This document shows, one piece after another, positions 1 through 64,000 of a stretch of DNA of 64,000 nucleotides; position 1 is the first letter of the stretch, and every line of letters begins with the position of its first letter. The DNA is from Bacilli bacterium (lineage in GTDB: Bacteria > Bacillota_I > Bacilli_A > RFN20 > CAG-288). A model generated the notes under the pieces. It worked only from the letters and a program-made list of their open reading frames with translations. It had not been told where the DNA came from and made no database searches. Position numbers and translations under genes: made by a program. The stretch lies in assembly GCA_022652945.1 (NCBI GenBank), contig JALCRV010000005.1, forward strand, positions 1-64,000. The letters run 5' to 3'.

Positions 1-219
1 ACGGAGAATGGAACGGGAAGAAATATGACCGGAGAGCATCAAAAGAGAAAGGATGAGGAAGAAAAGACCGTACATCAGATAATTCTGCCGAGCGGTCCCA
101 TAATCCAAGAAAACCCCGACCATCGCCACGATTAAAGCGATAATCTTAATTCTCGGGTCCAGCCTATGGAGGAAAGTCTGACGCGGGACATAGCGCCCTA
201 AAGCGATGGAATCTGTCAT
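1..219 (-). CDS. ecfT: Energy-coupling factor transporter transmembrane protein EcfT (N-terminal part, cut by window edge)
   Basis: The reverse strand reads an open frame from an ATG at 219 to the window edge, 73 residues. It contains the EcfT N-terminal motif LGRYVPRQTFLHRLDPR followed by a first membrane helix. EcfT is the membrane scaffold that couples the two EcfA ATPases to interchangeable vitamin or metal binding S components. Its ATG overlaps the TGA of ecfA2 by four bases (ATGA), so the two are probably translationally coupled. The C-terminal part, with the coupling helices, lies outside the window. Confidence 0.9.
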   Translation of the reverse strand, partial: MTDSIALGRYVPRQTFLHRLDPRIKIIALIVAMVGVFLDYGTARQNYLMYGLFFLILSLLMLSGHISSRSILR

Positions 220-1133
220 TTGCTTTCCCCCGCTTTTTTAATCTGGCTGACTAAGGAAGGAATATCCTTAACTTCATTAAGATCAAGATTAAGACCTTTT
301 TTCTTCAATTCCAAAGCAACCTTAAAGACATAAGGAGGTTCGATAGCGGTATTCTTTAAAAAATCTTCATCTTGGAAGAGACTTAAAGGAGTTGCAATCT
401 TAAGCAGTTCCCCGTGGCTCATCACCGCAGCGGTTTGCACGTATTTAAGAACCAAATCCATATTGTGAGTAACGATGATGATAGAGGTTCCCGCTTCATA
501 GATTCTTTGGAACAAGGCCATCATTTCCTTTTCGCCCTGGGGATCTAGACCCGCCGTCGGTTCATCAAGGATCAAGACTTTCGGTTCAAGGGCGATAATT
601 CCCGCGATCGCCGCTCTTCTTTTTTCTCCCCCTGAGAGTTCAAAAGGCGAACGCTCAAAATAAGAGGAATCCAGACCGACTAACTTCAATGCGGCAGCAG
701 CCATCTCTTCGGCTTTCTTATCATCCGCCCCAAAGTTCTTCGGACCGAAGGCGACGTCTTTAATCACAGTTTCTTCAAAAAGCTGATATTCCGGGAACTG
801 GAAGACCAACCCAGCGTATTTCCTCAGTTCTTTTAAGTCGAACTGTTTTCTCTTCTTAAAAGCTTTCTTATCGCTCTCTTTATTTAAATCTATATAAATG
901 CGTTTCTTGCCTTCCGTCTTCAAAAGGTAATGATCGACTTGGACGGTCCCTGCAGTCGGCAGCAATAATCCATTCAGATGCTGAACCAAAGTAGATTTTC
1001 CCGAGCCTGTTTCCCCAATCAAGGCCAAAAAAACATGGCCCTTGATTTCCAAGTTAACCTTCTTTAAGGCCTCGTACGAGAACGGGGTCGAAGGGGAATA
1101 AGTATAGGAGACATCTGTGAGCTTTATAGACAT
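216..1133 (-). CDS. ecfA2: Energy-coupling factor transporter ATP-binding protein EcfA2
   Basis: This 305-residue ABC ATPase has Walker A GETGSGKST near residue 40, the Q-loop FQFPEYQLFEETV, the signature LSGGEKRRAAIAG, Walker B VLILDEPTAGLD and the switch histidine in VTHNMD. The Q-loop and the start YTYSPSTPF resemble EcfA2 (YbaE) rather than EcfA1. It forms the ATPase heterodimer with EcfA1 on the inner face of the membrane and powers import through S components. It overlaps ecfA1 by ten bases upstream and ecfT by four bases downstream, giving the conserved ecfA1-ecfA2-ecfT order. No S component is visible in the window. Confidence 0.95.
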   Translation of the reverse strand: MSIKLTDVSYTYSPSTPFSYEALKKVNLEIKGHVFLALIGETGSGKSTLVQHLNGLLLPTAGTVQVDHYLLKTEGKKRIYIDLNKESDKKAFKKRKQFDLKELRKYAGLVFQFPEYQLFEETVIKDVAFGPKNFGADDKKAEEMAAAALKLVGLDSSYFERSPFELSGGEKRRAAIAGIIALEPKVLILDEPTAGLDPQGEKEMMALFQRIYEAGTSIIIVTHNMDLVLKYVQTAAVMSHGELLKIATPLSLFQDEDFLKNTAIEPPYVFKVALELKKKGLNLDLNEVKDIPSLVSQIKKAGESK

Positions 1134-1954
1134 AACTTCCGCTCCAACTCTTCAAGGGAACTGATATCCCCGAAATCCAAGCCCTGTTTTTCCATTTCCG
1201 AAGAAAGCCTTTTATAGAAAGGCAAGTCAAGGTTAATCTTGGTCAATTCCTGCTCATCAGCAAAGACTTCTTTAGGAGTCCCATCGAGGACTTTTTTGCC
1301 TTCGGAGAGCACGACGACATGATCAGCCTGATAGGCTTCTTCAATATCGTGGGTAATCGAAATAATCGTCAAAGAAGGGTTCTCTTCTTTGGCTTTATGG
1401 ATCAAAGAGATGATCTCTCTTTTGCCTTTTGGATCAAGCATGGAAGTAGCTTCGTCCATGATCAGAATCTCCGGATGCCTGACTAAAGCCCCGGCGATCG
1501 CAACTCTCTGCTTCTGCCCACCAGAAAGGTTAGTCGGCTCTTTATCTAAGAAAGCTTCCATTCCGACTTTCTTCGCATATTCTTCGACCATTCCTTCCAT
1601 CTGAGAACTAGGGACGCATTCATTCTCTAAGCCGAAGGCGATATCATCGCGGACGGTAGATCCGATAAACTGGTTATCCGGATTTTGGAAAATAATGCCC
1701 ATCTTTTTTCTAAGTTCAAGGACATTATCATCGTTCATCTCGGAACCGAAGATCTTAATTGCACCTTTAGACTGAGCTAAAAGGCCGATAATGAGACGTG
1801 CTAAAGTAGACTTGCCCGAGCCGTTATGGCCGATCAAGCACATGTATTCGCCTTTGGCCACCTCGAAAGAAACATCCTCGATGGTTAAGGCATCCTTTTC
1901 GTAGCTGAAGAATAAATGCTCTAAAGCTACCGCCGTCTGTTCGTTTTTTTCCAC
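1124..1954 (-). CDS. ecfA1: Energy-coupling factor transporter ATP-binding protein EcfA1
   Basis: This 276-residue ABC ATPase has Walker A GHNGSGKST, the Q-loop FQNPDNQFIGSTV typical of EcfA1, the signature LSGGQKQRVAIAG, Walker B ILIMDEATSMLD and the switch histidine in ITHDIEEA. The start codon is GTG at 1954, preceded by AGAAGG. It pairs with EcfA2 to drive the shared ECF module. The gene heads the three-gene Ecf cluster visible here. In many Bacillota the cluster follows rplQ, but here it follows a small membrane protein and a dCMP deaminase, so the surroundings are rearranged. Confidence 0.95.
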   Translation of the reverse strand: MEKNEQTAVALEHLFFSYEKDALTIEDVSFEVAKGEYMCLIGHNGSGKSTLARLIIGLLAQSKGAIKIFGSEMNDDNVLELRKKMGIIFQNPDNQFIGSTVRDDIAFGLENECVPSSQMEGMVEEYAKKVGMEAFLDKEPTNLSGGQKQRVAIAGALVRHPEILIMDEATSMLDPKGKREIISLIHKAKEENPSLTIISITHDIEEAYQADHVVVLSEGKKVLDGTPKEVFADEQELTKINLDLPFYKRLSSEMEKQGLDFGDISSLEELERKLCL

Positions 1955-1987
1955 TTCCGCCTTCTTTGCCCCTATAGCAAACTCTAG

Positions 1988-2254
1988 TTATTTTTTCTTC
2001 TTATTGTTGTTTTGATAAGGATTCTGCTGGTTATTTTCTTCTCTCTTCGCTAATTTAAGTTCTCTGACGTAACCGTAAATCCAGTAAGCGATAATAGTCG
2101 CACCTAACACGGAACCGAAACAGATATAGAAAATCTTTCTGACATTTTCGGAACTGTTAGTCGCTACCCCGTAGCAGGAAACAAGAATCAAGCCGAAAAT
2201 AAGAATGATAACTAAAGTCCCTTTTAAATAATATTTGATTTTCTGACTTGGCAT
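1988..2254 (-). CDS. Small two-helix membrane protein, unknown function
   Basis: An 88-residue product with two predicted membrane helices, about residues 11-32 and 43-63, and a charged, Asn/Lys-rich C-terminal tail ending in five lysines. No family is recognised. It lies between the dCMP deaminase gene (two bases upstream) and ecfA1 (33 bases downstream) on the same strand, so it is probably cotranscribed with them. The compact operon placement supports a real gene, but nothing in the sequence shows its role. Confidence 0.7.
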   Translation of the reverse strand: MPSQKIKYYLKGTLVIILIFGLILVSCYGVATNSSENVRKIFYICFGSVLGATIIAYWIYGYVRELKLAKREENNQQNPYQNNNKKKK

Positions 2255-2256
2255 TT

Positions 2257-2739
2257 TTACTTGTCCTCCGGATAGTTAATCTCAGGTAACCTGCCGTCGT
2301 AATGACGGATTTTCACACCGGCCATGTCGAGCATTTTATTAGATGCCTGACCCGCCATTTCCGCATGGTGCTTATCGGAAAGATAAACGATTTCCTTAAT
2401 TCCGCTCTGAATGATAGCTTTCGCACATTCGTTGCACGGGAACATCGTGACATAAAGAGTCGATCCGGTGATGTCCTTATTGGCGTTAAGAATCGCATTA
2501 AGCTCAGCGTGGACGACATAAGGATACTTCGTATTTAATGGATTGTCATCCGTTTTGCCCCAGGGCATCTTCTCATCATCGCAACCGCGCGGCATGCCGT
2601 TATAACCTAAAGAGAGGACTCTTTTATCCCTGATGATCGCCGCTCCGACCTTCGAGGAAGGATCTTTGGAGCGTAGAGCCGATAACAAGGCAATCCCCAT
2701 AAAATATTCATCCCAACTGATATGATTTCCCTCTTCCAT
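2257..2739 (-). CDS. dCMP deaminase (ComEB-type)
   Basis: A 160-residue cytidine/deoxycytidylate deaminase. The zinc site is visible as HAELNAI (His ligand and catalytic Glu) and PCNEC (two Cys ligands). The YNGMPRGCDD segment is typical of dCMP deaminases. The enzyme converts dCMP to dUMP, feeding thymidylate synthesis. I place the start at the ATG at 2739 because GGGAGG lies eight bases upstream; an upstream in-frame ATG at 2766 has no ribosome binding site. It is the first gene of the leftward operon that continues into the Ecf genes. A possible -10 (TATGAT) reads leftward at 2806-2801. Confidence 0.92.
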   Translation of the reverse strand: MEEGNHISWDEYFMGIALLSALRSKDPSSKVGAAIIRDKRVLSLGYNGMPRGCDDEKMPWGKTDDNPLNTKYPYVVHAELNAILNANKDITGSTLYVTMFPCNECAKAIIQSGIKEIVYLSDKHHAEMAGQASNKMLDMAGVKIRHYDGRLPEINYPEDK

Positions 2740-3051
2740 GTTCTTTTCCTCCCTTAAGAAAAGCAAACTAAACCGCTATCTAAAAAGATACGCTAGGTCT
2801 ATCATAACAAAAAACATCTCCCGCCGTCTTTTACTCTCTTTCAAAAAAGGGAGAAAAGCATAAAAATAATATTCAAAAACTTTGTAAACGGTCCTGATGA
2901 GGTTATTTTTTGTATATTACAGTATTACAAAGTTATCCGTAATGCGCTTTCAGAAGATAACCTTTAAATTTTGAAGTAAATTCTTCTCGCAAACAAAAAA
3001 GCTAAAGTTTGCAAGGCCGTCCTAATTTCTTAACGCCTTCATTAGCAAGTT
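2740..3051. promoter_or_regulatory. Divergent intergenic region with inverted repeats (possible structured leader of the MATE gene)
   Basis: No gene is seen in these 312 bases between two divergent genes. There is a perfect 10-base inverted repeat, AACTTTGTAA at 2878-2887 with TTACAAAGTT at 2925-2934. A second pair, AGGTTAT at 2900-2906 with ATAACCT at 2957-2963, would cross the first. A third is GCAAAC at 2989-2994 with GTTTGC at 3007-3012. The crossing pairs could be alternative RNA folds of a leader for the downstream exporter, or operator sites. I do not recognise a known riboswitch class here. Confidence 0.4.
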
Positions 3052-4470
3052 ATGACTCACATCGCTTCTATATTCAAAAGAAATCGTTCCATCCTCGTTT
3101 TAGCCGCCCCGATTTTCTTTGAATTAATTCTGCAGATCATGATCGGCAACATGGACCAGTTCATGATGTCCTACGACCAGATTGCCGTTAACGCCATCAT
3201 TCAGGCCAATACGGTCACCAATGTCCTGTTGATTTCTTTCTCCGTCCTTTCGACTGCTTCCATTATTTTGATCTCGCAGTATCACGGGGCTAAGAATACC
3301 AAGGAAGCCGACCAAATTTACTCTTTATCCTTATATTTTAACTTGATTCTAGGCTTTATCATCTCCGCTATTCTCTTCTTCGGAGCAGAGACAATCTATA
3401 CCTGGATGAAAGTAGATCCCTCGGTCATGGAAGATGCCATCATCTATATGCGCTACACTGGGGCTTTCATTTCCATCCAAGCTATCATCACGACCTTCTC
3501 CGCTTTCTTAAGAGCAAACAAATTAAATGTCTCATCCACGATTGTATCCGTGGTCATGAACTTAATGAACATCGGACTTAACGCCCTTTTTATCTACGTC
3601 TTTAAGATGGGTATCAAAGGAGTCGCCATCGCTTCGACGATTTCCCGCTTAGCCGGTCTTATCGTCATCGTCTATATTTACCACAAAAAGATCGGAGTTT
3701 CTTTGTCTTTTAAGATGATTACGCCTTTCCCGTCTAAACTTCTTAAATCGTTGCTGAAGATCGGCCTGCCTTCCGCCGGAGAGAACTTCTCTTATAACCT
3801 TTCCCAGGTCGTGATTCAGATTATCATCAATCTCTCCGGCGTCCTTCAAGGCAATATCCGCGGCTACGCTAATAATATCCTGATGGTCGTCTACCTTTTC
3901 GCTAACGGTATTACCCAAGCCATGCAAGTTGAAGAAGGTGAAGCAATTGGAGCCGGCGAATTTCAAAAAGCCGATCGACTGGTTAAAGATACGACGATTA
4001 TGTCAGTTATTGTCTCCGAGTCGATGTCTTTACTGCTGCTGGCCATCTCCTATCCTTTAATCAGTTTCCTCATGGGCTCTTCCTCTTCGCCTTTAGAGGC
4101 GGCGAGGATCGGAGTTATCGTCTTCGCTATCGATGTAGTCTTGGAAATCGGGAGAGCTATCAATATAGTCCTAGTCCGGGCTTTACAGACTTCCGGTGAT
4201 ATCAATTTTCCTGTCATTATCGCTATCATTTCCTGCTGGACAATCGCAGTAGGAGGAACTTATCTATTCGCTGAAGTCTGCTCCTTAGGAGTCATCGGCT
4301 GCTGGATTGCGATGGCTATCGATGAATGCGGACGCGGGATAATCTTTATCTTCCGTTGGAATAAAGGCGGGTGGCAGAATATCAATTTGGTCGGAGAGAG
4401 ACACTCCTCGATGCCGATTAAGACCATCCCCGGCACTCCTTTCAATAAAAAATACTCGGATAAGAGATGA
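3052..4470 (+). CDS. MATE family efflux transporter
   Basis: A 472-residue polytopic membrane protein with about twelve helices and the MATE N-terminal pattern (LAAPIFFELILQ, then GNMDQFMMS). It repeats a similar helix arrangement in its second half from about residue 235. The family exports cationic drugs and metabolites by Na+ or H+ antiport. An in-frame TAG at 3043-3045 fixes the upstream limit, so ATG 3052 is the first possible start, although no clear Shine-Dalgarno precedes it. A hairpin terminator follows at 4533. The long leader with inverted repeats may regulate it. The substrate cannot be told from the sequence. Confidence 0.92.
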   Translation: MTHIASIFKRNRSILVLAAPIFFELILQIMIGNMDQFMMSYDQIAVNAIIQANTVTNVLLISFSVLSTASIILISQYHGAKNTKEADQIYSLSLYFNLILGFIISAILFFGAETIYTWMKVDPSVMEDAIIYMRYTGAFISIQAIITTFSAFLRANKLNVSSTIVSVVMNLMNIGLNALFIYVFKMGIKGVAIASTISRLAGLIVIVYIYHKKIGVSLSFKMITPFPSKLLKSLLKIGLPSAGENFSYNLSQVVIQIIINLSGVLQGNIRGYANNILMVVYLFANGITQAMQVEEGEAIGAGEFQKADRLVKDTTIMSVIVSESMSLLLLAISYPLISFLMGSSSSPLEAARIGVIVFAIDVVLEIGRAINIVLVRALQTSGDINFPVIIAIISCWTIAVGGTYLFAEVCSLGVIGCWIAMAIDECGRGIIFIFRWNKGGWQNINLVGERHSSMPIKTIPGTPFNKKYSDKR

Positions 4471-4532
4471 AAAGTATTGTAGACCCCAGACCAAGGACAC
4501 ATTAATAAAGAACTCTATAGCTATATGACGGC

Positions 4533-4566
4533 AGTGCTTTCATGAAAAGGAAGGCACTTTTTATTT
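4533..4566 (+). terminator. Rho-independent terminator after the MATE gene
   Basis: A nine-pair stem (4533-4541 with 4550-4558, one G-U pair) around an eight-base loop is followed by TTTTTATTT. It sits 62 bases after the exporter stop codon. Confidence 0.8.
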
Positions 4567-4602
4567 GAGTTAGACTAAGCTCAGACCGCAAGAGTCCGTT
4601 TA

Positions 4603-5424
4603 TTAGGAAGACTCCCCATCGTCGCCTTCCTTAACGACTTCGTCCCCATAGCCGATTTGGGTATAAACATCGCAGCCACCACACTCCTTGTAGCGGCCAA
4701 AGCCAATTTCCTCGACTTCTTTTCCGTCAATCGTCAGAATCGGCTTCTCTTCGGAGTCAGAATCGGAGTCCGAATCGGAGTCCGAATCGTAACTATAATC
4801 GCTAGGGGCGGTATAATTCTTGTCATGCCCTTGGAAAGGAGCAGGCTCCACCTCGGGTTTGCTCCCCTCTGGAAGAGTTCTCTTTTGCGGTCGGTGAGGA
4901 TGGCGTACCCAATAAATAAAGGCAAAAACCACTGCCAAATAGAAAAGAAACACACCGGCCAGCCAGCTTAAGCAAAGAATCAGATAAAAGAAAACAACAT
5001 CCGAAGCGTTGTCGCGGGCATAGGCAAAATTGAGAAGAAGCAGGATCAAGCCGGTCAGGACTGGACCAAAGGCGAGGCTGACGGAAGCCATCACAGGCCA
5101 GATGTTAGAAGAAGCTGTGCCGGTCATCTTGGCAAGAAGTTTTCCCCAGTAGCCCAAAGGTCCCACATAAAGGTAAATGAAAGCCGCAGTAAGAACGAGA
5201 GACAATAACGGAAGAACGATCCTTAAAGCCTTAGGAGAATCGCCGAGTACTTTAGGAAGAAAGCCGATTCCCATAAGAGACGATAGCAGACTGCCACCGA
5301 GGAAAGCAGCCAGGATGAAGTCGTCGACCGGTTGCTTTAAAAGTCCGGCGATCAAGGCTAGGATTCCAATGCCGACACTAGGAAGAAAAATGAGAAAATA
5401 ATTCCACCAGCCAACTTTTTTCAT
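4603..5424 (-). CDS. Polytopic membrane protein with Ser-Asp repeat and CxxC tail, unknown function
   Basis: A 273-residue product with a strong ribosome binding site (AAGGAGGG). About five to six membrane helices fill residues 8-172. The cytoplasmic or extracellular tail is hydrophilic, with an uninterrupted Ser-Asp run near residues 213-223 and a terminal segment CGGCDVYTQIGYGDE. The CGGC could bind a metal or form a disulfide. No family is recognised. It is convergent with the MATE gene and appears to be a single-gene unit. Confidence 0.65.
   Translation of the reverse strand: MKKVGWWNYFLIFLPSVGIGILALIAGLLKQPVDDFILAAFLGGSLLSSLMGIGFLPKVLGDSPKALRIVLPLLSLVLTAAFIYLYVGPLGYWGKLLAKMTGTASSNIWPVMASVSLAFGPVLTGLILLLLNFAYARDNASDVVFFYLILCLSWLAGVFLFYLAVVFAFIYWVRHPHRPQKRTLPEGSKPEVEPAPFQGHDKNYTAPSDYSYDSDSDSDSDSDSEEKPILTIDGKEVEEIGFGRYKECGGCDVYTQIGYGDEVVKEGDDGESS
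4751..4789 (+). repeat. 12-base tandem repeat encoding the Ser-Asp run
   Basis: About three and a quarter copies of a 12-base unit (TCGGAGTCMGAA read on the plus strand) lie inside the membrane protein gene at 4603-5424 and encode its alternating Ser-Asp stretch on the minus strand. Such repeats can change copy number by slippage. The unit length is a multiple of three, so the frame would be kept. Confidence 0.7.
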
Positions 5425-5780
5425 AAGCCACCCTCCTTGTTTGGATTGTCTTGTAACGAAGGTACAACTTTCATCGTTAAATTTGTGTTAAACGTCTTTG
5501 TCTTTTCAGGACTGGAATAAGGGGCCAATCAGCGAATGATGCGCATCCCGAATCCTGGTCACTATTTCTAGCATAATATCACAGTTTTGGTAGGGATAAA
5601 CATATTACCGGCAGTCATAATAGGCTCAATTAAGGTCTAGTGCTTTTTTGAATTGTCCAAATTACAAGGCCCAGTTTAAAGTTCCTAAGAAAGGAACTGT
5701 TTTATAATATTATCTCGTCAATCACCCGAGCTGAATACTATAATAAAAGAAGCAATCAGGCTTAGAAAAGAGAAGAAAAA
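5425..5780. promoter_or_regulatory. Divergent intergenic region; candidate promoter and palindrome for the MBL-fold gene
   Basis: No gene is seen in these 356 bases. Two rightward -10 candidates are present: TATAAT at 5703-5708 and TATAAT at 5739-5744. The latter has a -35-like TCGTCA at 5715-5720, spacing 18. A 7-base inverted repeat (AGTTCCT 5680-5686 with AGGAACT 5692-5698) ends four bases before the first TATAAT and could be an operator. The rest shows nothing I can name. Confidence 0.35.
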
Positions 5781-7190
5781 ATGGCAAAAAGAAAATCGAA
5801 GAAAAATTCCGGATCTTACGAAATAAAAGTCACCAAGAAAAACTGGAAGCTTTTCTTGGTTTTATTGATAATCCTTGTTATCGCCGGAGCCGCTTACGGT
5901 GCTTATTATTACATCAGCGAGAAGAAACGTATGGCGGCTTTAAGTTCCTCCAGCAGCGAAGTGACTTCCTCGGAAGTTATTTCATCTTCCGAAACTGGTT
6001 CGTCATCTAATAATTCAACTGTAAGTTCTTCCATTTCTTCCTCATCCTCTTCTCAGACTTCCGATACTTCTTTATCTTCCCAAGCTTTGGTCTATCACAA
6101 TCTCAGCTTTAATTTCTTGGAGTTAGGCGTCTATAACGCCGGGGATTGTACTTATATCAAGGCCGGAGATGTGGATATTTTGATTGATGCGGGAGCGAAG
6201 TATGCCTCGGTTGAGACCCTTGAAAAATATATCGATACTTACTGCACTGATAAGAAATTAGAATATGTCATCGCCACCCACGCCCACGAAGACCATATTG
6301 CTGGGATGTCAGGTGGGACAGCTAAAGATGGGATCCTATATAAATATGCTGTCGGAACCATCATTGATTTTGCGACCTCTGGTACGACTTCCAATGTCTA
6401 TCAGTATTATACGGCCGCTCGGGACTATGCCGTTTCCAAAGGAGCCGTTCACTACACGGCTAAGCAGTGCTTTGATGAGACCGACGGAGCGAAAAAAGAA
6501 TATGTTCTGGATGAAGAGAGCAATATTACGATGGATATCATCTATAACGCCTATTATTACTCCTATCCAGGCGATGAGAATAACTGCTCAGTCTGCACGC
6601 TTTTCAATTATGGAGCCCACCATTTCCTGCTCACGGGTGATTTAGAGAAGGAAGGTGAGGGAGCCATGGCGACTTATTACGATGGCACGAGTCCAGAAAA
6701 GACTTTGCCTCATTGTGATCTGTTTAAAGCCGGACATCACGGTTCTCCGACTTCTTCTAACGAGAGTTTGCTTTCTAAGATCACCCCTGATATCTGCTGC
6801 GTCTGCTGTTGCGCCGGCGGTTCGGAATATACGCCAACTGAAGACAATACTTTCCCTTCCCAGGCTTTTATCAATCGAATCGCTAAATATACCTCAGCGG
6901 TTTACGTTACTTCTCAGATTGATGAGGAAGCTTCTAGAACAGCAGGTGAGTTTGTCTTTAAGTCAATGAACGGCAATATCAATGTGAAATGCGATGGCTT
7001 AACGACCTCAGTTTCCGCTTCAAATAACCTGACGAAGTTGAAAGACTCCGCTTGGTTTAATGAGACGGTGTATTTGGATAGCAACGGTAACATCTGCTCA
7101 GGGGCTAAAAAGAAGGACTTTTTCACTTCGGCTTCAAGCGGAGTGACTGCCAGAGTCAGACGCACTTGGCCCGCGGATGGGAAACAGTAA
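5781..7190 (+). CDS. Membrane-anchored metallo-beta-lactamase fold protein (ComEC C-domain-like)
   Basis: A 469-residue product. A basic N-terminus and one membrane helix (about 20-43) are followed by a Ser/Thr-rich stalk (about 52-105) and an MBL domain from about residue 115. The metal motif HAHEDH is at 167-172, further motifs are LTGDLE and FKAGHHGSPTSS, and a late segment PTEDNTFPS follows. The spacing resembles the ComEC/Rec2-type hydrolase domain, but the ComEC channel is absent. The anchor implies the hydrolase domain is outside the cell. An extracellular nuclease or phosphodiesterase role is possible but not shown. The start is supported by a purine-rich upstream stretch only. Confidence 0.82.
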   Translation: MAKRKSKKNSGSYEIKVTKKNWKLFLVLLIILVIAGAAYGAYYYISEKKRMAALSSSSSEVTSSEVISSSETGSSSNNSTVSSSISSSSSSQTSDTSLSSQALVYHNLSFNFLELGVYNAGDCTYIKAGDVDILIDAGAKYASVETLEKYIDTYCTDKKLEYVIATHAHEDHIAGMSGGTAKDGILYKYAVGTIIDFATSGTTSNVYQYYTAARDYAVSKGAVHYTAKQCFDETDGAKKEYVLDEESNITMDIIYNAYYYSYPGDENNCSVCTLFNYGAHHFLLTGDLEKEGEGAMATYYDGTSPEKTLPHCDLFKAGHHGSPTSSNESLLSKITPDICCVCCCAGGSEYTPTEDNTFPSQAFINRIAKYTSAVYVTSQIDEEASRTAGEFVFKSMNGNINVKCDGLTTSVSASNNLTKLKDSAWFNETVYLDSNGNICSGAKKKDFFTSASSGVTARVRRTWPADGKQ

Positions 7191-7317
7191 ATACTAAGTC
7201 TACTAAATAGAAATCCTCATATTATAGATAAACTAAAAAGCTCCTAGGTAAGAAGGCCATTTTATCCAAGTCGAGTACGTAATATAATAGATTAGTTTAT
7301 AAAGGAGTTAATTAGAC

Positions 7318-8304
7318 ATGAAAACAGTAAGCGTAATTATTCCGTGCTATAACGAAGAGGAAGCTCTTCCTCTTTATTTTAAAGCGGTCGATCCGATTAT
7401 CTCCCAAATTAATGACTACCATTTGGAATTCGTCCTTATCAATGATGGTTCCAAAGACAAGACCTTAGAGGTCATGGAGCAACTATATCAAGCTCGAAAC
7501 GATATCACTATCGTCAATGAAGCAAAAAACTACGGGCAGAACCCTGCCTTAACAGCCGGATTTGAGCAAGCCAAAGGTGACTATGTCATCATTATGGATG
7601 CCGATTTGCAGGATCCGGTGGAACTGATTCCCCAAATCTTGGAAAAATTCACCGAAGGCTATGAAGTTGTTAATCCCCATCGCGCTTCTCGTAAGGAAGA
7701 TTCGTTTTTTAAACGGGCAACCGCCGGCCTGTTTTACAAGTTTGTAAATAAGATCGAGCATAGAAAGATCATCCCTGAGAACATCAATTGTTTCCGCGGC
7801 CTTTCTAGAAGAGCGGTCGATTCAATTAACGCCCTGCCTGAAAAGGATCGCTTTTACGTCACGATGGTGCCCCTGGTCGGATTAAAGACTGTCTCGATCG
7901 ATTTCGCCCGTCAAGCTCGCGATGCGGGTGAATCTAAGTACACCTTAGATAAGCTTTTTACACACGCTTTTAATATTATTTCCACTTCCACCACTCGTCC
8001 GCTGTATTTCCCGATTAAAGCTGGAGCGATATCTTCTTGTTTCTTCTTTGTTTCCTCTTTGGCTCTCATTGTTCTTTATATCCTTGGCCAATGCCGAGTG
8101 ATGCCTGATTATCCCCAGGTTAGTTTATGGATGGCTATTTCTTTAGCCTTCCTTGGTTTCTCTTTGATTATCGCCTGCATCGGCTTAGTAGGTATCTATT
8201 TACATACTATCTTAATCAACACCCGCGAAAGACCGGATCACCTTATTGACTATGTAAAACGTCCGGAAGATAAGAAAGACGAGAACAATGGAAAAGAGAG
8301 CTAA
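7318..8304 (+). CDS. Family 2 glycosyltransferase with two C-terminal membrane helices (DPM1/GtrB-like)
   Basis: A 328-residue product beginning with the GT2 motif VSVIIPCYNEEEALP, then NDGSKDKT and the nucleotide-metal motif DADLQDPVELI. Two C-terminal helices, about 233-258 and 272-300, are as in GtrB/YkoT-type enzymes. These enzymes transfer a sugar from a nucleotide donor to undecaprenyl or polyprenyl phosphate on the inner leaflet. AAGGAG precedes the ATG, and a -10-like TATAAT lies at 7283-7288. The downstream membrane glycosyltransferase overlaps it by 17 bases, suggesting that this enzyme makes the lipid-linked sugar used by the next protein. Confidence 0.9.
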   Translation: MKTVSVIIPCYNEEEALPLYFKAVDPIISQINDYHLEFVLINDGSKDKTLEVMEQLYQARNDITIVNEAKNYGQNPALTAGFEQAKGDYVIIMDADLQDPVELIPQILEKFTEGYEVVNPHRASRKEDSFFKRATAGLFYKFVNKIEHRKIIPENINCFRGLSRRAVDSINALPEKDRFYVTMVPLVGLKTVSIDFARQARDAGESKYTLDKLFTHAFNIISTSTTRPLYFPIKAGAISSCFFFVSSLALIVLYILGQCRVMPDYPQVSLWMAISLAFLGFSLIIACIGLVGIYLHTILINTRERPDHLIDYVKRPEDKKDENNGKES

Positions 8305-9625
8305 TAAATTTAAAAGCGAATATCAGCTTTGCGGACTTCGAGTCCTCGCCTTTTTCAATAAGCACATTCTTCTTATCATCGCCATTTTAGTCACTCTTAT
8401 AGCGTTAGCTATCCGTTATGCTTTCGTTTTATATCCGACTAACGATGTAGCAGGCATCGTTTTCAGTTGGATGAAGAACATTCAGAAAGTCGGCTTCACA
8501 AAATTCTGGACGGTCGATAACGATTACTTGCCTTTTTATATGTTTATGATCGATCTGCTTTGTCTTCTTCCTAATGGACAAGAGATCACTCTTAATGGAT
8601 TCACCTTCTATCAGAACTGGATGTATTACCTGAAAACGATATTCTTTATCACCGATATTTTGTCTGCTTTCGGCTTCTATCTGATAGTTAAGCGTTTAAC
8701 TCAAGACAAAACCAAGGCCGTCCTTGCTTATTGTCTGTTCTTAGCCTTACCGGTCGAATTAACGAACTCAGCCGTCTGGGGAAACTGCGACAGTTTTTAT
8801 TTCTGCGCCTTCGTTTATATCATATATTTCACCTTAAAGAAAAAAGACGGCCTGGTTTATTATCTTTTAGGCGTCGCATTTGCTTTGAAGATGCAAGCGG
8901 TTTTTATCTTCCCTTTCATCGTCTATCTGATTTTGAACAGAAAGCTCAAACTCTGGCCTATCGTTTTCTTCTTCGTCGGCTGGTTAGCCTCTTACCTACC
9001 CAGCTGGTGCTTCGGTGCCCCTTTTAGTCAGCCGTTCATGGCCATCCAAACCCAAGTCGGGCGTTTCTCCGATCTCACCTTAGGCTGCGCCAATATGTGG
9101 CATTTGATGAATTTTTCTTCCGGGGCGATGTCTACTATCCGAAAGGGAGCCACCCTTTTTGGTCTCCTTTTCATCGGCTTATGTCTAGCCCTTGTCTATT
9201 TAAGGAAAATCAGTTTGACAGAAACCAATTTGGTTCTGATTTCGGTCTTTTTAATCGGAATCGTTCCTTTCTTCCTGCCATATATGCATGAACGCTACTT
9301 TTATCCTTTGGAGGCCTTAGTAGTCGTCTTTGCCTTGCTTCAAGGAAAACGTTATTGGATGATCGCAGCGATGCAGGTTTCCGGCGGTATCAGCTATTAT
9401 CACTACCTTTCCGGTAAGTATTTCATCTCTTCCATGGGTGAAGATTCCGTATCGATCGCCAGCGCTATCAATCTCGTTGTCCTAGGAGTTATCCTTTATG
9501 ACCTTTACCACCTTGAAAAAGGACCTTCGCCGAAAGAAGAAAGCCTGCTTTTGACTAAGGAAGCCGACGATTTAAAAAAACAAATCAATTCTTCAAAAGA
9601 TTCTAACCAGACTGTCACAAAGTAA
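8288..9625 (+). CDS. Polytopic GT-C type glycosyltransferase (Gpi18-like)
   Basis: A 445-residue membrane protein with about ten to eleven helices. The segment NSAVWGNCDSFYF and later LPYMHERYFYPLEAL match the pattern of Gpi18/ArnT-like polyprenyl-phosphate-sugar transferases, where the first loop carries acidic catalytic residues (here DNDYLPFYM). It would move a sugar from a lipid carrier onto a surface acceptor outside the membrane. The gene starts inside the end of the GT2 gene, so the two are translationally coupled. A charged C-terminal tail of about 30 residues follows the last helix. The acceptor is unknown; wall or lipoteichoic polymers are possible. Confidence 0.82.
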   Translation: MEKRANKFKSEYQLCGLRVLAFFNKHILLIIAILVTLIALAIRYAFVLYPTNDVAGIVFSWMKNIQKVGFTKFWTVDNDYLPFYMFMIDLLCLLPNGQEITLNGFTFYQNWMYYLKTIFFITDILSAFGFYLIVKRLTQDKTKAVLAYCLFLALPVELTNSAVWGNCDSFYFCAFVYIIYFTLKKKDGLVYYLLGVAFALKMQAVFIFPFIVYLILNRKLKLWPIVFFFVGWLASYLPSWCFGAPFSQPFMAIQTQVGRFSDLTLGCANMWHLMNFSSGAMSTIRKGATLFGLLFIGLCLALVYLRKISLTETNLVLISVFLIGIVPFFLPYMHERYFYPLEALVVVFALLQGKRYWMIAAMQVSGGISYYHYLSGKYFISSMGEDSVSIASAINLVVLGVILYDLYHLEKGPSPKEESLLLTKEADDLKKQINSSKDSNQTVTK

Positions 9626-9821
9626 GTCGATCCAATCTATAAAAAATAAGTTTTTATCTTGCTTTGTTTTTTTAAAAATAAGGCGCTAAGCACAGTTTAA
9701 ATAGATGAATGAATTGAAGTCTTTTTTATAAAGAGCATCAATTAAACCTTAATGAATCTGAATAGGTACTCTCTTCTTCACCTAAGCGCCTACCACATCG
9801 GATTATGTAAAGTAAATCCGC

Positions 9822-9850
9822 TTGACAACCTATCGATAAAAGCATATATT
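9822..9850 (+). promoter_or_regulatory. Sigma-A type promoter of the infC-rpmI-rplT operon
   Basis: A perfect TTGACA at 9822-9827, a 17-base spacer and TATATT at 9845-9850. It lies directly ahead of the structured leader of the ribosomal protein operon. The 196 bases before it, after the glycosyltransferase stop, show AT-rich sequence but no gene or clear hairpin. Confidence 0.88.
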
Positions 9851-9856
9851 TAACAC

Positions 9857-9990
9857 GTAAATAAATCCGGGAAAGTCCGAGCGCCTGCTCCCACCTGAAT
9901 CGGTTCGTCCGATTAGGTAAAAAGCCTGAGGAATATCATTCTTCATGAACTTATAGCGGGCATTCTGACTGGATGCCCGCTTTTATTTCA
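9857..9990 (+). ncRNA. Structured 5' leader with attenuator (L20-leader-like)
   Basis: The untranslated leader of infC-rpmI-rplT. After a small GAGC/GCTC hairpin (9879-9890) comes a ten-pair hairpin with one bulged G (9893-9903 with 9909-9918), and then an intrinsic terminator at 9956-9988. In Bacillota this position holds the L20-leader RNA, where ribosomal protein L20 binds and favours termination. The call rests on position and on the hairpin-plus-terminator layout. I did not verify the covariance model. Confidence 0.75.
9956..9988 (+). terminator. Attenuator terminator ahead of infC
   Basis: An eight-pair perfect stem (GCGGGCAT 9956-9963 with ATGCCCGC 9973-9980), a nine-base loop and then TTTTATTT. 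It lies between the promoter and the infC ribosome binding site, so it must be conditional. Confidence 0.85.
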
Positions 9991-10014
9991 AACCTGAATT
10001 AGGAGGTACCGCTT

Positions 10015-10563
10015 ATCAATTCCCCGTTTAAAAGGCCGCCGCTTCCAAGGGCCAAGACTGAATTAGTCAATGAGAATATCCATTTTTCACCTGTCCTTTT
10101 GGTCGATGAGAATGGTACGAAGATCGGAGTTATGCCCTTAAGGCAAGCTCAGGAGATGGCAGAAGAGAAACAGTTGGATCTTTACTGCATCGCTCCGCAA
10201 ATCAAGCCCCCCGTCTGCAAGATCATGAATTTTTCAAAGTTCATGTATGAAAAGCAGAAGGCCGCCAAAGAAGCACGTTCTAAACAAACGCGCCCCGATG
10301 AGGTCAAGGAGATTAAAATCACTCCTTTGACCAGCCTGCACGATCTTGAGACGAAGGCTAACCAAGCCATCAAATTGATGGAAAAAGGCTGGAAGCTGAA
10401 GCTGACTGTGTTTCTTAAAGGTCGTATGATTTCCCGTACCGACGCAGCAGATGATGCGTTGAAGAAAATCATCGAATTTTTGAAGCCGTACGGAACGATC
10501 GATGCGGAGCCGATTAAAGAAGGACGACTCTACTACTGCTATATGACGCCTAACAAAAAATAG
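10015..10563 (+). CDS. infC: Translation initiation factor IF-3 (ATC start)
   Basis: A 182-residue IF-3. The N-domain has VLLVDENGTKIGVMPLRQA and APQIKPPVCKIMNFSKFMYE; the C-domain has VKEIKITPLTSLHDLETKA and ends with a basic tail. IF-3 binds the 30S subunit and checks start codon and initiator tRNA. The frame is open back to a TAG at 10000 and has no ATG, GTG or TTG before 10099, where a start would delete much of the N-domain. AGGAGG at 10001-10006 lies eight bases before an ATC at 10015, so ATC is the likely start. Non-canonical infC starts are known to give autoregulation by IF-3. rpmI follows after 18 bases. Confidence 0.93.
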   Translation: MNSPFKRPPLPRAKTELVNENIHFSPVLLVDENGTKIGVMPLRQAQEMAEEKQLDLYCIAPQIKPPVCKIMNFSKFMYEKQKAAKEARSKQTRPDEVKEIKITPLTSLHDLETKANQAIKLMEKGWKLKLTVFLKGRMISRTDAADDALKKIIEFLKPYGTIDAEPIKEGRLYYCYMTPNKK

Positions 10564-10581
10564 AACTAGGAGGAAATTGCG

Positions 10582-10785
10582 ATGGCGAAGAACAAGATGA
10601 AGACCAGACGTGCAGTCGCTAAGAGATTCCATGTCACGGGATCGGGCAAGATCATGAAGAATGGGAACACTAACACTTCCCACTTAGCCCTGTCCAAAGA
10701 GCATAAGAGAAAGATGCATTTAAGGAAGGCCGGTGAGCTTTCCCGCGCCGACAGAAGACGTCTGAGAAGATGTATTGCTAGATAA
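10582..10785 (+). CDS. rpmI: 50S ribosomal protein L35
   Basis: A 67-residue, very basic protein with the L35 pattern MKTRRAVAKRFHVTGSGKI and a C-terminus rich in Arg/Lys (RADRRRLRRC). It binds 23S rRNA in the large subunit. AGGAGG lies nine bases before the ATG. It is the middle gene of infC-rpmI-rplT, and the rplT ribosome binding site overlaps its stop codon. Confidence 0.97.
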   Translation: MAKNKMKTRRAVAKRFHVTGSGKIMKNGNTNTSHLALSKEHKRKMHLRKAGELSRADRRRLRRCIAR

Positions 10786-10805
10786 GGAGATTGAAATAAT
10801 CAATT

Positions 10806-11165
10806 ATGAGAGTTAAAGGTGGAAATAGACACGAAAAGAGAGCTAAGCTCTTAAAGTTCACCAGCGGTTATTTCGGCTCCAAACATCGTCTTTATAAGAC
10901 GATGAACGAAGCCAGAATCAAAGCTCTGGCCTACGCTAAAGTCGGCAGAAGACTTCGTAAGAGAGACTTCCGCAAACTCTGGATTACCAGAATCTCTGCG
11001 GCTTGCCGTCTTAACGATATCTCCTATTCGAAATTCGTCGCTGGCTTAAGAAAAGCCAACATCCAGATTAACCGCAAGATGCTTTCCGAACTTGCTATCG
11101 CCGATCCGAAGGCTTTCACCCAGATCGTCGACCAGGCTAAGAAGGCCTTGGGCGAAGCTAAATAA
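10806..11165 (+). CDS. rplT: 50S ribosomal protein L20
   Basis: A 119-residue protein with RVKGGNRHEKRAKLLK, GYFGSKHRLYKTMNEA and RRLRKRDFRKLWITRI, all typical of L20. It is an early assembly protein of the 50S subunit and, in Bacillota, the repressor that binds the leader of its own operon. AAGGAG at 10784-10789 overlaps the rpmI stop and lies 16 bases before the ATG, longer than usual. An in-frame TAA at 10797 rules out a longer product. A terminator follows. Confidence 0.97.
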   Translation: MRVKGGNRHEKRAKLLKFTSGYFGSKHRLYKTMNEARIKALAYAKVGRRLRKRDFRKLWITRISAACRLNDISYSKFVAGLRKANIQINRKMLSELAIADPKAFTQIVDQAKKALGEAK

Positions 11166-11186
11166 GGCTTCTAAGCTAATCTACTA

Positions 11187-11214
11187 AAGCGCTGCTTCGG
11201 CAACGCTTTTTTTC
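11187..11214 (+). terminator. Terminator of the infC operon
   Basis: An eight-pair stem with an internal C/A mismatch closed by a TTCG tetraloop (11187-11208), followed by a T run to 11213. It sits 21 bases after the rplT stop. Confidence 0.9.
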
Positions 11215-11229
11215 TTGAAAAGAAAGCAT

Positions 11230-11257
11230 AAAAAAAACGAGGCCCATAAAGGCCTCG
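11230..11257 (-). terminator. Terminator of the leftward lipoprotein gene
   Basis: A seven-pair perfect stem (11238-11244 with 11251-11257) around a six-base loop. On the minus strand it is followed by a run of eight T (11237-11230). Confidence 0.88.
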
Positions 11258-11271
11258 CCTAGAAAAGGACT

Positions 11272-12750
11272 TCAGGCCTCGCTATGCCCATCGTAAAGGA
11301 GGCTAACGGTGTTGCTATAGCCGTAGACCATATAACCCTGGAAAGTAAAAGAAGCTGAAACGGACTTCATCGCATCGTAATTGATGATAACGCAGAAATA
11401 ATGCTCGTAATAGCAACGGAGAATAGGATCATCCGGCTTCCCGCCCGATTTATAAGTAAGCGTGCAGGTGAAGCGCTGCCCGATCCAATAAGGAGCGCTC
11501 CCGTTCGTAGCTAAAGAATAATCATCAGTTGAAAAACCACTAAGCATATTATTTAAGCTAACCTCGGGAGTATGAAGCAAAGTGGAAGAGAAAGCATAAG
11601 ACATAAACTCATAGTGCGGTTGAAAAGAAGTCTTGCAAAGTACACCGTCGATTGAGACTTTCTTCCCGACCTCTTGATCCGCCTCCCCGTAGTTACCCGC
11701 TAAGTGCAGATCGCTGACAAGGATTCTTCCCGTCCCATCATCGACGACGTAATTCCCATACGCATCGCCCATGATTTCCCCTTCAATCTTATAATGGGCT
11801 CCTTGGACAGGGTTAGTTTTTAAACCATCGATCGTCGAATAGGTGTACTCCGGGGTCAGTTTCTTAGCGCCGGTCAAAGACAAAGTGCAGGTCGTCGTCC
11901 CGAATTCCATCACATAGAAAGACAGCTGATAAGGAGCCGTTTCTAAAGCGTACCCGTTATCTAAAAAGGTGGCGTAAAAATCATGGTAAACCAATCCGGG
12001 GCCTAAAGCGCTGCATAGACCGTTTTCATTTTTCTTGAAGACTCTTAATTCCGTGCAGCTGATTTCTTCCTTGATAAAAGGAATCGCCGTCTTCTTCCCT
12101 CCTTGATCTCCACTCCCGCCGGAAGCCCATTCGATATAAGTATCCTGCAGGTATTTAGCTAACTCCATCGCGCTCATCGTCTTTGGAAGCGGGATGGTAT
12201 AAGAAGGATCTTCAGTTGTAATAATGGTGATGTTGCTGGCTACAGGGACATCTATTTCCAAGTAACCATTATCAACAGAAACGTTTCCCTGGACCTGGAC
12301 ATAATCACCTTCCTGAGGAGTCGTACTCACCGCATTTAGGATTCTTCGATGAAGCCCATTTGCCGTTACCGGGTTTTTAATAAAAGCGTAACCGGAGGAG
12401 AAATAAAGGAAAAATCCATCTTCTCTTAAACCGTGGACAAGACCTTTAAGGGTAATAGTCTGCCCTTTCATAGAGATAATTTCCTCTAAAGAAGGCTGGG
12501 CTTGAGAAGAAGAGATTAGGCTAGCAGAAGAGGAAGAAGAAACAACAGCAGAGGAAGTCGAAGACGATTGTTGGATTTGAGAAGAGGAAGAAGAACTAAC
12601 AGAATCACTAGAAGACACTTCCGTTATTGAGGATAAAGACGAAGCGGACGAGGAAACTATATCAACCTGGCTCAAGGAAGAAACAGGTTCTCCGCAGCTG
12701 AAAAGGGTAAAAGTTAAGCAAATCAAGGCTAAGAGAGCACACTTTTTCAT
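11272..12750 (-). CDS. Ser-rich surface lipoprotein with OB-like repeats, unknown function
   Basis: A 492-residue product with a lipoprotein signal peptide and lipobox LFSC at about residue 19, so it should be lipid-anchored outside the membrane. A Ser-rich stalk covers about residues 25-85. Two stretches (about 92-175, with GQTITLKGLVHGL and GDYVQVQGNVSV, and about 315-385, with GAHYKIEGEIMGD and DDGTGRILVSD) look like OB-fold modules of the kind found in secreted nucleases and surface proteins, but no catalytic motif is seen. CAGGAGG precedes the ATG. The unit is monocistronic, with its own terminator. Confidence 0.75.
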   Translation of the reverse strand: MKKCALLALICLTFTLFSCGEPVSSLSQVDIVSSSASSLSSITEVSSSDSVSSSSSSQIQQSSSTSSAVVSSSSSASLISSSQAQPSLEEIISMKGQTITLKGLVHGLREDGFFLYFSSGYAFIKNPVTANGLHRRILNAVSTTPQEGDYVQVQGNVSVDNGYLEIDVPVASNITIITTEDPSYTIPLPKTMSAMELAKYLQDTYIEWASGGSGDQGGKKTAIPFIKEEISCTELRVFKKNENGLCSALGPGLVYHDFYATFLDNGYALETAPYQLSFYVMEFGTTTCTLSLTGAKKLTPEYTYSTIDGLKTNPVQGAHYKIEGEIMGDAYGNYVVDDGTGRILVSDLHLAGNYGEADQEVGKKVSIDGVLCKTSFQPHYEFMSYAFSSTLLHTPEVSLNNMLSGFSTDDYSLATNGSAPYWIGQRFTCTLTYKSGGKPDDPILRCYYEHYFCVIINYDAMKSVSASFTFQGYMVYGYSNTVSLLYDGHSEA

Positions 12751-12860
12751 AAAAAGGCCTCCTGAGATTGTCTTAATTGATTATCGGTTTGAAAACCGAG
12801 GGAAAAATACACCCAAAAGGCTTTTTTTCTTCCTCCGTTTCTTTTTAAAGCCATTAAATT

Positions 12861-12889
12861 AAAAGGCGGGAAAATAGAATCTTCCCGCC
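12861..12889 (-). terminator. Terminator of the beta-helix lipoprotein gene
   Basis: An eight-pair stem (GGCGGGAA 12865-12872 with TTCCCGCC 12882-12889) and nine-base loop, followed on the minus strand by TTTT and further AT-rich sequence. Confidence 0.82.
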
Positions 12890-12929
12890 CGAAATCAAAA
12901 CTGATTAAAGAAAAGCAAAGCCAACTGAT

Positions 12930-14390
12930 CTACGCCAAAGCGGAAGGCTTGCTGATCGCCGTGTAAGAAGGAGTCGCTATCGCCCCATCGAGGGAAGCGG
13001 AAGCCAAATAAGTACCGCTAAGAGTAATCGTATAAGCTGAGGTGCCGGCTTTTAAGGTATTTCCAGAAGCATCTACTACTTTGACTTGGTTGCCATCCTT
13101 ATCGACAACCTGGCCTCCATTATAAAGATTCGCGCAGGTGGAATTGCCATCAACGATCCATTTCGAGCCGCTTTCTACATAGACGGAAGTGACTTTAGAC
13201 CCGCTGTAAGTCGTCGATTTTTCCATGCTTCCCGTCCAAGTCGAACTGTCTTTCAGATATAAATCCAAAGTGGAAGCCGTATCGTAAACGATTTTTCCTT
13301 CCATGGTCTCAGCGGAGGCCGTGAAGTTCATACTCGGACCTGTTCCATTTCCCCATCTAGAAGAACCGGTCGCCCTGATTAAATATTCATAGCTGTCATT
13401 GCCGGTGTGGTTTAAAACCGTATTGTGAAGCAGGAATTCCGAGGAAGTATTCGTCGAATGGAAGAAACCGCCGTTTTTAATATCCAAAGTGGAATCGACC
13501 ATCGCAAACTCACTGGTTCCGACCGTTGAATCTCCCGACATCGACTGATAAAGAATCACGCCCCAGGTATTGTCATTCTGAGACGAATCGGATAAGTTAC
13601 CGGATAAGGTAGAATTAAAGATCTTGATGGAGTTCTTGCCTTCGATCGCCGCGGCTTCGGAGCCATTAGCAGTCAATGTCGCATTGTTAACCGTAATATC
13701 CGCCGTTGAATAAATAGCAGGCGAACCCGCTCCATCAGAAATATAAGTCCCGCCATCCAGATTAATCGTCCCACCACCGCGATCAGAACGAATGGCAGCG
13801 GAATGTTCACCTTCAGTCTTGATATCTAAATCCCAGCCATAAACCGTCCCGCCTCCGCAGACATGAACGCCGCCCGCAGCGTTTTTGCTGGTGGTGATCT
13901 TCGTCCCATCGGCATAGACAACTCCAGTATTATATCCACATAATCCCGCTCCGCCTTCACCGGTGGAAGTCACGCTTCCGCCTTTCACATAAGCATTGCC
14001 GGCGATAGATAATAAAGAAGCATTCTGCCCATAGAAGGAAGAATTATCCGCGGAAGATGTATCTCCGGATTTAACGATGGTCGGATTAGTTAAAGTGACG
14101 TTAGCTCCGCTTTTTACTAAGACAGCAGATTCATCGGCGGAGGTCGAGGTATAAGTCTTCCCGCTTTCTTCACTATCTGCGGTGAAGACATTCGCCCCTT
14201 TATAGGTCACGCTAGTTGATGACCCTCCCCCGCCGGGGCCGGTATGGGCCGAAGAGTTCGTCGTTGAAGAAGCCGAGGAAGCGGAACTAGCAGCTGAAGC
14301 CGTTAGGGAAGAAGAGGAAGAATTACCGCAGGAAACTAAAGAGAACACTAAAAAACAGCTTAACATCAATAAACATTTGCTTTTGCTCAT
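12930..14390 (-). CDS. Surface lipoprotein with right-handed beta-helix, possible carbohydrate binding
   Basis: A 486-residue product. The signal peptide ends in lipobox LVSC, followed by a Ser/Ala-rich linker and a glycine-rich segment GPGGGGSS. Residues from about 65 to 440 are short repeating strands with many Asn, Thr, Ser and Gly (for example NVTLTNPTI, DITVNNATL, NSIKIFNSTLSG), typical of a parallel beta-helix such as polysaccharide-binding Cthe_2159-like proteins. No catalytic residues are assigned. I choose ATG 14390 rather than an upstream GTG at 14414, because the signal peptide then starts correctly with MSKSK; neither has a strong ribosome binding site. Confidence 0.75.
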   Translation of the reverse strand: MSKSKCLLMLSCFLVFSLVSCGNSSSSSLTASAASSASSASSTTNSSAHTGPGGGGSSTSVTYKGANVFTADSEESGKTYTSTSADESAVLVKSGANVTLTNPTIVKSGDTSSADNSSFYGQNASLLSIAGNAYVKGGSVTSTGEGGAGLCGYNTGVVYADGTKITTSKNAAGGVHVCGGGTVYGWDLDIKTEGEHSAAIRSDRGGGTINLDGGTYISDGAGSPAIYSTADITVNNATLTANGSEAAAIEGKNSIKIFNSTLSGNLSDSSQNDNTWGVILYQSMSGDSTVGTSEFAMVDSTLDIKNGGFFHSTNTSSEFLLHNTVLNHTGNDSYEYLIRATGSSRWGNGTGPSMNFTASAETMEGKIVYDTASTLDLYLKDSSTWTGSMEKSTTYSGSKVTSVYVESGSKWIVDGNSTCANLYNGGQVVDKDGNQVKVVDASGNTLKAGTSAYTITLSGTYLASASLDGAIATPSYTAISKPSALA

Positions 14391-14457
14391 TTTGCAATAA
14401 GCCTTTCTACCCACTGATTTAATTATAGACTTTTTAAGGATAAATGTTAAAAAAAAC

Positions 14458-15363
14458 TTAATGGCTGATTTTGCTTTCGAGGAACTTATCTATGTTTTTA
14501 TAAAGTTTCTGAGCAGATTTTAAGACGGGAATCAAAGAATAAATATGCTGCTCATGATGCGCCAGACTGAATTGCACTTCCACTCCAGAAGCGACGGCCT
14601 TCTGATAGAAAAGACGGGAGTCATCTTCTAAGACTTCCTGATCCGAAGCATTTAAGAAAATCGGAGGCAGGCCTTTTAAATCTCCATATAAAGGCGAAGC
14701 GTAAGCCTCTTTCGCCTTTACTCTATCCCCGCCCAGATAAACCTTCAGAACTTCCTCAGACATCTCTTTACTGACAACGTAGTCATGTTTGGCGTTTTTT
14801 GTATAGCTTTCAGTAAGATAATCTAACTGAGTCACCGGAGATAAAGCAATCAAACAACTCGGCAGAGCGATTTTTTCATCTTTTAACTTCAAAGCTAAAG
14901 CCAGAACTAAATTACCGCCGGCTGATTCACCGATCAAGGCAATCCGACGACTATCGAATTTTTTCAGGATTTCTTCATAGACCTTCTGGCAATCATTTAA
15001 GGCCTGAGGATAGATGGCTTCAGGAGAAAGGGAGTAGTCGATACTTAAGACATTAAGATGACAGGTGGTAGCTAAAGCGGTGATAAAAGGCAGGCGGGCT
15101 TTAGATGAGCCAGCGGTAAATCCACCGCCGTGGATATAAATAAGAAGACTGTCTTCCTTATTTCCTTCTTTGCGGGCCTCAAGACAGGCCACATTGGCTA
15201 AAGATTTCTCTTTGAGGATAATTCCCTCCGGAAGCTTAAAATTCGCTTGGCGGTCGATTTCCGTTTGTCTTAAAGCGGGATAATTCACTTCACCTGTTGG
15301 TCTCTGTTGCTTTTTTGCTTTCTTAAGCGCTAAATTCACGATGATTTTTGCGACGTCACACAT
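14458..15363 (-). CDS. Alpha/beta hydrolase (HSL/acetylesterase family)
   Basis: A 301-residue cytoplasmic esterase. The oxyanion motif HGGG is at 78-81, the nucleophile elbow GESAGG has Ser147, the likely acid is Asp241 in NASDQEVLEDD, and the likely base is His273 in HHEQHIYSL. The family removes short acyl or acetyl groups from sugars and other esters. GGGGGAG precedes the ATG. It stands alone between the lipoprotein gene and manA. After its stop there is a run of eight T without a clear hairpin. The substrate is unknown. Confidence 0.88.
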   Translation of the reverse strand: MCDVAKIIVNLALKKAKKQQRPTGEVNYPALRQTEIDRQANFKLPEGIILKEKSLANVACLEARKEGNKEDSLLIYIHGGGFTAGSSKARLPFITALATTCHLNVLSIDYSLSPEAIYPQALNDCQKVYEEILKKFDSRRIALIGESAGGNLVLALALKLKDEKIALPSCLIALSPVTQLDYLTESYTKNAKHDYVVSKEMSEEVLKVYLGGDRVKAKEAYASPLYGDLKGLPPIFLNASDQEVLEDDSRLFYQKAVASGVEVQFSLAHHEQHIYSLIPVLKSAQKLYKNIDKFLESKISH

Positions 15364-15465
15364 TTTCTTTCTCCCCCTCTTTAAGTACCGAATTTAATAA
15401 TATTGTAATCAAAAAGAAACGTCCGCTATTGCAGAAACTATTAATTCTTATAAATAAATCAGCTT

Positions 15466-16395
15466 TTATTTCTTCGGTTTAGAAAAGGCGATGATACCCG
15501 AACCGGAAATCTCACATTCCCCACCCTTTAAAAGGACGACGCTTTCCCCAAGATGAAGGACCTTTCCTTGAATCGATACTTCGCCAACAGCGAGGCTGAT
15601 TACACCGAAAACTTCTTCACTTCTTAAAAAATAAGGACCTTCGATTCGGATTAAGTCGATAGAAAAATGTTCATTATCCCATAGGCATCGTGCGGATCTT
15701 AAATTCTCGAAAGCCTTCACAACCGGACAATAATGAGAAGCGAATTTAGTGGCCTCGATAGCCTCTTTCGTCTGCAGAGGGCGTTTTTTACCATCTTTAT
15801 CGAGTCGATCGTAATCATAAAAACGATATGTGACATCCGCCGACTGCTGGATTTCTAAAACCAGCAAGTCCTTGCCTAAGGCATGGATAGTCCCAGCCGG
15901 AATCGGGATAAAATCCCCCGGCTCCACTTTTAAATCCTGGAGAATCGAACCGTAATCATTATTCTTCACGTGAGCTTCCAGTTCCTCTTTATTACGAGCG
16001 GAAGTCCCGTAGACAATCCCGGATTTCTCATCGGAAGACAAAATAAGCCAACCCTCGCTCTTCCCGCTCGGCAAGCCTTTTGAAGCCGCCAAAGCATCAT
16101 CGGGATGAACTTGAATCGACAGGCGATCAGAAGTCGAAAGCAATTTTACCAATAACGGGAATTCTTTTTCTTTGGAGCCGAATAAGTCTTGATGGGTTTG
16201 GTATAAATCCGCTAAACTCCAGCCAGCAAACTCGCCCCCGACAATTAAGGAAGAAGACTCTTTCAGACCGGAGCAGGACCACAACTCACCGAGTTTTTCT
16301 TTAGACTCGCTCAGATGCAGAACCTCATTGAAGTAAGAGGAGCCCCAGATTCTTTCTTTCAAAGGAGCCGTCAGGAAAAGAATTTTGCTGCCCAT
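15466..16395 (-). CDS. manA: Mannose-6-phosphate isomerase, class I
   Basis: A 309-residue cupin isomerase. The motifs LFLTAPLKERIWG, PLLVKLLSTSDRLSIQVHPDD and IPAGTIHALG show the metal ligands (Gln and His of QVHPDD, and the later His of GTIHAL). It interconverts mannose-6-phosphate and fructose-6-phosphate. AGGAGG lies ahead of ATG 16395 and overlaps the thiI stop, so the start is well fixed and the gene is coupled to thiI; an in-frame ATG at 16416 lacks such a site. A C-terminal cupin-like segment is complete. It is the last gene of the ezrA-iscS-thiI-manA operon. Confidence 0.93.
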   Translation of the reverse strand: MGSKILFLTAPLKERIWGSSYFNEVLHLSESKEKLGELWSCSGLKESSSLIVGGEFAGWSLADLYQTHQDLFGSKEKEFPLLVKLLSTSDRLSIQVHPDDALAASKGLPSGKSEGWLILSSDEKSGIVYGTSARNKEELEAHVKNNDYGSILQDLKVEPGDFIPIPAGTIHALGKDLLVLEIQQSADVTYRFYDYDRLDKDGKKRPLQTKEAIEATKFASHYCPVVKAFENLRSARCLWDNEHFSIDLIRIEGPYFLRSEEVFGVISLAVGEVSIQGKVLHLGESVVLLKGGECEISGSGIIAFSKPKK

Positions 16396-16405
16396 AGTTT
16401 TCCTC

Positions 16406-17608
16406 CTAAAACTCACTATCCTTCTTCGAGGTGATATGCTCGTAAGTAATCCCCTTAAAAGCCTGATCGATCAAAGGTTGGAAATCAAAGGACTTTTCGA
16501 TCTTATCGCATTTATCGAAATGAGGCTTCGTGGTGGGATCTTTAACATCAAAGATCGTGCAGCAGTCCTCATATGGCCTGATAGAAATCTCGTAAGTCCC
16601 TAATTCCTTAGCTATTTTAATTATATCAACTTTATCGTAAGTTGCTAAAGGGCGAATGATAGGAATATCGCTTCCTCTTTCAATCGCTGCCATGGAAGCT
16701 AAAGTCTGGGAAGCAACCTGACCGATCGATTCCCCGGAAGCTAGCACCGTATCCTTATGGGAGCGGGCTAAACGCGAAGCGATTTTTAACATCATCCTTC
16801 GCATAATCGTGATCGCATACGAAGTCCCAGCAACTTCATAAATCTTCTTCTGAATCTCAGTAAAAGGAACGATATAAAGCTTAATATCCGGTTGATAGAT
16901 ATTAAGGCAGGACAATAAATCCCTGAGTTTTACAATCACCTGCTCAGAAGTATAAGGAGGTGCAGCGAAATGAATGCATTCCACCTTCACTCCTCTTTTC
17001 ATCATCAGATAGGTTGCGACCGGCGAATCGATTCCGCCGGAAAGCATCACCAAAGCTTTCCCGCCGATTCCGACCGGATATCCTCCAGCTCCCGGATAAG
17101 ACTCCGAGAAAAGATAGATGACATTCTCCCTGACCGTAATATGGATCTCCAACTCCGGCTCATGGACATCGACCTTAATCGAAGGAAGATTGGAAAGGAT
17201 GTAGGAACCGACCTTGCGTTCGATTTCCATCGAATCCAAAGGGAACAATTTATCCGTTCTCTTCGCGATGACTTTAAAAGTCTTCTTACCGGATTTAACC
17301 GCCATCTCTAAAGCCCTCTTCTCCACGGTTTCTAAATCGCGAGGGAAGCCTTCAACTAAAGAGAAAGACGAAAGACCAGGGACTTTAGCTAAGACTTTCC
17401 TGACCTCATCAAAGTTTTCCTTATTTAAGCCGATATAGATATGATCGTGCTGAATTTCGTAAGACAGAGTCTTAAAGCCATTTAAGGCAATCTTGATATT
17501 CAAACCCAAACGGCGGATAAAATCCTTCATGTTTTTTCCCTTCGTGGATAGTTCCCCGAAGCGGACCATGATTAAGTCTTTGCCGTATTCAACGCGCGTG
17601 TTTTCCAT
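16406..17608 (-). CDS. thiI: tRNA 4-thiouridine synthase ThiI
   Basis: A 400-residue protein. The N-terminal ferredoxin-like and THUMP region (about 8-165) contains VRFGELSTKGKN. The PP-loop SGGIDSPVA lies at about 185-193, with the conserved ERGSDIPIIRPL region later. It adenylates U8 of tRNA and transfers sulfur to make s4U; it can also serve thiamine thiazole synthesis. The length shows that the C-terminal rhodanese domain of the enterobacterial form is absent, as in Bacillus. It starts one base after the iscS stop; IscS would be its sulfur donor. Confidence 0.95.
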   Translation of the reverse strand: MENTRVEYGKDLIMVRFGELSTKGKNMKDFIRRLGLNIKIALNGFKTLSYEIQHDHIYIGLNKENFDEVRKVLAKVPGLSSFSLVEGFPRDLETVEKRALEMAVKSGKKTFKVIAKRTDKLFPLDSMEIERKVGSYILSNLPSIKVDVHEPELEIHITVRENVIYLFSESYPGAGGYPVGIGGKALVMLSGGIDSPVATYLMMKRGVKVECIHFAAPPYTSEQVIVKLRDLLSCLNIYQPDIKLYIVPFTEIQKKIYEVAGTSYAITIMRRMMLKIASRLARSHKDTVLASGESIGQVASQTLASMAAIERGSDIPIIRPLATYDKVDIIKIAKELGTYEISIRPYEDCCTIFDVKDPTTKPHFDKCDKIEKSFDFQPLIDQAFKGITYEHITSKKDSEF

Positions 17609-17609
17609 A

Positions 17610-18740
17610 TTAAATCCTCTTTAAGTCTTTCAATAAACTACGTAAGGCCAGGATGAATTCCTTCCCTTCCTGGATTTCTTCATCGCCTTCAAAGGACAGA
17701 CGGATGGCATTATCATAAATGCTCTCGTTATAACCCATGGCCTTAATGACGCTCGAGCCGCCTTTTTTCTTCGAGGAGCAAGCGGAGCGAGTCGAAACAT
17801 AGATTTCTTTAGCGGATAAGGCTTCAACAAGAACAGAAGCTTTCACATGCAAAGGAACAAAGTTCATGATAAAAGGACAGCAGTCTTCTGGAGAAATCAT
17901 CATAATCTCTTCTTTCATCCCCAGCAGTTCTTTTCTTAAATAATCAGAAAGCGCCTTCGCTTTTTCGTTTCTCTTTTCCTGGGACGAAAGATAAATCCTT
18001 AAGGCGGTCGCCAAAGAGCAAGCTAAAGGCACGTTAACAGTCCCCGGCCTTTCCCCTTCTTCCTGCCCGCCTCCGAAGATAATCGGCTCTAAGCTGATCC
18101 CTTTACGAACGCCTAAAAGCCCCGAGGACTTCAGCCCTCCGACTTTATGGGAAGACATCGTAAAAAGATCTAAGCAATTATAGGGAATCTGCACTTTGCC
18201 GATCGCCTGAGTCAGATCGGACATAAAAGCCACGTGCGGGAATTGCTTGATAACTGAAGCGTATTCCTCTAAAGGATAGATCGTTCCCACTTCATTATTG
18301 ACACCCATTAAAGAAACGAGAATCGTCTTCGGTCCGATGTTTTCTTTTAATAAGGAACTAGGGATCTTTCCATCCGTGGCCAAAGGCAGATAAGTAACCG
18401 AAAAGCCTTCCTTTTCCAGCTCTTTAAAAACATTAATAACTGAAGCGTGCTCACCTAAAGAAGTAAGAAGATGAGTCCCTTCCTTTTTATGCCTTCTGGC
18501 ATAGCCAAGGATGGCGTCGTTATTGGATTCGGTCGCTCCAGAAGTGAAGAAAAGATCAAAATCAGTCAAGCCTAAACAAGAAGCGATTTGCTTCCTGGCT
18601 TTTTCCAGATATTCATCAGCTTTCGTCCCCAAGCCATTAGCCGAGGAAGGATTGCCGATTAAATTAGTGCATAAATCAGCGTAAGTCTTCACTACCTCCG
18701 GATAGGGCTTGGAGGTAGCGGCGTTATCAAAGTAAATCAT
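17610..18740 (-). CDS. Cysteine desulfurase (IscS/NifS family, ThiI partner)
   Basis: A 376-residue PLP enzyme starting IYFDNAATSKPYPEV. It has TSGATESNN, GVNNEVGTI, the PLP lysine in SSHKVGGLK (about residue 200) and the persulfide cysteine in STRSACSSKK (about residue 322). The loop around the cysteine is of the longer class I type. It takes sulfur from cysteine and hands it to ThiI for tRNA thiolation. GAAGG precedes the ATG. It lies between ezrA and thiI, the same association as Bacillus nifZ-thiI, which favours a dedicated thiolation partner over a general Fe-S scaffold. Confidence 0.94.
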   Translation of the reverse strand: MIYFDNAATSKPYPEVVKTYADLCTNLIGNPSSANGLGTKADEYLEKARKQIASCLGLTDFDLFFTSGATESNNDAILGYARRHKKEGTHLLTSLGEHASVINVFKELEKEGFSVTYLPLATDGKIPSSLLKENIGPKTILVSLMGVNNEVGTIYPLEEYASVIKQFPHVAFMSDLTQAIGKVQIPYNCLDLFTMSSHKVGGLKSSGLLGVRKGISLEPIIFGGGQEEGERPGTVNVPLACSLATALRIYLSSQEKRNEKAKALSDYLRKELLGMKEEIMMISPEDCCPFIMNFVPLHVKASVLVEALSAKEIYVSTRSACSSKKKGGSSVIKAMGYNESIYDNAIRLSFEGDEEIQEGKEFILALRSLLKDLKRI

Positions 18741-18752
18741 TATGTGCCTTCT

Positions 18753-20474
18753 TTACTTGCGGGCCGACTCAACTTTATAAATATCGGCTGCTGTCGTAGC
18801 AGCTCTGGTAAAATCAGCCTCTAAGAAAGCAGCTTCCGCGACTTCTAGTTTCTGTCTGGCATCCATGGAATCTTCCCGGTACATATTATCGTAAACGATC
18901 AGTTCTTCAGCTCTGGTCTCATTTTTCAAAGCTTCCTCAAGATCGGAAGAGACGCGAGAGAGATGAGAAGAAGCCTCATCGTAAGCGGAATTAAGTTTCA
19001 TCACATCGATCGGCGTAATCTTTAAAGAAGCATCCAAAGCCGAAAGCATCTGATAGCCTTGGTTGATTCTCGGACGCATAATATCCGAAAGCACATCGAC
19101 ATTGACCTTGCGTAAGGAATATTCTTCTTCCTTCAATTTTCCATACGCTTCCCTGATAAAGAAGAAAGTCTTATTGGTATCAGCCTTCAAGCCGACCAGA
19201 TAAGTGTGGAAATCATCGAAGGCTTTCTGAATGACCTTGACTTTAGAATCCAACTCATCGATGGTGGTGACCAGCATCGAATACGGAAGCTTTGTCGAAG
19301 AATTGATATAGGAATCCAAAACACGCTTCTTAGTTGCCATCTCATCGATCATATCTTTAATAAGCTTGATTTGATCAAGATAACTCTGTTCGATCTTATA
19401 GACCTCGCAGTAAGAAGGCAAAGAATTAGTTAGATTCGCATATTGTTTCTCGCATTGATAAGTCGAGGAATCGATGGTCGAGGCTTTAGAATCAAATTCT
19501 CTTTTCGCTTCCTTTTCCTTCTCGAAATCTCCGAAGTACTGATTGATTTGCATAGTGATCGTCGAGAAGCAATCAGCGACACCTTTGATAGAGAGCTTTT
19601 CGAGTCTTTCTTTGCAGGCGGCAACACTTTTATTCATCTCCTCGATCGCTTGATTCAGTCCTAAATGATGAAGCGGATATTCCATCTCTTCCATCTGGTG
19701 GTAAGTATCTGAAAGTTCCTTGATACGATCAGGAATCACCTTATCGCACAAAGTATTCAGATAAGGCAGATCGCCCATGACTTTATCAGCGGCATCGATG
19801 AGCCTCTCGATCTCCGGAAGCAGTTTTTTCGCTCCGGTGTAATCAGCGGAGTTCAAGCATTCCTCGAAAGAGGAGAACATCTGCGTAATATGGTTAAAAA
19901 GAAACGTAAAAGACGGATCCAATGACATCAAAGCGGTAGCGTTCTGGTCGTGCTTTTCCTTTAAAGTACGGAACTTTTCCTTCAAAGCGACCGACATCGA
20001 ACGGCATTCATCTTCCGGATGAAGCAGGTTTTGCAGATCGTTATTCAGCTGCGAAGAAATCTTTTGGAAATCATCCATGGAAGAACGGGTGGAATCGATG
20101 ATGGGCTTAATTCCTTTGAACTCCTTCTCCCCGACTAGTTTTTTCAAAGAATCGACAGCGATAAAGCACTGCTTATCGTTGTCGTTAAGAATCTGGGAAA
20201 AGCGGTTAAAGACGGAATCATAAATCTGGACATAGGTCGCATTCTGCTTAGAGATCGACTCGATTCTCTTGATCATATTGGAGCAATCGGTGGAGAAAGA
20301 ATCGTGAATCAGGTTGTAGCGGTTCTCTAAATCCCTCACCTGCTTACGCGCGGATTGATGGACTAAGAAGACGATGAGCAGACATAAAAGGAAGACACCT
20401 AAAATCCCGGCCAAGGCCGAGGCTAAGATGATAAACCACGCTTCCTGATAGAAGGCTACTGCTAAAATAGGCAT
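18753..20474 (-). CDS. ezrA: Septation ring formation regulator EzrA
   Basis: A 573-residue protein. One N-terminal membrane helix (about 12-36) is followed by a long cytoplasmic alpha-helical, spectrin-like region (about 45-570) with many heptad-like stretches. The beginning of the soluble part, VRDLENRYNLIHD, and the layout fit EzrA, which is a negative regulator of FtsZ ring formation and a divisome scaffold in Bacilli. Position just ahead of iscS-thiI agrees with the ezrA neighbourhood in Bacillus. AGGAGC precedes the ATG at 20474. It is first in its operon. Confidence 0.88.
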   Translation of the reverse strand: MPILAVAFYQEAWFIILASALAGILGVFLLCLLIVFLVHQSARKQVRDLENRYNLIHDSFSTDCSNMIKRIESISKQNATYVQIYDSVFNRFSQILNDNDKQCFIAVDSLKKLVGEKEFKGIKPIIDSTRSSMDDFQKISSQLNNDLQNLLHPEDECRSMSVALKEKFRTLKEKHDQNATALMSLDPSFTFLFNHITQMFSSFEECLNSADYTGAKKLLPEIERLIDAADKVMGDLPYLNTLCDKVIPDRIKELSDTYHQMEEMEYPLHHLGLNQAIEEMNKSVAACKERLEKLSIKGVADCFSTITMQINQYFGDFEKEKEAKREFDSKASTIDSSTYQCEKQYANLTNSLPSYCEVYKIEQSYLDQIKLIKDMIDEMATKKRVLDSYINSSTKLPYSMLVTTIDELDSKVKVIQKAFDDFHTYLVGLKADTNKTFFFIREAYGKLKEEEYSLRKVNVDVLSDIMRPRINQGYQMLSALDASLKITPIDVMKLNSAYDEASSHLSRVSSDLEEALKNETRAEELIVYDNMYREDSMDARQKLEVAEAAFLEADFTRAATTAADIYKVESARK

Positions 20475-20526
20475 TTATTTTTGCTCCTATTAGGCAAGTC
20501 GATAAAGACCTGCTACTAGTATCTTA

Positions 20527-21537
20527 TTACTTCTTGGTAGAACCGCGAACAGCAAATTGCGATTTAAAGCGGAAGACTTTCTGATCAAGTTCGCCTTTAA
20601 GCAATTTGGTGAGCATTCTCATCGCGATCGAACCGACTTCAAATAAGTCGATTTCTAAAGAGGAAACTTGCGGACGGACAATGTAAGAGTACTTAGTGCC
20701 GACGACGGAAATAACTTCGATTTCATCAGGTATCTTGACTCCATCCTCGATGGCGGCGTTAATGACAGCGCAAGCCAAGGAATCACGCGGGCAGATGAAT
20801 AAGCCGTGACGGTGAGAAGGAGTCTCAAAATAGACCTTCATATCCGAATACAGTCTTTGATAGGAATCCTCGGAATGAATCAAAGAGACAGACTTCCCAT
20901 TAGCGGAAGTATATTGCAGCAGATTATCGCGGAGATCGTCCATCATATTGCCGGCCATGGTGATATCGAGGAAATTGATCTGGCCATCCGGAGTTCTCTC
21001 ATAATAATCTTTGGTAATGTCGATTAAAGTGGACTTATAGTCCAAAGTGATGGAGGCTAATCTTTCATCGGACATTTCGTGGCCGATGACAACCAGAGGG
21101 ATATTGTAATTCTGGATGTATTTAATTTCGTTCTCATCCAGTTCATCATCGAAGATAACCGCGCCATCAACGTGGGAAGAAATCAGCTTTTCGATTTCCT
21201 TTTGCGCATCTTCTTTAGAGCGTCTAGTGACAAACAGTGTGGTCTGATATCCGTAGATCTTGGCGATATCAGTCATGCCTGAGAGCATGTTGCAGATATA
21301 TACGTAATTGGTCCCGGGGATAACGATACCGATATTAGTCGATTTATTCGTCGCCAAGCCTCTAGCCAAAGCGGAAGGACGATAACCTAATTCCTTAATG
21401 GCATCGGTTACTTGTTTCTTGGTCTTCTCGGTAACATTGTTTTTCCCGTTGATGACTCTAGAAACAGTCGCCAGCGAAACGCCCGCTCTTTTTGCGACTC
21501 CGTAAATCGTAGCCCGATCTTTCATGTTGTCTGCCAT
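20527..21537 (-). CDS. ccpA: LacI family regulator, CcpA-like catabolite control protein
   Basis: A 336-residue protein, the usual CcpA length. The N-terminal helix-turn-helix and hinge (TIYGVAKRAGVSLATVSRV, then YRPSALARGLA) closely follow CcpA; the rest is a periplasmic-binding-like effector domain. CcpA with HPr(Ser-P) binds cre sites to repress or activate carbon metabolism genes. GGAGGGG lies ahead of ATG 21537; the frame stays open upstream to 21780, but that stretch is promoter and terminator DNA. A cre-like site overlaps its own promoter, and another precedes the glycogen operon. It could still be a specialised LacI paralogue. Confidence 0.8.
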   Translation of the reverse strand: MADNMKDRATIYGVAKRAGVSLATVSRVINGKNNVTEKTKKQVTDAIKELGYRPSALARGLATNKSTNIGIVIPGTNYVYICNMLSGMTDIAKIYGYQTTLFVTRRSKEDAQKEIEKLISSHVDGAVIFDDELDENEIKYIQNYNIPLVVIGHEMSDERLASITLDYKSTLIDITKDYYERTPDGQINFLDITMAGNMMDDLRDNLLQYTSANGKSVSLIHSEDSYQRLYSDMKVYFETPSHRHGLFICPRDSLACAVINAAIEDGVKIPDEIEVISVVGTKYSYIVRPQVSSLEIDLFEVGSIAMRMLTKLLKGELDQKVFRFKSQFAVRGSTKK

Positions 21538-21594
21538 AGGTTTTCCCCTCCAGTTGATGAAACAAAATGTAAGAAACGCATTTGTTACATCTAT

Positions 21595-21630
21595 AGTATA
21601 CTCGAAATTAAAGCAATGAAAGCGTTTAAA
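21595..21630 (-). promoter_or_regulatory. Promoter of the ccpA-like gene with overlapping cre-like site
   Basis: On the minus strand TATACT (21600-21595) forms the -10. A weak -35 falls around 21618-21623. The plus strand carries ATGAAAGCGTTTAAA at 21616-21630, which differs at only one position from the cre consensus WTGNAARCGNWWWCA. Overlap with the -35 fits negative autoregulation. Confidence 0.55.
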
Positions 21631-21744
21631 TGTAAATTTTATAAGCCGTTTTTTCTCTGTCAAGAAACAGAGATTGAAAACATATCTTTTTTCATGTAAC
21701 AAAAAGTTAAAAGTACTCGAAAGGCTCGATGGTTTTTTGGACTT

Positions 21745-21769
21745 AAAAAGCCGGGGATGATTCCCCGGC
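21745..21769 (-). terminator. Terminator of the rubrerythrin gene
   Basis: An eight-pair perfect GC-rich stem (21750-21757 with 21762-21769) with a four-base loop, followed on the minus strand by five T. It separates rubrerythrin from the downstream regulator gene. Confidence 0.9.
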
Positions 21770-21792
21770 CTAGAGTTCATAGCGGAAGAACT

Positions 21793-22338
21793 TTAGAAAA
21801 TTTCGTGAAGTTCTTTATCGACACGGACGAAATAGGACTGCGGATGAGCGCAAACCGGGCAGGCTTTCGGAGCAGCTTTGCCGACGGTGATGAAGCCGCA
21901 GTTAGTGCACTTCCAAATCTGGACATCATCGGAGATGAAGACATGATCAGTCTTGAGATTCTCAAGAAGCTTTCTATATCTTTCTTCGTGGGTCTTTTCG
22001 ATGGAAGCGACTTTGCGGAACTTATCAGCGATGGCGGCGAAGCCTTCCTGATCAGCGACTTCAGCAAAAGTCTTATACATCTCGGTCCACTCGTAGTGCT
22101 CGCCTTCAGCAGCAGCCACCAGATTTTCCGGGGTCTTGCCGAGTCCGCCTAAAAGCTTAAACCAGATTTCCGCATGTTCCTTTTCATTATCAGCGGTTTC
22201 GTTGAAAATCTTATAGAACTGCATCAAGCCTTCAGCTTTAGCGACATTGGCGAAATAAGTGTACTTATTGCGAGCTTGCGACTCACCAGCAAAAGCGGTC
22301 TGAAGATTCTTTTCAGTCTGACTACCTTTTAATTCCAT
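21793..22338 (-). CDS. Rubrerythrin
   Basis: A 181-residue protein. The N-terminal ferritin-like four-helix domain has di-iron motifs ([36 protein letters not shown]). The C-terminal rubredoxin-like domain has CTNC and CPVC iron ligands. It reduces hydrogen peroxide with electrons from NADH via a rubredoxin partner and is typical of anaerobes. AAAAGGAG precedes the ATG. It is monocistronic, with its own promoter and terminator, and an inverted repeat overlapping the -35 suggests a dedicated repressor. Confidence 0.95.
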
Positions 22339-22362
22339 GTTAATGGTCTCCTTTTCATTTAT

Positions 22363-22407
22363 ATTATTGTCTTAATGGAATTCATTTTCAAGTGGGATGC
22401 ACTTGAA
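22363..22407 (-). promoter_or_regulatory. Rubrerythrin promoter with palindromic operator candidate
   Basis: Reading leftward, TTGAAA (22391-22386), a 17-base spacer and AATAAT (22368-22363). A perfect 8-base inverted repeat, TTCAAGTG at 22387-22394 with CACTTGAA at 22400-22407 (five-base centre), covers the -35. It does not match the PerR box I know. Confidence 0.6.
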
Positions 22408-22458
22408 TTGATATTCCTGTTAAAATACCGCTGAATGGTATAGGTTCAGCAGGAAAAC

Positions 22459-22487
22459 TAGACAAAACAGGCACTTGCATATATAAT
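22459..22487 (+). promoter_or_regulatory. Promoter of the HAD phosphatase gene
   Basis: TAGACA at 22459-22464, a 17-base spacer and a perfect TATAAT at 22482-22487. The ATG follows 27 bases after the -10. Confidence 0.75.
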
Positions 22488-22514
22488 TTTCTAAAACCAA
22501 GGAGGAAGAAGAGC

Positions 22515-23297
22515 ATGCCAATTAAAGCCGTCTTTGCTGATATCGATCAAACTCTTTATTCCCATAAAACTAATTCCGTCCCCTCTTCCGCTGTCAAAGC
22601 TGTCGAGGAGATGCAGGCTAAAGGCATCAAGTTCTTTCTCTGCTCCGGCCGCAATTCTTATTTGATCCGTAAATCTGGTGTCTACGATTATATCAAACCC
22701 GATGGAATCGTCACGATGAACGGGGCGCAGGCCATCATCAACGGCGAAAACATCTATCTACATCCGATTCCTCCAGAAGTCGTCGATGCTTTGATTAAGT
22801 TTGCTAAGCGTTTAAGATTCGGCCTTACTCTAATTGAAGAAAAAGAAGGCCATATCAATATGATCGATGAAAGAGTCATCTCGGCTCATGAAAAATACGG
22901 GACACGTTTCCCGCAGCCTAGAACCTTCCCCGATCACTATGACAGGGTTGTTTACCAGGCCATCGCTTACTGCGATGCTTTCGATGAGTCGCTCTTCCTT
23001 CCCCACTTAAAAGAATGCAAGACCGCTCGCTGGGATGAGTTCGCTGTCTATATCATGCCGAAAGACTGCGATAAGTCTAAAGGCGTTGAAGCCGTGATGA
23101 AACATCTAGGTTACTCGCTTGATGAAGCCCTCTGCATCGGAGATGATGCTAATGACTTGGAGATGATCTCTAAAGCCGGCATCGGAGTTGCGATGGGCAA
23201 TGGCTCCGCTGATTTAAAAAAAGCCGCTAAATATGTCACCGGCGATGTCGACGAGAACGGATTTGCCCAGGCTATGAGCAAGTTTGGATTGATTTAA
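22515..23297 (+). CDS. Cof-type HAD-IIB family hydrolase
   Basis: A 260-residue phosphatase. Motif I is DIDQT (residues 9-13), motif II is CSGR, the motif III lysine is in the KDCDKSKG region, and motif IV is GDDANDLEMI. A C2B-type cap fills about residues 85-190. These enzymes dephosphorylate sugar phosphates or related metabolites in the cytoplasm. AAGGAGG precedes the ATG. It is monocistronic, with a clear promoter and terminator. The exact substrate cannot be read from the sequence. Confidence 0.9.
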   Translation: MPIKAVFADIDQTLYSHKTNSVPSSAVKAVEEMQAKGIKFFLCSGRNSYLIRKSGVYDYIKPDGIVTMNGAQAIINGENIYLHPIPPEVVDALIKFAKRLRFGLTLIEEKEGHINMIDERVISAHEKYGTRFPQPRTFPDHYDRVVYQAIAYCDAFDESLFLPHLKECKTARWDEFAVYIMPKDCDKSKGVEAVMKHLGYSLDEALCIGDDANDLEMISKAGIGVAMGNGSADLKKAAKYVTGDVDENGFAQAMSKFGLI

Positions 23298-23352
23298 CGA
23301 AATCTTAAGCCTGATTTAATGATTCAAGCCTGAATCGAAGATATCATTAAGA

Positions 23353-23395
23353 GCCTAGCATAAATGGTTGCCATTTATTGTTAGGCATCTTTTTC
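23353..23395 (+). terminator. Terminator after the HAD gene
   Basis: A long hairpin (23353-23367 with 23371-23386, small bulge, three-base loop) followed by ATCTTTTT. Its right arm and T run overlap the last codons of the convergent yfhO-like gene. Confidence 0.8.
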
Positions 23396-26365
23396 TTGGC
23401 CTTCTTTTTTCTTCTTATTCTTTAAGAAAGTCACGATGTAGAATCCCCCTAGGCCCATAAGGCCTAATAAAGACATGATAAAACCCAAGGTGAATCCTTT
23501 ATCGGAATACTGGATTGAGATTTTATGCTCACCTAATTCCAGTCCTTTAATATCAACAGTCGAGAAAATATTAAACCCGGTTTTAACATCCTTTTTAGTT
23601 CCGTCGACATAGATGGAAATGCCCTTTTCATTCGGCAGAGTGAAAAGGAAAGTTGAAGAAGCGGAAGTCAGATTAAAGGTTCCTTCAAAGCCAGCTCTAT
23701 TAAAGGAACGAAGGGGCTTAAGAGAGGAAGCTGCCTGCTTTTTAATTGCCTCGATATATTCTTTCAAGACGGAAAGATCCTCGTAATAGACTTCCTCTTG
23801 AAGCTTATAACCGACAACCAGCTTCTTAAAACGTGCCTCTAAAGTATGCGTATGGGTCGAGTTATCTTTAAATCCACGGATTCCCATATGCCAATAGGAG
23901 CCCATTTCATATGAACTTTCATCCAAGATTGTATTGAAGTATTCATTGAAGTAGGCACTGCCGGAGTATGACTCATCGTCTTTTTTGAAATAGAAGTAGA
24001 GATTGTAATTGTTCTTATACGCTTCTTCCGGAACGGTGAATTTCATCTCAATGCTGCTATTGACCGGGGCGTTATAGTACCGATAGGAGAAGTTTGGGTC
24101 AATGGCAACTAATTCGGCTCCTGAAAAAGTATCGTAGGAATCCATCGGGATTTTCTTAAAGATATCCTTCTGGACTTTCTTCCCTTCGGAGTCTATTTCA
24201 TAGACTTGATCAGTCAAAGCTTTATAGATGGCGTTTTGATATTCGAAATCCTCGTACCATTTAATAATCTTGCCTGAGGCGGTCGTCACGCTCTCCCCTT
24301 CGGTCACAAAGGAATTATCGCTTGTCACTGCCATGCCTAAAGGCAAAGCCCAGTTGTTACGATAAACTGATACCGTCTTGACTTTCGGGGTAATCTCCGT
24401 CAGTTTATCTACAGCGCCTAAGGCGTCATTGTAAATGAATAAAGGATGGTTATTCTGCCGCTCTAATGACGTATCGTCGAAGATGTATTTTAGGCCCAGA
24501 TAGCAATTGGCGGCTAAAGTCGAACCTCCATCGTAGCCCTCGAAGAACCCATTATATTGGAAGCCTAATTTACGGGTATATTCTTCTACCGCTTTATCCT
24601 CGGAAGAAGAATAGTGGGATAGCCCTTTAAATCCGTAAAACATCGCATCGTTATCTATTAAGTTATAGGCCCCCGGACGAATGAAAGTATTCTCCATCCG
24701 GTAATTGCCGGAACTGTCATACTTATAAAGCGCATTAAAATCATCCTGATAAATCGTGTCTTTATTGAAAGTCGTCATCGCCTGATACTGATTATCATCA
24801 ATATTGGTGACAACTACTGCTTCCGCTCCCCGATAAGCTGAATAACAAGAAAGCGGCACGATAACTAAAGAGGTCAATATCGCCAGCAATTTAGAAAACT
24901 TCGGATTCTTTTTCTCCATGAACTCATCGAAGAACAGGAGCAGATCGACGATTAAGAATAAGGCCACACCGACGAAGGAAATATTATCTTTAAAAGTGTT
25001 TTCCAAAAGGTCCTTGCTAAAGGCGGCAATCAGAACCGCTGCCAGCATAATAAGCGGCGGAACCGCATAGGACCATAAAGGATTCTTCCCTGTTTTTTCT
25101 ACTTGCTTTGCTCCGAAGTAAGTCAGCATAAAACAGGCGACAAAAGAATAACGAGTCGGGAACCAAGTCGGCGATTTACCACCGTGCATCAAGATATTCA
25201 AAGCGAAGGAATACATGCATAACATATAGAAAAGGAAGAGACCTAAAGCCGAGAAACGCTCCCAACGTGAATAGTTCTTATTAAATAAGAACAACATGAA
25301 GAAAGGTAAAGTCGTCGTCGCAACGAACATCGTAACATACCCTTCGTACTTTCTGATTAATTCTGAGGAGTAATAATTGTTCTCCATAAAGCCTTGAAGA
25401 AGACTGGCAAAGGTCATATTCGGTCCACCGAATAAATAAGAAAACGCTGAAGCCTTAGTCCCCGCCAGATGATAGAAGGCCGCAAACCACCAGGAGCCAG
25501 CTAAAGAGCCTCCGATAATCGAGAACAAAGCAAATGGCCAAAATAAGTTCCACAGCGGGAACTTCTTCCTAACGTTCTCTTTTCGCCATAAACCGTAATA
25601 AGCCAAGCATTTATAGATAAAATAAAAGACTGAGAAAATGCAGATCATCGCCCCGATATACCAAGAAGTCATCAAGCTAAAAGCCAAAGCCAGGGGATAG
25701 ATATAATAACGTTTCTTTCTGAATATATCGTTGATGCCTAAGACGACTAAAGGCAGAATCATCACATCATCCAGCCACATCAGGTTAGAAAGATAAACGA
25801 ATGAGTAGGAACAGAGGGCGTAGGCTACCCCGAAAGCCAGATAAGAAAAGCGGGCTTTCCCATTATCCAACCTAAGCAAAGCGTACATCGTTAAACCCGT
25901 GAGAGAAATTTTGATAATCGAAGTCCACAGCATAAAAGCCGGGATAGCATCATAAGGACAAAAAACGATCAAAAAATTCAGAGGTGAAGCCAGATAATAT
26001 GTATAAATAGACAAAAAATTCCCACCATAAAGTTTGGACATCGTATAAACCAGAGACTCATTGCGTTCCAGTATTCCTTTGAAGTAGCGATAGTAAGCGA
26101 TATATTGCGACTGGGCATCGATCATCAGTATCGTATGTCCCTTTAAAGCGAACGGATAGAAACCATTAACCGCAAAAAGAATCACACAAAGAAGAAAAGG
26201 CAGGACAAAACTCAGGATAGGTAAAATAACTTCCCGAGAAATAAAGAAAGCTTTTTTATTCTCATGCTTTTCTTCCGCTTCGTTGAAAGACATAACTCTA
26301 GCCGCAAAAGGATGTGACTTTTTACTCACTTCCACAGCTCCATTCTTCCCTTGATTCTCAATCAT
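23381..26365 (-). CDS. yfhO: YfhO family membrane protein (putative GT-C glycosyltransferase)
   Basis: A 994-residue protein. The N-terminal half has about twelve to thirteen membrane helices. It includes the family pattern GHTILMIDAQSQYIAYYRYF in the first extracellular loop and PTWFPTRYSFV. A large extracellular beta-rich region (about 520-950) follows, and a last helix sits near the C-terminus. YfhO proteins in Bacilli are needed for sugar decoration of teichoic or lipoteichoic polymers. The gene ends inside a terminator shared with the convergent HAD gene. A weak AGGAAA lies upstream of the ATG. A small membrane protein gene lies 106 bases upstream. Confidence 0.88.
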   Translation of the reverse strand: MIENQGKNGAVEVSKKSHPFAARVMSFNEAEEKHENKKAFFISREVILPILSFVLPFLLCVILFAVNGFYPFALKGHTILMIDAQSQYIAYYRYFKGILERNESLVYTMSKLYGGNFLSIYTYYLASPLNFLIVFCPYDAIPAFMLWTSIIKISLTGLTMYALLRLDNGKARFSYLAFGVAYALCSYSFVYLSNLMWLDDVMILPLVVLGINDIFRKKRYYIYPLALAFSLMTSWYIGAMICIFSVFYFIYKCLAYYGLWRKENVRKKFPLWNLFWPFALFSIIGGSLAGSWWFAAFYHLAGTKASAFSYLFGGPNMTFASLLQGFMENNYYSSELIRKYEGYVTMFVATTTLPFFMLFLFNKNYSRWERFSALGLFLFYMLCMYSFALNILMHGGKSPTWFPTRYSFVACFMLTYFGAKQVEKTGKNPLWSYAVPPLIMLAAVLIAAFSKDLLENTFKDNISFVGVALFLIVDLLLFFDEFMEKKNPKFSKLLAILTSLVIVPLSCYSAYRGAEAVVVTNIDDNQYQAMTTFNKDTIYQDDFNALYKYDSSGNYRMENTFIRPGAYNLIDNDAMFYGFKGLSHYSSSEDKAVEEYTRKLGFQYNGFFEGYDGGSTLAANCYLGLKYIFDDTSLERQNNHPLFIYNDALGAVDKLTEITPKVKTVSVYRNNWALPLGMAVTSDNSFVTEGESVTTASGKIIKWYEDFEYQNAIYKALTDQVYEIDSEGKKVQKDIFKKIPMDSYDTFSGAELVAIDPNFSYRYYNAPVNSSIEMKFTVPEEAYKNNYNLYFYFKKDDESYSGSAYFNEYFNTILDESSYEMGSYWHMGIRGFKDNSTHTHTLEARFKKLVVGYKLQEEVYYEDLSVLKEYIEAIKKQAASSLKPLRSFNRAGFEGTFNLTSASSTFLFTLPNEKGISIYVDGTKKDVKTGFNIFSTVDIKGLELGEHKISIQYSDKGFTLGFIMSLLGLMGLGGFYIVTFLKNKKKKEGQEKDA

Positions 26366-26471
26366 TATTTTCTCTATTTCCTAACCTATTAATAAGTGTC
26401 TTCTCCCCATATTTTCAGCCGTTTTTTTGAAAATCAAAACGAACTGGAACTATAAACTAAAAGAAGCAAAC

Positions 26472-26870
26472 TTACTGAGCTTTCTTTACAAACTTATCAG
26501 CGAAGAAATCAACCCATAAAGGGTAAATCAATAAGCCGATGGAGGCTACGACTAAGAGCCAGTAAAAAACATTCGAGACAACTTCAACTCCGCCGTGGAT
26601 ATTAGAGACCGTCGTAATCGCATAAGTAATAATGAATCCAAGAGCGAGCACAATGCCAAGAATAATCAGACCCACATTGATCATGCCGTTCTGTTCTCTT
26701 TTAGAAATCGACCAATATAAGGAAAAAGAACCGAGAAGGAACTCAAACATAATAAAAGGTAAACGATAAATGCCAAAATTCGGTGACGGCAGGAAAATCA
26801 GATAGAGAGTCAAAAGCGCCAAAGCCGCAGCTAGAACTCCAATATTTTTAATGATCTTTACTCTTTTCAT
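26472..26870 (-). CDS. Small four-helix membrane protein, unknown function
   Basis: A 132-residue product with four hydrophobic helices (about 10-28, 35-53, 64-86 and 98-122) and little else. AGGAG lies ahead of the ATG. No family is recognised. It is in the same orientation as yfhO downstream and the sigma/anti-sigma pair upstream, but gaps of 106 and 73 bases leave operon membership open. Confidence 0.7.
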   Translation of the reverse strand: MKRVKIIKNIGVLAAALALLTLYLIFLPSPNFGIYRLPFIMFEFLLGSFSLYWSISKREQNGMINVGLIILGIVLALGFIITYAITTVSNIHGGVEVVSNVFYWLLVVASIGLLIYPLWVDFFADKFVKKAQ

Positions 26871-26943
26871 ATTTCATGCTCTCCTAACGTAGTTATTTTA
26901 GCATTTAAGTACAATAAAAAAAACCTGATAGATTAATTGAGAA

Positions 26944-27771
26944 TCAAAGATTGAAAATAACCTGAGAAGTCTCGCTTCCATCATTGAAGATGAAAGTCAT
27001 TTGCTTAGCTTTCGTAAAGTAGACCTTTAATGAATAATTCTTCTCGCTATAACTAGCGCTGCCTTTAAAGGCACTAAGGGTCTGATCCCAATTAGCCGGG
27101 GAATATGTAAAGGCCTCCATCTGACTGTTGACAAAGTTTATAGTCCAACTGTAAGTGTCATATTTTAAAATAAGGCCTGTTTTACTTCCCTCTTCCAAAA
27201 CCGCTTCCGCGGAAGAAGAATTCAAAGAAGCAAATAAGCCAGAATCCGAAGAACTATAGATATAAGTCCCGGAAGCAATCATTCCGAAGGGGAAAGAAGC
27301 CGCGCTGCTGACTATTTCCTCTTCTGAACTGAATGCCGCTGCACTCCCAGTTTCTGAATTACTCCCAGCGGATGAATCAACAGCCGAGCCCGTCATCGTA
27401 CTGGAGGAGCCTTGACCACTATAAGAACCAGCCGGAGAGGAAGGGTTGTTATCAGCAGAATTAATGGTTTCGCTTCTGGAGGTAGGCAAGGAAACGGAGG
27501 AATTAACTTCTCCCGCATGGCTATCAGCTGCCATATTGCCCCGTTTAGCAAAAACGCTTGTTAAGAAAATAGAAGCGCCGGTCACCAAGAAAACAGTCGC
27601 AGCGGTAAAAGTAACTAAAACCACCTTTCTTTTGCCCATTTGTCTTAATGAACTTAAAGAAGGATAGTAAGCCCAATCAACGTCTTTCATCACAGTCTGA
27701 AAAGAAGGCCCGGAATAACTCTGGCTTTTGATAAAGATTTCCTTCAGCTTCTTTTCATCTTTAGTCAACAT
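26944..27771 (-). CDS. Membrane-anchored probable anti-sigma factor with Ser-rich extracellular region
   Basis: A 275-residue product. A cytoplasmic N-terminal segment (about 1-47) and a single membrane helix (about 49-72) are followed by a Ser/Gly/Ala-rich linker (about 78-155) and a small C-terminal domain (about 160-275). Its start overlaps the end of the ECF sigma gene by 11 bases, the usual layout for a sigma factor and its inhibitor. No zinc HxxxCxxC motif is present, so it would belong to another anti-sigma class. The role is inferred from context and topology. Confidence 0.65.
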   Translation of the reverse strand: MLTKDEKKLKEIFIKSQSYSGPSFQTVMKDVDWAYYPSLSSLRQMGKRKVVLVTFTAATVFLVTGASIFLTSVFAKRGNMAADSHAGEVNSSVSLPTSRSETINSADNNPSSPAGSYSGQGSSSTMTGSAVDSSAGSNSETGSAAAFSSEEEIVSSAASFPFGMIASGTYIYSSSDSGLFASLNSSSAEAVLEEGSKTGLILKYDTYSWTINFVNSQMEAFTYSPANWDQTLSAFKGSASYSEKNYSLKVYFTKAKQMTFIFNDGSETSQVIFNL

Positions 27772-28312
27772 CTTTTCCTTTCTGCTCCGCCAAGTAATTA
27801 TCGCGGACTTTTTTAATCGCTCTTTGGTATTTGCTCGTCACGACATTGATCGAGACGTGTAGGGTCTTGGCAATCTCTTTGAATTTCATCTCATCGTAGA
27901 TACGCATCCTGACGATTCTTTTTTCTTCTTTATCTAGGGGAGCAAGCATCTTAATCACATCTTCCGAATCATCGATTTGCGCAACAGTCGTCTCTTGATT
28001 CAACCTCTCATCATCTAAAGGCAGGACTTTCTTTTTTCGATTCATCTCCCAACAGATATATTTAATAGAAGAGACTAGATAGTACTTGACGTTTTTGATT
28101 CTTCCCTTGCCTTTCAGGATGCTATTGAAGAAATCAGCGAAGCACTTCTGAACCGCATCTTCCGCAGAGTCTTTATCATCGAGGATATCCAAAGCGATAT
28201 GCCAGATGAGATTTTTATAAGTCTCGTAGGTCTCTTCAAAAGATTTTTCCAGCACCGCTCGGGAACCGGATTTATAAGCGCGATGAAGAGCCTTTTTTTC
28301 TTTTAAACTCAT
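27761..28312 (-). CDS. ECF-type RNA polymerase sigma factor
   Basis: A 183-residue sigma-70 family protein. Region 2 (about 25-95) includes DILDDKDSAEDAVQKCFADFF. Region 4 (about 120-175) includes LDKEEKRIVRMRI and the helix-turn-helix FKEIAKTLHVSINVVTSKYQ. It should direct RNA polymerase to a stress or envelope regulon and be held at the membrane by the next gene product. No Shine-Dalgarno precedes the ATG; instead a TATAAT ends six bases before it, so the transcript may be leaderless. It overlaps the anti-sigma gene by 11 bases. Confidence 0.9.
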   Translation of the reverse strand: MSLKEKKALHRAYKSGSRAVLEKSFEETYETYKNLIWHIALDILDDKDSAEDAVQKCFADFFNSILKGKGRIKNVKYYLVSSIKYICWEMNRKKKVLPLDDERLNQETTVAQIDDSEDVIKMLAPLDKEEKRIVRMRIYDEMKFKEIAKTLHVSINVVTSKYQRAIKKVRDNYLAEQKGKDVD

Positions 28313-28318
28313 AGGAAG

Positions 28319-28347
28319 ATTATAACCCTATTAAGTCTTTTGCCCAA
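28319..28347 (-). promoter_or_regulatory. Candidate promoter giving a leaderless sigma-factor mRNA
   Basis: Reading leftward, TTGGGC (28347-28342), a 17-base spacer and a perfect TATAAT (28324-28319). The expected start of transcription falls at or next to the A of the ATG at 28312. The -35 is weak. Confidence 0.45.
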
Positions 28348-28406
28348 AGAAAGAAAGATTAATCTCCCGCGCTCATCTAATAAGTGCAACTAATCGGATT
28401 TTTCGT

Positions 28407-28437
28407 CAAAAAAAGAGGGTCGGCTTTCCGATCCTCT
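28407..28437 (-). terminator. Terminator of the initiator tRNA gene
   Basis: A stem of five plus four pairs around one mismatch (28414-28423 with 28428-28437) and a four-base loop, followed on the minus strand by seven T. Confidence 0.9.
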
Positions 28438-28447
28438 CATTAATTTC

Positions 28448-28522
<75 letters not shown>

Positions 28523-28551
28523 ATATATAGGACTAATTGGGTCCGTGGTTA

Positions 28552-28580
28552 AATATAGCATAGAGAGTATATAAAAGCAA
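28552..28580 (-). promoter_or_regulatory. Promoter of the initiator tRNA gene
   Basis: Reading leftward, TTGCTT (28580-28575), a 17-base spacer and TATATT (28557-28552), preceded by TGC as an extended -10. It lies 29 bases ahead of the tRNA 5' end. Confidence 0.7.
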
Positions 28581-28693
28581 ATGAAAAAAGCAACGATTTG
28601 GAAAAACTAGATAATTTACTGGAAAAAGTGTGACATAAGGCTTAAATCATATATTCCAAATATAGCCAAATATGCTAAAATCAGGGCATATTT

Positions 28694-30229
28694 ATGACAT
28701 ACCAGCAATTCAGAGCTGAATATAATAAGCTTTATGCTAATAATCCGGAAAAGGCATTTTCTTATGCTAGAAAACTTCTGAAAGAAAATAAGAATGCGGA
28801 TTATAAGATCATCCATTCCTGCCTTTATTTAATAGCCTTCGGGGATTATCAGAAAGCCAAGTATTCTCAAGCGAGAAGAAAGCTGAAAAAGGTTATCGCC
28901 GAATACGGAAAATTCCGCTATTTCCCTACTTATACCAAGGCATTTAACCTGCTAGGTGTCATAGAAGGATACGCCGGAAATAATTATCTGGCGATTTTTT
29001 ATCTCGAAGAAGCCACAAAAATGGCCATCAAGCATAAAATGCTTTCCTTCCTGCCAAGTATCTATTCGAATATCTCGATGATTTACTCTGATCTCGAAGA
29101 TAACGACAAAGCGGGAATCTATCTAGAAAAAGCAATAAAGATGACAGATAAAAACGATCCTAACATCGGGGCGCTTTATCTGAATTACTCGATGATACTC
29201 TTACAAACGAAGGATTATTTAAAATCGCGCGAGATGCTTAACATCTGTTTAGGCCAGTATCATTTCGGCGCTCAGAAAGAATACGCTCTTTATATTAAAG
29301 CCCATATGTTGGAACTAGCCTACGCTTTAGGTGAACTCTCCAAGGCTGAAGAAATTATCGATGAGTTACCCAATCTTCCGCTGGTAACTGATACATTAAT
29401 TCCTTATGAGACCATCGCCAGGGTTCTTCTTAAAATGGGCAAATACGATAAGATGAACCAAATATTAAGTAAAATCAAAGTCTATCAGGAAACCAACCCG
29501 CAAAAGGAAATCTTCGCCTTTACTTACTCCATCATGGCGGAATATTACCGAAAGATCGGAGACTATCAGAACGCTTTTAACTATCTCTCATCCGAAAAAG
29601 ATCTGATTCAAGGAAAACTTAAAGTCATAAGCAAGGATATGCAGCAATCGGTCAGCCGTCAGATTGCGGTCGCTCGGCTTCTAAAAGAAAATCACGAAAC
29701 TAAAATCCTGAATGAAAAGCTTAAAATTCAGTCCGAAACCGATAGTCTGACCGGCTTATATAATCGCCATGCGTTCAACCAGAATCTCATTCTCCACGCT
29801 TCCAAGGTGAAAAATTATTCTTCCTTCGGCTGCGCGATCATCGATTTAGATGATTTTAAAGCCGTTAACGATACCTACGGACATCTCGCCGGTGATCAGG
29901 TCTTGAAGACGATGGGGGATATTTTAAATCGTCATTATTCCTCCCAAGCTCATTTCTTCCGTTATGGGGGTGATGAGTTTGTCGCCCTTTTCGCCTCGCT
30001 AAGCAAAGAAGAGATTGAAAGCGAGATAAAAGGCATCCAAAAAGAACTTAACGAGACACTCTTCACTTCTCAAATAAATAAAGAAATCACTTTCCATGTC
30101 ACCCTCTCCGCTGGTATTTTCTCCTCATCGACTCCTTTGAAAGAAATCATCGAATATCTTAACAGGGCTGACCATGCCCTTTACGTTTCAAAAGCCAACA
30201 AAGGAAAGAACAGCATTACTTCCCTTTAG
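28694..30229 (+). CDS. TPR-repeat diguanylate cyclase (GGDEF)
   Basis: A 511-residue soluble protein. Residues about 1-320 are helical tetratricopeptide-like repeats (for example LGVIEGYAGNNYLAIFYLEEATKMA and SNISMIYSDLEDNDKAGIYLEKA, each given here only as a landmark). A short helical linker leads to a GGDEF domain (about 345-505) with TDSLTGLYNRHAF, DLDDFKAVNDTYGH and an intact active site GGDEF near 424-428. It should make cyclic di-GMP in the cytoplasm. No RxxD inhibitory site is seen ahead of GGDEF. No membrane segment is present. A short four-pair hairpin with seven T at 30238-30257 may end the transcript. Ribosome binding site weak. Confidence 0.9.
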   Translation: MTYQQFRAEYNKLYANNPEKAFSYARKLLKENKNADYKIIHSCLYLIAFGDYQKAKYSQARRKLKKVIAEYGKFRYFPTYTKAFNLLGVIEGYAGNNYLAIFYLEEATKMAIKHKMLSFLPSIYSNISMIYSDLEDNDKAGIYLEKAIKMTDKNDPNIGALYLNYSMILLQTKDYLKSREMLNICLGQYHFGAQKEYALYIKAHMLELAYALGELSKAEEIIDELPNLPLVTDTLIPYETIARVLLKMGKYDKMNQILSKIKVYQETNPQKEIFAFTYSIMAEYYRKIGDYQNAFNYLSSEKDLIQGKLKVISKDMQQSVSRQIAVARLLKENHETKILNEKLKIQSETDSLTGLYNRHAFNQNLILHASKVKNYSSFGCAIIDLDDFKAVNDTYGHLAGDQVLKTMGDILNRHYSSQAHFFRYGGDEFVALFASLSKEEIESEIKGIQKELNETLFTSQINKEITFHVTLSAGIFSSSTPLKEIIEYLNRADHALYVSKANKGKNSITSL

Positions 30230-30287
30230 ACGTCATTGCATAATAGATGCTTTTTTTATAAAAATATCCCAAACAGGGCCTAACAAC

Positions 30288-30317
30288 TTGACTTTTATGG
30301 CCTTAAACGCTTAGGAT
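30288..30317 (+). promoter_or_regulatory. Promoter of the guanylate-kinase-like gene
   Basis: TTGACT at 30288-30293, an 18-base spacer and TAGGAT at 30312-30317, followed by AAGGGGG ahead of the ATG at 30351. Confidence 0.6.
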
Positions 30318-30350
30318 TAAAGCAATCTTCTTATAAGGGGGACTTAAGGA

Positions 30351-30902
30351 ATGATCTTGCTAACAGGGGCCTCAGCGAGCGGAAAGACCGAGACAGCCAA
30401 GATGCTAAAAGTCCTTTTTGGAATCAACAAGGTTGTAACCCATACTACCCGTCCGATGAGACCTGGCGAGAAAGACGGAGTCGATTATCATTTTGTCACT
30501 AAGCAGGAATTTCTCGAACTGAAGAAGATGAATTTCTTTGTCGAGACCACCGAATACAACAATAATTATTACGGGACTTCTAAACCGGAAATCGCCGACG
30601 ATAAAGTCGTCATCGTCGAAACATCCGGAGCTAGAGTCTTCCTCGGATTGAATAATCCGCGGATCGTCGCCTTCCGCCTTCTCGCTTCGAAAGAGATGCG
30701 CGCTGAGAGAATGGCTCAACGAGGAGACTCCAAAGAAGCTATCGATCAGCGTCTGACTAACGATGTCACCCGCTTCGCCGATGAGAATTTCCACGATGAA
30801 AGAATCATCGAAATCAACACGGAGAAAATGTCGATCGAAGAAGTCGCTAAAACCGTTTACGAAGATTATCAAAAGCAACTGAAGGTCCTCGCCTCTAAGT
30901 AA
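30351..30902 (+). CDS. Guanylate kinase-like nucleotide kinase
   Basis: A 183-residue P-loop kinase. Walker A is GASASGKT (residues 5-12), and the GMP-binding pattern is THTTRPMRPGEKDGVDYHFV, followed by FVETTEYNNNYYGTS, which matches guanylate kinase. The enzyme would phosphorylate GMP to GDP. The P-loop differs from the usual GPSGVGKGT of Gmk, so it may be a divergent paralogue rather than the housekeeping enzyme, and I give no gene symbol. A strong ribosome binding site precedes the ATG, and a terminator follows directly. Confidence 0.82.
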   Translation: MILLTGASASGKTETAKMLKVLFGINKVVTHTTRPMRPGEKDGVDYHFVTKQEFLELKKMNFFVETTEYNNNYYGTSKPEIADDKVVIVETSGARVFLGLNNPRIVAFRLLASKEMRAERMAQRGDSKEAIDQRLTNDVTRFADENFHDERIIEINTEKMSIEEVAKTVYEDYQKQLKVLASK

Positions 30903-30910
30903 GTCATCTA

Positions 30911-30942
30911 ATCCCTTCCCGCTTCTAAGGAAGGGATTTTTT
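30911..30942 (+). terminator. Terminator of the guanylate-kinase-like gene
   Basis: A nine-pair perfect stem (30911-30919 with 30929-30937), a nine-base loop and six T. Confidence 0.9.
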
Positions 30943-30949
30943 AATATAT

Positions 30950-30980
30950 AAAAAGCGGGAAAGGATTCCTCTTTTCCCGC
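30950..30980 (-). terminator. Terminator of the glycogen operon
   Basis: An eight-pair stem (GCGGGAAA 30955-30962 with TTTCCCGC 30973-30980), followed on the minus strand by a T-rich run. It lies 12 bases after the glgA stop. Confidence 0.88.
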
Positions 30981-30991
30981 ATAGAAGACAA

Positions 30992-32413
30992 TTAGCGTTT
31001 TAACAGCTTAGCGTACAAGTCCAGATATCCATCGACCTGCTTATCCCAGGAGAAGTCTTCAGCCATCGCTGTCTTAATCAACGGATTGAGTTTCTTTTTC
31101 TTAAACATCTCAGAAACGTAGCTGATTGAATAATCGAAGCAGTTTTCATCCCAGTTAGCAAAGGCGAAGCCATCGGCACCATCGTGGGAATCGTAATAGG
31201 AGTGGACCGTATCGTTAAGCCCGCCGACTTTGGAGACGATCGGCAGCGTGCCGTAATGCATAGCGATGATCTGCCCTAGTCCGCACGGTTCAAACTTCGA
31301 AGGCATCAAGAAGAAATCGGAGCCGGCATAGATCAAGTGAGCTAAGTTATCATTGTAGCCCAAGAATAAGCCGATATTCTGCGGATAACGGGAAGCCATA
31401 TACTTCAGCTTCTGTTCGATATCCCATTCACCTTGCCCGAGGACTACCAACTTGGCATCTTCTTTAATAATATCCGGGATGATTCTTAAGACCCGATCGA
31501 TTCCCTTCTGGGAAGTGAGACGGGAGACAAGACCGAAGACGGGGACATCAGCTTCCGGCTCTTTAAAGTTAAAAGCCGCCAAGAGAGCTTCTTTATTGAC
31601 TTTCTTCCCGACTTTATAGTCAGAAAGAGAATAATTCTTCGCAATATGAGTATCTTTGGAAGGATCGAATTCTTCATAATCGAGACCGTTCACGATCCCG
31701 AACATATCCGACTGACGGAACTTGATGATATTCCCGATTCCATTGAAACCGGTCTTATCGTTCAAAAGCTCCTGCGCGTGAGTTAACGAGACAGTCGTCA
31801 CCGCATCGACGGTGGTGATTCCGCCTTTCAACATCGAGACCATATTGTTAAATCTGAGCAAGCCATCGGAATAATAAACGACCGGGAGATTCAATAAATC
31901 ACCCAGGGAAGCCGGATTTAGATAGCCCTGGAAAGCCGGGTTATGAATCGTCAAAACGGAGCGGAAGCGCATACCGGCATGGGCGCAGAGAAGCGGAATC
32001 AAAGCGGCCTGCCAATCGTGGACGTGGATAATATCCGGATGGAGATTCAGATGGATGATTGCTTTAGCAACCGCCAACTGGAAGAAAGCGAAGCGCTCGC
32101 CATCATCCTCAAAGCCATAAATCCCATCGCGCCCGAAATACTGATCGCATTCCACAAAGTAGAAATCGACGCCTTCCTTCTGGTCGAAAATGATATTGCA
32201 ATGAGTCATTCTCCACCCTTGGGCGACATCGAATGAATCGATTAACTTATAGATATCGCGGACTTTTTCCTTGCCTTTACGATAGAAAGGCAGAAAGACG
32301 GAGACTTTCTCTCCTCTTCTGACTAAGGCCTTAGAAAGCCCCCAAATCACATCGGCTAAGCCACCCGTCTTAACAAAAGGCGACGACTCGCCGGCTGCAA
32401 AGATGATATTCAC
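30992..32413 (-). CDS. glgA: Glycogen synthase (ADP-glucose, GT5)
   Basis: A 473-residue GT5 enzyme. The ADP-glucose motif KTGGLADV is at residues 15-22, and the C-terminal nucleotide-binding half has SRLTSQKGIDRV and PSKFEPCGLGQIIAM (including the catalytic Glu). It transfers glucose from ADP-glucose to the growing alpha-1,4-glucan in the cytoplasm. The start is GTG at 32413, one base after the glgD stop, with GAGGAG at the glgD end as its ribosome binding site. It is the last gene of the operon before a terminator. Confidence 0.97.
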   Translation of the reverse strand: MNIIFAAGESSPFVKTGGLADVIWGLSKALVRRGEKVSVFLPFYRKGKEKVRDIYKLIDSFDVAQGWRMTHCNIIFDQKEGVDFYFVECDQYFGRDGIYGFEDDGERFAFFQLAVAKAIIHLNLHPDIIHVHDWQAALIPLLCAHAGMRFRSVLTIHNPAFQGYLNPASLGDLLNLPVVYYSDGLLRFNNMVSMLKGGITTVDAVTTVSLTHAQELLNDKTGFNGIGNIIKFRQSDMFGIVNGLDYEEFDPSKDTHIAKNYSLSDYKVGKKVNKEALLAAFNFKEPEADVPVFGLVSRLTSQKGIDRVLRIIPDIIKEDAKLVVLGQGEWDIEQKLKYMASRYPQNIGLFLGYNDNLAHLIYAGSDFFLMPSKFEPCGLGQIIAMHYGTLPIVSKVGGLNDTVHSYYDSHDGADGFAFANWDENCFDYSISYVSEMFKKKKLNPLIKTAMAEDFSWDKQVDGYLDLYAKLLKR

Positions 32414-32414
32414 T

Positions 32415-33527
32415 TTAGACGATATCTCCTCTCTTGATGAATTCAGGATCTTTCTTGGTCCCTTTCAGTTCCTTAGCGTGCAAGAGTCTCGCTTCCTTAT
32501 CGCAGACCACGTTCTCCAAGATCGTATTCTCGGAGACATAGGAACCGGAAAGGATAACTGAGTCTTTAACGTAAGCACCTTCTTTGATGATGACATCACG
32601 AGCGATAACGGAATTCTCCACACGGCCGTTGATTTGGCAACCGTTCGAGATAAATGAACCGCTGACCTGGCTCTCCGGGCCATATTCAGCCGGCGGAGTA
32701 TCATAAGTCTTGGTGAAGATATCCCAGGACGGCACGAAGAGATCTTTGAACTTCTCTTCATTTAACAGCTCGAGAGAATAAGCGAGATAATGCTCCAACG
32801 AATCGAAGCAGCGGAGGTAGCCTTGATGATAATAAGTGTAGATCGGCATATCGTGGGCGAGCATCTTTAAAGTATCGCGCAAGGAATAGAACGAAGAAGT
32901 CTTCTTCCCGACTTGGAGAATCCCTTTCAGGACTTCCTTATCGATGATATAAGTCTGCAAAGAGACGATCGCTTCATCTTCCGTCCCTTGATTCTTATTA
33001 AGATCTCTTAAATACCCTCTTTCATCGATCGTCGCGATATCCTCACCGATGAAAGTGCTCTTCGCATCGGAAATCTTCTGGACCACGACGGAAATACGAT
33101 GGTTATTCTTCACGTGATCAGCAATCAAAGGAGCGAAATCCATCCTATATATAATATGGGCCGGCGCGATAACGACAACATCCCCGATCGTGCCTTTCAG
33201 ATACCAGTTATTCTCCAGTAAGTTATTTAAATCGTGGTTATAACCGGAAGAGACGGAATAAGGTTCATCGTAAAGAATCGACAGACCACCGAGTTTCGTA
33301 TTATCCGACCAGATATGGCCATATCCGATATGCTGGACGATGGAGCGGAGATGCTCTTTAACCAACAACGCATGCTCATCGATCCCTGAATTGGAGAAAT
33401 TCGAAAGCATAAAATCCATGAAAGCATAACGACCTAAGAACGAAGTCGAAGCGACCGAACGAGTAAGAGTCAACGGTCCGCAGGAAGAGGAATTATGAAG
33501 ATTAAGGATTCCGATTGTCTTTGTCAT
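32415..33527 (-). CDS. glgD: Glucose-1-phosphate adenylyltransferase subunit GlgD
   Basis: A 370-residue nucleotidyltransferase-fold protein with a C-terminal left-handed beta-helix (hexapeptide stretch about 285-355). The active-site region is degenerate compared with GlgC: the N-terminal glycine-rich loop reads NSSSCGPLTLTRSVAS and the metal region reads APAHIIYRMDF instead of SGDHIYKMDY. In Bacillota GlgD partners GlgC in a heterotetramer and raises its activity without catalysing much itself. It is 20 bases downstream of glgC. Confidence 0.94.
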   Translation of the reverse strand: MTKTIGILNLHNSSSCGPLTLTRSVASTSFLGRYAFMDFMLSNFSNSGIDEHALLVKEHLRSIVQHIGYGHIWSDNTKLGGLSILYDEPYSVSSGYNHDLNNLLENNWYLKGTIGDVVVIAPAHIIYRMDFAPLIADHVKNNHRISVVVQKISDAKSTFIGEDIATIDERGYLRDLNKNQGTEDEAIVSLQTYIIDKEVLKGILQVGKKTSSFYSLRDTLKMLAHDMPIYTYYHQGYLRCFDSLEHYLAYSLELLNEEKFKDLFVPSWDIFTKTYDTPPAEYGPESQVSGSFISNGCQINGRVENSVIARDVIIKEGAYVKDSVILSGSYVSENTILENVVCDKEARLLHAKELKGTKKDPEFIKRGDIV

Positions 33528-33547
33528 ATGTGATATTTCCCCTTTCC

Positions 33548-34666
33548 TTAGGCTTCCAGATAAACGCTGCCCGGCGCATCATCTTTGCCTGGAGCTTTAT
33601 CCTCATCGATGACTAAGCCTGTCCCGATAATGGAACGCGTGACATGGACGCCTTTTTTAATGATCGTATCCGGCATGACGACCGAATCAGTAACGACCGC
33701 TCCTTCTTCAATGGTCACCTCGTTAAAGATGACAGAATGGGAGACCTGGCCGTAGATCTTCGAGCCTTGATTAACGATGGAATTCGTAACCTTCGCTTTC
33801 GGTCCGATAAACTGCGGGACCGAACGGGTATCTTCCGAGAAGATACGGAACTTTGAATCATAGATATTCAAGGTGGACTTACCATCTAAAAGATCCATGT
33901 TAGCTTCCCAGAGCGATTCGACAGTTCCGACATCTTTCCAATAACCATCGAAAGGATAGGCGAACAGTCTCTTGCCTTCCCCGAGCATGGTCGGGATGAT
34001 ATTCTTTCCGAAGTCGTTCTCGGAATTCGGATCTTTAGAGTCTTTGATCAATTCCGCCTTCATGACCTTGTAGTTAAAAATGTAGATACCCATGGAAGCT
34101 AAGGTGGACTCCGGATGCTTAGGCTTTTCAGCGAAAGACTGAATCCTGAAGGTCTCATCAGCTTTCATGATGCCGAATCTCTTCGCTTCCTCTAAGGAGA
34201 CATTGAGGCAAGCGATGGTAAGATCGGCGTTATTCTGGACGTGGAAATCCAGCATCTTCGCATAATCCATCTTGTAGATGTGATCGCCGGAAAGGATGAT
34301 CACGTAATCCGGATCCTGCTGATCGAGGAAATCGAGATTCTGGAAAATCGCATCCGCGGTTCCTTTAAACCAGGAAGCTCCTTCTTCGGTCTGATGAGGA
34401 GCTAAGGTGACGGTCAAGGATTTGTTGCCGTCGATGCCCCAGTTAGAACCGTTCGAGATATAAGTATTGAGGGCGGTCGACTCATACTGAGTCAGAACCC
34501 CGACTGTATCGATTCCCGAATTTGCACAGTTGGACAGCGGGAAATCGATGATGCGGTACTTACCGCCGAAAAAGACAGCAGGTTTTGCCAGTTTTCTGGT
34601 CAGCGATCTTAACCTCGTCCCCTTGCCACCGGCGAGGAGCATAGCGACCATCTTGCCATTTGCCAT
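33548..34666 (-). CDS. glgC: Glucose-1-phosphate adenylyltransferase, catalytic subunit GlgC
   Basis: A 372-residue enzyme with intact LAGGKGTRLRSLT, GGKYRIIDFPLSNCANS, the metal site SGDHIYKMDY and FAEKPKHP, and a C-terminal beta-helix. It makes ADP-glucose from ATP and glucose-1-phosphate, the committed step of glycogen synthesis. GAAGG precedes the ATG. It is second in the operon after a membrane protein gene; the promoter ahead of that gene carries a cre-like site. No branching enzyme or phosphorylase lies in the window, but a pullulanase lies 8 kb away. Confidence 0.97.
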   Translation of the reverse strand: MANGKMVAMLLAGGKGTRLRSLTRKLAKPAVFFGGKYRIIDFPLSNCANSGIDTVGVLTQYESTALNTYISNGSNWGIDGNKSLTVTLAPHQTEEGASWFKGTADAIFQNLDFLDQQDPDYVIILSGDHIYKMDYAKMLDFHVQNNADLTIACLNVSLEEAKRFGIMKADETFRIQSFAEKPKHPESTLASMGIYIFNYKVMKAELIKDSKDPNSENDFGKNIIPTMLGEGKRLFAYPFDGYWKDVGTVESLWEANMDLLDGKSTLNIYDSKFRIFSEDTRSVPQFIGPKAKVTNSIVNQGSKIYGQVSHSVIFNEVTIEEGAVVTDSVVMPDTIIKKGVHVTRSIIGTGLVIDEDKAPGKDDAPGSVYLEA

Positions 34667-34718
34667 GTTTTTACCTTCTTTCTTTATTTTTATTCGCTCA
34701 TAGCGAATTTAAACCGAA

Positions 34719-35744
34719 TTAGTAGGAAAGAATCCCGTTGCCTTTTTCTTCCGGAGCGAAACTGATTTCCCCGGAGAACGCATTAGCCAGAGCGGTGATT
34801 GACTGATGGATAGCGACTAAGGCCTCGGCTTCCTGCTCGAGAATCTGCGAAGGCAGATCAGCTGAGAGAGGTTTAGTCAAGGAAAGCTTGAAGCCATCAA
34901 GGAAGATTGTCATCTTATCACCGATAACAGTGAGAATCAGATCGCAGCGGACAAACTTATAAAAAGACGAGAGCGCCTGAGCCGTTTTCTTATCGATGAC
35001 CAGGTAGATATCCTGACCCAAAGTCGTAAAGCAGACGAAGGGGGCAAGCCCCGGCAGATCGCCGAAACCATATTTCCTGATCGTCAAGCCTTCATATTGT
35101 TTAATCGTCGGCTCACCGAAGGTCCTCAGTTGGATGAAGGCGTGGGAGCGGGCTTTGGATAGATCGGTTAGGACCATCAGCCCTTCTCTATTGACGCCCT
35201 CTCTTTGATAGGAATAATCCTTCCCTTCCCAGGAGAGCAAAGGGGTGGAGAATTGATAAAAAGCCTTAGGAGCAGCGGAGGAGATATTCAGCAAATCAAT
35301 ACCTTCCTCCGGATTATTGACCGAGGAGGAATAATCGATGACAAGCCCGTTGATCTTCGCTTCCTCGACCAGCATTTTCATAAACTGCTGACGGAAGCTC
35401 TTATCTAGTTTATGGATGTTGATCAGTCCGAAAATCAACCCAGCCGCGGCCGAAAGGACGACCACGCCGATAATAATAATTAAACGGAGGACATTAGCCT
35501 GAAGAGAAAAGTCGAATAACCTGCCAGTCAAGGAAGGATAAGGCCAATTAGCCAAAGCGGTCCAAGTACCAAAGGGAGCCTTCAAACCATAGTAGCCTTT
35601 GCCGAAAGCGGCCAAGAGAACATAAATGAACCAGATGGCCAAAACGAGAAAGGACACAAGAAAGGACTCAGAGAGATTTTTTCTCTTCAGCTTGCGCTGC
35701 AACTTAGCGAGCTCGTCGGATTGGCTGATGACGCTCTTAGCCAT
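34719..35744 (-). CDS. Two-helix membrane protein at the head of the glycogen operon (DUF3137-like), unknown function
   Basis: A 341-residue product. Two membrane helices (about 28-47 and 85-108) are followed by a cytoplasmic domain (about 115-340) rich in beta strands, with no catalytic motif I recognise. The layout and the WEGKDYSYQREG-type core resemble DUF3137 proteins, but this is tentative. AAAGG precedes the ATG. The gene is separated from the jet operon by a terminator and has its own promoter with an overlapping cre-like site. glgC follows after 52 bases, so it is probably the first gene of the glycogen transcript. Confidence 0.7.
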   Translation of the reverse strand: MAKSVISQSDELAKLQRKLKRKNLSESFLVSFLVLAIWFIYVLLAAFGKGYYGLKAPFGTWTALANWPYPSLTGRLFDFSLQANVLRLIIIIGVVVLSAAAGLIFGLINIHKLDKSFRQQFMKMLVEEAKINGLVIDYSSSVNNPEEGIDLLNISSAAPKAFYQFSTPLLSWEGKDYSYQREGVNREGLMVLTDLSKARSHAFIQLRTFGEPTIKQYEGLTIRKYGFGDLPGLAPFVCFTTLGQDIYLVIDKKTAQALSSFYKFVRCDLILTVIGDKMTIFLDGFKLSLTKPLSADLPSQILEQEAEALVAIHQSITALANAFSGEISFAPEEKGNGILSY

Positions 35745-35768
35745 GTTTTTTGCCTTTCTAATAAATAT

Positions 35769-35804
35769 ATTATACTTAAATATGTATTAAGTAAACGCTT
35801 ACAA
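35769..35804 (-). promoter_or_regulatory. Promoter of the glycogen operon with cre-like site
   Basis: Reading leftward, a -35-like TTTACT (35795-35790), 15-base spacer and TATAAT (35774-35769). The minus-strand sequence TTGTAAGCGTTTACT (35804-35790) matches the cre consensus WTGNAARCGNWWWCA at all but the last position and covers the -35, as expected for CcpA repression. Confidence 0.7.
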
Positions 35805-35818
35805 GGCCCTTTTTCAGG

Positions 35819-35845
35819 AAAAAAAGGAAGATGTCACTCTTCCTT
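35819..35845 (-). terminator. Terminator of the jetABC operon
   Basis: An eight-pair stem (AAGGAAGA 35824-35831 with TCTTCCTT 35838-35845) and six-base loop that overlaps the jetC stop codon, followed on the minus strand by seven T. Confidence 0.82.
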
Positions 35846-38800
35846 TTGTTTCTGTTGGGTATCCTCGTAGCGATCGATATAGGAACGGTTGCGTTTAGCA
35901 TCGTGAATCGTCACCAAGACCAGATCGACTTCCTTGGAAAGATCACGGAGTTTTTCAGAAGGAGTGGAAAGGATCGCCTGGAGGCCGAAGCTTCTTAAAA
36001 GCCCGACCGATTCTTTGATACGGCTGCCATCCATCTTCGAGAAGGCTTCATCGAAAATCACCAGACGCAGAGAATCGGAGTCCGGATCGGAAGAACGGTA
36101 AAGCTGGGCGAAGGAAGCGAGGATAGAAATATAGAAAGGAGTCTGAGTCTCACCGCCGGATTGTCTCTTAAAGGTGCGAGCCAAGGAAGATTCCTTCTCT
36201 TCGTTCCCTCTCTTGACCAAAAGGTCGAAGATCAGGTAAGTGCGGTAATCGGTGAACTTCTGGACGTTTTCGATAATCTGCGCCCGGACATCGCCGGTCT
36301 GATCGGTCGCATCGGAAATCATATTGAACAGATCGGACATGACGCCTTTATACTTTTCCAGATAGATATCTTCAGCATCCCCGACATTGAGAAGCAAATC
36401 ATCGGTGATCATGTTGTAGTATTCCAGATAATCGCGGTTCGGCTCAACCGAGAAACGGTAGGAATCACGCCCGAAGCGGACTTCGCTTAAGGCTTGGTTC
36501 AGTTCCTCAATCTGAGAACGGATCGTCTCGAAGGAAGTGCGGAGTTTATAGATGAAATCATCCTTGAATTCCTTGATAGCTTTCTTATGGGCTTCCTCGA
36601 TCTTCGTAAGATAGCTCGGGAGCATGACGGTCGAAAGATTGGTGAGTTCTTTTTCAAAGTCACCGTTATCATTCTCCAGAGTCGTATCGTAGGACAAATT
36701 ATAAGCCGCGACATACTTGGATCGCAGATCGATCAGTTTATCCTTGGTCGACTTCAAGCGATCCTGAGTCTGGACGTAGAGAGTCTGAGCCTGAGCCTTG
36801 ATTTTATTTAAAGGCAAAGAAGAACAGGCCTTTTCAAAGAACGGAGCGAATTTCTCGCTGACCAGTTTTTGATCAAACTGCATAAGCTTTTCACCTAAGA
36901 AAGTCAAAGCCTGGCTCTTAGCCGGGATCATTTCATCGTGAAGCGTCTTGATCTGGCTATCCAACCCGCCCTGCTCCAAAAGCAAAGCCTTTTTCTCTTC
37001 ATCGATCTGTTCGAGATCATCATCGATCGATTGAATCTTCTTATCGTAAGCGGAGACCTCGGTCAGATCCCCTTCTTTCATCTCCTGTTCAAGACGGCTG
37101 GCTTCCTCGTTCAATTCCTCGACTCGTTTCATCGAAGCGATATCGGACTGGAAAGTCTTCGCCTCGGAAGTCGAAAGGACTTCAAGTTTGGTCAGAGCTC
37201 TGAAATAGGAATCCAGATCGTTATAGCATTCCAGATCCTTATTCAAAGCCGAGAACTGATCCTTCTTGGCCAAGACGGTATCTTCATCAAGCTTCGTCCC
37301 GATAAAGGAGACTTCCGCCTTTCTTTCATTCAGATAGAAAGAAGCGTAATTCCGATAGCCGGAACAGTTAGGTAACAAGCCGGAGCCAGAATCTCTCGCC
37401 TCCGCAAAGGTTTCGCATTTCTTCAAATTCCCTAAAAGGAAATCCGTATAGACCCTCGCCCCTTCATGGGAAGTGAGGACCTCTTCAGCAACCGAACCCG
37501 GCTGAGCAGTAAATCCGTGCTCCAAAAGGCGCGAGGAATCGACCACGGCCACTTGGTAGAAACCGTAATCATGGCAAATCTTCGATAAAAGACGAGCGGC
37601 TTCGTCGTAGAAAGAATCATCGACGAAGAAATTGAACTTCTGATTGAAAATATAGGCTTCGATCGCACGGGTCCATCGCTTATCGCGGATATCGACCAAA
37701 TCGCAGTAAGATTCGACCTTCGCTCCATAATGCCTTTCCTGCAAGGCGGCCTGCAAGGCTTCCTTGACCGAAAGATAATCCTGGTTAAAAGGCTTATGTC
37801 CTTCGTGGATTTCCTGCAGCTCTTTATCCAAAGAATCCCTGGAAGAAGTAAGATCGAAAATCGAATTCTCTAAAAGATGGGAAATCTTGATCGATTGGGA
37901 ATGCAAGCCAGCCATCTCAGATTGGAACTCGCTAAGCAATTTTTCATTGACACTTCTTCCATCCAAGGCTTTCACCAACTCATCGGAAGTGGAGGAGAAC
38001 TCTTTAGCGAGGTCTTTAAAGGTATCGACCTCCTCGTTTTCATTATCGGTGAGGAAAGTGGTCTGAATCGTCATCAGGCGGCTATAAAGCTTATCAAGAG
38101 CCTGTTTATAATCTTGGCAATAACGTTTCATCGTCTCGGAAATCGAAGCGTAATTATTCTCTAAAGCCGCGATTTTCTCCAAAGCCTGATTCTTCTTCTC
38201 AGCTAAAGTTGCCGAAAGAGAATAACCAGCGGAGCCGACCTTTTTAGCTAAGTAGGATTCCTTCTCCGATTTAAGCTCGGCGGATTGCTTTTCGTATTGA
38301 GCCAGACTTAAGCCGATCTCTTCAACGCGCTTTTGATCTTTTTCCAAGGTGGCGTTATAGCCATCTAAATCACCCTTAGCGGCTTCGTAGTTAGCTCGGT
38401 CGGTCACATAGTCAGCCATGACCAAGGAATCTTTGACTTTCTTAAAGTCATCGTAAGCGCGGGAGATATCAGTCAAGGAATCGATCTTGGTCTGAATCTT
38501 CTTGGCTTCCAATTCCAGAAGCTTATACTGCTCGATATTCGTCTGCATCGAAGAAATATCGATGTTGTAATCTACATCGCAGACAAACTCGGTGATAAAA
38601 GAAGAAATATCGGTAATCGGGGAGAAGGAGACAGCCTTCTTAAAAAGCGTGAAGAACTTCTCCGGGAGATCACCTAAAGTGTGCTTGATGAATTCGTGGT
38701 AGGAAACATTCGAATCGAAGAACTCATAATCCCCGGGTTTATAAGTCTCGGAAGCAATCTTGGAGAGTTCCTTATAAGTAAGCGGGCGCGGCTGCTCTTT

Positions 38801-39238
38801 ATCGAGCAGATGCGAATTGGAAAAGTCGTTCTCCGGGAAAGGAGAATGGAGATAGAAGAAATGATGTTCCTCAGTATCATCCTCGTAGCAGTCGAAAACG
38901 ATGCCGAGGGTGAACTTATCATTCGTCTTATCATCGAAGAACTCCAAAGCGACATAAGAAGTGAAACGTCCCGGGCGCAGACACATAATCTGTCCATCAG
39001 CGGTCTCGCCGGTTTCGCAGCGGAGATAGCCTCTTAAAGTACGTCCGGTCCGATCGTTAGCGGCCTTATTGAAATTGCGTCCGGAAGTATCCCCTAAGAG
39101 GACAATCTGAATCGCATCGATAATCGTCGACTTCCCCGTGCCGTTAGCACCGGTAAGGAAGGTGATATTCTTGATATCGATATCTTCGTTGGCAAATAAA
39201 TGCCAGTTGATCAGACGAAGCCTTGTCAGTGATTTCAT
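35834..39238 (-). CDS. jetC: SMC-like ATPase JetC (MukB-type, Wadjet family)
   Basis: A 1134-residue SMC-fold protein. Walker A GANGTGKST is at residues 30-38, a long coiled-coil arm region (about 230-1000) contains a globular hinge-like part near 500-660, the signature SGGET is at 1027-1031, and Walker B VIFDEAF is at about 1060-1066. The N-terminal motif LRLINWHLF resembles the MukB/JetC group. In Wadjet, JetABC is a loop-extruding condensin-like motor that senses circular plasmids. Its ATG overlaps the jetB TGA by four bases (ATGA), with AAGGAG upstream. A terminator sits at its stop codon, and no jetD follows. Confidence 0.88.
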   Translation of the reverse strand: MKSLTRLRLINWHLFANEDIDIKNITFLTGANGTGKSTIIDAIQIVLLGDTSGRNFNKAANDRTGRTLRGYLRCETGETADGQIMCLRPGRFTSYVALEFFDDKTNDKFTLGIVFDCYEDDTEEHHFFYLHSPFPENDFSNSHLLDKEQPRPLTYKELSKIASETYKPGDYEFFDSNVSYHEFIKHTLGDLPEKFFTLFKKAVSFSPITDISSFITEFVCDVDYNIDISSMQTNIEQYKLLELEAKKIQTKIDSLTDISRAYDDFKKVKDSLVMADYVTDRANYEAAKGDLDGYNATLEKDQKRVEEIGLSLAQYEKQSAELKSEKESYLAKKVGSAGYSLSATLAEKKNQALEKIAALENNYASISETMKRYCQDYKQALDKLYSRLMTIQTTFLTDNENEEVDTFKDLAKEFSSTSDELVKALDGRSVNEKLLSEFQSEMAGLHSQSIKISHLLENSIFDLTSSRDSLDKELQEIHEGHKPFNQDYLSVKEALQAALQERHYGAKVESYCDLVDIRDKRWTRAIEAYIFNQKFNFFVDDSFYDEAARLLSKICHDYGFYQVAVVDSSRLLEHGFTAQPGSVAEEVLTSHEGARVYTDFLLGNLKKCETFAEARDSGSGLLPNCSGYRNYASFYLNERKAEVSFIGTKLDEDTVLAKKDQFSALNKDLECYNDLDSYFRALTKLEVLSTSEAKTFQSDIASMKRVEELNEEASRLEQEMKEGDLTEVSAYDKKIQSIDDDLEQIDEEKKALLLEQGGLDSQIKTLHDEMIPAKSQALTFLGEKLMQFDQKLVSEKFAPFFEKACSSLPLNKIKAQAQTLYVQTQDRLKSTKDKLIDLRSKYVAAYNLSYDTTLENDNGDFEKELTNLSTVMLPSYLTKIEEAHKKAIKEFKDDFIYKLRTSFETIRSQIEELNQALSEVRFGRDSYRFSVEPNRDYLEYYNMITDDLLLNVGDAEDIYLEKYKGVMSDLFNMISDATDQTGDVRAQIIENVQKFTDYRTYLIFDLLVKRGNEEKESSLARTFKRQSGGETQTPFYISILASFAQLYRSSDPDSDSLRLVIFDEAFSKMDGSRIKESVGLLRSFGLQAILSTPSEKLRDLSKEVDLVLVTIHDAKRNRSYIDRYEDTQQKQKEE

Positions 39239-40011
39239 TTTGCATCTCCTTGGTTAACATCTTCCGCTTCAGAAGGAACTTCATTTCCTTCTTCCGGAAT
39301 GTTATCTTCTGTCCCTTCTGTTTCCGCAGGAGAGCTTTCTTCTTCTTTTTCGCCTTCATCTTCTTTTTCAGCGTCCCCGTTAAATAAGCCTTCTTCGTCA
39401 TCCTCGCCTTCATTGATTTCTTTGATGGCGCTATAAAGGGCGTTAAGCTTAGCGTTAGAAATCACGTATCTAATCGAAGGCAGAATGAAAAAGGCATAGG
39501 AGTTTTCTCCAAAGCTTCCCTTAGCCGGAACGACGATCTGATACATGGATAAGGTTCTTAAGGAACTAGCTAAAGACAAAGCGGAGATTCTTCTGGTGAC
39601 TGTAGTCAGCCCCAGGTCTTTAAGCAAAACCTTCAAAGAAGTCGAATCGCAATATATCTCGTTAACCGAAGGATTATCCTTCAGCTTCTCTTCGTAGAAA
39701 GAACGCAGCGCGTAAAGGATCAACGTGGTGACCCCATCGATTCTGATGCGGTTAGTCTCATCCTCGGAAGTCAAAAATACGACGCCGTTATCATCGTCTT
39801 TGGAGACTTCCATCCCCGCGAAGGACAGATAGTCGGAAATCAGATCGAAATGTTTTTCAATAAAAAGGTAGTCAGCGGAGATCTTATTCATCTTCGTAGC
39901 TCGATCGTACATTCTCCTGACGATGTAGCAGCGGTAAAGCAGGTCGGACACGACCTTGTGGAACTGCGCTTGCTCACCGCGGGTGAGTTTTTCAAAATCC
40001 TCTTCAAACAT
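39235..40011 (-). CDS. jetB: JetB/MukE-like winged-helix subunit
   Basis: A 258-residue protein. A helical winged-helix region (about 1-195) begins FEEDFEKLTRGEQAQFHKVV and is followed by a highly acidic, low-complexity tail (about 200-258, dominated by Glu and Asp). It occupies the MukE-like KITE position between the kleisin and the SMC subunit. The start overlaps the jetA stop (TAATG) and its end overlaps the jetC start, so all three are coupled. The subunit call rests on gene order, size and fold pattern. The acidic tail is longer than I expect for the family. Confidence 0.8.
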   Translation of the reverse strand: MFEEDFEKLTRGEQAQFHKVVSDLLYRCYIVRRMYDRATKMNKISADYLFIEKHFDLISDYLSFAGMEVSKDDDNGVVFLTSEDETNRIRIDGVTTLILYALRSFYEEKLKDNPSVNEIYCDSTSLKVLLKDLGLTTVTRRISALSLASSLRTLSMYQIVVPAKGSFGENSYAFFILPSIRYVISNAKLNALYSAIKEINEGEDDEEGLFNGDAEKEDEGEKEEESSPAETEGTEDNIPEEGNEVPSEAEDVNQGDAK

Positions 40012-41474
40012 TATACCTTCCCCTTTCTAGTGAACCGGTAATCAGGCATGAGGAAACGACCGTTCCTGGTTTGGTCCCCGATTTTTTCAATGGTATAGAA
40101 CATATCTCCGAATTCAGCTCTGACCGTCCCGAGGATCAAAAGGATCATCTGGTTCATGTCCTCGATCGGGATATCTTTCGTCTCGATGACTTTGCGGTTA
40201 CCGAAAGCCTTCAACATGAAAGCTTCGATCGCCTCGAAGGAGAACATGTTGACTTCGTTCTCTAAGAAGGCATTCATCAGATCATCATCCCCGGCAAACT
40301 GATCCTCTAAAGGCATCGGATCCATCTCTTCCTTGATGGTGCGTTTAAAAGGCATCGTCAAGCAATCGGAATCCACGAAACCTTGATGGTAAATAGAAAT
40401 CGTCTTTGAAGCTTCAAGGACAATGGGGATATCATCGATATTTGAACCCGGGCCCGCGGGTGTTTTATCAAGGGCCTTAGCCATCTGGAGAATCACCGCA
40501 TCCAGCTTGCCCTTAATCGTCTTATCCGAAGAAGAAAGGAAATTGACTTTCTTCTGGACCGCTTTGGTGTATTTGGCATTCGCCTGATCGATCTCCTCGA
40601 AGGAGGAAGAAAGCCTGGAGAAAATATCGATCGTCTCCTGAAGCATCCGGTTAATCTCAATATTGATTTCCGAAGCCTTCATCTTGGTGTAGCTAGGATC
40701 ATATTTAGCTTGGGAAACAAGCTTAGCCATGATGCGGGTATCGTGCTGCCATCTCTTCAAAATCGCCATGACCGGGAGCGAATAAAGGCCTAAAGAATCA
40801 TAAGTCTTCATCGGGTGGTAGACTTTATCGCCAACTTGGTTCTTAAAAATATCAAAGTGCTGTCTTAAGACCTCGTTCGGGTCGAAGACATTTGAAAGAT
40901 TATGTCCGAAAACGCAGATTGAATGGTGGAGCAAAGTGACGTTCAACTCCAAATCATCCGCATTCTTTCGGGCGGAGACGAGGGAGCGAAACATATAGTC
41001 GTCCTCTTTTTCGTTCTCTAAGGACAGCTCGGAGAAAGTCTGGTGAACCAGAGGCACATAAAGAGCGGTATCCGAGGAAAGCTCCGAAATAAGCTGAAGC
41101 ATTCTGATGGCGTAGGAAGGCAGGTAGATATAATCGATATTGCTCTGGGTTTCCCTTTCGACATCGATCCAACCGGTGGAGCAAAGCTTACGGAAGATAT
41201 AATTGATCTTCCCGGAAAGCGCAGAATCATCGATCACGAAAGGAATATCTTCTTCGTCCGGTTTATCATCAAGCTTATCAAGGTTAACATCAAAAAGACC
41301 CATGATATCTTCCCCATGGGCACGAAGGGCTGAAAGATAATCAGCTTTTTTGATCTTGGATTTATAGACTTTCAAGGTCTCAAAAAGCGTCAGCAAAGCG
41401 AAGGAATAAACGGCTTTATATTTTCTCGACAGCACCGAGAAGAAATTCTCGGGCAGTTTATCAAACAAATTCAA
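40011..41474 (-). CDS. jetA: JetA/MukF-like kleisin subunit
   Basis: A 487-residue, mostly helical protein beginning LFDKLPENFFSVLSRKYKAVYSFALL, quoted only as a landmark for the Wadjet JetA (DUF5716-type) N-terminal winged-helix region. A central helical region (about 190-330) and a C-terminal winged-helix region (about 400-487) complete the kleisin layout. The start codon is TTG at 41474 with GGGAGA eight bases upstream; no ATG lies nearby. It is first in the operon, with a promoter at 41516-41545. Confidence 0.82.
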   Translation of the reverse strand: MNLFDKLPENFFSVLSRKYKAVYSFALLTLFETLKVYKSKIKKADYLSALRAHGEDIMGLFDVNLDKLDDKPDEEDIPFVIDDSALSGKINYIFRKLCSTGWIDVERETQSNIDYIYLPSYAIRMLQLISELSSDTALYVPLVHQTFSELSLENEKEDDYMFRSLVSARKNADDLELNVTLLHHSICVFGHNLSNVFDPNEVLRQHFDIFKNQVGDKVYHPMKTYDSLGLYSLPVMAILKRWQHDTRIMAKLVSQAKYDPSYTKMKASEINIEINRMLQETIDIFSRLSSSFEEIDQANAKYTKAVQKKVNFLSSSDKTIKGKLDAVILQMAKALDKTPAGPGSNIDDIPIVLEASKTISIYHQGFVDSDCLTMPFKRTIKEEMDPMPLEDQFAGDDDLMNAFLENEVNMFSFEAIEAFMLKAFGNRKVIETKDIPIEDMNQMILLILGTVRAEFGDMFYTIEKIGDQTRNGRFLMPDYRFTRKGKV

Positions 41475-41515
41475 GGCGGATATCTCCCATCTAAAATACT
41501 TCTATATACTAATTA

Positions 41516-41545
41516 ATTATATATTGTGCGAGGGGAGCCAAACAA
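41516..41545 (-). promoter_or_regulatory. Promoter of the jetABC operon
   Basis: Reading leftward, TTGTTT (41545-41540), an 18-base spacer and a perfect TATAAT (41521-41516), about 40 bases ahead of the jetA TTG start. The gap back to plsC is AT-rich and shows no clear terminator hairpin. Confidence 0.65.
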
Positions 41546-41643
41546 CAATTTTTTTCGTTTTTTTCAGGTTATTTCATAAAAGATGTCACAATGTCAAAAA
41601 GGGTGAGAAAATTCAAAGAAAAGCAGTTAAAAAATCTTCTTTT

Positions 41644-42438
41644 TTACATTCCTTTAAAATAGATTGGAAGTTTTTTGGTCCTGATATCCCCTTCCTGCAT
41701 CAAAAGAGGATCTTTTTCACGCATCTCAGCGACTTTTTCTTTGATTTCTTCTTCGAGCCTTTTCGCCAGTTCCACCGTGGAGGTCTTTTCTAGTTCTTCA
41801 GGAGTGATGGGCCTGAAGAAATGGACTTGGACAGGAAAACGTTTCATGTCGAATTTTTTATCTAAGCAGCGGAAGGAGCCGAATAATGCCACGGGGACAA
41901 TCGGCTTTTTTTCCGAAAAGGCCGCCTTTAAAGCCCCCGGCTTAAAGCTAGCCATCTCATGATGAGGGTCCCTAGAACGGGTACCTTCGGGGAAAATGAC
42001 GAAAGATTGGGTCGGATTTTCACGCATGGATTTTTCAATTGCCATGATGGCTTTCACTTCGTCTTTGAAGTTTTTTCGGTCCATAAAAACCGAACCAAGG
42101 GCTTTGATAATCGTTCCAGCGTAAATAAAATGCTCCGATTCTTTTTTAGCGAGGAACCCGATCGGCCGATCGATAACGGAGATTAAAGTGATGGGGTCGA
42201 CATTCGACTGATGGTTACAAATAAACAAAACATTAGTATCTGAGGGGATATTCTCTAAACCTTCTACGATAAAACGGCAGCGCAGATCTCGCGCTACGCT
42301 TTTTACTAAAGGCTGAACCGCCGCGTATCTTTTCTCGGGAGAATAGCGCTCAGGATGTCGTGCCAAAGGACGGATACGCCACATATTTTGCATCAGCATG
42401 CTGACGCCTTGAGAGAAGACCCTTAGGTACTTTATCAT
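41644..42438 (-). CDS. plsC: 1-acyl-sn-glycerol-3-phosphate acyltransferase (PlsC family)
   Basis: A 264-residue acyltransferase with the catalytic motif NHQSNVD (HX4D), the substrate motif FPEGTRSRD and a later PIVPVALFG block. It adds the second acyl chain to lysophosphatidic acid at the membrane to make phosphatidic acid. GGAGG precedes the ATG. It lies 27 bases after the pullulanase gene and ends the long leftward gene run that begins at ftsK; acpS three genes upstream is a second lipid gene in this run. Confidence 0.92.
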   Translation of the reverse strand: MIKYLRVFSQGVSMLMQNMWRIRPLARHPERYSPEKRYAAVQPLVKSVARDLRCRFIVEGLENIPSDTNVLFICNHQSNVDPITLISVIDRPIGFLAKKESEHFIYAGTIIKALGSVFMDRKNFKDEVKAIMAIEKSMRENPTQSFVIFPEGTRSRDPHHEMASFKPGALKAAFSEKKPIVPVALFGSFRCLDKKFDMKRFPVQVHFFRPITPEELEKTSTVELAKRLEEEIKEKVAEMREKDPLLMQEGDIRTKKLPIYFKGM

Positions 42439-42465
42439 CCTTCTGCCTCCTTAGAAAAACGTTGA

Positions 42466-44598
42466 TCAGCTCCCGACAGCGACAATCATCGAAAGGCCGT
42501 TAACTAAGACCAGCTGCGAATAGCATTCTTGATGCAAGAGGCCCGCCTCATTAAAGACGATACGGAAGTATTTATCAAATTGATAACGCACGGTGACTTC
42601 GGAAGGATTGATGATGATAATGATTTCCGGCTCATCCTCAAAGGCAGCGTATTTTATAGCTAAAGCTCCCGAGGATAGATTCTCGAAAGTGATGCGATCC
42701 ATCAGTTCTTTTTTAGCGTTTAAGGAGAAGCTCGGATATTTTTTCTTCAGCGCAATTAAATCCGCTAAGTAGCGGGACATATTTTTTCTCTTCCCCGCTT
42801 CTTCCCAATCGAAGCCGTTAACCTTATCACCGGCATCGTAAGAGTTAGTCACACCCTGTTTGGACTGCCCGACTTCCTGCCCCGCATGGATAAAAGGAAT
42901 CCCGAAGGCCAGGACTAAGGCGGAATTGATCAAGTTAACTCTTCTGAGGATTTTTTCTTCATCTTCCTCCGGCCAGCAGCCTTTGACTTTATCGTAAAGG
43001 ACACCGTCGTCGTGGCATTCGACATAATTGATCGACTGCTTAGGTGAAGCGAAAAGCGGAGGGAAAGCCAAGGAAACGACCGAACCGAGGAAGACATGCT
43101 TAAAGCCATCGATATAATCGGTATCCCCGGTCAGATAACCTTTCGGAGATAAGTCTTTTCCGTAGATTCTGCCACGGCAGATATCTCTGAACCGATCATT
43201 AAAGAAGCCGTAATCTTTTAAGCTTGCGGCATTGTTCATGCTGCCTTTTTCCGAAGAAGGTAAAGCGGTCATCATATCCCAGCCTTCCCCGTAGCAAATC
43301 ATCGCAGGCTTTAAAGCCTTTAATTTAAAGAATGCCTGATTCAAGGTGGTCTTATCAATCAAGCCCATCAAATCGAAACGGAAGCCATCCATCCCGTAAT
43401 ACTGGGCGAAGTAAGTAAGGCAATCAATGATGAGTTTTCTCACCATGAAGCGGCGAGATTCAATATCGTTCCCGCAACCGCTGCCTTCCGATAAGAATCC
43501 TTCATCGGTGAAACGATAATAATAATTCGGGCAGAGTTTATTTAAAGACGAGGTGAGGAACTGGAAAGTGTGGTTAAAGACCACATCCATGTTGACTCTG
43601 ATTCCCTTCTTATGGAAAGCTGCCACCAGTCCTCTTAATTCTTCCATCCTCTTATAAGGATCGTTCGGGTCGGAGGAATAAGAGCCCTCCGGGGCAAACC
43701 AGAAAATCGGATCGTAGCCCCAGTTATAAGTGGAGAAAGGGTTATCGTCGGAGATTGTCTGGAAATCAAAAACCGGCATCAGTTGGACGTGGGAGACCCC
43801 TAAGGAAGCGATGTAATCGATTCCGATGGGATTCCCTTCTTCATCCTTTAAGCCTTCTCTAGCTAAAGCGTTATAGGTGCCTTTATCTTTTAAAGAAGTC
43901 AAGGATGTCATATCTCGGACATCCAGTTCATAAATCACCGATTTACAAGGATCATCTAAAGGAGGCAATTGATCTTCATGGAGATCGATTTTCTTTAATC
44001 TATCAAGATCGACCACGTAACCTATCCGGGAATTCAGACCTACCGATTTAGCGTAAGGATCGACCGCATTTACGACGATCCCGTTGATCGTAGCTTGATA
44101 AATGTAACCAACCCCGGAAAGATCACCTTGGATTTCTCCTTCGTAAACACCGGAAGGAAGACGCTGAAGACGGGTATAATTCACTTCCTCTCCCTTGATA
44201 GTCTTCACAACCATCTCGGAAGCTAAAGGAGAAAAGACACGGAAGATTGTTTTCTCTTTAGAGTAGATTGCCCCTAACTCACCATCGTAACGGTAAGTCT
44301 CTTCAAAATCCGGCAAGGTAGCTAAAAAGGTGATGTCCAAAGGCGAGAATTCGTTTTTCCCATCCGCCAGTTCATAAAGCGAGCCGGGGATAATCGGAAC
44401 ATCAAGGGTAAAAATATAAATAAAAGTAGATTTGGATTCGCTCTTGGAAATACATTTCAAAGAGGTGACAAGCTTACCATCTTTATAAAGGCGCATATCT
44501 TTCGCCAAAGGCGAATTATAAGGCTTGTTGACGGCCACCTCGATGGAATCCAACGATTTTAAAGTAGCGTAGAAATTATATGTATTGATTATCGACAT
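42466..44598 (-). CDS. pulA: Type I pullulanase (GH13)
   Basis: A 710-residue GH13 enzyme. An N-terminal beta-sandwich (CBM48-like, about 115-210) is followed by the catalytic barrel. The type I pullulanase signature YNWGYDP is present. The nucleophile is in GFRFDLMG, the acid/base in CYGEGWDM and the third acidic residue in YVECHDDG (the family usually has ESHDN). No signal peptide is present, so it acts in the cytoplasm on alpha-1,6 branches of glycogen or imported dextrins. GGAAGGGG fixes the start at ATG 44598. It probably works with the glycogen operon 8 kb downstream. Confidence 0.92.
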   Translation of the reverse strand: MSIINTYNFYATLKSLDSIEVAVNKPYNSPLAKDMRLYKDGKLVTSLKCISKSESKSTFIYIFTLDVPIIPGSLYELADGKNEFSPLDITFLATLPDFEETYRYDGELGAIYSKEKTIFRVFSPLASEMVVKTIKGEEVNYTRLQRLPSGVYEGEIQGDLSGVGYIYQATINGIVVNAVDPYAKSVGLNSRIGYVVDLDRLKKIDLHEDQLPPLDDPCKSVIYELDVRDMTSLTSLKDKGTYNALAREGLKDEEGNPIGIDYIASLGVSHVQLMPVFDFQTISDDNPFSTYNWGYDPIFWFAPEGSYSSDPNDPYKRMEELRGLVAAFHKKGIRVNMDVVFNHTFQFLTSSLNKLCPNYYYRFTDEGFLSEGSGCGNDIESRRFMVRKLIIDCLTYFAQYYGMDGFRFDLMGLIDKTTLNQAFFKLKALKPAMICYGEGWDMMTALPSSEKGSMNNAASLKDYGFFNDRFRDICRGRIYGKDLSPKGYLTGDTDYIDGFKHVFLGSVVSLAFPPLFASPKQSINYVECHDDGVLYDKVKGCWPEEDEEKILRRVNLINSALVLAFGIPFIHAGQEVGQSKQGVTNSYDAGDKVNGFDWEEAGKRKNMSRYLADLIALKKKYPSFSLNAKKELMDRITFENLSSGALAIKYAAFEDEPEIIIIINPSEVTVRYQFDKYFRIVFNEAGLLHQECYSQLVLVNGLSMIVAVGS

Positions 44599-44611
44599 GC
44601 TGCTCCCCTTC

Positions 44612-44944
44612 CTAGGAAACAAAGCCCGGGTTTAAGATAACGAAAGCCAATGCGTAATCATCGTGGGAAATGCTGATTTCCCCAACTTCTTCACCTTTGT
44701 AATAAAGGTGCGGCTTGCCCGAATGATCATTAAGGATCTCGATATCTTTCATTTTGGCCTGAAGTAAACCGCTGGCTTTGACAAATGCTTCCTTCCCCGC
44801 CCAACGTCCGCCGAGATAACTGACCTCGTCTTTCTTCCCGTGAGCTGACATTTCAGCTTGTTCACGCTCAGAAAGAATCCGCTTGGCGAAAGAAGAAGAA
44901 GTCTCCTCTATCCTTTTCAGACAGACGATATCCGTCCCAATCAT
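44612..44944 (-). CDS. acpS: Holo-[acyl-carrier-protein] synthase
   Basis: A 110-residue phosphopantetheinyl transferase. Metal ligands are Asp in IGTDIV (residue 4) and Glu in WAGKEAFVKASG; the C-terminal block SISHDDYALAFVIL completes the family pattern. It transfers 4'-phosphopantetheine from CoA to acyl carrier protein. AAGGAG lies ahead of the ATG. It is one base after the stop of the upstream M16-like gene and ahead of the pullulanase gene, clearly inside the ftsK-plsC run. Confidence 0.95.
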   Translation of the reverse strand: MIGTDIVCLKRIEETSSSFAKRILSEREQAEMSAHGKKDEVSYLGGRWAGKEAFVKASGLLQAKMKDIEILNDHSGKPHLYYKGEEVGEISISHDDYALAFVILNPGFVS

Positions 44945-44945
44945 T

Positions 44946-46112
44946 TTAATATTTTTCTCCTTCTATATAAATAGAATAGGCACATTTTCTTAAGTGGGAA
45001 AGGAATTTTTTCAAGGAGGAGTACTTCAAAGCGAAGAATAAATCCTCTTCTTTAACTAACGTGAGATTGTTTTCTAAAGCCAAGGTTTCCTGATAAATCA
45101 TCTTTTCTTTCGAGCTTAACAATAACTGCAACTGCCCTTTTTCTAATCTTTTAGCTAATAAGAAAGAAAGATAGGAAGCTTTAAAGCCTTCTCTCATCCT
45201 TTTATCAAATATGGCGGCTAAGGAGGAAGGGGAAGAAGTATAAAAAGTCTTCATAAAAAAGATCGCTTCTCCACTTTGCACAAGCTTAAAAGGTTCCTCG
45301 CCTTCTTTAAGGCCTTTTTTATAAGCCTCTTTTTGAAAAGAAGAAGCTTCCCCAAGGGAAAATAACTCCAACAATTTCAGCAGCGGGAATAGATCATCTC
45401 CGTACTCCTGATAAAGCTCTCCTCTAAGCCCCAGATTCACCCCGAGAGTCAAAGAAGAAGTCTTGTTCTCTTCAAAAACTTCTTTCCGGCCTTTAAAAGG
45501 CTCGCCCCAATTATCTTCCTTTTCCTTAATATCTTTAACTTCCTCGCCGGCTTTACGGTTTTTCAAATAATCTTCAAAAGAAAGTTTGCTATCTCCTTGG
45601 CCTAAGCCTACCCAGCGTACGTTATTCAAGGTAAGCCTTTGAGAGATATATCTTCTAAGTCCGGTCTGATCAGCTTTTTTTAACTCCTCAAGCCCGCTTA
45701 GACGATTCTTTTTTGTAGGAAAAAGCAAAGCGGAGGTCTTAAAAAGCCTTGGATCTTCCTTTTGTAAATCTTCTTCCGCTTGGCCTTTAGCTAAAAGGAA
45801 AGAAGCGGCGGTGATTTTGGGATTCTCCAGTTCTGTTTCTAACTTTTGAGCATGGGAGGTAAACTCTTTATCCAAGGGAAGCATAAAGACTAAAGAAGCG
45901 GATAAGATTTTCACTTCCAGCCACGGGAAAAGGTTTTCAAAGAAATATTTGGCGAGGTAAGGATAACAAGCAGAAAAAGCGTAGTCTGCGGAGGATAGAC
46001 TAATTCTAAAGGCTTCTTCCCCGTTGATCTCAGCCACCTGGATAAATAGATGTCCTTCTTCTCCACCAGAAATGATTTCTTCTTTAAAGGGAATATTATA
46101 ATTTTTAGTCAT
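44946..46112 (-). CDS. Probable degenerate M16-fold protein (third of three), function unknown
   Basis: A 388-residue soluble protein without a recognisable active site. The segment NVRWVGLGQGDSKLSFEDY followed by a strand and LLKLLELFSLGEASSFQKEAYKKG resembles the middle strand and C-terminal domain of M16 peptidases, as in its two upstream neighbours, but similarity is weak and my assignment is tentative. It overlaps the preceding M16-like gene by eight bases and has AAGGAG ahead of its ATG. The tight coupling suggests that it works in a complex with them. Confidence 0.55.
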   Translation of the reverse strand: MTKNYNIPFKEEIISGGEEGHLFIQVAEINGEEAFRISLSSADYAFSACYPYLAKYFFENLFPWLEVKILSASLVFMLPLDKEFTSHAQKLETELENPKITAASFLLAKGQAEEDLQKEDPRLFKTSALLFPTKKNRLSGLEELKKADQTGLRRYISQRLTLNNVRWVGLGQGDSKLSFEDYLKNRKAGEEVKDIKEKEDNWGEPFKGRKEVFEENKTSSLTLGVNLGLRGELYQEYGDDLFPLLKLLELFSLGEASSFQKEAYKKGLKEGEEPFKLVQSGEAIFFMKTFYTSSPSSLAAIFDKRMREGFKASYLSFLLAKRLEKGQLQLLLSSKEKMIYQETLALENNLTLVKEEDLFFALKYSSLKKFLSHLRKCAYSIYIEGEKY

Positions 46113-47340
46113 AAAGGTCTCCTTTAAGAAGCAGGCTTCCCATATAAGAAGGAGTATTTAAGGCTTTCTTAAATAAAGGATAATCGATTCCTTGAAGTCT
46201 CGTCTCCAGGACGTCTCTTTGTAACTTCAGACCGCTTAAGCGGGAGAAAAGCAAGAAAGAAAAGACCTCATCAAGAGAGGAAGAGCCATTAAGGAGCTCT
46301 TTTTCTAACTCGCCTTTAGCAAAGCTGAACTCTTTTTCCATCTCCGTCTCTTTTACTTCCTTGACGATTTTCAAGGCTTCTTCTTTTTGATGTCCTTTTA
46401 AAGAAATAAAAAGAACATCGAAGCCCAAAAATAAATCGCTCTCACAATTGATTAATCCCATCCCCGAAGCCAAAAGCCTCTGATTAAGTGGCCCTTTAAA
46501 ACTATATATGGTCCTTTTCAATAAAAGAGACAGCAGATAAGAAAGCTCCGAATCAGCTTTAAAGCTTTTATAGACCAGACCTAAATAATCGCCTTCAACC
46601 CCTTTACCAACCGTCTCCAGATCTTTGATTGCCCCGATCTCTAAGTTAGGAAATGAGAACGGGAAAATCCTTTCTGAAGGCTTAAATAGACTCCGGTAAT
46701 TTAAAACCGGGCGATAATATGTATTTCCGATATAAATGGAGATCTTCTCTTCTTCCATGATATTCTTTAAGGCCAGGTCAACATCGAGATAAGTAAGTGA
46801 AGCGATCTTCTCTTCCTCCCCGAAAAGGCTTTCTCCGTATCCGGTCTTTTCTAAGATATTTAAGCCGAGCAGTTTTTTCAGCTTGAAACAAGGATCTTCC
46901 GCTTCTTTCTTAAGAAGACGAAGCGCTTCTCTTTTCGCATTCTCAAAATCCTGTTCTTTCCGTGACCAGCCTTTTTTTAGAAGCTTCTTTAAATCGGAAG
47001 GAAAGGAAGTCTCGCTGGACTGAAAGCAAGGATTTCTTAAAGAGGAAGGATAGATTCCCTTAACTGTCCATAAGAAAGTATCTTTCTCTTGATTTAAGGA
47101 GAAAAAGATTTCCCTTCCGTCTTTTTTAGCTTTTAACTTAAAGGAGGAAGAAGGATCCATGGAAACGTAAGGATATTCTTTTAAAAGGATATTAAGAAGC
47201 GCTAAGGCTTCCTTTTTATTCTTTAAAGCCGGAAGCAAAAAGACGCTTCCCGCTTCATTAGCTCCAAAGCGAGGATCATCGTAGACGATAAAATTATCCT
47301 CGAGAGCCGATTTATCATCTTTTCTTAAAGAGGTAGGCAT
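46105..47340 (-). CDS. M16-family-like protein lacking the zinc motif (YmfF-like)
   Basis: A 411-residue protein with M16 layout. A C-terminal half has YLLSLLLKRTIYSFKGPLNQRLLASGMG-type spacing (quoted in part: GPLNQRLLASGMG), corresponding to the dimer half of M16 enzymes. There is no HxxEH zinc motif. In Bacillus two M16 paralogues, YmfF and YmfH, lie downstream of spoIIIE and are linked to EF-P modification; the position after ftsK here matches. It starts on the stop codon of the previous gene (TAATG) with GGAGAA as the ribosome binding site. Confidence 0.65.
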   Translation of the reverse strand: MPTSLRKDDKSALEDNFIVYDDPRFGANEAGSVFLLPALKNKKEALALLNILLKEYPYVSMDPSSSFKLKAKKDGREIFFSLNQEKDTFLWTVKGIYPSSLRNPCFQSSETSFPSDLKKLLKKGWSRKEQDFENAKREALRLLKKEAEDPCFKLKKLLGLNILEKTGYGESLFGEEEKIASLTYLDVDLALKNIMEEEKISIYIGNTYYRPVLNYRSLFKPSERIFPFSFPNLEIGAIKDLETVGKGVEGDYLGLVYKSFKADSELSYLLSLLLKRTIYSFKGPLNQRLLASGMGLINCESDLFLGFDVLFISLKGHQKEEALKIVKEVKETEMEKEFSFAKGELEKELLNGSSSLDEVFSFLLFSRLSGLKLQRDVLETRLQGIDYPLFKKALNTPSYMGSLLLKGDLYD

Positions 47341-48572
47341 TATTCTCCAATGATGAATAGACTCGGGAACAGAACGAATTCCGAAACAAACTTCAGGAAC
47401 TTTCGCTTCGAGACACGGACACCAGTCTCCACCAAAGCCGGAGCAGCGAACGAATTAGCGAGGGCTTCAGTCAAAGCGAAATAATACCCGTCGAGGTCTT
47501 CTTTAAATACCTTCTTACGCGAGTTCAGGTATTCTTTACGGGCTTTACGATAATCGAAGAAGGAAATCATCTTCGGATTCTTAAATAACTTCAGAATCTC
47601 ATCTTTCATTTCCGCAGGTTTAGCAGTCTCAAATTCCTGATAGAGATAAGCATCCTCTCCACCTTGCTTAATAATCCCGAATCCCGGCTTACCTAAAGCT
47701 AAGACGGGCTGAGCGTTCTTATTATTGGCAGAGAACAAAACGGGGATAAGCATCTCATAATAGCTGAAGACATTCTCTCCAAACTCATCGAAAAGCGTCT
47801 TGCGCGGAGGGAACTTAACAGCCAGCACCAGCTTGCCTTTCTCCCCTTTTTGCTCAAGAACAGGCAGATTCTGATAGTCTTCCTTAAAAGCCTTGACCTC
47901 GACTTCTTTATCGTTATCTCTTTTAGGGAAAACATGAGCCCGGGCGATCTTTTCGACCTCTTCCGGCTTCACATTCCCGACCACAAACAAAGTCAGATCC
48001 GGTTCATCGTAGAACTCGTTAAAGAACTTCTTCAAAGCGACCAGATGGACGCCTTTAAGATCATCTTCGTCCCCGTAAGGATTTTGCCCCATCGGCGAAG
48101 CGGAATAGAGAAGCGGACGGACTTTATCTTCCGCCTTAACGCTTTCTTTCTTGATTCTTTCTAAATACTTCCCTTTCAGTTTTTCCGTCTGATCGTTATC
48201 GCAATCTAAGCTATCGAAAATCGAAAGGAAATCATCTAAAGAGGAGAGCACTTCTTCTTCCTTGCACTTATATTCATATGAGGTATAAGACTCCTCGAGA
48301 CGATAAGAGATCTTTCCATTTCCTTTTTTTAAAAGCTCCGCACCTTTTTTACCCGGATAAGCTAAAAGAGCCTCCGCTAAAAGGCCGGGAGTGCCCGGAA
48401 GAATCTTCTGATTTCCGATTGTGAACTCTCTAGCGTACCCGCCAACCGAGCAATAAAGCCCGATGATTGCTTCTTTAGCAAAAGCCAAAGGGGCGCAAAC
48501 GACTTTCAGCCCGGATTCCAAGACGGCCTGGTAAAGAACTTTATCGACTTTGTCGTAGGTCACTTTTTGCAT
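47340..48572 (-). CDS. M16-family-like protein lacking the zinc motif (YmfH/YmfF-like)
   Basis: A 410-residue protein. The N-terminal SGLKVVCAPLAFAKEAIIGL and the middle LTLFVVGNVKPEEVEKIA are clear M16 peptidase fold landmarks. In place of the HFLEH zinc motif it reads GTPGLLAEALL, so the metal site is lost, and the protein is probably structural or regulatory. AAGGAG precedes the ATG, 24 bases after the ftsK stop. Its order next to ftsK matches the spoIIIE-ymf region of Bacillus. Confidence 0.72.
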   Translation of the reverse strand: MQKVTYDKVDKVLYQAVLESGLKVVCAPLAFAKEAIIGLYCSVGGYAREFTIGNQKILPGTPGLLAEALLAYPGKKGAELLKKGNGKISYRLEESYTSYEYKCKEEEVLSSLDDFLSIFDSLDCDNDQTEKLKGKYLERIKKESVKAEDKVRPLLYSASPMGQNPYGDEDDLKGVHLVALKKFFNEFYDEPDLTLFVVGNVKPEEVEKIARAHVFPKRDNDKEVEVKAFKEDYQNLPVLEQKGEKGKLVLAVKFPPRKTLFDEFGENVFSYYEMLIPVLFSANNKNAQPVLALGKPGFGIIKQGGEDAYLYQEFETAKPAEMKDEILKLFKNPKMISFFDYRKARKEYLNSRKKVFKEDLDGYYFALTEALANSFAAPALVETGVRVSKRKFLKFVSEFVLFPSLFIIGE

Positions 48573-48596
48573 ATTCTTTCTCTCCTTTTTTATCGA

Positions 48597-51395
48597 TTAT
48601 TCTCCGGTATTGATCCCGGTGCCATCGTCCGCTTCCTTCACGACTTCCCTCCGATTGCCGTTAACGGTCCTGATCACCCCTTCTTCCTCCAAAGCATCGA
48701 GGATAGAAGCGGCACGGCCGTAACCTAAAGAGAAACGACGTTGGATCGAAGAAGTGGAAGCGATGTTATTGGCGATGACAAACGCCTTGACTTCCGCATA
48801 CTTATCATCATCAAAACCTGAAGAGCGATGCTCATCATCACCTTCCATCCCTTCTCCTTCCCCACCCTGATTCTCATCAGGATTGAAATTAAGGAAGGCC
48901 TGATTATAAACCGGCGCAGCCTGAGCTTTAAGATAATGGACCACCGCGGAGATTTCATCGTTAGAAACGAACGCGGACTGCAAACGGACGGTAGCTTTTA
49001 AGGAAGGAATACGAGCTAAAAGGTCTCCTTTGCCGAGCAGAGCTTCCGCTCCGCCTTCATCGAGGATCGTTCTTGAGTCGATATTGGTCGGAAGATAAAG
49101 AGCGACACGGGCCGGAATATTGGCCTTGATTGTACCGGTGATGCACTTAACCGAAGGACGCTGGGTGGAAATAATTAGATAAATACCAGCCGCTCTGGCC
49201 TTTTGAGCCAAGCGCTGAGTTAAAGCATCCACATCCCTGGGAGCCTGGCCCATCATATCGGCGAATTCATCGATGACACAGACGATATTAGGCAGATTTT
49301 CCAAAGAGGTCTGAGTCTTCTTCAACTTGTTGTAATCGTGGATATTCGAGCATTCGTAGCGGGAAAGGATCGAGTAACGTCTCTCCATTTCGCTGACCAG
49401 CCTCTTCAACATCGCCACCGCATAAGAAATATTCGTGATGATTGGGCAGTAAAGATGAGGCATCTCCGAATAACGGGTGAACTCGACCTGCTTAGGATCA
49501 ACCAGAATCAGTTTCAATTCATCAGGATAATTTCTCATGATCAGAGTCATGATGATCGAATGGATAAAGACCGACTTACCTGAACCGGTGGTGCCAGCGA
49601 TCAAAAGGTGAGGCAACTCATCCAACGAGACGCAGACGACCTCGGAAGAAATCGATTCCCCGAGAGGTACCAGCAACTTATCATCGCCTTTTTTCAAAAC
49701 CGCACCGAAGCAATCAAAGAAAGAAACCATGGTCGGAGCCGCATTCCCGACTTCGACACCGGAAGTATCCTGACCTTTAACAACCGCTTCCAGACGGACC
49801 GACATATCGCCTTTCAAATCGATCTTCATTTCGGATTCGACATCCGGAGAGGAAATCTGGCTGACTCTTACACCCGGCTCACGCTTAATATTGAATCTGG
49901 TGACGGAAGGGCCGATGGTATAAGACTCCACCTCAGCTCCGATTCCCAGCTTTTGATAGACACCGTTAATCACCGGGATCTTTTCATCAGCAGCTCGTTT
50001 ATTCTGTTCAAACTTTCCGAAATCCTGCCTTTGGGTCAGCAAGGTAATAGAAGGCATCGGATAACGGAAGATCTTTTCTTCAGGTTGTTTGACCTGAGGC
50101 TTTTCCTCAGGTGCATCAAGGACGATCGATTTAGCCGGTTTCTCAATTGTCGGCTTCACCGGAGCGGAAGGAGCAGGGGCTTGTTCTACAGCTGGCTTCT
50201 CTTCAGGAGGTAAAACAGGTTTAGCAGGTGAGACGATAAAAGTCCTCTGCTGAATTTGACTAGCGGGTTCTTCTTCCTTAACCGGCTCTTTAGGAGCAAC
50301 AGACTGTGCAGGGGCTTCTTCCTTAAGAGGAGAAGGAGAAACAAAAGAGTTGCTCGTAAAAGGTGAGGCGGAAGAAAGGGCCTTATCTTCGGGCGCATCT
50401 TCATCCTGATAAGCGGATTTCTTAATTAACTCAGTATCATCTTCCCCTTTTAATTCCGCGGAGAAAGAAGCTGAGGCGAAAGGCGAGGCGGATTTAACAT
50501 AAGGAGCCGGAGCGGGCTTTTCAGCTGAATCAAGAGGCTTAGCAGGCTCTTCTTTCCTGGCAAAACCGAATAAGGTCGGAGTCTTTTCGGCAGGTTTGTT
50601 GACTTCCGCCGGCTTTACAGGTTGCTGGATATTGTTGTCTTTTTTCTCTTGAGTTCCCTGATACGCCACTTCCTTAAAGGGATTAGCCTTACCGGCATTC
50701 GGAGTCGGGGCGGGATTCATTGTTTTATCCGCGGCAGCTTTCTTTTTCTCTTCTTCTAAGGCCAAGGTCTTCTTAGCTTGTTTCTTGGCCGCAATTTCTG
50801 AAAGGTTCTCGTAGATAGTCATAAACGGGATCCTCAGAATCAAGATTGCGGCGGCTAAGAGGAATAGATAAGCGAAAATAATCGTTCCGATTTTTCCAAG
50901 TCCGGTCAGGAACAAGGAAGCGAAGAAATAGCCGATGAAGCCTCCTCCCGCCTTGCCAGCGATCGTGATGGAACTGACTTTAAAAGCGGTCGGAGCAATC
51001 TGAGCGATAAGCGTGCTGAACTTATCCGCAAAACTCGGTAAGGAAAGTCCTTCGACATCTAAAGAAGAAGCCAAGGCCCCGAAAATGAAAAGCAAGACGT
51101 AACCTAAACCGGTGAAGTTAATTCTCATCCGTGGCCAGCGACCTTTGATGATCATGAAAAGGCCAAGGATAACCATAAGCACCAGGGCGATATAAGCAAA
51201 AAGGCCAAGGACATAAATCAAAGAGTAAGCCAGAAAACCACCTAGCCATCCGTAAGCGGTAAAGCCAATAAGACCCAGACAGACAAAAATAAAGCCGATT
51301 ACCGTATCGGTAAACCGACTTGAGAGATACCAACTAGTTTTATTCGAGTCCTTTAAAGGCGCAGACCCGGAATCAATGTTTTTATTTTCTTCCAT
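48597..51395 (-). CDS. ftsK: DNA translocase FtsK/SpoIIIE
   Basis: A 932-residue protein. The N-terminal membrane domain has four to five helices (about 25-200), followed by a long Pro/Ala/Glu-rich linker (about 205-470) and the RecA-like motor with Walker A AGTTGSGKS near residue 600 and Walker B LILVDPKQ. The C-terminal gamma winged helix is about 850-910, with TSSIQRRFSLGYGRAASILD, which reads polar DNA guide sequences. It pumps DNA through the closing septum. No Shine-Dalgarno is visible ahead of the ATG. It heads the leftward run of M16-like, acpS, pullulanase and plsC genes. Confidence 0.96.
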   Translation of the reverse strand: MEENKNIDSGSAPLKDSNKTSWYLSSRFTDTVIGFIFVCLGLIGFTAYGWLGGFLAYSLIYVLGLFAYIALVLMVILGLFMIIKGRWPRMRINFTGLGYVLLFIFGALASSLDVEGLSLPSFADKFSTLIAQIAPTAFKVSSITIAGKAGGGFIGYFFASLFLTGLGKIGTIIFAYLFLLAAAILILRIPFMTIYENLSEIAAKKQAKKTLALEEEKKKAAADKTMNPAPTPNAGKANPFKEVAYQGTQEKKDNNIQQPVKPAEVNKPAEKTPTLFGFARKEEPAKPLDSAEKPAPAPYVKSASPFASASFSAELKGEDDTELIKKSAYQDEDAPEDKALSSASPFTSNSFVSPSPLKEEAPAQSVAPKEPVKEEEPASQIQQRTFIVSPAKPVLPPEEKPAVEQAPAPSAPVKPTIEKPAKSIVLDAPEEKPQVKQPEEKIFRYPMPSITLLTQRQDFGKFEQNKRAADEKIPVINGVYQKLGIGAEVESYTIGPSVTRFNIKREPGVRVSQISSPDVESEMKIDLKGDMSVRLEAVVKGQDTSGVEVGNAAPTMVSFFDCFGAVLKKGDDKLLVPLGESISSEVVCVSLDELPHLLIAGTTGSGKSVFIHSIIMTLIMRNYPDELKLILVDPKQVEFTRYSEMPHLYCPIITNISYAVAMLKRLVSEMERRYSILSRYECSNIHDYNKLKKTQTSLENLPNIVCVIDEFADMMGQAPRDVDALTQRLAQKARAAGIYLIISTQRPSVKCITGTIKANIPARVALYLPTNIDSRTILDEGGAEALLGKGDLLARIPSLKATVRLQSAFVSNDEISAVVHYLKAQAAPVYNQAFLNFNPDENQGGEGEGMEGDDEHRSSGFDDDKYAEVKAFVIANNIASTSSIQRRFSLGYGRAASILDALEEEGVIRTVNGNRREVVKEADDGTGINTGE

Positions 51396-51617
51396 GAAAT
51401 CTAATAAGGAGAGTTCTTCCTTATAGATAATTATACTAAATATATTTAATGAATTTATAGAGAAAATCAGATTCTTCCGGAAATTTTTAAACTTATAACC
51501 CTAATGGAAGCGGAAAACCAAATTATTTTTTATATAAAAGGCCAAAATTGTATAATTAACCTAGTCCTAAATGTCAAAGAAGCTGTAGCATAATAAAAGG
51601 AACTCATCGGAGGAAAT

Positions 51618-52319
51618 ATGGTCATCATCAAAAAATACGGCGAAGGTACCCAGTCAAAAAGGCTGATAATCGCCCAGAAGGTGTATTTTATCCTCGCCCT
51701 CGGTCTAGCAATCTCTTTAGCGATCGCGATTCCTTTTATGTTCCCTATTAAAAACAATAACTTCCTGCCCTCTTTAGAAGCCGTCCCTATCACCGGTGCT
51801 GTTCTTTTAGCTGCCGGTCTTTTCTTTTCCTTCTTCGGGCCTTATAAAGATTCCTTCCTCTATAACAAAATCGCTATGTGCATCCGTCACTTCACTTCCC
51901 TGGCTTTAAGCATCATGCTGATCGTGGTCTTAAATCCCATCGGAGCGAAATTCTCCGCTTCTTATGCTCCGTTGATCGGGGGATTAGTTATCGTCATCAT
52001 CTTCGCCTTTTCTTCTTTGTTCTTCGTCTTTATCGATATCTTTCTTCCTCTGCCCGCCCCTTTTATTAAAGGCGTAAAGATTTTCTCTTACGGACAAGCC
52101 GGAGCTTCCTTAATCAGCATCCTTTTAAGCCTCACCTGCTTTTTGAACTTGCTCGGTTCAGATGGAAGCGTTCCTTCCTACGTCTTAAGAGCTTGGCAAA
52201 TCGGCATGCTGGTCTTTATCGCCTTAAGCTTCAATGAAGTCTTCGCTATTTTATTCGACTTTTTATATCCGGATGCCTTAGAGGATATCCGCAGTCAAAT
52301 AACTTTCCGCTTTAATTAA
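51618..52319 (+). CDS. Six-helix membrane protein, unknown function
   Basis: A 233-residue product, almost entirely hydrophobic helices (about 21-45, 56-75, 88-107, 116-140, 155-177 and 190-212). GGAGG lies ahead of the ATG. A -10-like TATAAT about 65 bases upstream has no convincing -35. No family is recognised. It is divergent from ftsK and followed by a strong terminator, so it is a single-gene unit. Confidence 0.7.
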   Translation: MVIIKKYGEGTQSKRLIIAQKVYFILALGLAISLAIAIPFMFPIKNNNFLPSLEAVPITGAVLLAAGLFFSFFGPYKDSFLYNKIAMCIRHFTSLALSIMLIVVLNPIGAKFSASYAPLIGGLVIVIIFAFSSLFFVFIDIFLPLPAPFIKGVKIFSYGQAGASLISILLSLTCFLNLLGSDGSVPSYVLRAWQIGMLVFIALSFNEVFAILFDFLYPDALEDIRSQITFRFN

Positions 52320-52419
52320 AAAGAAATCCTAATTAGAAGCACCTAAAACAACAGACTTTAAGGATTAATAATAAATATTCGTCTCGTGGTTTTTCATCTT
52401 AATACTGAGGATAACAAAA

Positions 52420-52455
52420 GGCTGCTACGGAATATAAGCGTAGCAGCCATTTTTA
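52420..52455. terminator. Bidirectional terminator between convergent genes
   Basis: A ten-pair perfect stem (GGCTGCTACG 52420-52429 with CGTAGCAGCC 52439-52448) with a nine-base loop. It has ATTTTTAT on the plus strand and a TTTTG run on the minus strand, so it can serve both the membrane protein gene and the yhaM-like gene. Confidence 0.9.
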
Positions 52456-52473
52456 TAGATAAATTCAGCTTTT

Positions 52474-53406
52474 TTATTTAGTCTTTAAGAAAGCCTTGCC
52501 TTCTAAGAACGGAATGCGGGTGGAGAATTCCCCGACCTTCAGATCTTTTAAGGCATTATCAAGGATATTCATCTTCGAATCGAGATCATCGAGAACGTGA
52601 AGAACGTAAGCCTCAGGAGTCTGCGGAAGGACCGGGGAGCCAAAATCCGGCTGCCCGTGATGAGCAAGGATCATATGGGTGATAACGGTCAATTTATCTT
52701 TCGGGGTCTTCAGTCTTTCCCCGGTTTCCATCACCATCTCCGCCCCGATAGAAATATGTCCGAGCAAATTACCTTCTAAGGTGTAGTTGCTGGCGATAAC
52801 TCCCGACATCTCCTTGATCTTCCCGACATCGTGAAGTAAGGCACCGGCCAAAAGATAGTCTTGATTAAGACTAGGATATCTAGAGCAGATCAATAAGGCA
52901 TCTTTAGCGATCGATAAGGAATGGTAGACGATCCCCGCCCGATAGGCGTGATGGACGCTGACGGCAGCCGGATAGGTCATGTAACGTTCCTGGTTTTCTT
53001 TGATGACCGTGGAGGCCAGAGTCTTTAGATCCTCATCTTGGATTTGTGAAAGAATCTCTTCGACTTCCTTATAAAGTTCCTCATCTCCGATCGGGCAGGA
53101 TAGATAGAAATCGTTGATATCATAGCTGCCTTTTTCCATCGGATAAACCGTTTCTATTTTCAACTGGGGGCTACCTTTATATTTAAAGATATTGCCTTCA
53201 ACCCTGACCACTTGGCCCGGGACGATAATATCCATATCGCCATCTTCAATCGACCACTTTTTGCCGCTGATACTGCCGGAAATATCGGTTAAAGTCAAGC
53301 TAAGATAAGCGGAACCATTCGAGGCTACGCCACGTTCGCAAGTCTTTACCAACAAGGGGCCATTAAAAGGGCCACCCTCTTCCAGCATGTCTTTTAAATA
53401 AGTCAT
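52474..53406 (-). CDS. yhaM: 3'-5' exoribonuclease YhaM family protein (OB-HD)
   Basis: A 310-residue protein. An N-terminal OB-fold (about 15-95, with LTLTDISGSISGKKW and GQVVRVEGNIFKYKG) is followed by an HD domain (about 150-290) with VHHAYRAGIVYHSLS, the metal site LLHDVGKIKEM and later ILAHHGQ. YhaM trims RNA and single-stranded DNA from the 3' end. GGAGGG lies ahead of the ATG, which overlaps the recX TGA by four bases (ATGA), so the two genes are coupled. Confidence 0.92.
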   Translation of the reverse strand: MTYLKDMLEEGGPFNGPLLVKTCERGVASNGSAYLSLTLTDISGSISGKKWSIEDGDMDIIVPGQVVRVEGNIFKYKGSPQLKIETVYPMEKGSYDINDFYLSCPIGDEELYKEVEEILSQIQDEDLKTLASTVIKENQERYMTYPAAVSVHHAYRAGIVYHSLSIAKDALLICSRYPSLNQDYLLAGALLHDVGKIKEMSGVIASNYTLEGNLLGHISIGAEMVMETGERLKTPKDKLTVITHMILAHHGQPDFGSPVLPQTPEAYVLHVLDDLDSKMNILDNALKDLKVGEFSTRIPFLEGKAFLKTK

Positions 53407-54194
53407 TTAAGACCCTCCATCTCTTTAATAATATCATTATACGAATAACGATGGGCAGTAAGTTTCCTGATTAATCTTTCTTTGATTTCTTCCTCTTCCA
53501 TTCCTCTGCCCTTCAAGGAAAGATACTCTAAACGAAGTTCTTCTTTTAATGAGGAAAGTTCTTTTTCCCTTAACTCTTGAGCTAAGTCAGGATCATCCTT
53601 CAGAATCTTTTTTAAAGCTTTCCGCGCTTCATCTTGACCCCAGCCGAGTTTAACTAGTTTATTAATCGCGTTATCTTCCAAAGCTAAAAGATTTCTTCCG
53701 TGCACCGTCTTTAAGGCATTTTCAGCTGCGGCGGAGATGTCTTCTTTTTCAAAAGAAGAGATAAGCAGAGGCCTGATTTCCTCTTCTTTAATACCTTCAC
53801 CTTTCAAAGAATAAATGACTTTTTCCTTGGAGCAGCCTTTATTTAAAGAGGCTTGAATAAAGCCGGTAATATAAGCTTTTTCGTCATAAATACCCTGATG
53901 TTCGGCTTTGATGACCGCTTCCTGGGCTTGGACGTAAGAAGCTTTTTTGACTTTCATCAATTTCTCAACCAGTTTCTTACGGGAATAAAGCCTTCCGGAA
54001 GAAAGCAATAAGGCCAGATAAGAAAGGAGATTTATTTCATCCTTGCTCTCGCTTAAAGCCTTGATGGTCTTTAAGGACAGCTCCTTACCCGGATAAAGTT
54101 TCTCTCCGTCCAGATAAGTCTCATTAGTCATCTGAAAAGAAGTCCCGTCGGTGAAAAAGACGCTGACTTCCTCACGGTTAAATTCTAGCCGCAA
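53403..54194 (-). CDS. recX: Regulatory protein RecX
   Basis: A 263-residue, helical, highly charged protein made of three-helix RecX repeats (for example SSGRLYSRKKLVEKLMK, YDEKAYITGFIQASLNKG and LVKLGWGQDEARKALKKI). RecX binds RecA filaments and controls recombination and SOS. The N-terminal strand LRLEFNREEVSVFFTDG is the family start, so I place the start at TTG 54194. An in-frame ATG at 54329 lies deep in the upstream glycosyltransferase gene and would add unrelated residues. The ribosome binding site for the TTG is poor. recA is not in the window. Confidence 0.82.
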   Translation of the reverse strand: MRLEFNREEVSVFFTDGTSFQMTNETYLDGEKLYPGKELSLKTIKALSESKDEINLLSYLALLLSSGRLYSRKKLVEKLMKVKKASYVQAQEAVIKAEHQGIYDEKAYITGFIQASLNKGCSKEKVIYSLKGEGIKEEEIRPLLISSFEKEDISAAAENALKTVHGRNLLALEDNAINKLVKLGWGQDEARKALKKILKDDPDLAQELREKELSSLKEELRLEYLSLKGRGMEEEEIKERLIRKLTAHRYSYNDIIKEMEGLK

Positions 54195-54204
54195 AATCGT
54201 CTTG

Positions 54205-55389
54205 CTACCAGTATTTCCTACAGGCCTTGGCATAGACCTCCATAATGCGCTTATAGTAAAGCTCCAAACCGAACAGTTCCATATCGCGGCGATAAGCCGA
54301 TTCGATGATTTTTTCTTTTTCCTCTTCACCTAAAGACATAATCTTTTCCAGCTTTTCATCAAAGCTTCTTTCATTAGTGAAGAAGAATCCCGTCACTTCA
54401 TCTTCGATAATACCCGAAAGATTATCATCGTAGCGGGCTAAGACTAAGGTCTTCGAAGCCATCGCTTCGTTATATGTAAGCCCCTGGGTCTCGGAAGTCG
54501 AGGCGGAGACATATAGGTCAGCTAAAGCATAAAAAAGCGGAACATCGCTATGAGGAACTGGGCCGACAAATTCCGTATAGGAATTCATCTTTAAATCGCT
54601 GACTTTCTTTTCCAAGGCAGCCTTATCCGGGCCATCGCCGACAATCAGCAACTTAATCCCGCTCTTTCTCTTATTCTTCAGGTAAGAAGAAAGGAAGGAA
54701 AGGATGATACCATTTGATTTCTCCTTGGCGAGTCGGCCAAGTATCAAGATAACGAATTTATCCTTTAATCCGTATTTTTCCTTAAGCTCGTCCAGACGAG
54801 AAGAAGAAATATGATCCGCCTGGAAAGCGGAAAGATCAAGTCCATTCGGGACGACATTGATATATTTTTTGACTCCGTACCGCCTTAAGGCATCACGAGT
54901 TTTATAAGAAGTAGTCATAAACTCGGTTGTGGAGTCACCGATCATGGCGGAGAAAGAAGCCACGACTCTTTTAGCGAACCTGTCGAAAGGCTTAAAGCCT
55001 TTAGTCACATAGTAGGTATAGTCTTCGTACATGGTGTGGTAAGTATAGACCAAAGGAATGCCGAGATTAAAAGAAACAATGCGACCGAAAATCCCGATGC
55101 CCGCTTCCGTCTGGATATGGATGACTTCCGGAGCAAAGTCTTTGATTAAGCGATAGACCCTCCGGTTATAGAATGAAGAAAATTTGTAATTATAAAGCCT
55201 TTTGACGGTGATGCCAGGGATTCTGACAATCCCATCGATATAAGAAATCTTTTTCTGACCCTCCAAAGCTGGAGTGACCACCATGACTTTATGCCCTTTG
55301 GCCATCAAAACGTGAGCTAAAGTCCAGGTAGCGGTCGCTACCCCATTAATCTGCGGAGGATAAGTGTCGGAAAATAAAGCTATTCTCAT
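54205..55389 (-). CDS. GT4 glycosyltransferase, probable 1,2-diacylglycerol 3-glucosyltransferase
   Basis: A 394-residue GT4 enzyme. The N-terminal domain begins MRIALFSDTYPPQINGVA and includes YTYHTMYEDYTYYV; the C-terminal domain has LGRLAKEKS, LLIVGDGP and the donor motif ETQGLTYNEAMA. The pattern fits the LafA/MGS group that makes glucosyl-diacylglycerol, a membrane lipid and lipoteichoic acid anchor, at the inner leaflet. AAAAGGGAC precedes the ATG. It is seven bases after the flippase-like gene, a pairing common in Bacillota glycolipid clusters. Confidence 0.87.
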   Translation of the reverse strand: MRIALFSDTYPPQINGVATATWTLAHVLMAKGHKVMVVTPALEGQKKISYIDGIVRIPGITVKRLYNYKFSSFYNRRVYRLIKDFAPEVIHIQTEAGIGIFGRIVSFNLGIPLVYTYHTMYEDYTYYVTKGFKPFDRFAKRVVASFSAMIGDSTTEFMTTSYKTRDALRRYGVKKYINVVPNGLDLSAFQADHISSSRLDELKEKYGLKDKFVILILGRLAKEKSNGIILSFLSSYLKNKRKSGIKLLIVGDGPDKAALEKKVSDLKMNSYTEFVGPVPHSDVPLFYALADLYVSASTSETQGLTYNEAMASKTLVLARYDDNLSGIIEDEVTGFFFTNERSFDEKLEKIMSLGEEEKEKIIESAYRRDMELFGLELYYKRIMEVYAKACRKYW

Positions 55390-55396
55390 GTCCCTT

Positions 55397-57070
55397 TTAC
55401 TTCTTATCGGCTATTTCTTCTTCCTTTTTAGCCCTTCTCTCAGCTTTTTTCAACTTTCGAGCCATTTTTCTTTTATCGTGGCGCTTTTGTTCTTCTTTTA
55501 AAGCATCGCGATCAGCTTTGATTGCTAAAGCGATTTCCGTATCCGTCTTATCGGATAAGTGATCATCTTTTTCAATCTTGGAGACATCAGCGTAGACTTT
55601 CTTCAAATCATTCTGGGAAGAAGCGGAGATCTCATCATTTTCCTTATAGATATCTTTCTGCTCCATAATCAAAGTCTCTTTGATATCTTCAAATGATTTT
55701 TCAACTTCCATCGGAGAAAGGAAGGTCTGATAATCCGCATAGGTCTTATTCTTGTTCTTTCTCTTCCAAGGCCAGAGACTTCTCTTGCTCTTCACCTGAT
55801 TTTCTTTCGTCTCGACAATCGAGATACTATTGGTATTAGTAGCATCCAACGCTTCTTGTTCAGGAACTACTTTGACTTCCCTTAAAGTCGAGGCGTAAGG
55901 ATCAGCTGTATCAACCTGATTCTGCGCCACGGAGATGATCTGTAAATCAACAAACGTCTTGCGGTTATCAAATTGATAGATATCTTTCTTAGGTGAACCG
56001 CGGTAGAGGACGAAAATCACAAAGCCGATAAGCAAGGTGAAATAGAAGGAAATCGAACGATAAAGAATATTGGCGGCTGAGGTGATGGCCGCATCACCGT
56101 AGATCTTTGAGAAGAGCAGATAGAAGCCGTATTCTACACCTCCGGAGGCACCGGGAATCGGAATAAACGAAGTGATCATCGAAAGATAGGAAGAGGCCCA
56201 GATGGATTCGATAAACTTCCCTTCCATCGGAGCTGATAAGGCCATGCCAGCTAAAAACGGCATCATGTTATAAATCGTGAATTTCAGGAATTCCAGGACA
56301 CCGGTCAGCAACATAATCCACCAGTTCTTCATTAAACGACCTAACTCGATACGGAATGTGGCGACTTGAGCGGCTAAGGAAGTCTTTTTCCGCTCCGGGT
56401 CTTTAATCAGGTGAAGCTTGCCCCCTAATCCGATAACCCGAGTCAAAATAAAACGGTGAATCCATTTGGAATAAGCCATCACAAAAAGGATAAGCAAAGC
56501 GAAAATATTGATGCAGAAGCCGGTGATAGAAAGCGCCATCGGGGAGAAGTCTAAGCCTAAAATCTGAATGTTTTTCATATTGGAAATCGTGGCTTCGTAA
56601 CCGAAGACCATCGCTAAGACTCCGTAGATAATAATCATCGTCTGGGAGACGATGAAAAGCATGACCAGAATCGAAGCGGAATCCGCCGGGCGCACGCCTT
56701 GGCGGGAGAAAGTGTAGGCTTGAGCGAACTGCCCACCGGAAGAAAACGGAGTGATAGCGGAAAAGAAACCACCGATAAAGCCGTTAAGGATTCCTTGGTA
56801 GACTTTGAAACTGCGTTTATACATCTTGGTCAGAATCGCGAGGACGGCACCTTCCAAAACAAAGCAGCCGACCGCGGAGAGCAGCATCAGGAAAACGTAA
56901 AGAGACTTCGCTTCGCTTAAGGTGACAAGGATGGTTTGAGTATCACCTTGCAGCACATAATAAACAGCTAAAAGCGTTACGGCCACCATGATGATGACAG
57001 AAATCAGATAATGTCTTTGCTGTTTATTTAACTTACCTTTTTTCTTTTCGACAGCTTTTGGGGCATCCAT
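55397..57070 (-). CDS. Flippase-like (lysylphosphatidylglycerol synthase TM region) membrane protein
   Basis: A 557-residue protein. About eight membrane helices (20-345) carry the YbhN/UPF0104 signature FFSAITPFSSGGQFAQAY and later IPIPGASGGVEYGF, the two sequence landmarks of the MprF-type membrane domain. A long charged, partly coiled C-terminal tail (about 370-557), very rich in Lys, Glu and Asp, is unusual for the family. There is no aminoacyl transferase domain, so it is not a full MprF. It probably moves or binds the lipid made by the adjacent glucosyltransferase. AGGAG precedes the ATG. Confidence 0.85.
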   Translation of the reverse strand: MDAPKAVEKKKGKLNKQQRHYLISVIIMVAVTLLAVYYVLQGDTQTILVTLSEAKSLYVFLMLLSAVGCFVLEGAVLAILTKMYKRSFKVYQGILNGFIGGFFSAITPFSSGGQFAQAYTFSRQGVRPADSASILVMLFIVSQTMIIIYGVLAMVFGYEATISNMKNIQILGLDFSPMALSITGFCINIFALLILFVMAYSKWIHRFILTRVIGLGGKLHLIKDPERKKTSLAAQVATFRIELGRLMKNWWIMLLTGVLEFLKFTIYNMMPFLAGMALSAPMEGKFIESIWASSYLSMITSFIPIPGASGGVEYGFYLLFSKIYGDAAITSAANILYRSISFYFTLLIGFVIFVLYRGSPKKDIYQFDNRKTFVDLQIISVAQNQVDTADPYASTLREVKVVPEQEALDATNTNSISIVETKENQVKSKRSLWPWKRKNKNKTYADYQTFLSPMEVEKSFEDIKETLIMEQKDIYKENDEISASSQNDLKKVYADVSKIEKDDHLSDKTDTEIALAIKADRDALKEEQKRHDKRKMARKLKKAERRAKKEEEIADKK

Positions 57071-57129
57071 TGCTCTTCTCCTAAAGGAATACCAAAATCC
57101 GGTATCAACTTATTTTACTATAATAATCT

Positions 57130-58131
57130 ATGTTGAGGGCTGATTTTGTTATCCGGAGATTTATAATATTAGCAATGGAAGAAAAAGGAAAGACTAACCA
57201 CATCAGCCGTGATCCGAAAAAGAGGCTTACTACCTCGATGGCTTTAGCCGCTCTTTGCTTGGCTTTAGCAGCTGTTTTTCTGTCTTTAGGTTACCTTCTG
57301 CCTTTTATGGGGCTTTTCATCATTATCTTTATTCCCTTCCTCGCTTCCTTAGAAGCGATTAAAGGGGATATCAAATCCCAGCTTATCTTCTTAGCCGGAT
57401 CCATCTGTATCGCCTTTATCGATATGCAGGAAGGATTCTTTGACTTTCTCCCTAACGTCTTAATAGGTCTCGCCTTTGGAAACGCGGTAAAAAAACAAGG
57501 TATTTCTTTCTTTTCCTTCATGATTCTTTTACTTTCCAGTTTTCTGATCAATACCTTGATGATCTACCCCTTAAACTTTTTCTATCAAGTCGATATGATC
57601 CAAGCTTACGGAGCTTTAATGGGCTTAGCGAAAGAAAGGTTTGAGCCGTTCTTTCTGGTCTTCGAGCTTGTTCTTACTTCCGCTCAGGCTTTGATTTGTT
57701 TTGCCATCATCAGCGAAGAGCTAAAAAAGCTCGCTAAACCCGTGACCGCTATTAAAGCAGATGAATTCCTTTCGGGGCTTATTTTCCTAGGAGCAGAGCT
57801 TATCTGCTTTACGATTGGATTTTTTATTTATAAGCCTTTATGCTATTTATCAATCGGGTTTCTTTTAATTCAAGCCGGAGGAGAAACAGGTAGCAGTTTT
57901 AGATACGATAAAAAGTTATTTATAGTTATTTATTCTGTATTGTTTATTTTATCTCTAGGTTTATTTTTCTTCCTTTTGTCTTTTCAAGACAAAGAAATCA
58001 AAAGACTTTGTCTTCTTCCTTTTGGATTAATCTTCGTAACGTTGGGATTGTTTATGTTAAAATACAATAGTATCCATCCAGTTGAAAAAATTGCGAAGGA
58101 AGAGCTTAAAGATCTTAATGACAGGAGCTAG
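57130..58131 (+). CDS. Polytopic membrane protein, DUF2232/YybS-like (tentative)
   Basis: A 333-residue product with about eight to nine helices and an N-terminal block like YybS/DUF2232 or ECF S components (helix, then PFMGLFIIIFIPFLASLEAIKG). The start is uncertain: ATG 57130 has no ribosome binding site, and an internal ATG at 57175 (removing 15 residues) has a GGAG 17 bases upstream. TATAAT motifs lie very close to both (57162-57167 for the second). It is first of a four-gene run ending in galE; the next gene starts three bases after its stop. Confidence 0.72.
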   Translation: MLRADFVIRRFIILAMEEKGKTNHISRDPKKRLTTSMALAALCLALAAVFLSLGYLLPFMGLFIIIFIPFLASLEAIKGDIKSQLIFLAGSICIAFIDMQEGFFDFLPNVLIGLAFGNAVKKQGISFFSFMILLLSSFLINTLMIYPLNFFYQVDMIQAYGALMGLAKERFEPFFLVFELVLTSAQALICFAIISEELKKLAKPVTAIKADEFLSGLIFLGAELICFTIGFFIYKPLCYLSIGFLLIQAGGETGSSFRYDKKLFIVIYSVLFILSLGLFFFLLSFQDKEIKRLCLLPFGLIFVTLGLFMLKYNSIHPVEKIAKEELKDLNDRS

Positions 58132-58133
58132 CC

Positions 58134-58799
58134 ATGGGAGAATTCTTTAAAAGATGCGGCATCGGCGTCGTGGTCATTGTGGCCGCTCCGCTTTGGATTG
58201 CTTATTATGCTCTCTACGTGGTTTTTGGTATCCTCCTGCTTCTTTTCTCACCTATCAGATGGTTAGCTTACGCCATAAGGCATAAGAAGATGAGCGTTAA
58301 ATCGGAATACGATCAGAAAGCGGAAGCGATTCTGAAAAGCACTCAGAATCCTTCTCCTTCCCCAACTCAAAATCAACAGATACCCGGTTATATTTTTTCC
58401 TCTTCTCCGACCACTTCCTTCTCCGCTCAGGATGTAAGACAAAATAATAATCCTAATCCTTATCAGCAGCCTCCTGTTCAGCCTTATCAGCAGCCGAACT
58501 ATCAAAGCCAACCTGCTTATCAGCCGCAACCGACTAATTATCCTAATCCAGGATACGCCTCTAATCCGACATATCAGCCTAACGGCAATACTTACCCGGT
58601 AAATAATCAGGCCTATCCAAATCAAAATCAGTATCCTAATTATCCGAATAATCAGCAACCTATTAATCAACCCAGCCCCTTCCAGTCCTACGCCAATCCT
58701 AATCCTAACCCCCAGCCGAATAATAATTATCCTGCCGGTAGCCAGGATGGCATAGGCACGATCGATAATCCGCAAAACGGAGGGCAGAACAATGGTTAA
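58134..58799 (+). CDS. One- or two-helix membrane protein with Pro/Gln/Asn/Tyr-rich tail
   Basis: A 221-residue product. The hydrophobic N-terminal region (about 8-45) is a membrane hairpin or long helix. It is followed by a basic stretch and then a low-complexity tail (about 70-221) dominated by Pro, Gln, Asn and Tyr in short motifs such as PYQQP, NPNP and YPNY. The tail should be disordered and could mediate assembly. AGGAG in the end of the previous gene is the ribosome binding site. The next gene overlaps it by eight bases. Function unknown. Confidence 0.75.
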   Translation: MGEFFKRCGIGVVVIVAAPLWIAYYALYVVFGILLLLFSPIRWLAYAIRHKKMSVKSEYDQKAEAILKSTQNPSPSPTQNQQIPGYIFSSSPTTSFSAQDVRQNNNPNPYQQPPVQPYQQPNYQSQPAYQPQPTNYPNPGYASNPTYQPNGNTYPVNNQAYPNQNQYPNYPNNQQPINQPSPFQSYANPNPNPQPNNNYPAGSQDGIGTIDNPQNGGQNNG

Positions 58800-59430
58800 T
58801 TACAATGTTTTAGTCTTAGCCGAAAAGCTGTCCGAATCGGATAAGAAACTCTTGGTCGCTCTTTTAATCATCGTCTTTTTGATCATCATGATTTTCGGTT
58901 ACCTTCAGAAACTGGTCGGTTGGATCATGAATAACCAAGGTCACCAAGTCGACACGATGATGTACGACATTATGCGCACGAGAGTTATCGATCAGAATCA
59001 GAAAAGGGTCTTCAATAAAGAGGCTTACCGCAAATCGGAAATTCTCTTCCTGAAGAAATCCTGGCCTTCCTTCTTAGCTATGGCGGTCTTTGTCGGGGTC
59101 TTGATTATCTACGCCGCCGCAGTCCATCAGATGGATCTTTCCTTCTTTCCAAAAGCCTGGAAGGATTTGACTCCAACCTTCACCTGGCCGACTTCTAAAT
59201 TCTTCGGGCTGATGATTCCTTCCGACTGGCCGACTTTAGATAAAGCTCCTGATTTCTCTTATTCCAATGACAAATACCTAAGTCTATTAGTCATCGTCGG
59301 ATTCGCAATTTCCGCCGTATTCTTCTTGGTCTACTGCCAAGCCCTCTGCGCTCGTTCGATGCGTATTAGACAGCTGGGTAGAACCTACTTCAGAAAAGAC
59401 TTAAATAAAATCGATCACGATCATATCTAA
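58792..59430 (+). CDS. Three-helix membrane protein, unknown function
   Basis: A 212-residue product with helices at about 20-42, 86-108 and 170-192. A basic segment lies between the first two, and a Trp/Pro-rich extracellular loop (about 115-155) between the last two. GGAGGG ahead of the ATG lies inside the end of the previous gene, with which it overlaps by eight bases. galE follows after 15 bases. No family is recognised. The overlap suggests that the two membrane proteins function together. Confidence 0.72.
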   Translation: MVNYNVLVLAEKLSESDKKLLVALLIIVFLIIMIFGYLQKLVGWIMNNQGHQVDTMMYDIMRTRVIDQNQKRVFNKEAYRKSEILFLKKSWPSFLAMAVFVGVLIIYAAAVHQMDLSFFPKAWKDLTPTFTWPTSKFFGLMIPSDWPTLDKAPDFSYSNDKYLSLLVIVGFAISAVFFLVYCQALCARSMRIRQLGRTYFRKDLNKIDHDHI

Positions 59431-59445
59431 AAGGGGGATATCACA

Positions 59446-60471
59446 ATGTCAGAGATTAAAACTGTCTTAGTCACCGGAGGCATGGGTTATATCGGCTCCC
59501 ATACCGTCATCGCCTTAATTGAGCAAGGCTATCAACCGATTATCGTCGATGATTTAGCTAATTCCTCGCCTGAAGTCCTGAATAGACTGAAGATTATCAC
59601 CGGTAAAGATATTCCTTTCTTTAAAGGCAATGTCTGCGACAAGGCCTTCTTAGAGAAGATCTTCTCTTCTCATAAGATCGATGCTGTCATCCATTTTGCC
59701 GGCTTTAAAGCGGTCGGTGAATCGGTTGAGAAACCCTTGGAGTATTACCGCAACAACCTCGACTCCACCCTCACTCTATTAGAAGTCATGACAGAAAAAG
59801 GCGTAAAGAATATTATTTTCTCTTCCTCCGCTACCGTCTATGGCACTCCTGTCCATGTCCCGCTCACAGAAGAAGATCCGATCGGCACGGCCACCAATCC
59901 TTACGGCACAACCAAAATCATGCAGGAAAAGATCTTTACCGATTACGCTTTCGTCCATAAAGATTTTAACATCGCTCTTTTAAGATACTTTAACCCGATC
60001 GGTGCTCATCCCTCCGGTTTAATCGGTGAAGCTCCTTACGGGACACCTAATAACCTGATGCCTTATATCACTCAGGTAGCGGTCGGCAAACTGCCGAGAT
60101 TAACCGTCTTCGGCAATGACTACCCCACCCCAGATGGCACCTGCATCAGAGACTATATCCATGTCTGTGATTTGGCTGATGGCCACGTTTTAGCTTTAAA
60201 AAAACTCGCTCAGAACCCCGGCTTAGTGATTTATAATCTCGGAACCGGCAAAGGAACCTCAGTCATGGAATTGATCCACGCTTACGAAAAAGCCACCGGG
60301 GTCAAGATTCCTTACGTGATCGCTGCTCGTCGTCCAGGTGATGTAGCTGAAAACTACGCCGGGACCTTAAAAGCTGAAAAAGAACTTGGGTTTAAAGCGA
60401 AAAGAACCATCTTTGATTCCTGCGCTGACTCTAACCGCTGGCAACAGAAAAATCCGAAAGGATATAACTAG
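59446..60471 (+). CDS. galE: UDP-glucose 4-epimerase
   Basis: A 341-residue short-chain dehydrogenase/reductase. The NAD motif TGGMGYIGSH is at residues 10-19, the catalytic Ser is in SSSATVYG and the catalytic Tyr-Lys pair is YGTTK (Tyr at about 153). DGTCIRDYIHVCDLADGH is the family block. It interconverts UDP-glucose and UDP-galactose, supplying precursors for glycolipids and surface polymers. AAGGGGG precedes the ATG. It is last in the run from 57130, with a terminator 24 bases after the stop. Confidence 0.96.
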   Translation: MSEIKTVLVTGGMGYIGSHTVIALIEQGYQPIIVDDLANSSPEVLNRLKIITGKDIPFFKGNVCDKAFLEKIFSSHKIDAVIHFAGFKAVGESVEKPLEYYRNNLDSTLTLLEVMTEKGVKNIIFSSSATVYGTPVHVPLTEEDPIGTATNPYGTTKIMQEKIFTDYAFVHKDFNIALLRYFNPIGAHPSGLIGEAPYGTPNNLMPYITQVAVGKLPRLTVFGNDYPTPDGTCIRDYIHVCDLADGHVLALKKLAQNPGLVIYNLGTGKGTSVMELIHAYEKATGVKIPYVIAARRPGDVAENYAGTLKAEKELGFKAKRTIFDSCADSNRWQQKNPKGYN

Positions 60472-60494
60472 ATCTTCTTTTAAATGTTTTGCAC

Positions 60495-60523
60495 TGTTGA
60501 TTTAAAATCAACATTAGTTTTTT
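60495..60523 (+). terminator. Terminator after galE
   Basis: A seven-pair stem (TGTTGAT 60495-60501 with ATCAACA 60507-60513) and five-base loop, followed by TTAGTTTTTT. The stem is AT-rich, so efficiency may be modest. Confidence 0.7.
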
Positions 60524-60621
60524 GATGCCAAATAACTTTATCGATTTCTGCAATATTTGTGAAATAATCGCTAGGTAACATTTATTTTTTATGCCATCCT
60601 TTATATAATATAAGTAGTGAA

Positions 60622-62274
60622 ATGAAATTATCATTTAACCGGGTCGAAAAATACTACCAAAGCCAAGGTAAATCCATCAAAGGATTAGATGGCGTTAGTT
60701 TTTCTTTAAACGATAATGACCGCTTCGTCGTTGTAACTGGTGAGTCAGGATCTGGCAAATCAACTTTAGGCAAAATTCTTGCAGGACTATTAGACATCGA
60801 TGAAGGAAAATTCATATTTGAAGGAATTGATGTCAATTCTCTAGACTCAAATGGAAAAGAAGATTTTTTTGCCTCCCGTGTCTCATATGTTTCCCAAGAT
60901 GAGAGTCTAATCGAGTCTTTGTCAGCCAGAAGCAATATCGCAATAGCTCTTTTCAGAAAGGGACTGAGCAAAAAAGAAGCAAACAAACAAGCTAAGGCCG
61001 CTTTATCGGAAGTTGGCTTAAATCCTGAAAGCAAAATTAAAGTCTCTTTTCTCTCCGGTGGGGAAAGACAAAGAGTTGCGATAGCTAGAGCCCTAGCTAC
61101 CAAAGCCCCACTCATCGTCTTTGATGAGCCGACAGGTAATCTTGATAAAGCAGCGGCCGAGAAAGTAAATTCATTGATAGGCTCACTTTCTGAGAAGCGG
61201 TTAATATTTTACATTACCCATGATTACGAAGGGGCTCTTCCCTACGCGACTAGGCATTTAATATTGCAGGACGGTGAAATCATTAAAGATGAAATCATCA
61301 ATACAAGAAAAGAAGATCAACAGATACTTGAAGAGGAAAAGAATCCATCAAAACAATCACGTTTAAAAGCTTGTCTCTCTGCTTCTAGCACGCTTTTATT
61401 TTCAAGCGGCAAGGCTTCTTTCTTAACAATCATCGGGGCTTTTTTAATGATTATTATTATCCTTGGCTCGGCCTTGGGATTCACTTCTTTTTTAGCAAGC
61501 TCCACGGATGATGGGAAAAAAGTCATTTCCGATGGCTACTTCGATAAAACCAATCAGACCCACGATGCTTTCGGCAACAAAGTCAGTTTAAAAAAAGTCT
61601 CAATCGACTCTGCCCTTCCTCAGTTAAACGATGATTCTTTCGTTGATTATTCATCTTTATTAGATAAAACGAATCTGCATTTATTTCTGGATGATGAAGT
61701 CTCCGCAATTAATAACAACACGAATATCGATGGGTTTTCTTATTCAGGAATTCAGTTTCAAGTGGCACCGTATATTCCATTTAAGACTAAGGAGGAGAAA
61801 ACAGCATCTGTTCCAGAAAATGAAGAAAAGGCTTCTTTGCTGATCAAAAATATTCCCGCCGAGAATCCTATCTACCTCAGCCTAAGCACGATGGTCGGTC
61901 AAAAATTCTTCCTGACCTTTTTTGACGCATTAAACACCAGCACTTTAGATAGCAAGACCAACTCTGATACCGCACTTTTAGAAAATGCTCCAGAAGTGAC
62001 CATCAATTCTTTCGCCACCACCGATAATCCATACTTGGAAGATGGGACAGTCTATCTTTCTGCTTCTTCAAAAACCATGCGTATCTTAGAGGAACAGATC
62101 AAAGATATACATATCGGTATAAAATATCCAGACCTGACATGGATTTCATTGAATTCGATAAACAGTCAGGAAGTTGATGTCAGCATCGACTGCGAAGGAA
62201 GCACCATAAAACATAGCGAAAACTTCATTTTCGATAAATCAAAGCCGGATAAAATTCAGCTGCCGAGTAAATAA
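60622..62274 (+). CDS. ABC transporter ATP-binding/permease fusion, 5' part (ends at an in-frame TAA)
   Basis: A 550-residue product. The ATPase domain (about 1-225) has Walker A TGESGSGKST (39-48), signature LSGGERQRVAIARA, Walker B LIVFDEPTGNLD and ITHDYEG. A membrane helix (about 270-296) and an extracellular region follow, as in MacB-like exporters with FtsX-type permeases. The frame stops at TAA 62272-62274, but the same frame continues without another stop to 62961 and encodes the expected remaining permease, so this is probably one 780-residue protein broken by a nonsense codon. No Shine-Dalgarno is present; a TATAAT at 60604-60609 ends 12 bases before the ATG. Confidence 0.85.
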   Translation: MKLSFNRVEKYYQSQGKSIKGLDGVSFSLNDNDRFVVVTGESGSGKSTLGKILAGLLDIDEGKFIFEGIDVNSLDSNGKEDFFASRVSYVSQDESLIESLSARSNIAIALFRKGLSKKEANKQAKAALSEVGLNPESKIKVSFLSGGERQRVAIARALATKAPLIVFDEPTGNLDKAAAEKVNSLIGSLSEKRLIFYITHDYEGALPYATRHLILQDGEIIKDEIINTRKEDQQILEEEKNPSKQSRLKACLSASSTLLFSSGKASFLTIIGAFLMIIIILGSALGFTSFLASSTDDGKKVISDGYFDKTNQTHDAFGNKVSLKKVSIDSALPQLNDDSFVDYSSLLDKTNLHLFLDDEVSAINNNTNIDGFSYSGIQFQVAPYIPFKTKEEKTASVPENEEKASLLIKNIPAENPIYLSLSTMVGQKFFLTFFDALNTSTLDSKTNSDTALLENAPEVTINSFATTDNPYLEDGTVYLSASSKTMRILEEQIKDIHIGIKYPDLTWISLNSINSQEVDVSIDCEGSTIKHSENFIFDKSKPDKIQLPSK

Positions 62275-62961
62275 CAAAACAAGTCTCTCTTTTTTATCAT
62301 AAACGGAACAAAAATACCGAGCAGTGCTTTTACCTCAGGTAATTATTTTTCCGAATCATCCCAGATTGAATTCGTGAATCTGACTCCCAGCCAAGAATAC
62401 CTCGATGAAAGCTTCTATTTTCCTAATTTTCTTTTAATCAAGGATTACTATGAATCAAGATCTTCTTTTAATGTCTTTTTCAGTTCTCCTAAGAAGGCGT
62501 TTTCATTCTCTCAAAGCCTTTCTTCTCAAGAATATTTTTCCTTTTACTTTGCTTCTTATAGCCCTTATTTTTCAACGTTGGACTTTTACGCTCTTCCTTA
62601 TGAATCAAAGGTAAGAGCCGGATGGATTATGTTGGCGGGAGTCTTAATAATCATCGGAATCTCTTTCGTGTTCAAACTAATTCAAGGAAAAATAGACAGC
62701 CAAGACCAGGACACTAGAAAAGTGTTAAAGAAAATGGGATATCGAGAAAAGGATATTTTCTTAATCGAGTTTTTCGACTTCAGTATCATCTTTACTGCCG
62801 TTTCAATTCTTGTCTACTCTTTGACAATCTCTGGGCTTATCAATAGCGTATTGAACAGATTAGTTGCTTTCTGCCCAGCTTTTGTAGCCCTTTCTCCGCT
62901 TCTGATTTTAATCGTTATTTGTCTCTTGTCCCTTCCTAGAATAGGAGCCAAGCACTTATGA
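62275..62961 (+). pseudogene. 3' part of the interrupted ABC permease gene
   Basis: This stretch is in the same frame as the preceding ORF and has no stop until TGA 62959-62961. It encodes the rest of the extracellular domain and two to three C-terminal helices (for example WIMLAGVLIIIGISFVF and LSPLLILIVICLLSLP), with the FtsX-like cytoplasmic loop VLKKMGYREKDIFLIEF between them. A GTG at 62374 could start a separate 195-residue product, but it has no ribosome binding site. The stop overlaps the next gene start (ATGA), so the intact gene was once coupled to it. It is either a pseudogene remnant, a readthrough product or an assembly error. Confidence 0.75.
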
Positions 62962-64000
62962 TTGAAATCAGAAACCTAAGTAAAACATTTGAAAACGGAA
63001 GTGAAATACATCAAATCTTCAAGGATGTAAACATCGTTTTCCCTGAAGACGGATTCATTTTCATCAGCGGACGCTCGGGAGTAGGAAAATCAACTCTTTT
63101 GAATTTAATAGCTGGACTGGATAGCCATCAAGGTGAGATAGTTTTTGATAAGACAGCAGTCAATATTGATGTATACCGTCGGAAGAATCTCGGATTAGTT
63201 TTCCAAGATTTCTTGCTGATGGAGAATCTCTCGGTTGAAGAGAACATCACCCAAGCTTTGCTGATTAGCGGCTTAAATGATGAGAAAGAAATTAAAAATC
63301 GAATTGCACGTTCATTGGAGCAAGTTGGCTTGAGTTTCAATCCCTCACGTCCGGCCTCTTCCCTTTCGTTAGGACAAAAGCAAAGGTTGGCTTTGGCAAG
63401 GGTTCTTGCGGTCAATCCAAAGACAATTCTTTTAGATGAGCCAACCACAAATCTGGACATCAATAATTCCTTGCTGATCATGAATCTGTTAAAGTCATTA
63501 TCCAAAGATCATCTTCTTATCTGCGCTTGCCACAACCGGAATCTAATCAAGCTATACGCTGATAGGGTCTATGAAATCGATAATCAAAGGATTGAAGAGA
63601 CACCACTAGATCAATTTGAAGCACCCGAACAAGCCTATCTATCTGCTAAAGATTCTTATCAGTCCCCGATGCCTAATACAGAAATTCCAGTATTAGACCA
63701 AGATGTCCCCTCACATCAAAAACGTTCCATAGGCAAAAACTTTTTAGACTCCTTCTTGAAACGCAGAAACAAAATCTCCAATCTCTTATCTCTCGCTCTC
63801 CCCTTAATTTCCTTTATCATATTAAATGCTGTCATCGGAAGTTTTGAAAGCAGCCAAAATAGTGGCCTCGAACGGTATTGCCCAGATAACCAGATTGCGT
63901 TAGTACCGATCAGTAGTCAGCAAAATAACCCGGTCCCGCTCAGTTCTCTATCAAAATGGCTCGGTGAGGAAGAAAGCTGCTTGATTGATACAGATATCTA
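62958..64000 (+). CDS. ABC transporter ATP-binding/permease fusion (cut by window edge)
   Basis: The frame is open from ATG 62958 to the window end, 347 residues so far. The ATPase domain has Walker A SGRSGVGKST, Q-loop VFQDFLLMENLSV, a modified signature LSLGQKQRLALAR (LSGGQ is usual), Walker B ILLDEPTTNLD and the switch histidine in CACHNRN. A charged linker leads to a membrane helix near residue 275-292, so it is a second MacB/FtsX-type fusion. It overlaps the previous gene by four bases. The two probably formed a heteromeric exporter of peptides or lipids. The permease end lies outside the window. Confidence 0.85.
   Translation, partial: MIEIRNLSKTFENGSEIHQIFKDVNIVFPEDGFIFISGRSGVGKSTLLNLIAGLDSHQGEIVFDKTAVNIDVYRRKNLGLVFQDFLLMENLSVEENITQALLISGLNDEKEIKNRIARSLEQVGLSFNPSRPASSLSLGQKQRLALARVLAVNPKTILLDEPTTNLDINNSLLIMNLLKSLSKDHLLICACHNRNLIKLYADRVYEIDNQRIEETPLDQFEAPEQAYLSAKDSYQSPMPNTEIPVLDQDVPSHQKRSIGKNFLDSFLKRRNKISNLLSLALPLISFIILNAVIGSFESSQNSGLERYCPDNQIALVPISSQQNNPVPLSSLSKWLGEEESCLIDTDI

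Follow-up and report, generated by a model that had tools for sequence, protein, structure and literature searches.

Nuclease-free JetABC, a Wadjet-group operon, as the probable chromosome condensin of a Bacilli lineage without detectable Smc-ScpAB

The window analyzed here is the whole 64,000-nucleotide stretch at the start of contig JALCRV010000005.1, from a Bacilli bacterium. Open reading frames and profile searches identified in it a jetABC operon of the type I Wadjet/Mks kind, running from 41474 to 35834 on the minus strand (Table 1). JetA scored 221 bits against Pfam model PF18982 (cut-off, 26), and JetB scored 57 bits against PF13835 (DUF4194; cut-off, 32.7). The length of JetA is similar across the genus and family. 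The reading frames overlap, by 1 nucleotide between jetA and jetB (the jetA stop codon TAA with the jetB ATG, TAATG) and by 4 nucleotides between jetB and jetC (ATGA). The ATPase motifs of JetC are intact (Walker A, GANGTGKST; signature, SGGETQ; Walker B, LVIFDEAF), and a plain sequence search gave Wadjet JetC chains as its nearest solved structures, followed by Smc heads. Profiles and sequence agree with an earlier note on this DNA, which had described three genes in the order jetA-jetB-jetC, with kleisin-like, KITE-like and MukB-like SMC products and translational coupling.

Table 1. Features of the jetABC locus in the window
Feature	Position	Strand	Description
jetA (mksF-like kleisin)	40011..41474	-	487 aa, TTG start; PF18982 E 2.7e-65; PADLOC JetA1 308 bits
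jetB (mksE-like KITE, DUF4194)	39235..40011	-	258 aa; PF13835 E 2.4e-15; PADLOC JetB1 226 bits
jetC (mksB-like SMC ATPase)	35834..39238	-	1134 aa; PADLOC JetC1 PDLC00519 1041 bits, full length
Hairpin terminator	35822..35847	-	10 bp + T run; jetC TGA in loop; scan lists + strand
Possible promoter	41516..41545	-	TATAAT, weak -35; absent from scan output
Gene for 341-aa two-TM protein	34719..35744	-	Separate gene past terminator; same place in several families

A terminator had also been placed at the jetC stop codon, and the hairpin and T run found there bear this out; the terminator closes the operon at the point where jetD would come. The proposed promoter of the operon was not confirmed. A perfect TATAAT is visible, the -35 element is weak, and a promoter scan performing at chance level (10 promoters found versus 9.5 expected) did not report it. 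The window copy of the 341-aa protein encoded past the terminator had no Pfam match, and a related copy (L124) matched DUF3137 just under the cut-off. This two-TM protein is not a nuclease and probably lies outside the JetABC complex.

JetD is the defining nuclease of Wadjet, and the earlier note had reported that the operon lacks it. The JetD model (PF09983) had no match anywhere in the genome (2.09 Mb, 92.7% complete, 20 contigs), in the four other genus members, or in any of 23 genomes sampled from the same family (f1), all 23 of which carry JetA. Elsewhere in the order, the same model detected JetD in 11 genomes with E values of 1e-17 or better, as well as in the control C. glutamicum, and is therefore sensitive enough. 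These results show that jetD is missing from the lineage as a whole and not through local decay, and they dispose of the suggestion that the nuclease is encoded elsewhere in the genome. Because the defining nuclease was tested for and is absent, this jetABC operon is not to be filed as a Wadjet defense system.

Canonical Smc was searched for in 147 genomes of the order, a group of gut bacteria, including the 23 of family f1, and the presence of Smc-ScpAB was judged by the ScpA kleisin model together with the SMC hinge model PF06470. ScpA exceeded the cut-off in 0/147 genomes of the order (0/23 in f1), versus 9/14 control genomes. The genome containing the window has JetA but neither ScpA nor an SMC hinge. 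Across the order, PF06470 gave 13 matches over the cut-off and 1 below it. Twelve of these 14 share a contig with jetA and fall immediately 3′ of it, within jetC, and the remaining two are JetC by profile (L055, 993 bits; L053, 653 bits). The hinge matches were rejected as canonical Smc since all of them fall in JetC. The JetC profile is blind to Smc in ScpA-positive controls and is uninformative on canonical Smc. Over 147 genomes, then, the order is without a detectable canonical condensin. The third reading offered in the earlier note, a condensin-like complex in an SMC-poor lineage, was thereby supported and extended from one genome to an order, with the chromosomal role itself being putative.

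A jetD gene or a canonical smc-scpAB set could have been missed through incomplete assembly or divergence, as the completeness and contig number of the genome might suggest. This is very improbable, since JetD and ScpA are missing from all 23 family genomes, including one assembled in a single 2.08-Mb contig (G061), and since the same models find JetD elsewhere in the order and ScpA in 180 genomes of the class.

JetA was detected in 96/147 genomes of the order. The JetA-negative genomes with a listed family all belong to the sister family f5, about half of which lacks JetA, except for two f3 genomes, one with JetC at a contig end and the other 65% complete. JetC is also missing in the 24 JetA-negative f5 genomes tested, many JetA-negative f5 genomes being 94 to 100% complete and some 98 to 100%. 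The complex can therefore be lost and is not indispensable everywhere. Near-complete f5 genomes such as G008, G015, and G026 yielded no JetA, JetC, ScpA, or SMC hinge, and these bacteria are apparently without any recognizable SMC condensin.

To compare operons with and without the nuclease, 80 loci were fetched, and jetA, jetB, jetC, and jetD were called with iterated profiles. jetD directly follows jetC at 16/80 loci; it is absent from the window and from the 64 others, one of which (L145) is truncated at a contig end. Both kinds are present, with one operon of each, in several genomes (G043, G090, G107, G108, G286, and G478, as well as G174, G185, and G202 of family f14). In families f1, f3, and f5, the nuclease-free operon has a fixed address: jetABC, often followed by the 341-aa membrane protein, and then glgD-glgC-glgA. 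This order was found at 17 of the 22 main-clade loci, and three more have the membrane protein only, while the glgD-glgC-glgA address was found at 0/16 jetD-bearing loci. Loci of f28 and f16 have other conserved neighbors (dnaJ, rsmE, and a methylthiotransferase-like gene; a DEAD-box helicase). In f27, the gene for the cell-division protein SepF lies immediately after jetC at 6/6 nuclease-free loci (L158, L159, L161, L162, L163, and L184), in most cases overlapping jetC or within a few bases of it. Neither of the jetD-bearing f27 copies has sepF in this place.

A different nuclease encoded after jetC was considered and rejected. The next gene varies by family (DUF3137-like membrane protein, glgC/glgD, ptsI, pepC, rsmE, and sepF), and the products identified are metabolic, membrane, peptidase, or RNA-methyltransferase proteins or SepF.

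Nuclease-free copies have kept intact ATPase motifs, with the exception of the very divergent L180 (G247, family f20), which has an altered signature, SGAE, and may represent another Mks subfamily. Omega was 0.025 to 0.11 in pairs from f5, f16, and f28 and 0.16 to 0.19 in f14 pairs, values that are approximate, with dS near saturation. The window and its nearest relatives are 60 to 67% identical, dS is saturated, and no omega is given for these comparisons. Where it can be measured, nuclease-free jetABC is under strong purifying selection. These values bear on the view, also raised in the earlier note, that the operon is a decaying Wadjet system that lost jetD and is losing the rest. The f5 genomes without jetABC fit such a course, and sporadic nuclease-free f5 copies that adjoin jetD-bearing branches (L132 to L135, L138, and L139) may be such cases. 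In the window lineage, however, the three genes have stayed intact over family-level divergence, with overlapping frames, all motifs, and a conserved address. Related lineages in which dS is measurable give omega values far below 1. Decay is a most unlikely account of this operon.

Clades of nuclease-free copies in the JetC tree track the host families (f1 and f3 with the main group of f5; f26, f27, and f28; f16; f10; and the second copy of f14). Copies with jetD are scattered among them and bring different families together, a distribution expected of mobile defense systems. Across the tree, the jetD state switches at least 9 times. A single nuclease-free clade was rejected (p-AU, 7e-8; LG+G4, 22-row set); there is more than one. 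The tree is unrooted and does not formally tell gain from loss of jetD. Of the two, loss is the more economical interpretation, since operons with jetD are also found in Cohnella, Rossellomorea, and Butyrivibrio.

The distribution also bears on whether jetABC still serves defense or plasmid control. It might sense small circles by extrusion and then silence or expel them uncut, or recruit another nuclease. JetABC does perform the shape sensing of Wadjet (PMC10586767), and all parts of the operon score as defense proteins in PADLOC. On the other hand, no other nuclease gene was seen after jetC in the lineages examined, and an operon that is fixed in its family, kept at one address, and strongly constrained contrasts with jetABCD copies, whose occurrence is patchy and scattered. 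We consider a defensive role unlikely.

The association was examined further in 395 genomes of the class Bacilli, 215 without ScpA and 180 with it. JetA was present in 102/215 genomes lacking ScpA versus 13/180 having it, and a linked JetD was present in 7 of these 102 versus 9 of these 13, counts that are not independent by descent. A kinship-corrected pairwise test of ScpA loss against jetD loss had 3 independent pairs and was not significant. By these models, 91 class genomes have neither ScpA nor JetA; families f12, f19, and f23, with genomes of 1 to 2 Mb, many of them more than 95% complete, are among those in which neither was found. Family f14 has ScpA, a complete Wadjet, and a separate nuclease-free clade, and is a plausible intermediate.

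These data suggest that this lineage probably uses the nuclease-free MksBEF/JetABC complex instead of Smc-ScpAB as its housekeeping chromosome condensin. The operon has MksBEF-type features, namely, a MukB-like SMC with a kleisin and a KITE protein, intact ATPase motifs, and no nuclease gene. A part in chromosome folding or segregation has indirect backing from the lack of detected Smc-ScpAB, the constraint, the constant address, and the sepF neighbor of f27. Loop extrusion has been shown in the literature for the related Wadjet and MukBEF complexes. We infer that JetABC extrudes loops, compacts the chromosome, and has replaced Smc-ScpAB: a dimer of JetC ATPases, with the kleisin JetA and the KITE protein JetB forming the bridge, would be loaded onto chromosomal DNA to form loops by extrusion, and without JetD this extrusion would end in compaction and segregation rather than cleavage. 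A broader proposal, which we put forward tentatively and at somewhat less than even odds, is that a Wadjet motor became the sole chromosome condensin several times independently in Bacilli (in this order; in f26 to f28; in f16; and in f10), each time dropping jetD and becoming fixed in the chromosome with loss of Smc-ScpAB, and that f14 is a living intermediate.

Like type I Wadjet (JetABCD)/MksBEFG, the operon encodes a homologous kleisin, KITE protein, and SMC ATPase, with the gene order preserved and the reading frames overlapping. It differs in having no JetD/MksG, a fixed address, family-congruent descent, and no detected Smc-ScpAB, and complete JetABCD copies of the same order sit elsewhere in both tree and genome. 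Smc-ScpAB has the same proposed job but different kleisin and KITE families. In place of the MukF and MukE families, Pfam recognizes JetA and DUF4194, and only the model of the MukB N terminus matches JetC, with a weak hit over its P-loop. MukB is much longer than JetC, and the operon further differs from MukBEF in belonging to a separate Bacilli lineage and in its type I JetABC sequences. It resembles MukBEF of enterobacteria, a nuclease-free member of the Wadjet group that took over from Smc-ScpAB as the condensin of the chromosome (PMC10586767, PMC7617805). MksBEF of P. aeruginosa, from the same superfamily, has a demonstrated role in chromosome layout and segregation (PMC7485682) but works beside Smc-ScpAB, whereas here JetABC is the only SMC condensin detected.

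MukBEF and several other members of the Wadjet group lack JetD (PMC7617805), and MksBEF is described as typically co-occurring with Smc-ScpAB or MukBEF (PMC7485682). Nuclease-free Wadjet-group operons are therefore already known, usually beside Smc-ScpAB. Descent of MukBEF and MksBEF from a Wadjet-like defense system is a published suggestion (PMC10586767), and a literature search found no documented intermediate steps. Nor did it find, subscription papers lying outside its reach, reports of nuclease-free JetABC without Smc-ScpAB in Bacilli or of Smc absence in Acholeplasma, RFN20, or RF39. The lineage-wide use of a nuclease-free Wadjet-group operon as the only detectable condensin appears to be new, with priority uncertain. 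Entire lineages seem to depend on a Wadjet motor that has no nuclease and is not accompanied by Smc-ScpAB, a related family has both machineries, and some of the same genomes carry a complete Wadjet. Together they form a natural series in which to test how a machine that kills plasmids turns into a chromosome organizer. They also carry a warning, in that annotation pipelines will label these chromosomal operons defense systems.

Columns conserved only in jetD-bearing copies were searched for as a possible JetD docking site, with few results beyond one post hoc candidate in JetA. At residue 309 of the window JetA (about 40548 to 40550, minus strand), arginine is found in 13/19 jetD-bearing copies and lysine in 59/66 nuclease-free copies from several clades, making this a candidate site linked to JetD. 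Finally, a nuclease-free jetABC operon was observed in a replicon from the Clostridia, a 251-kb plasmid record of Agathobacter rectalis (L219), and the arrangement is therefore not confined to Bacilli.
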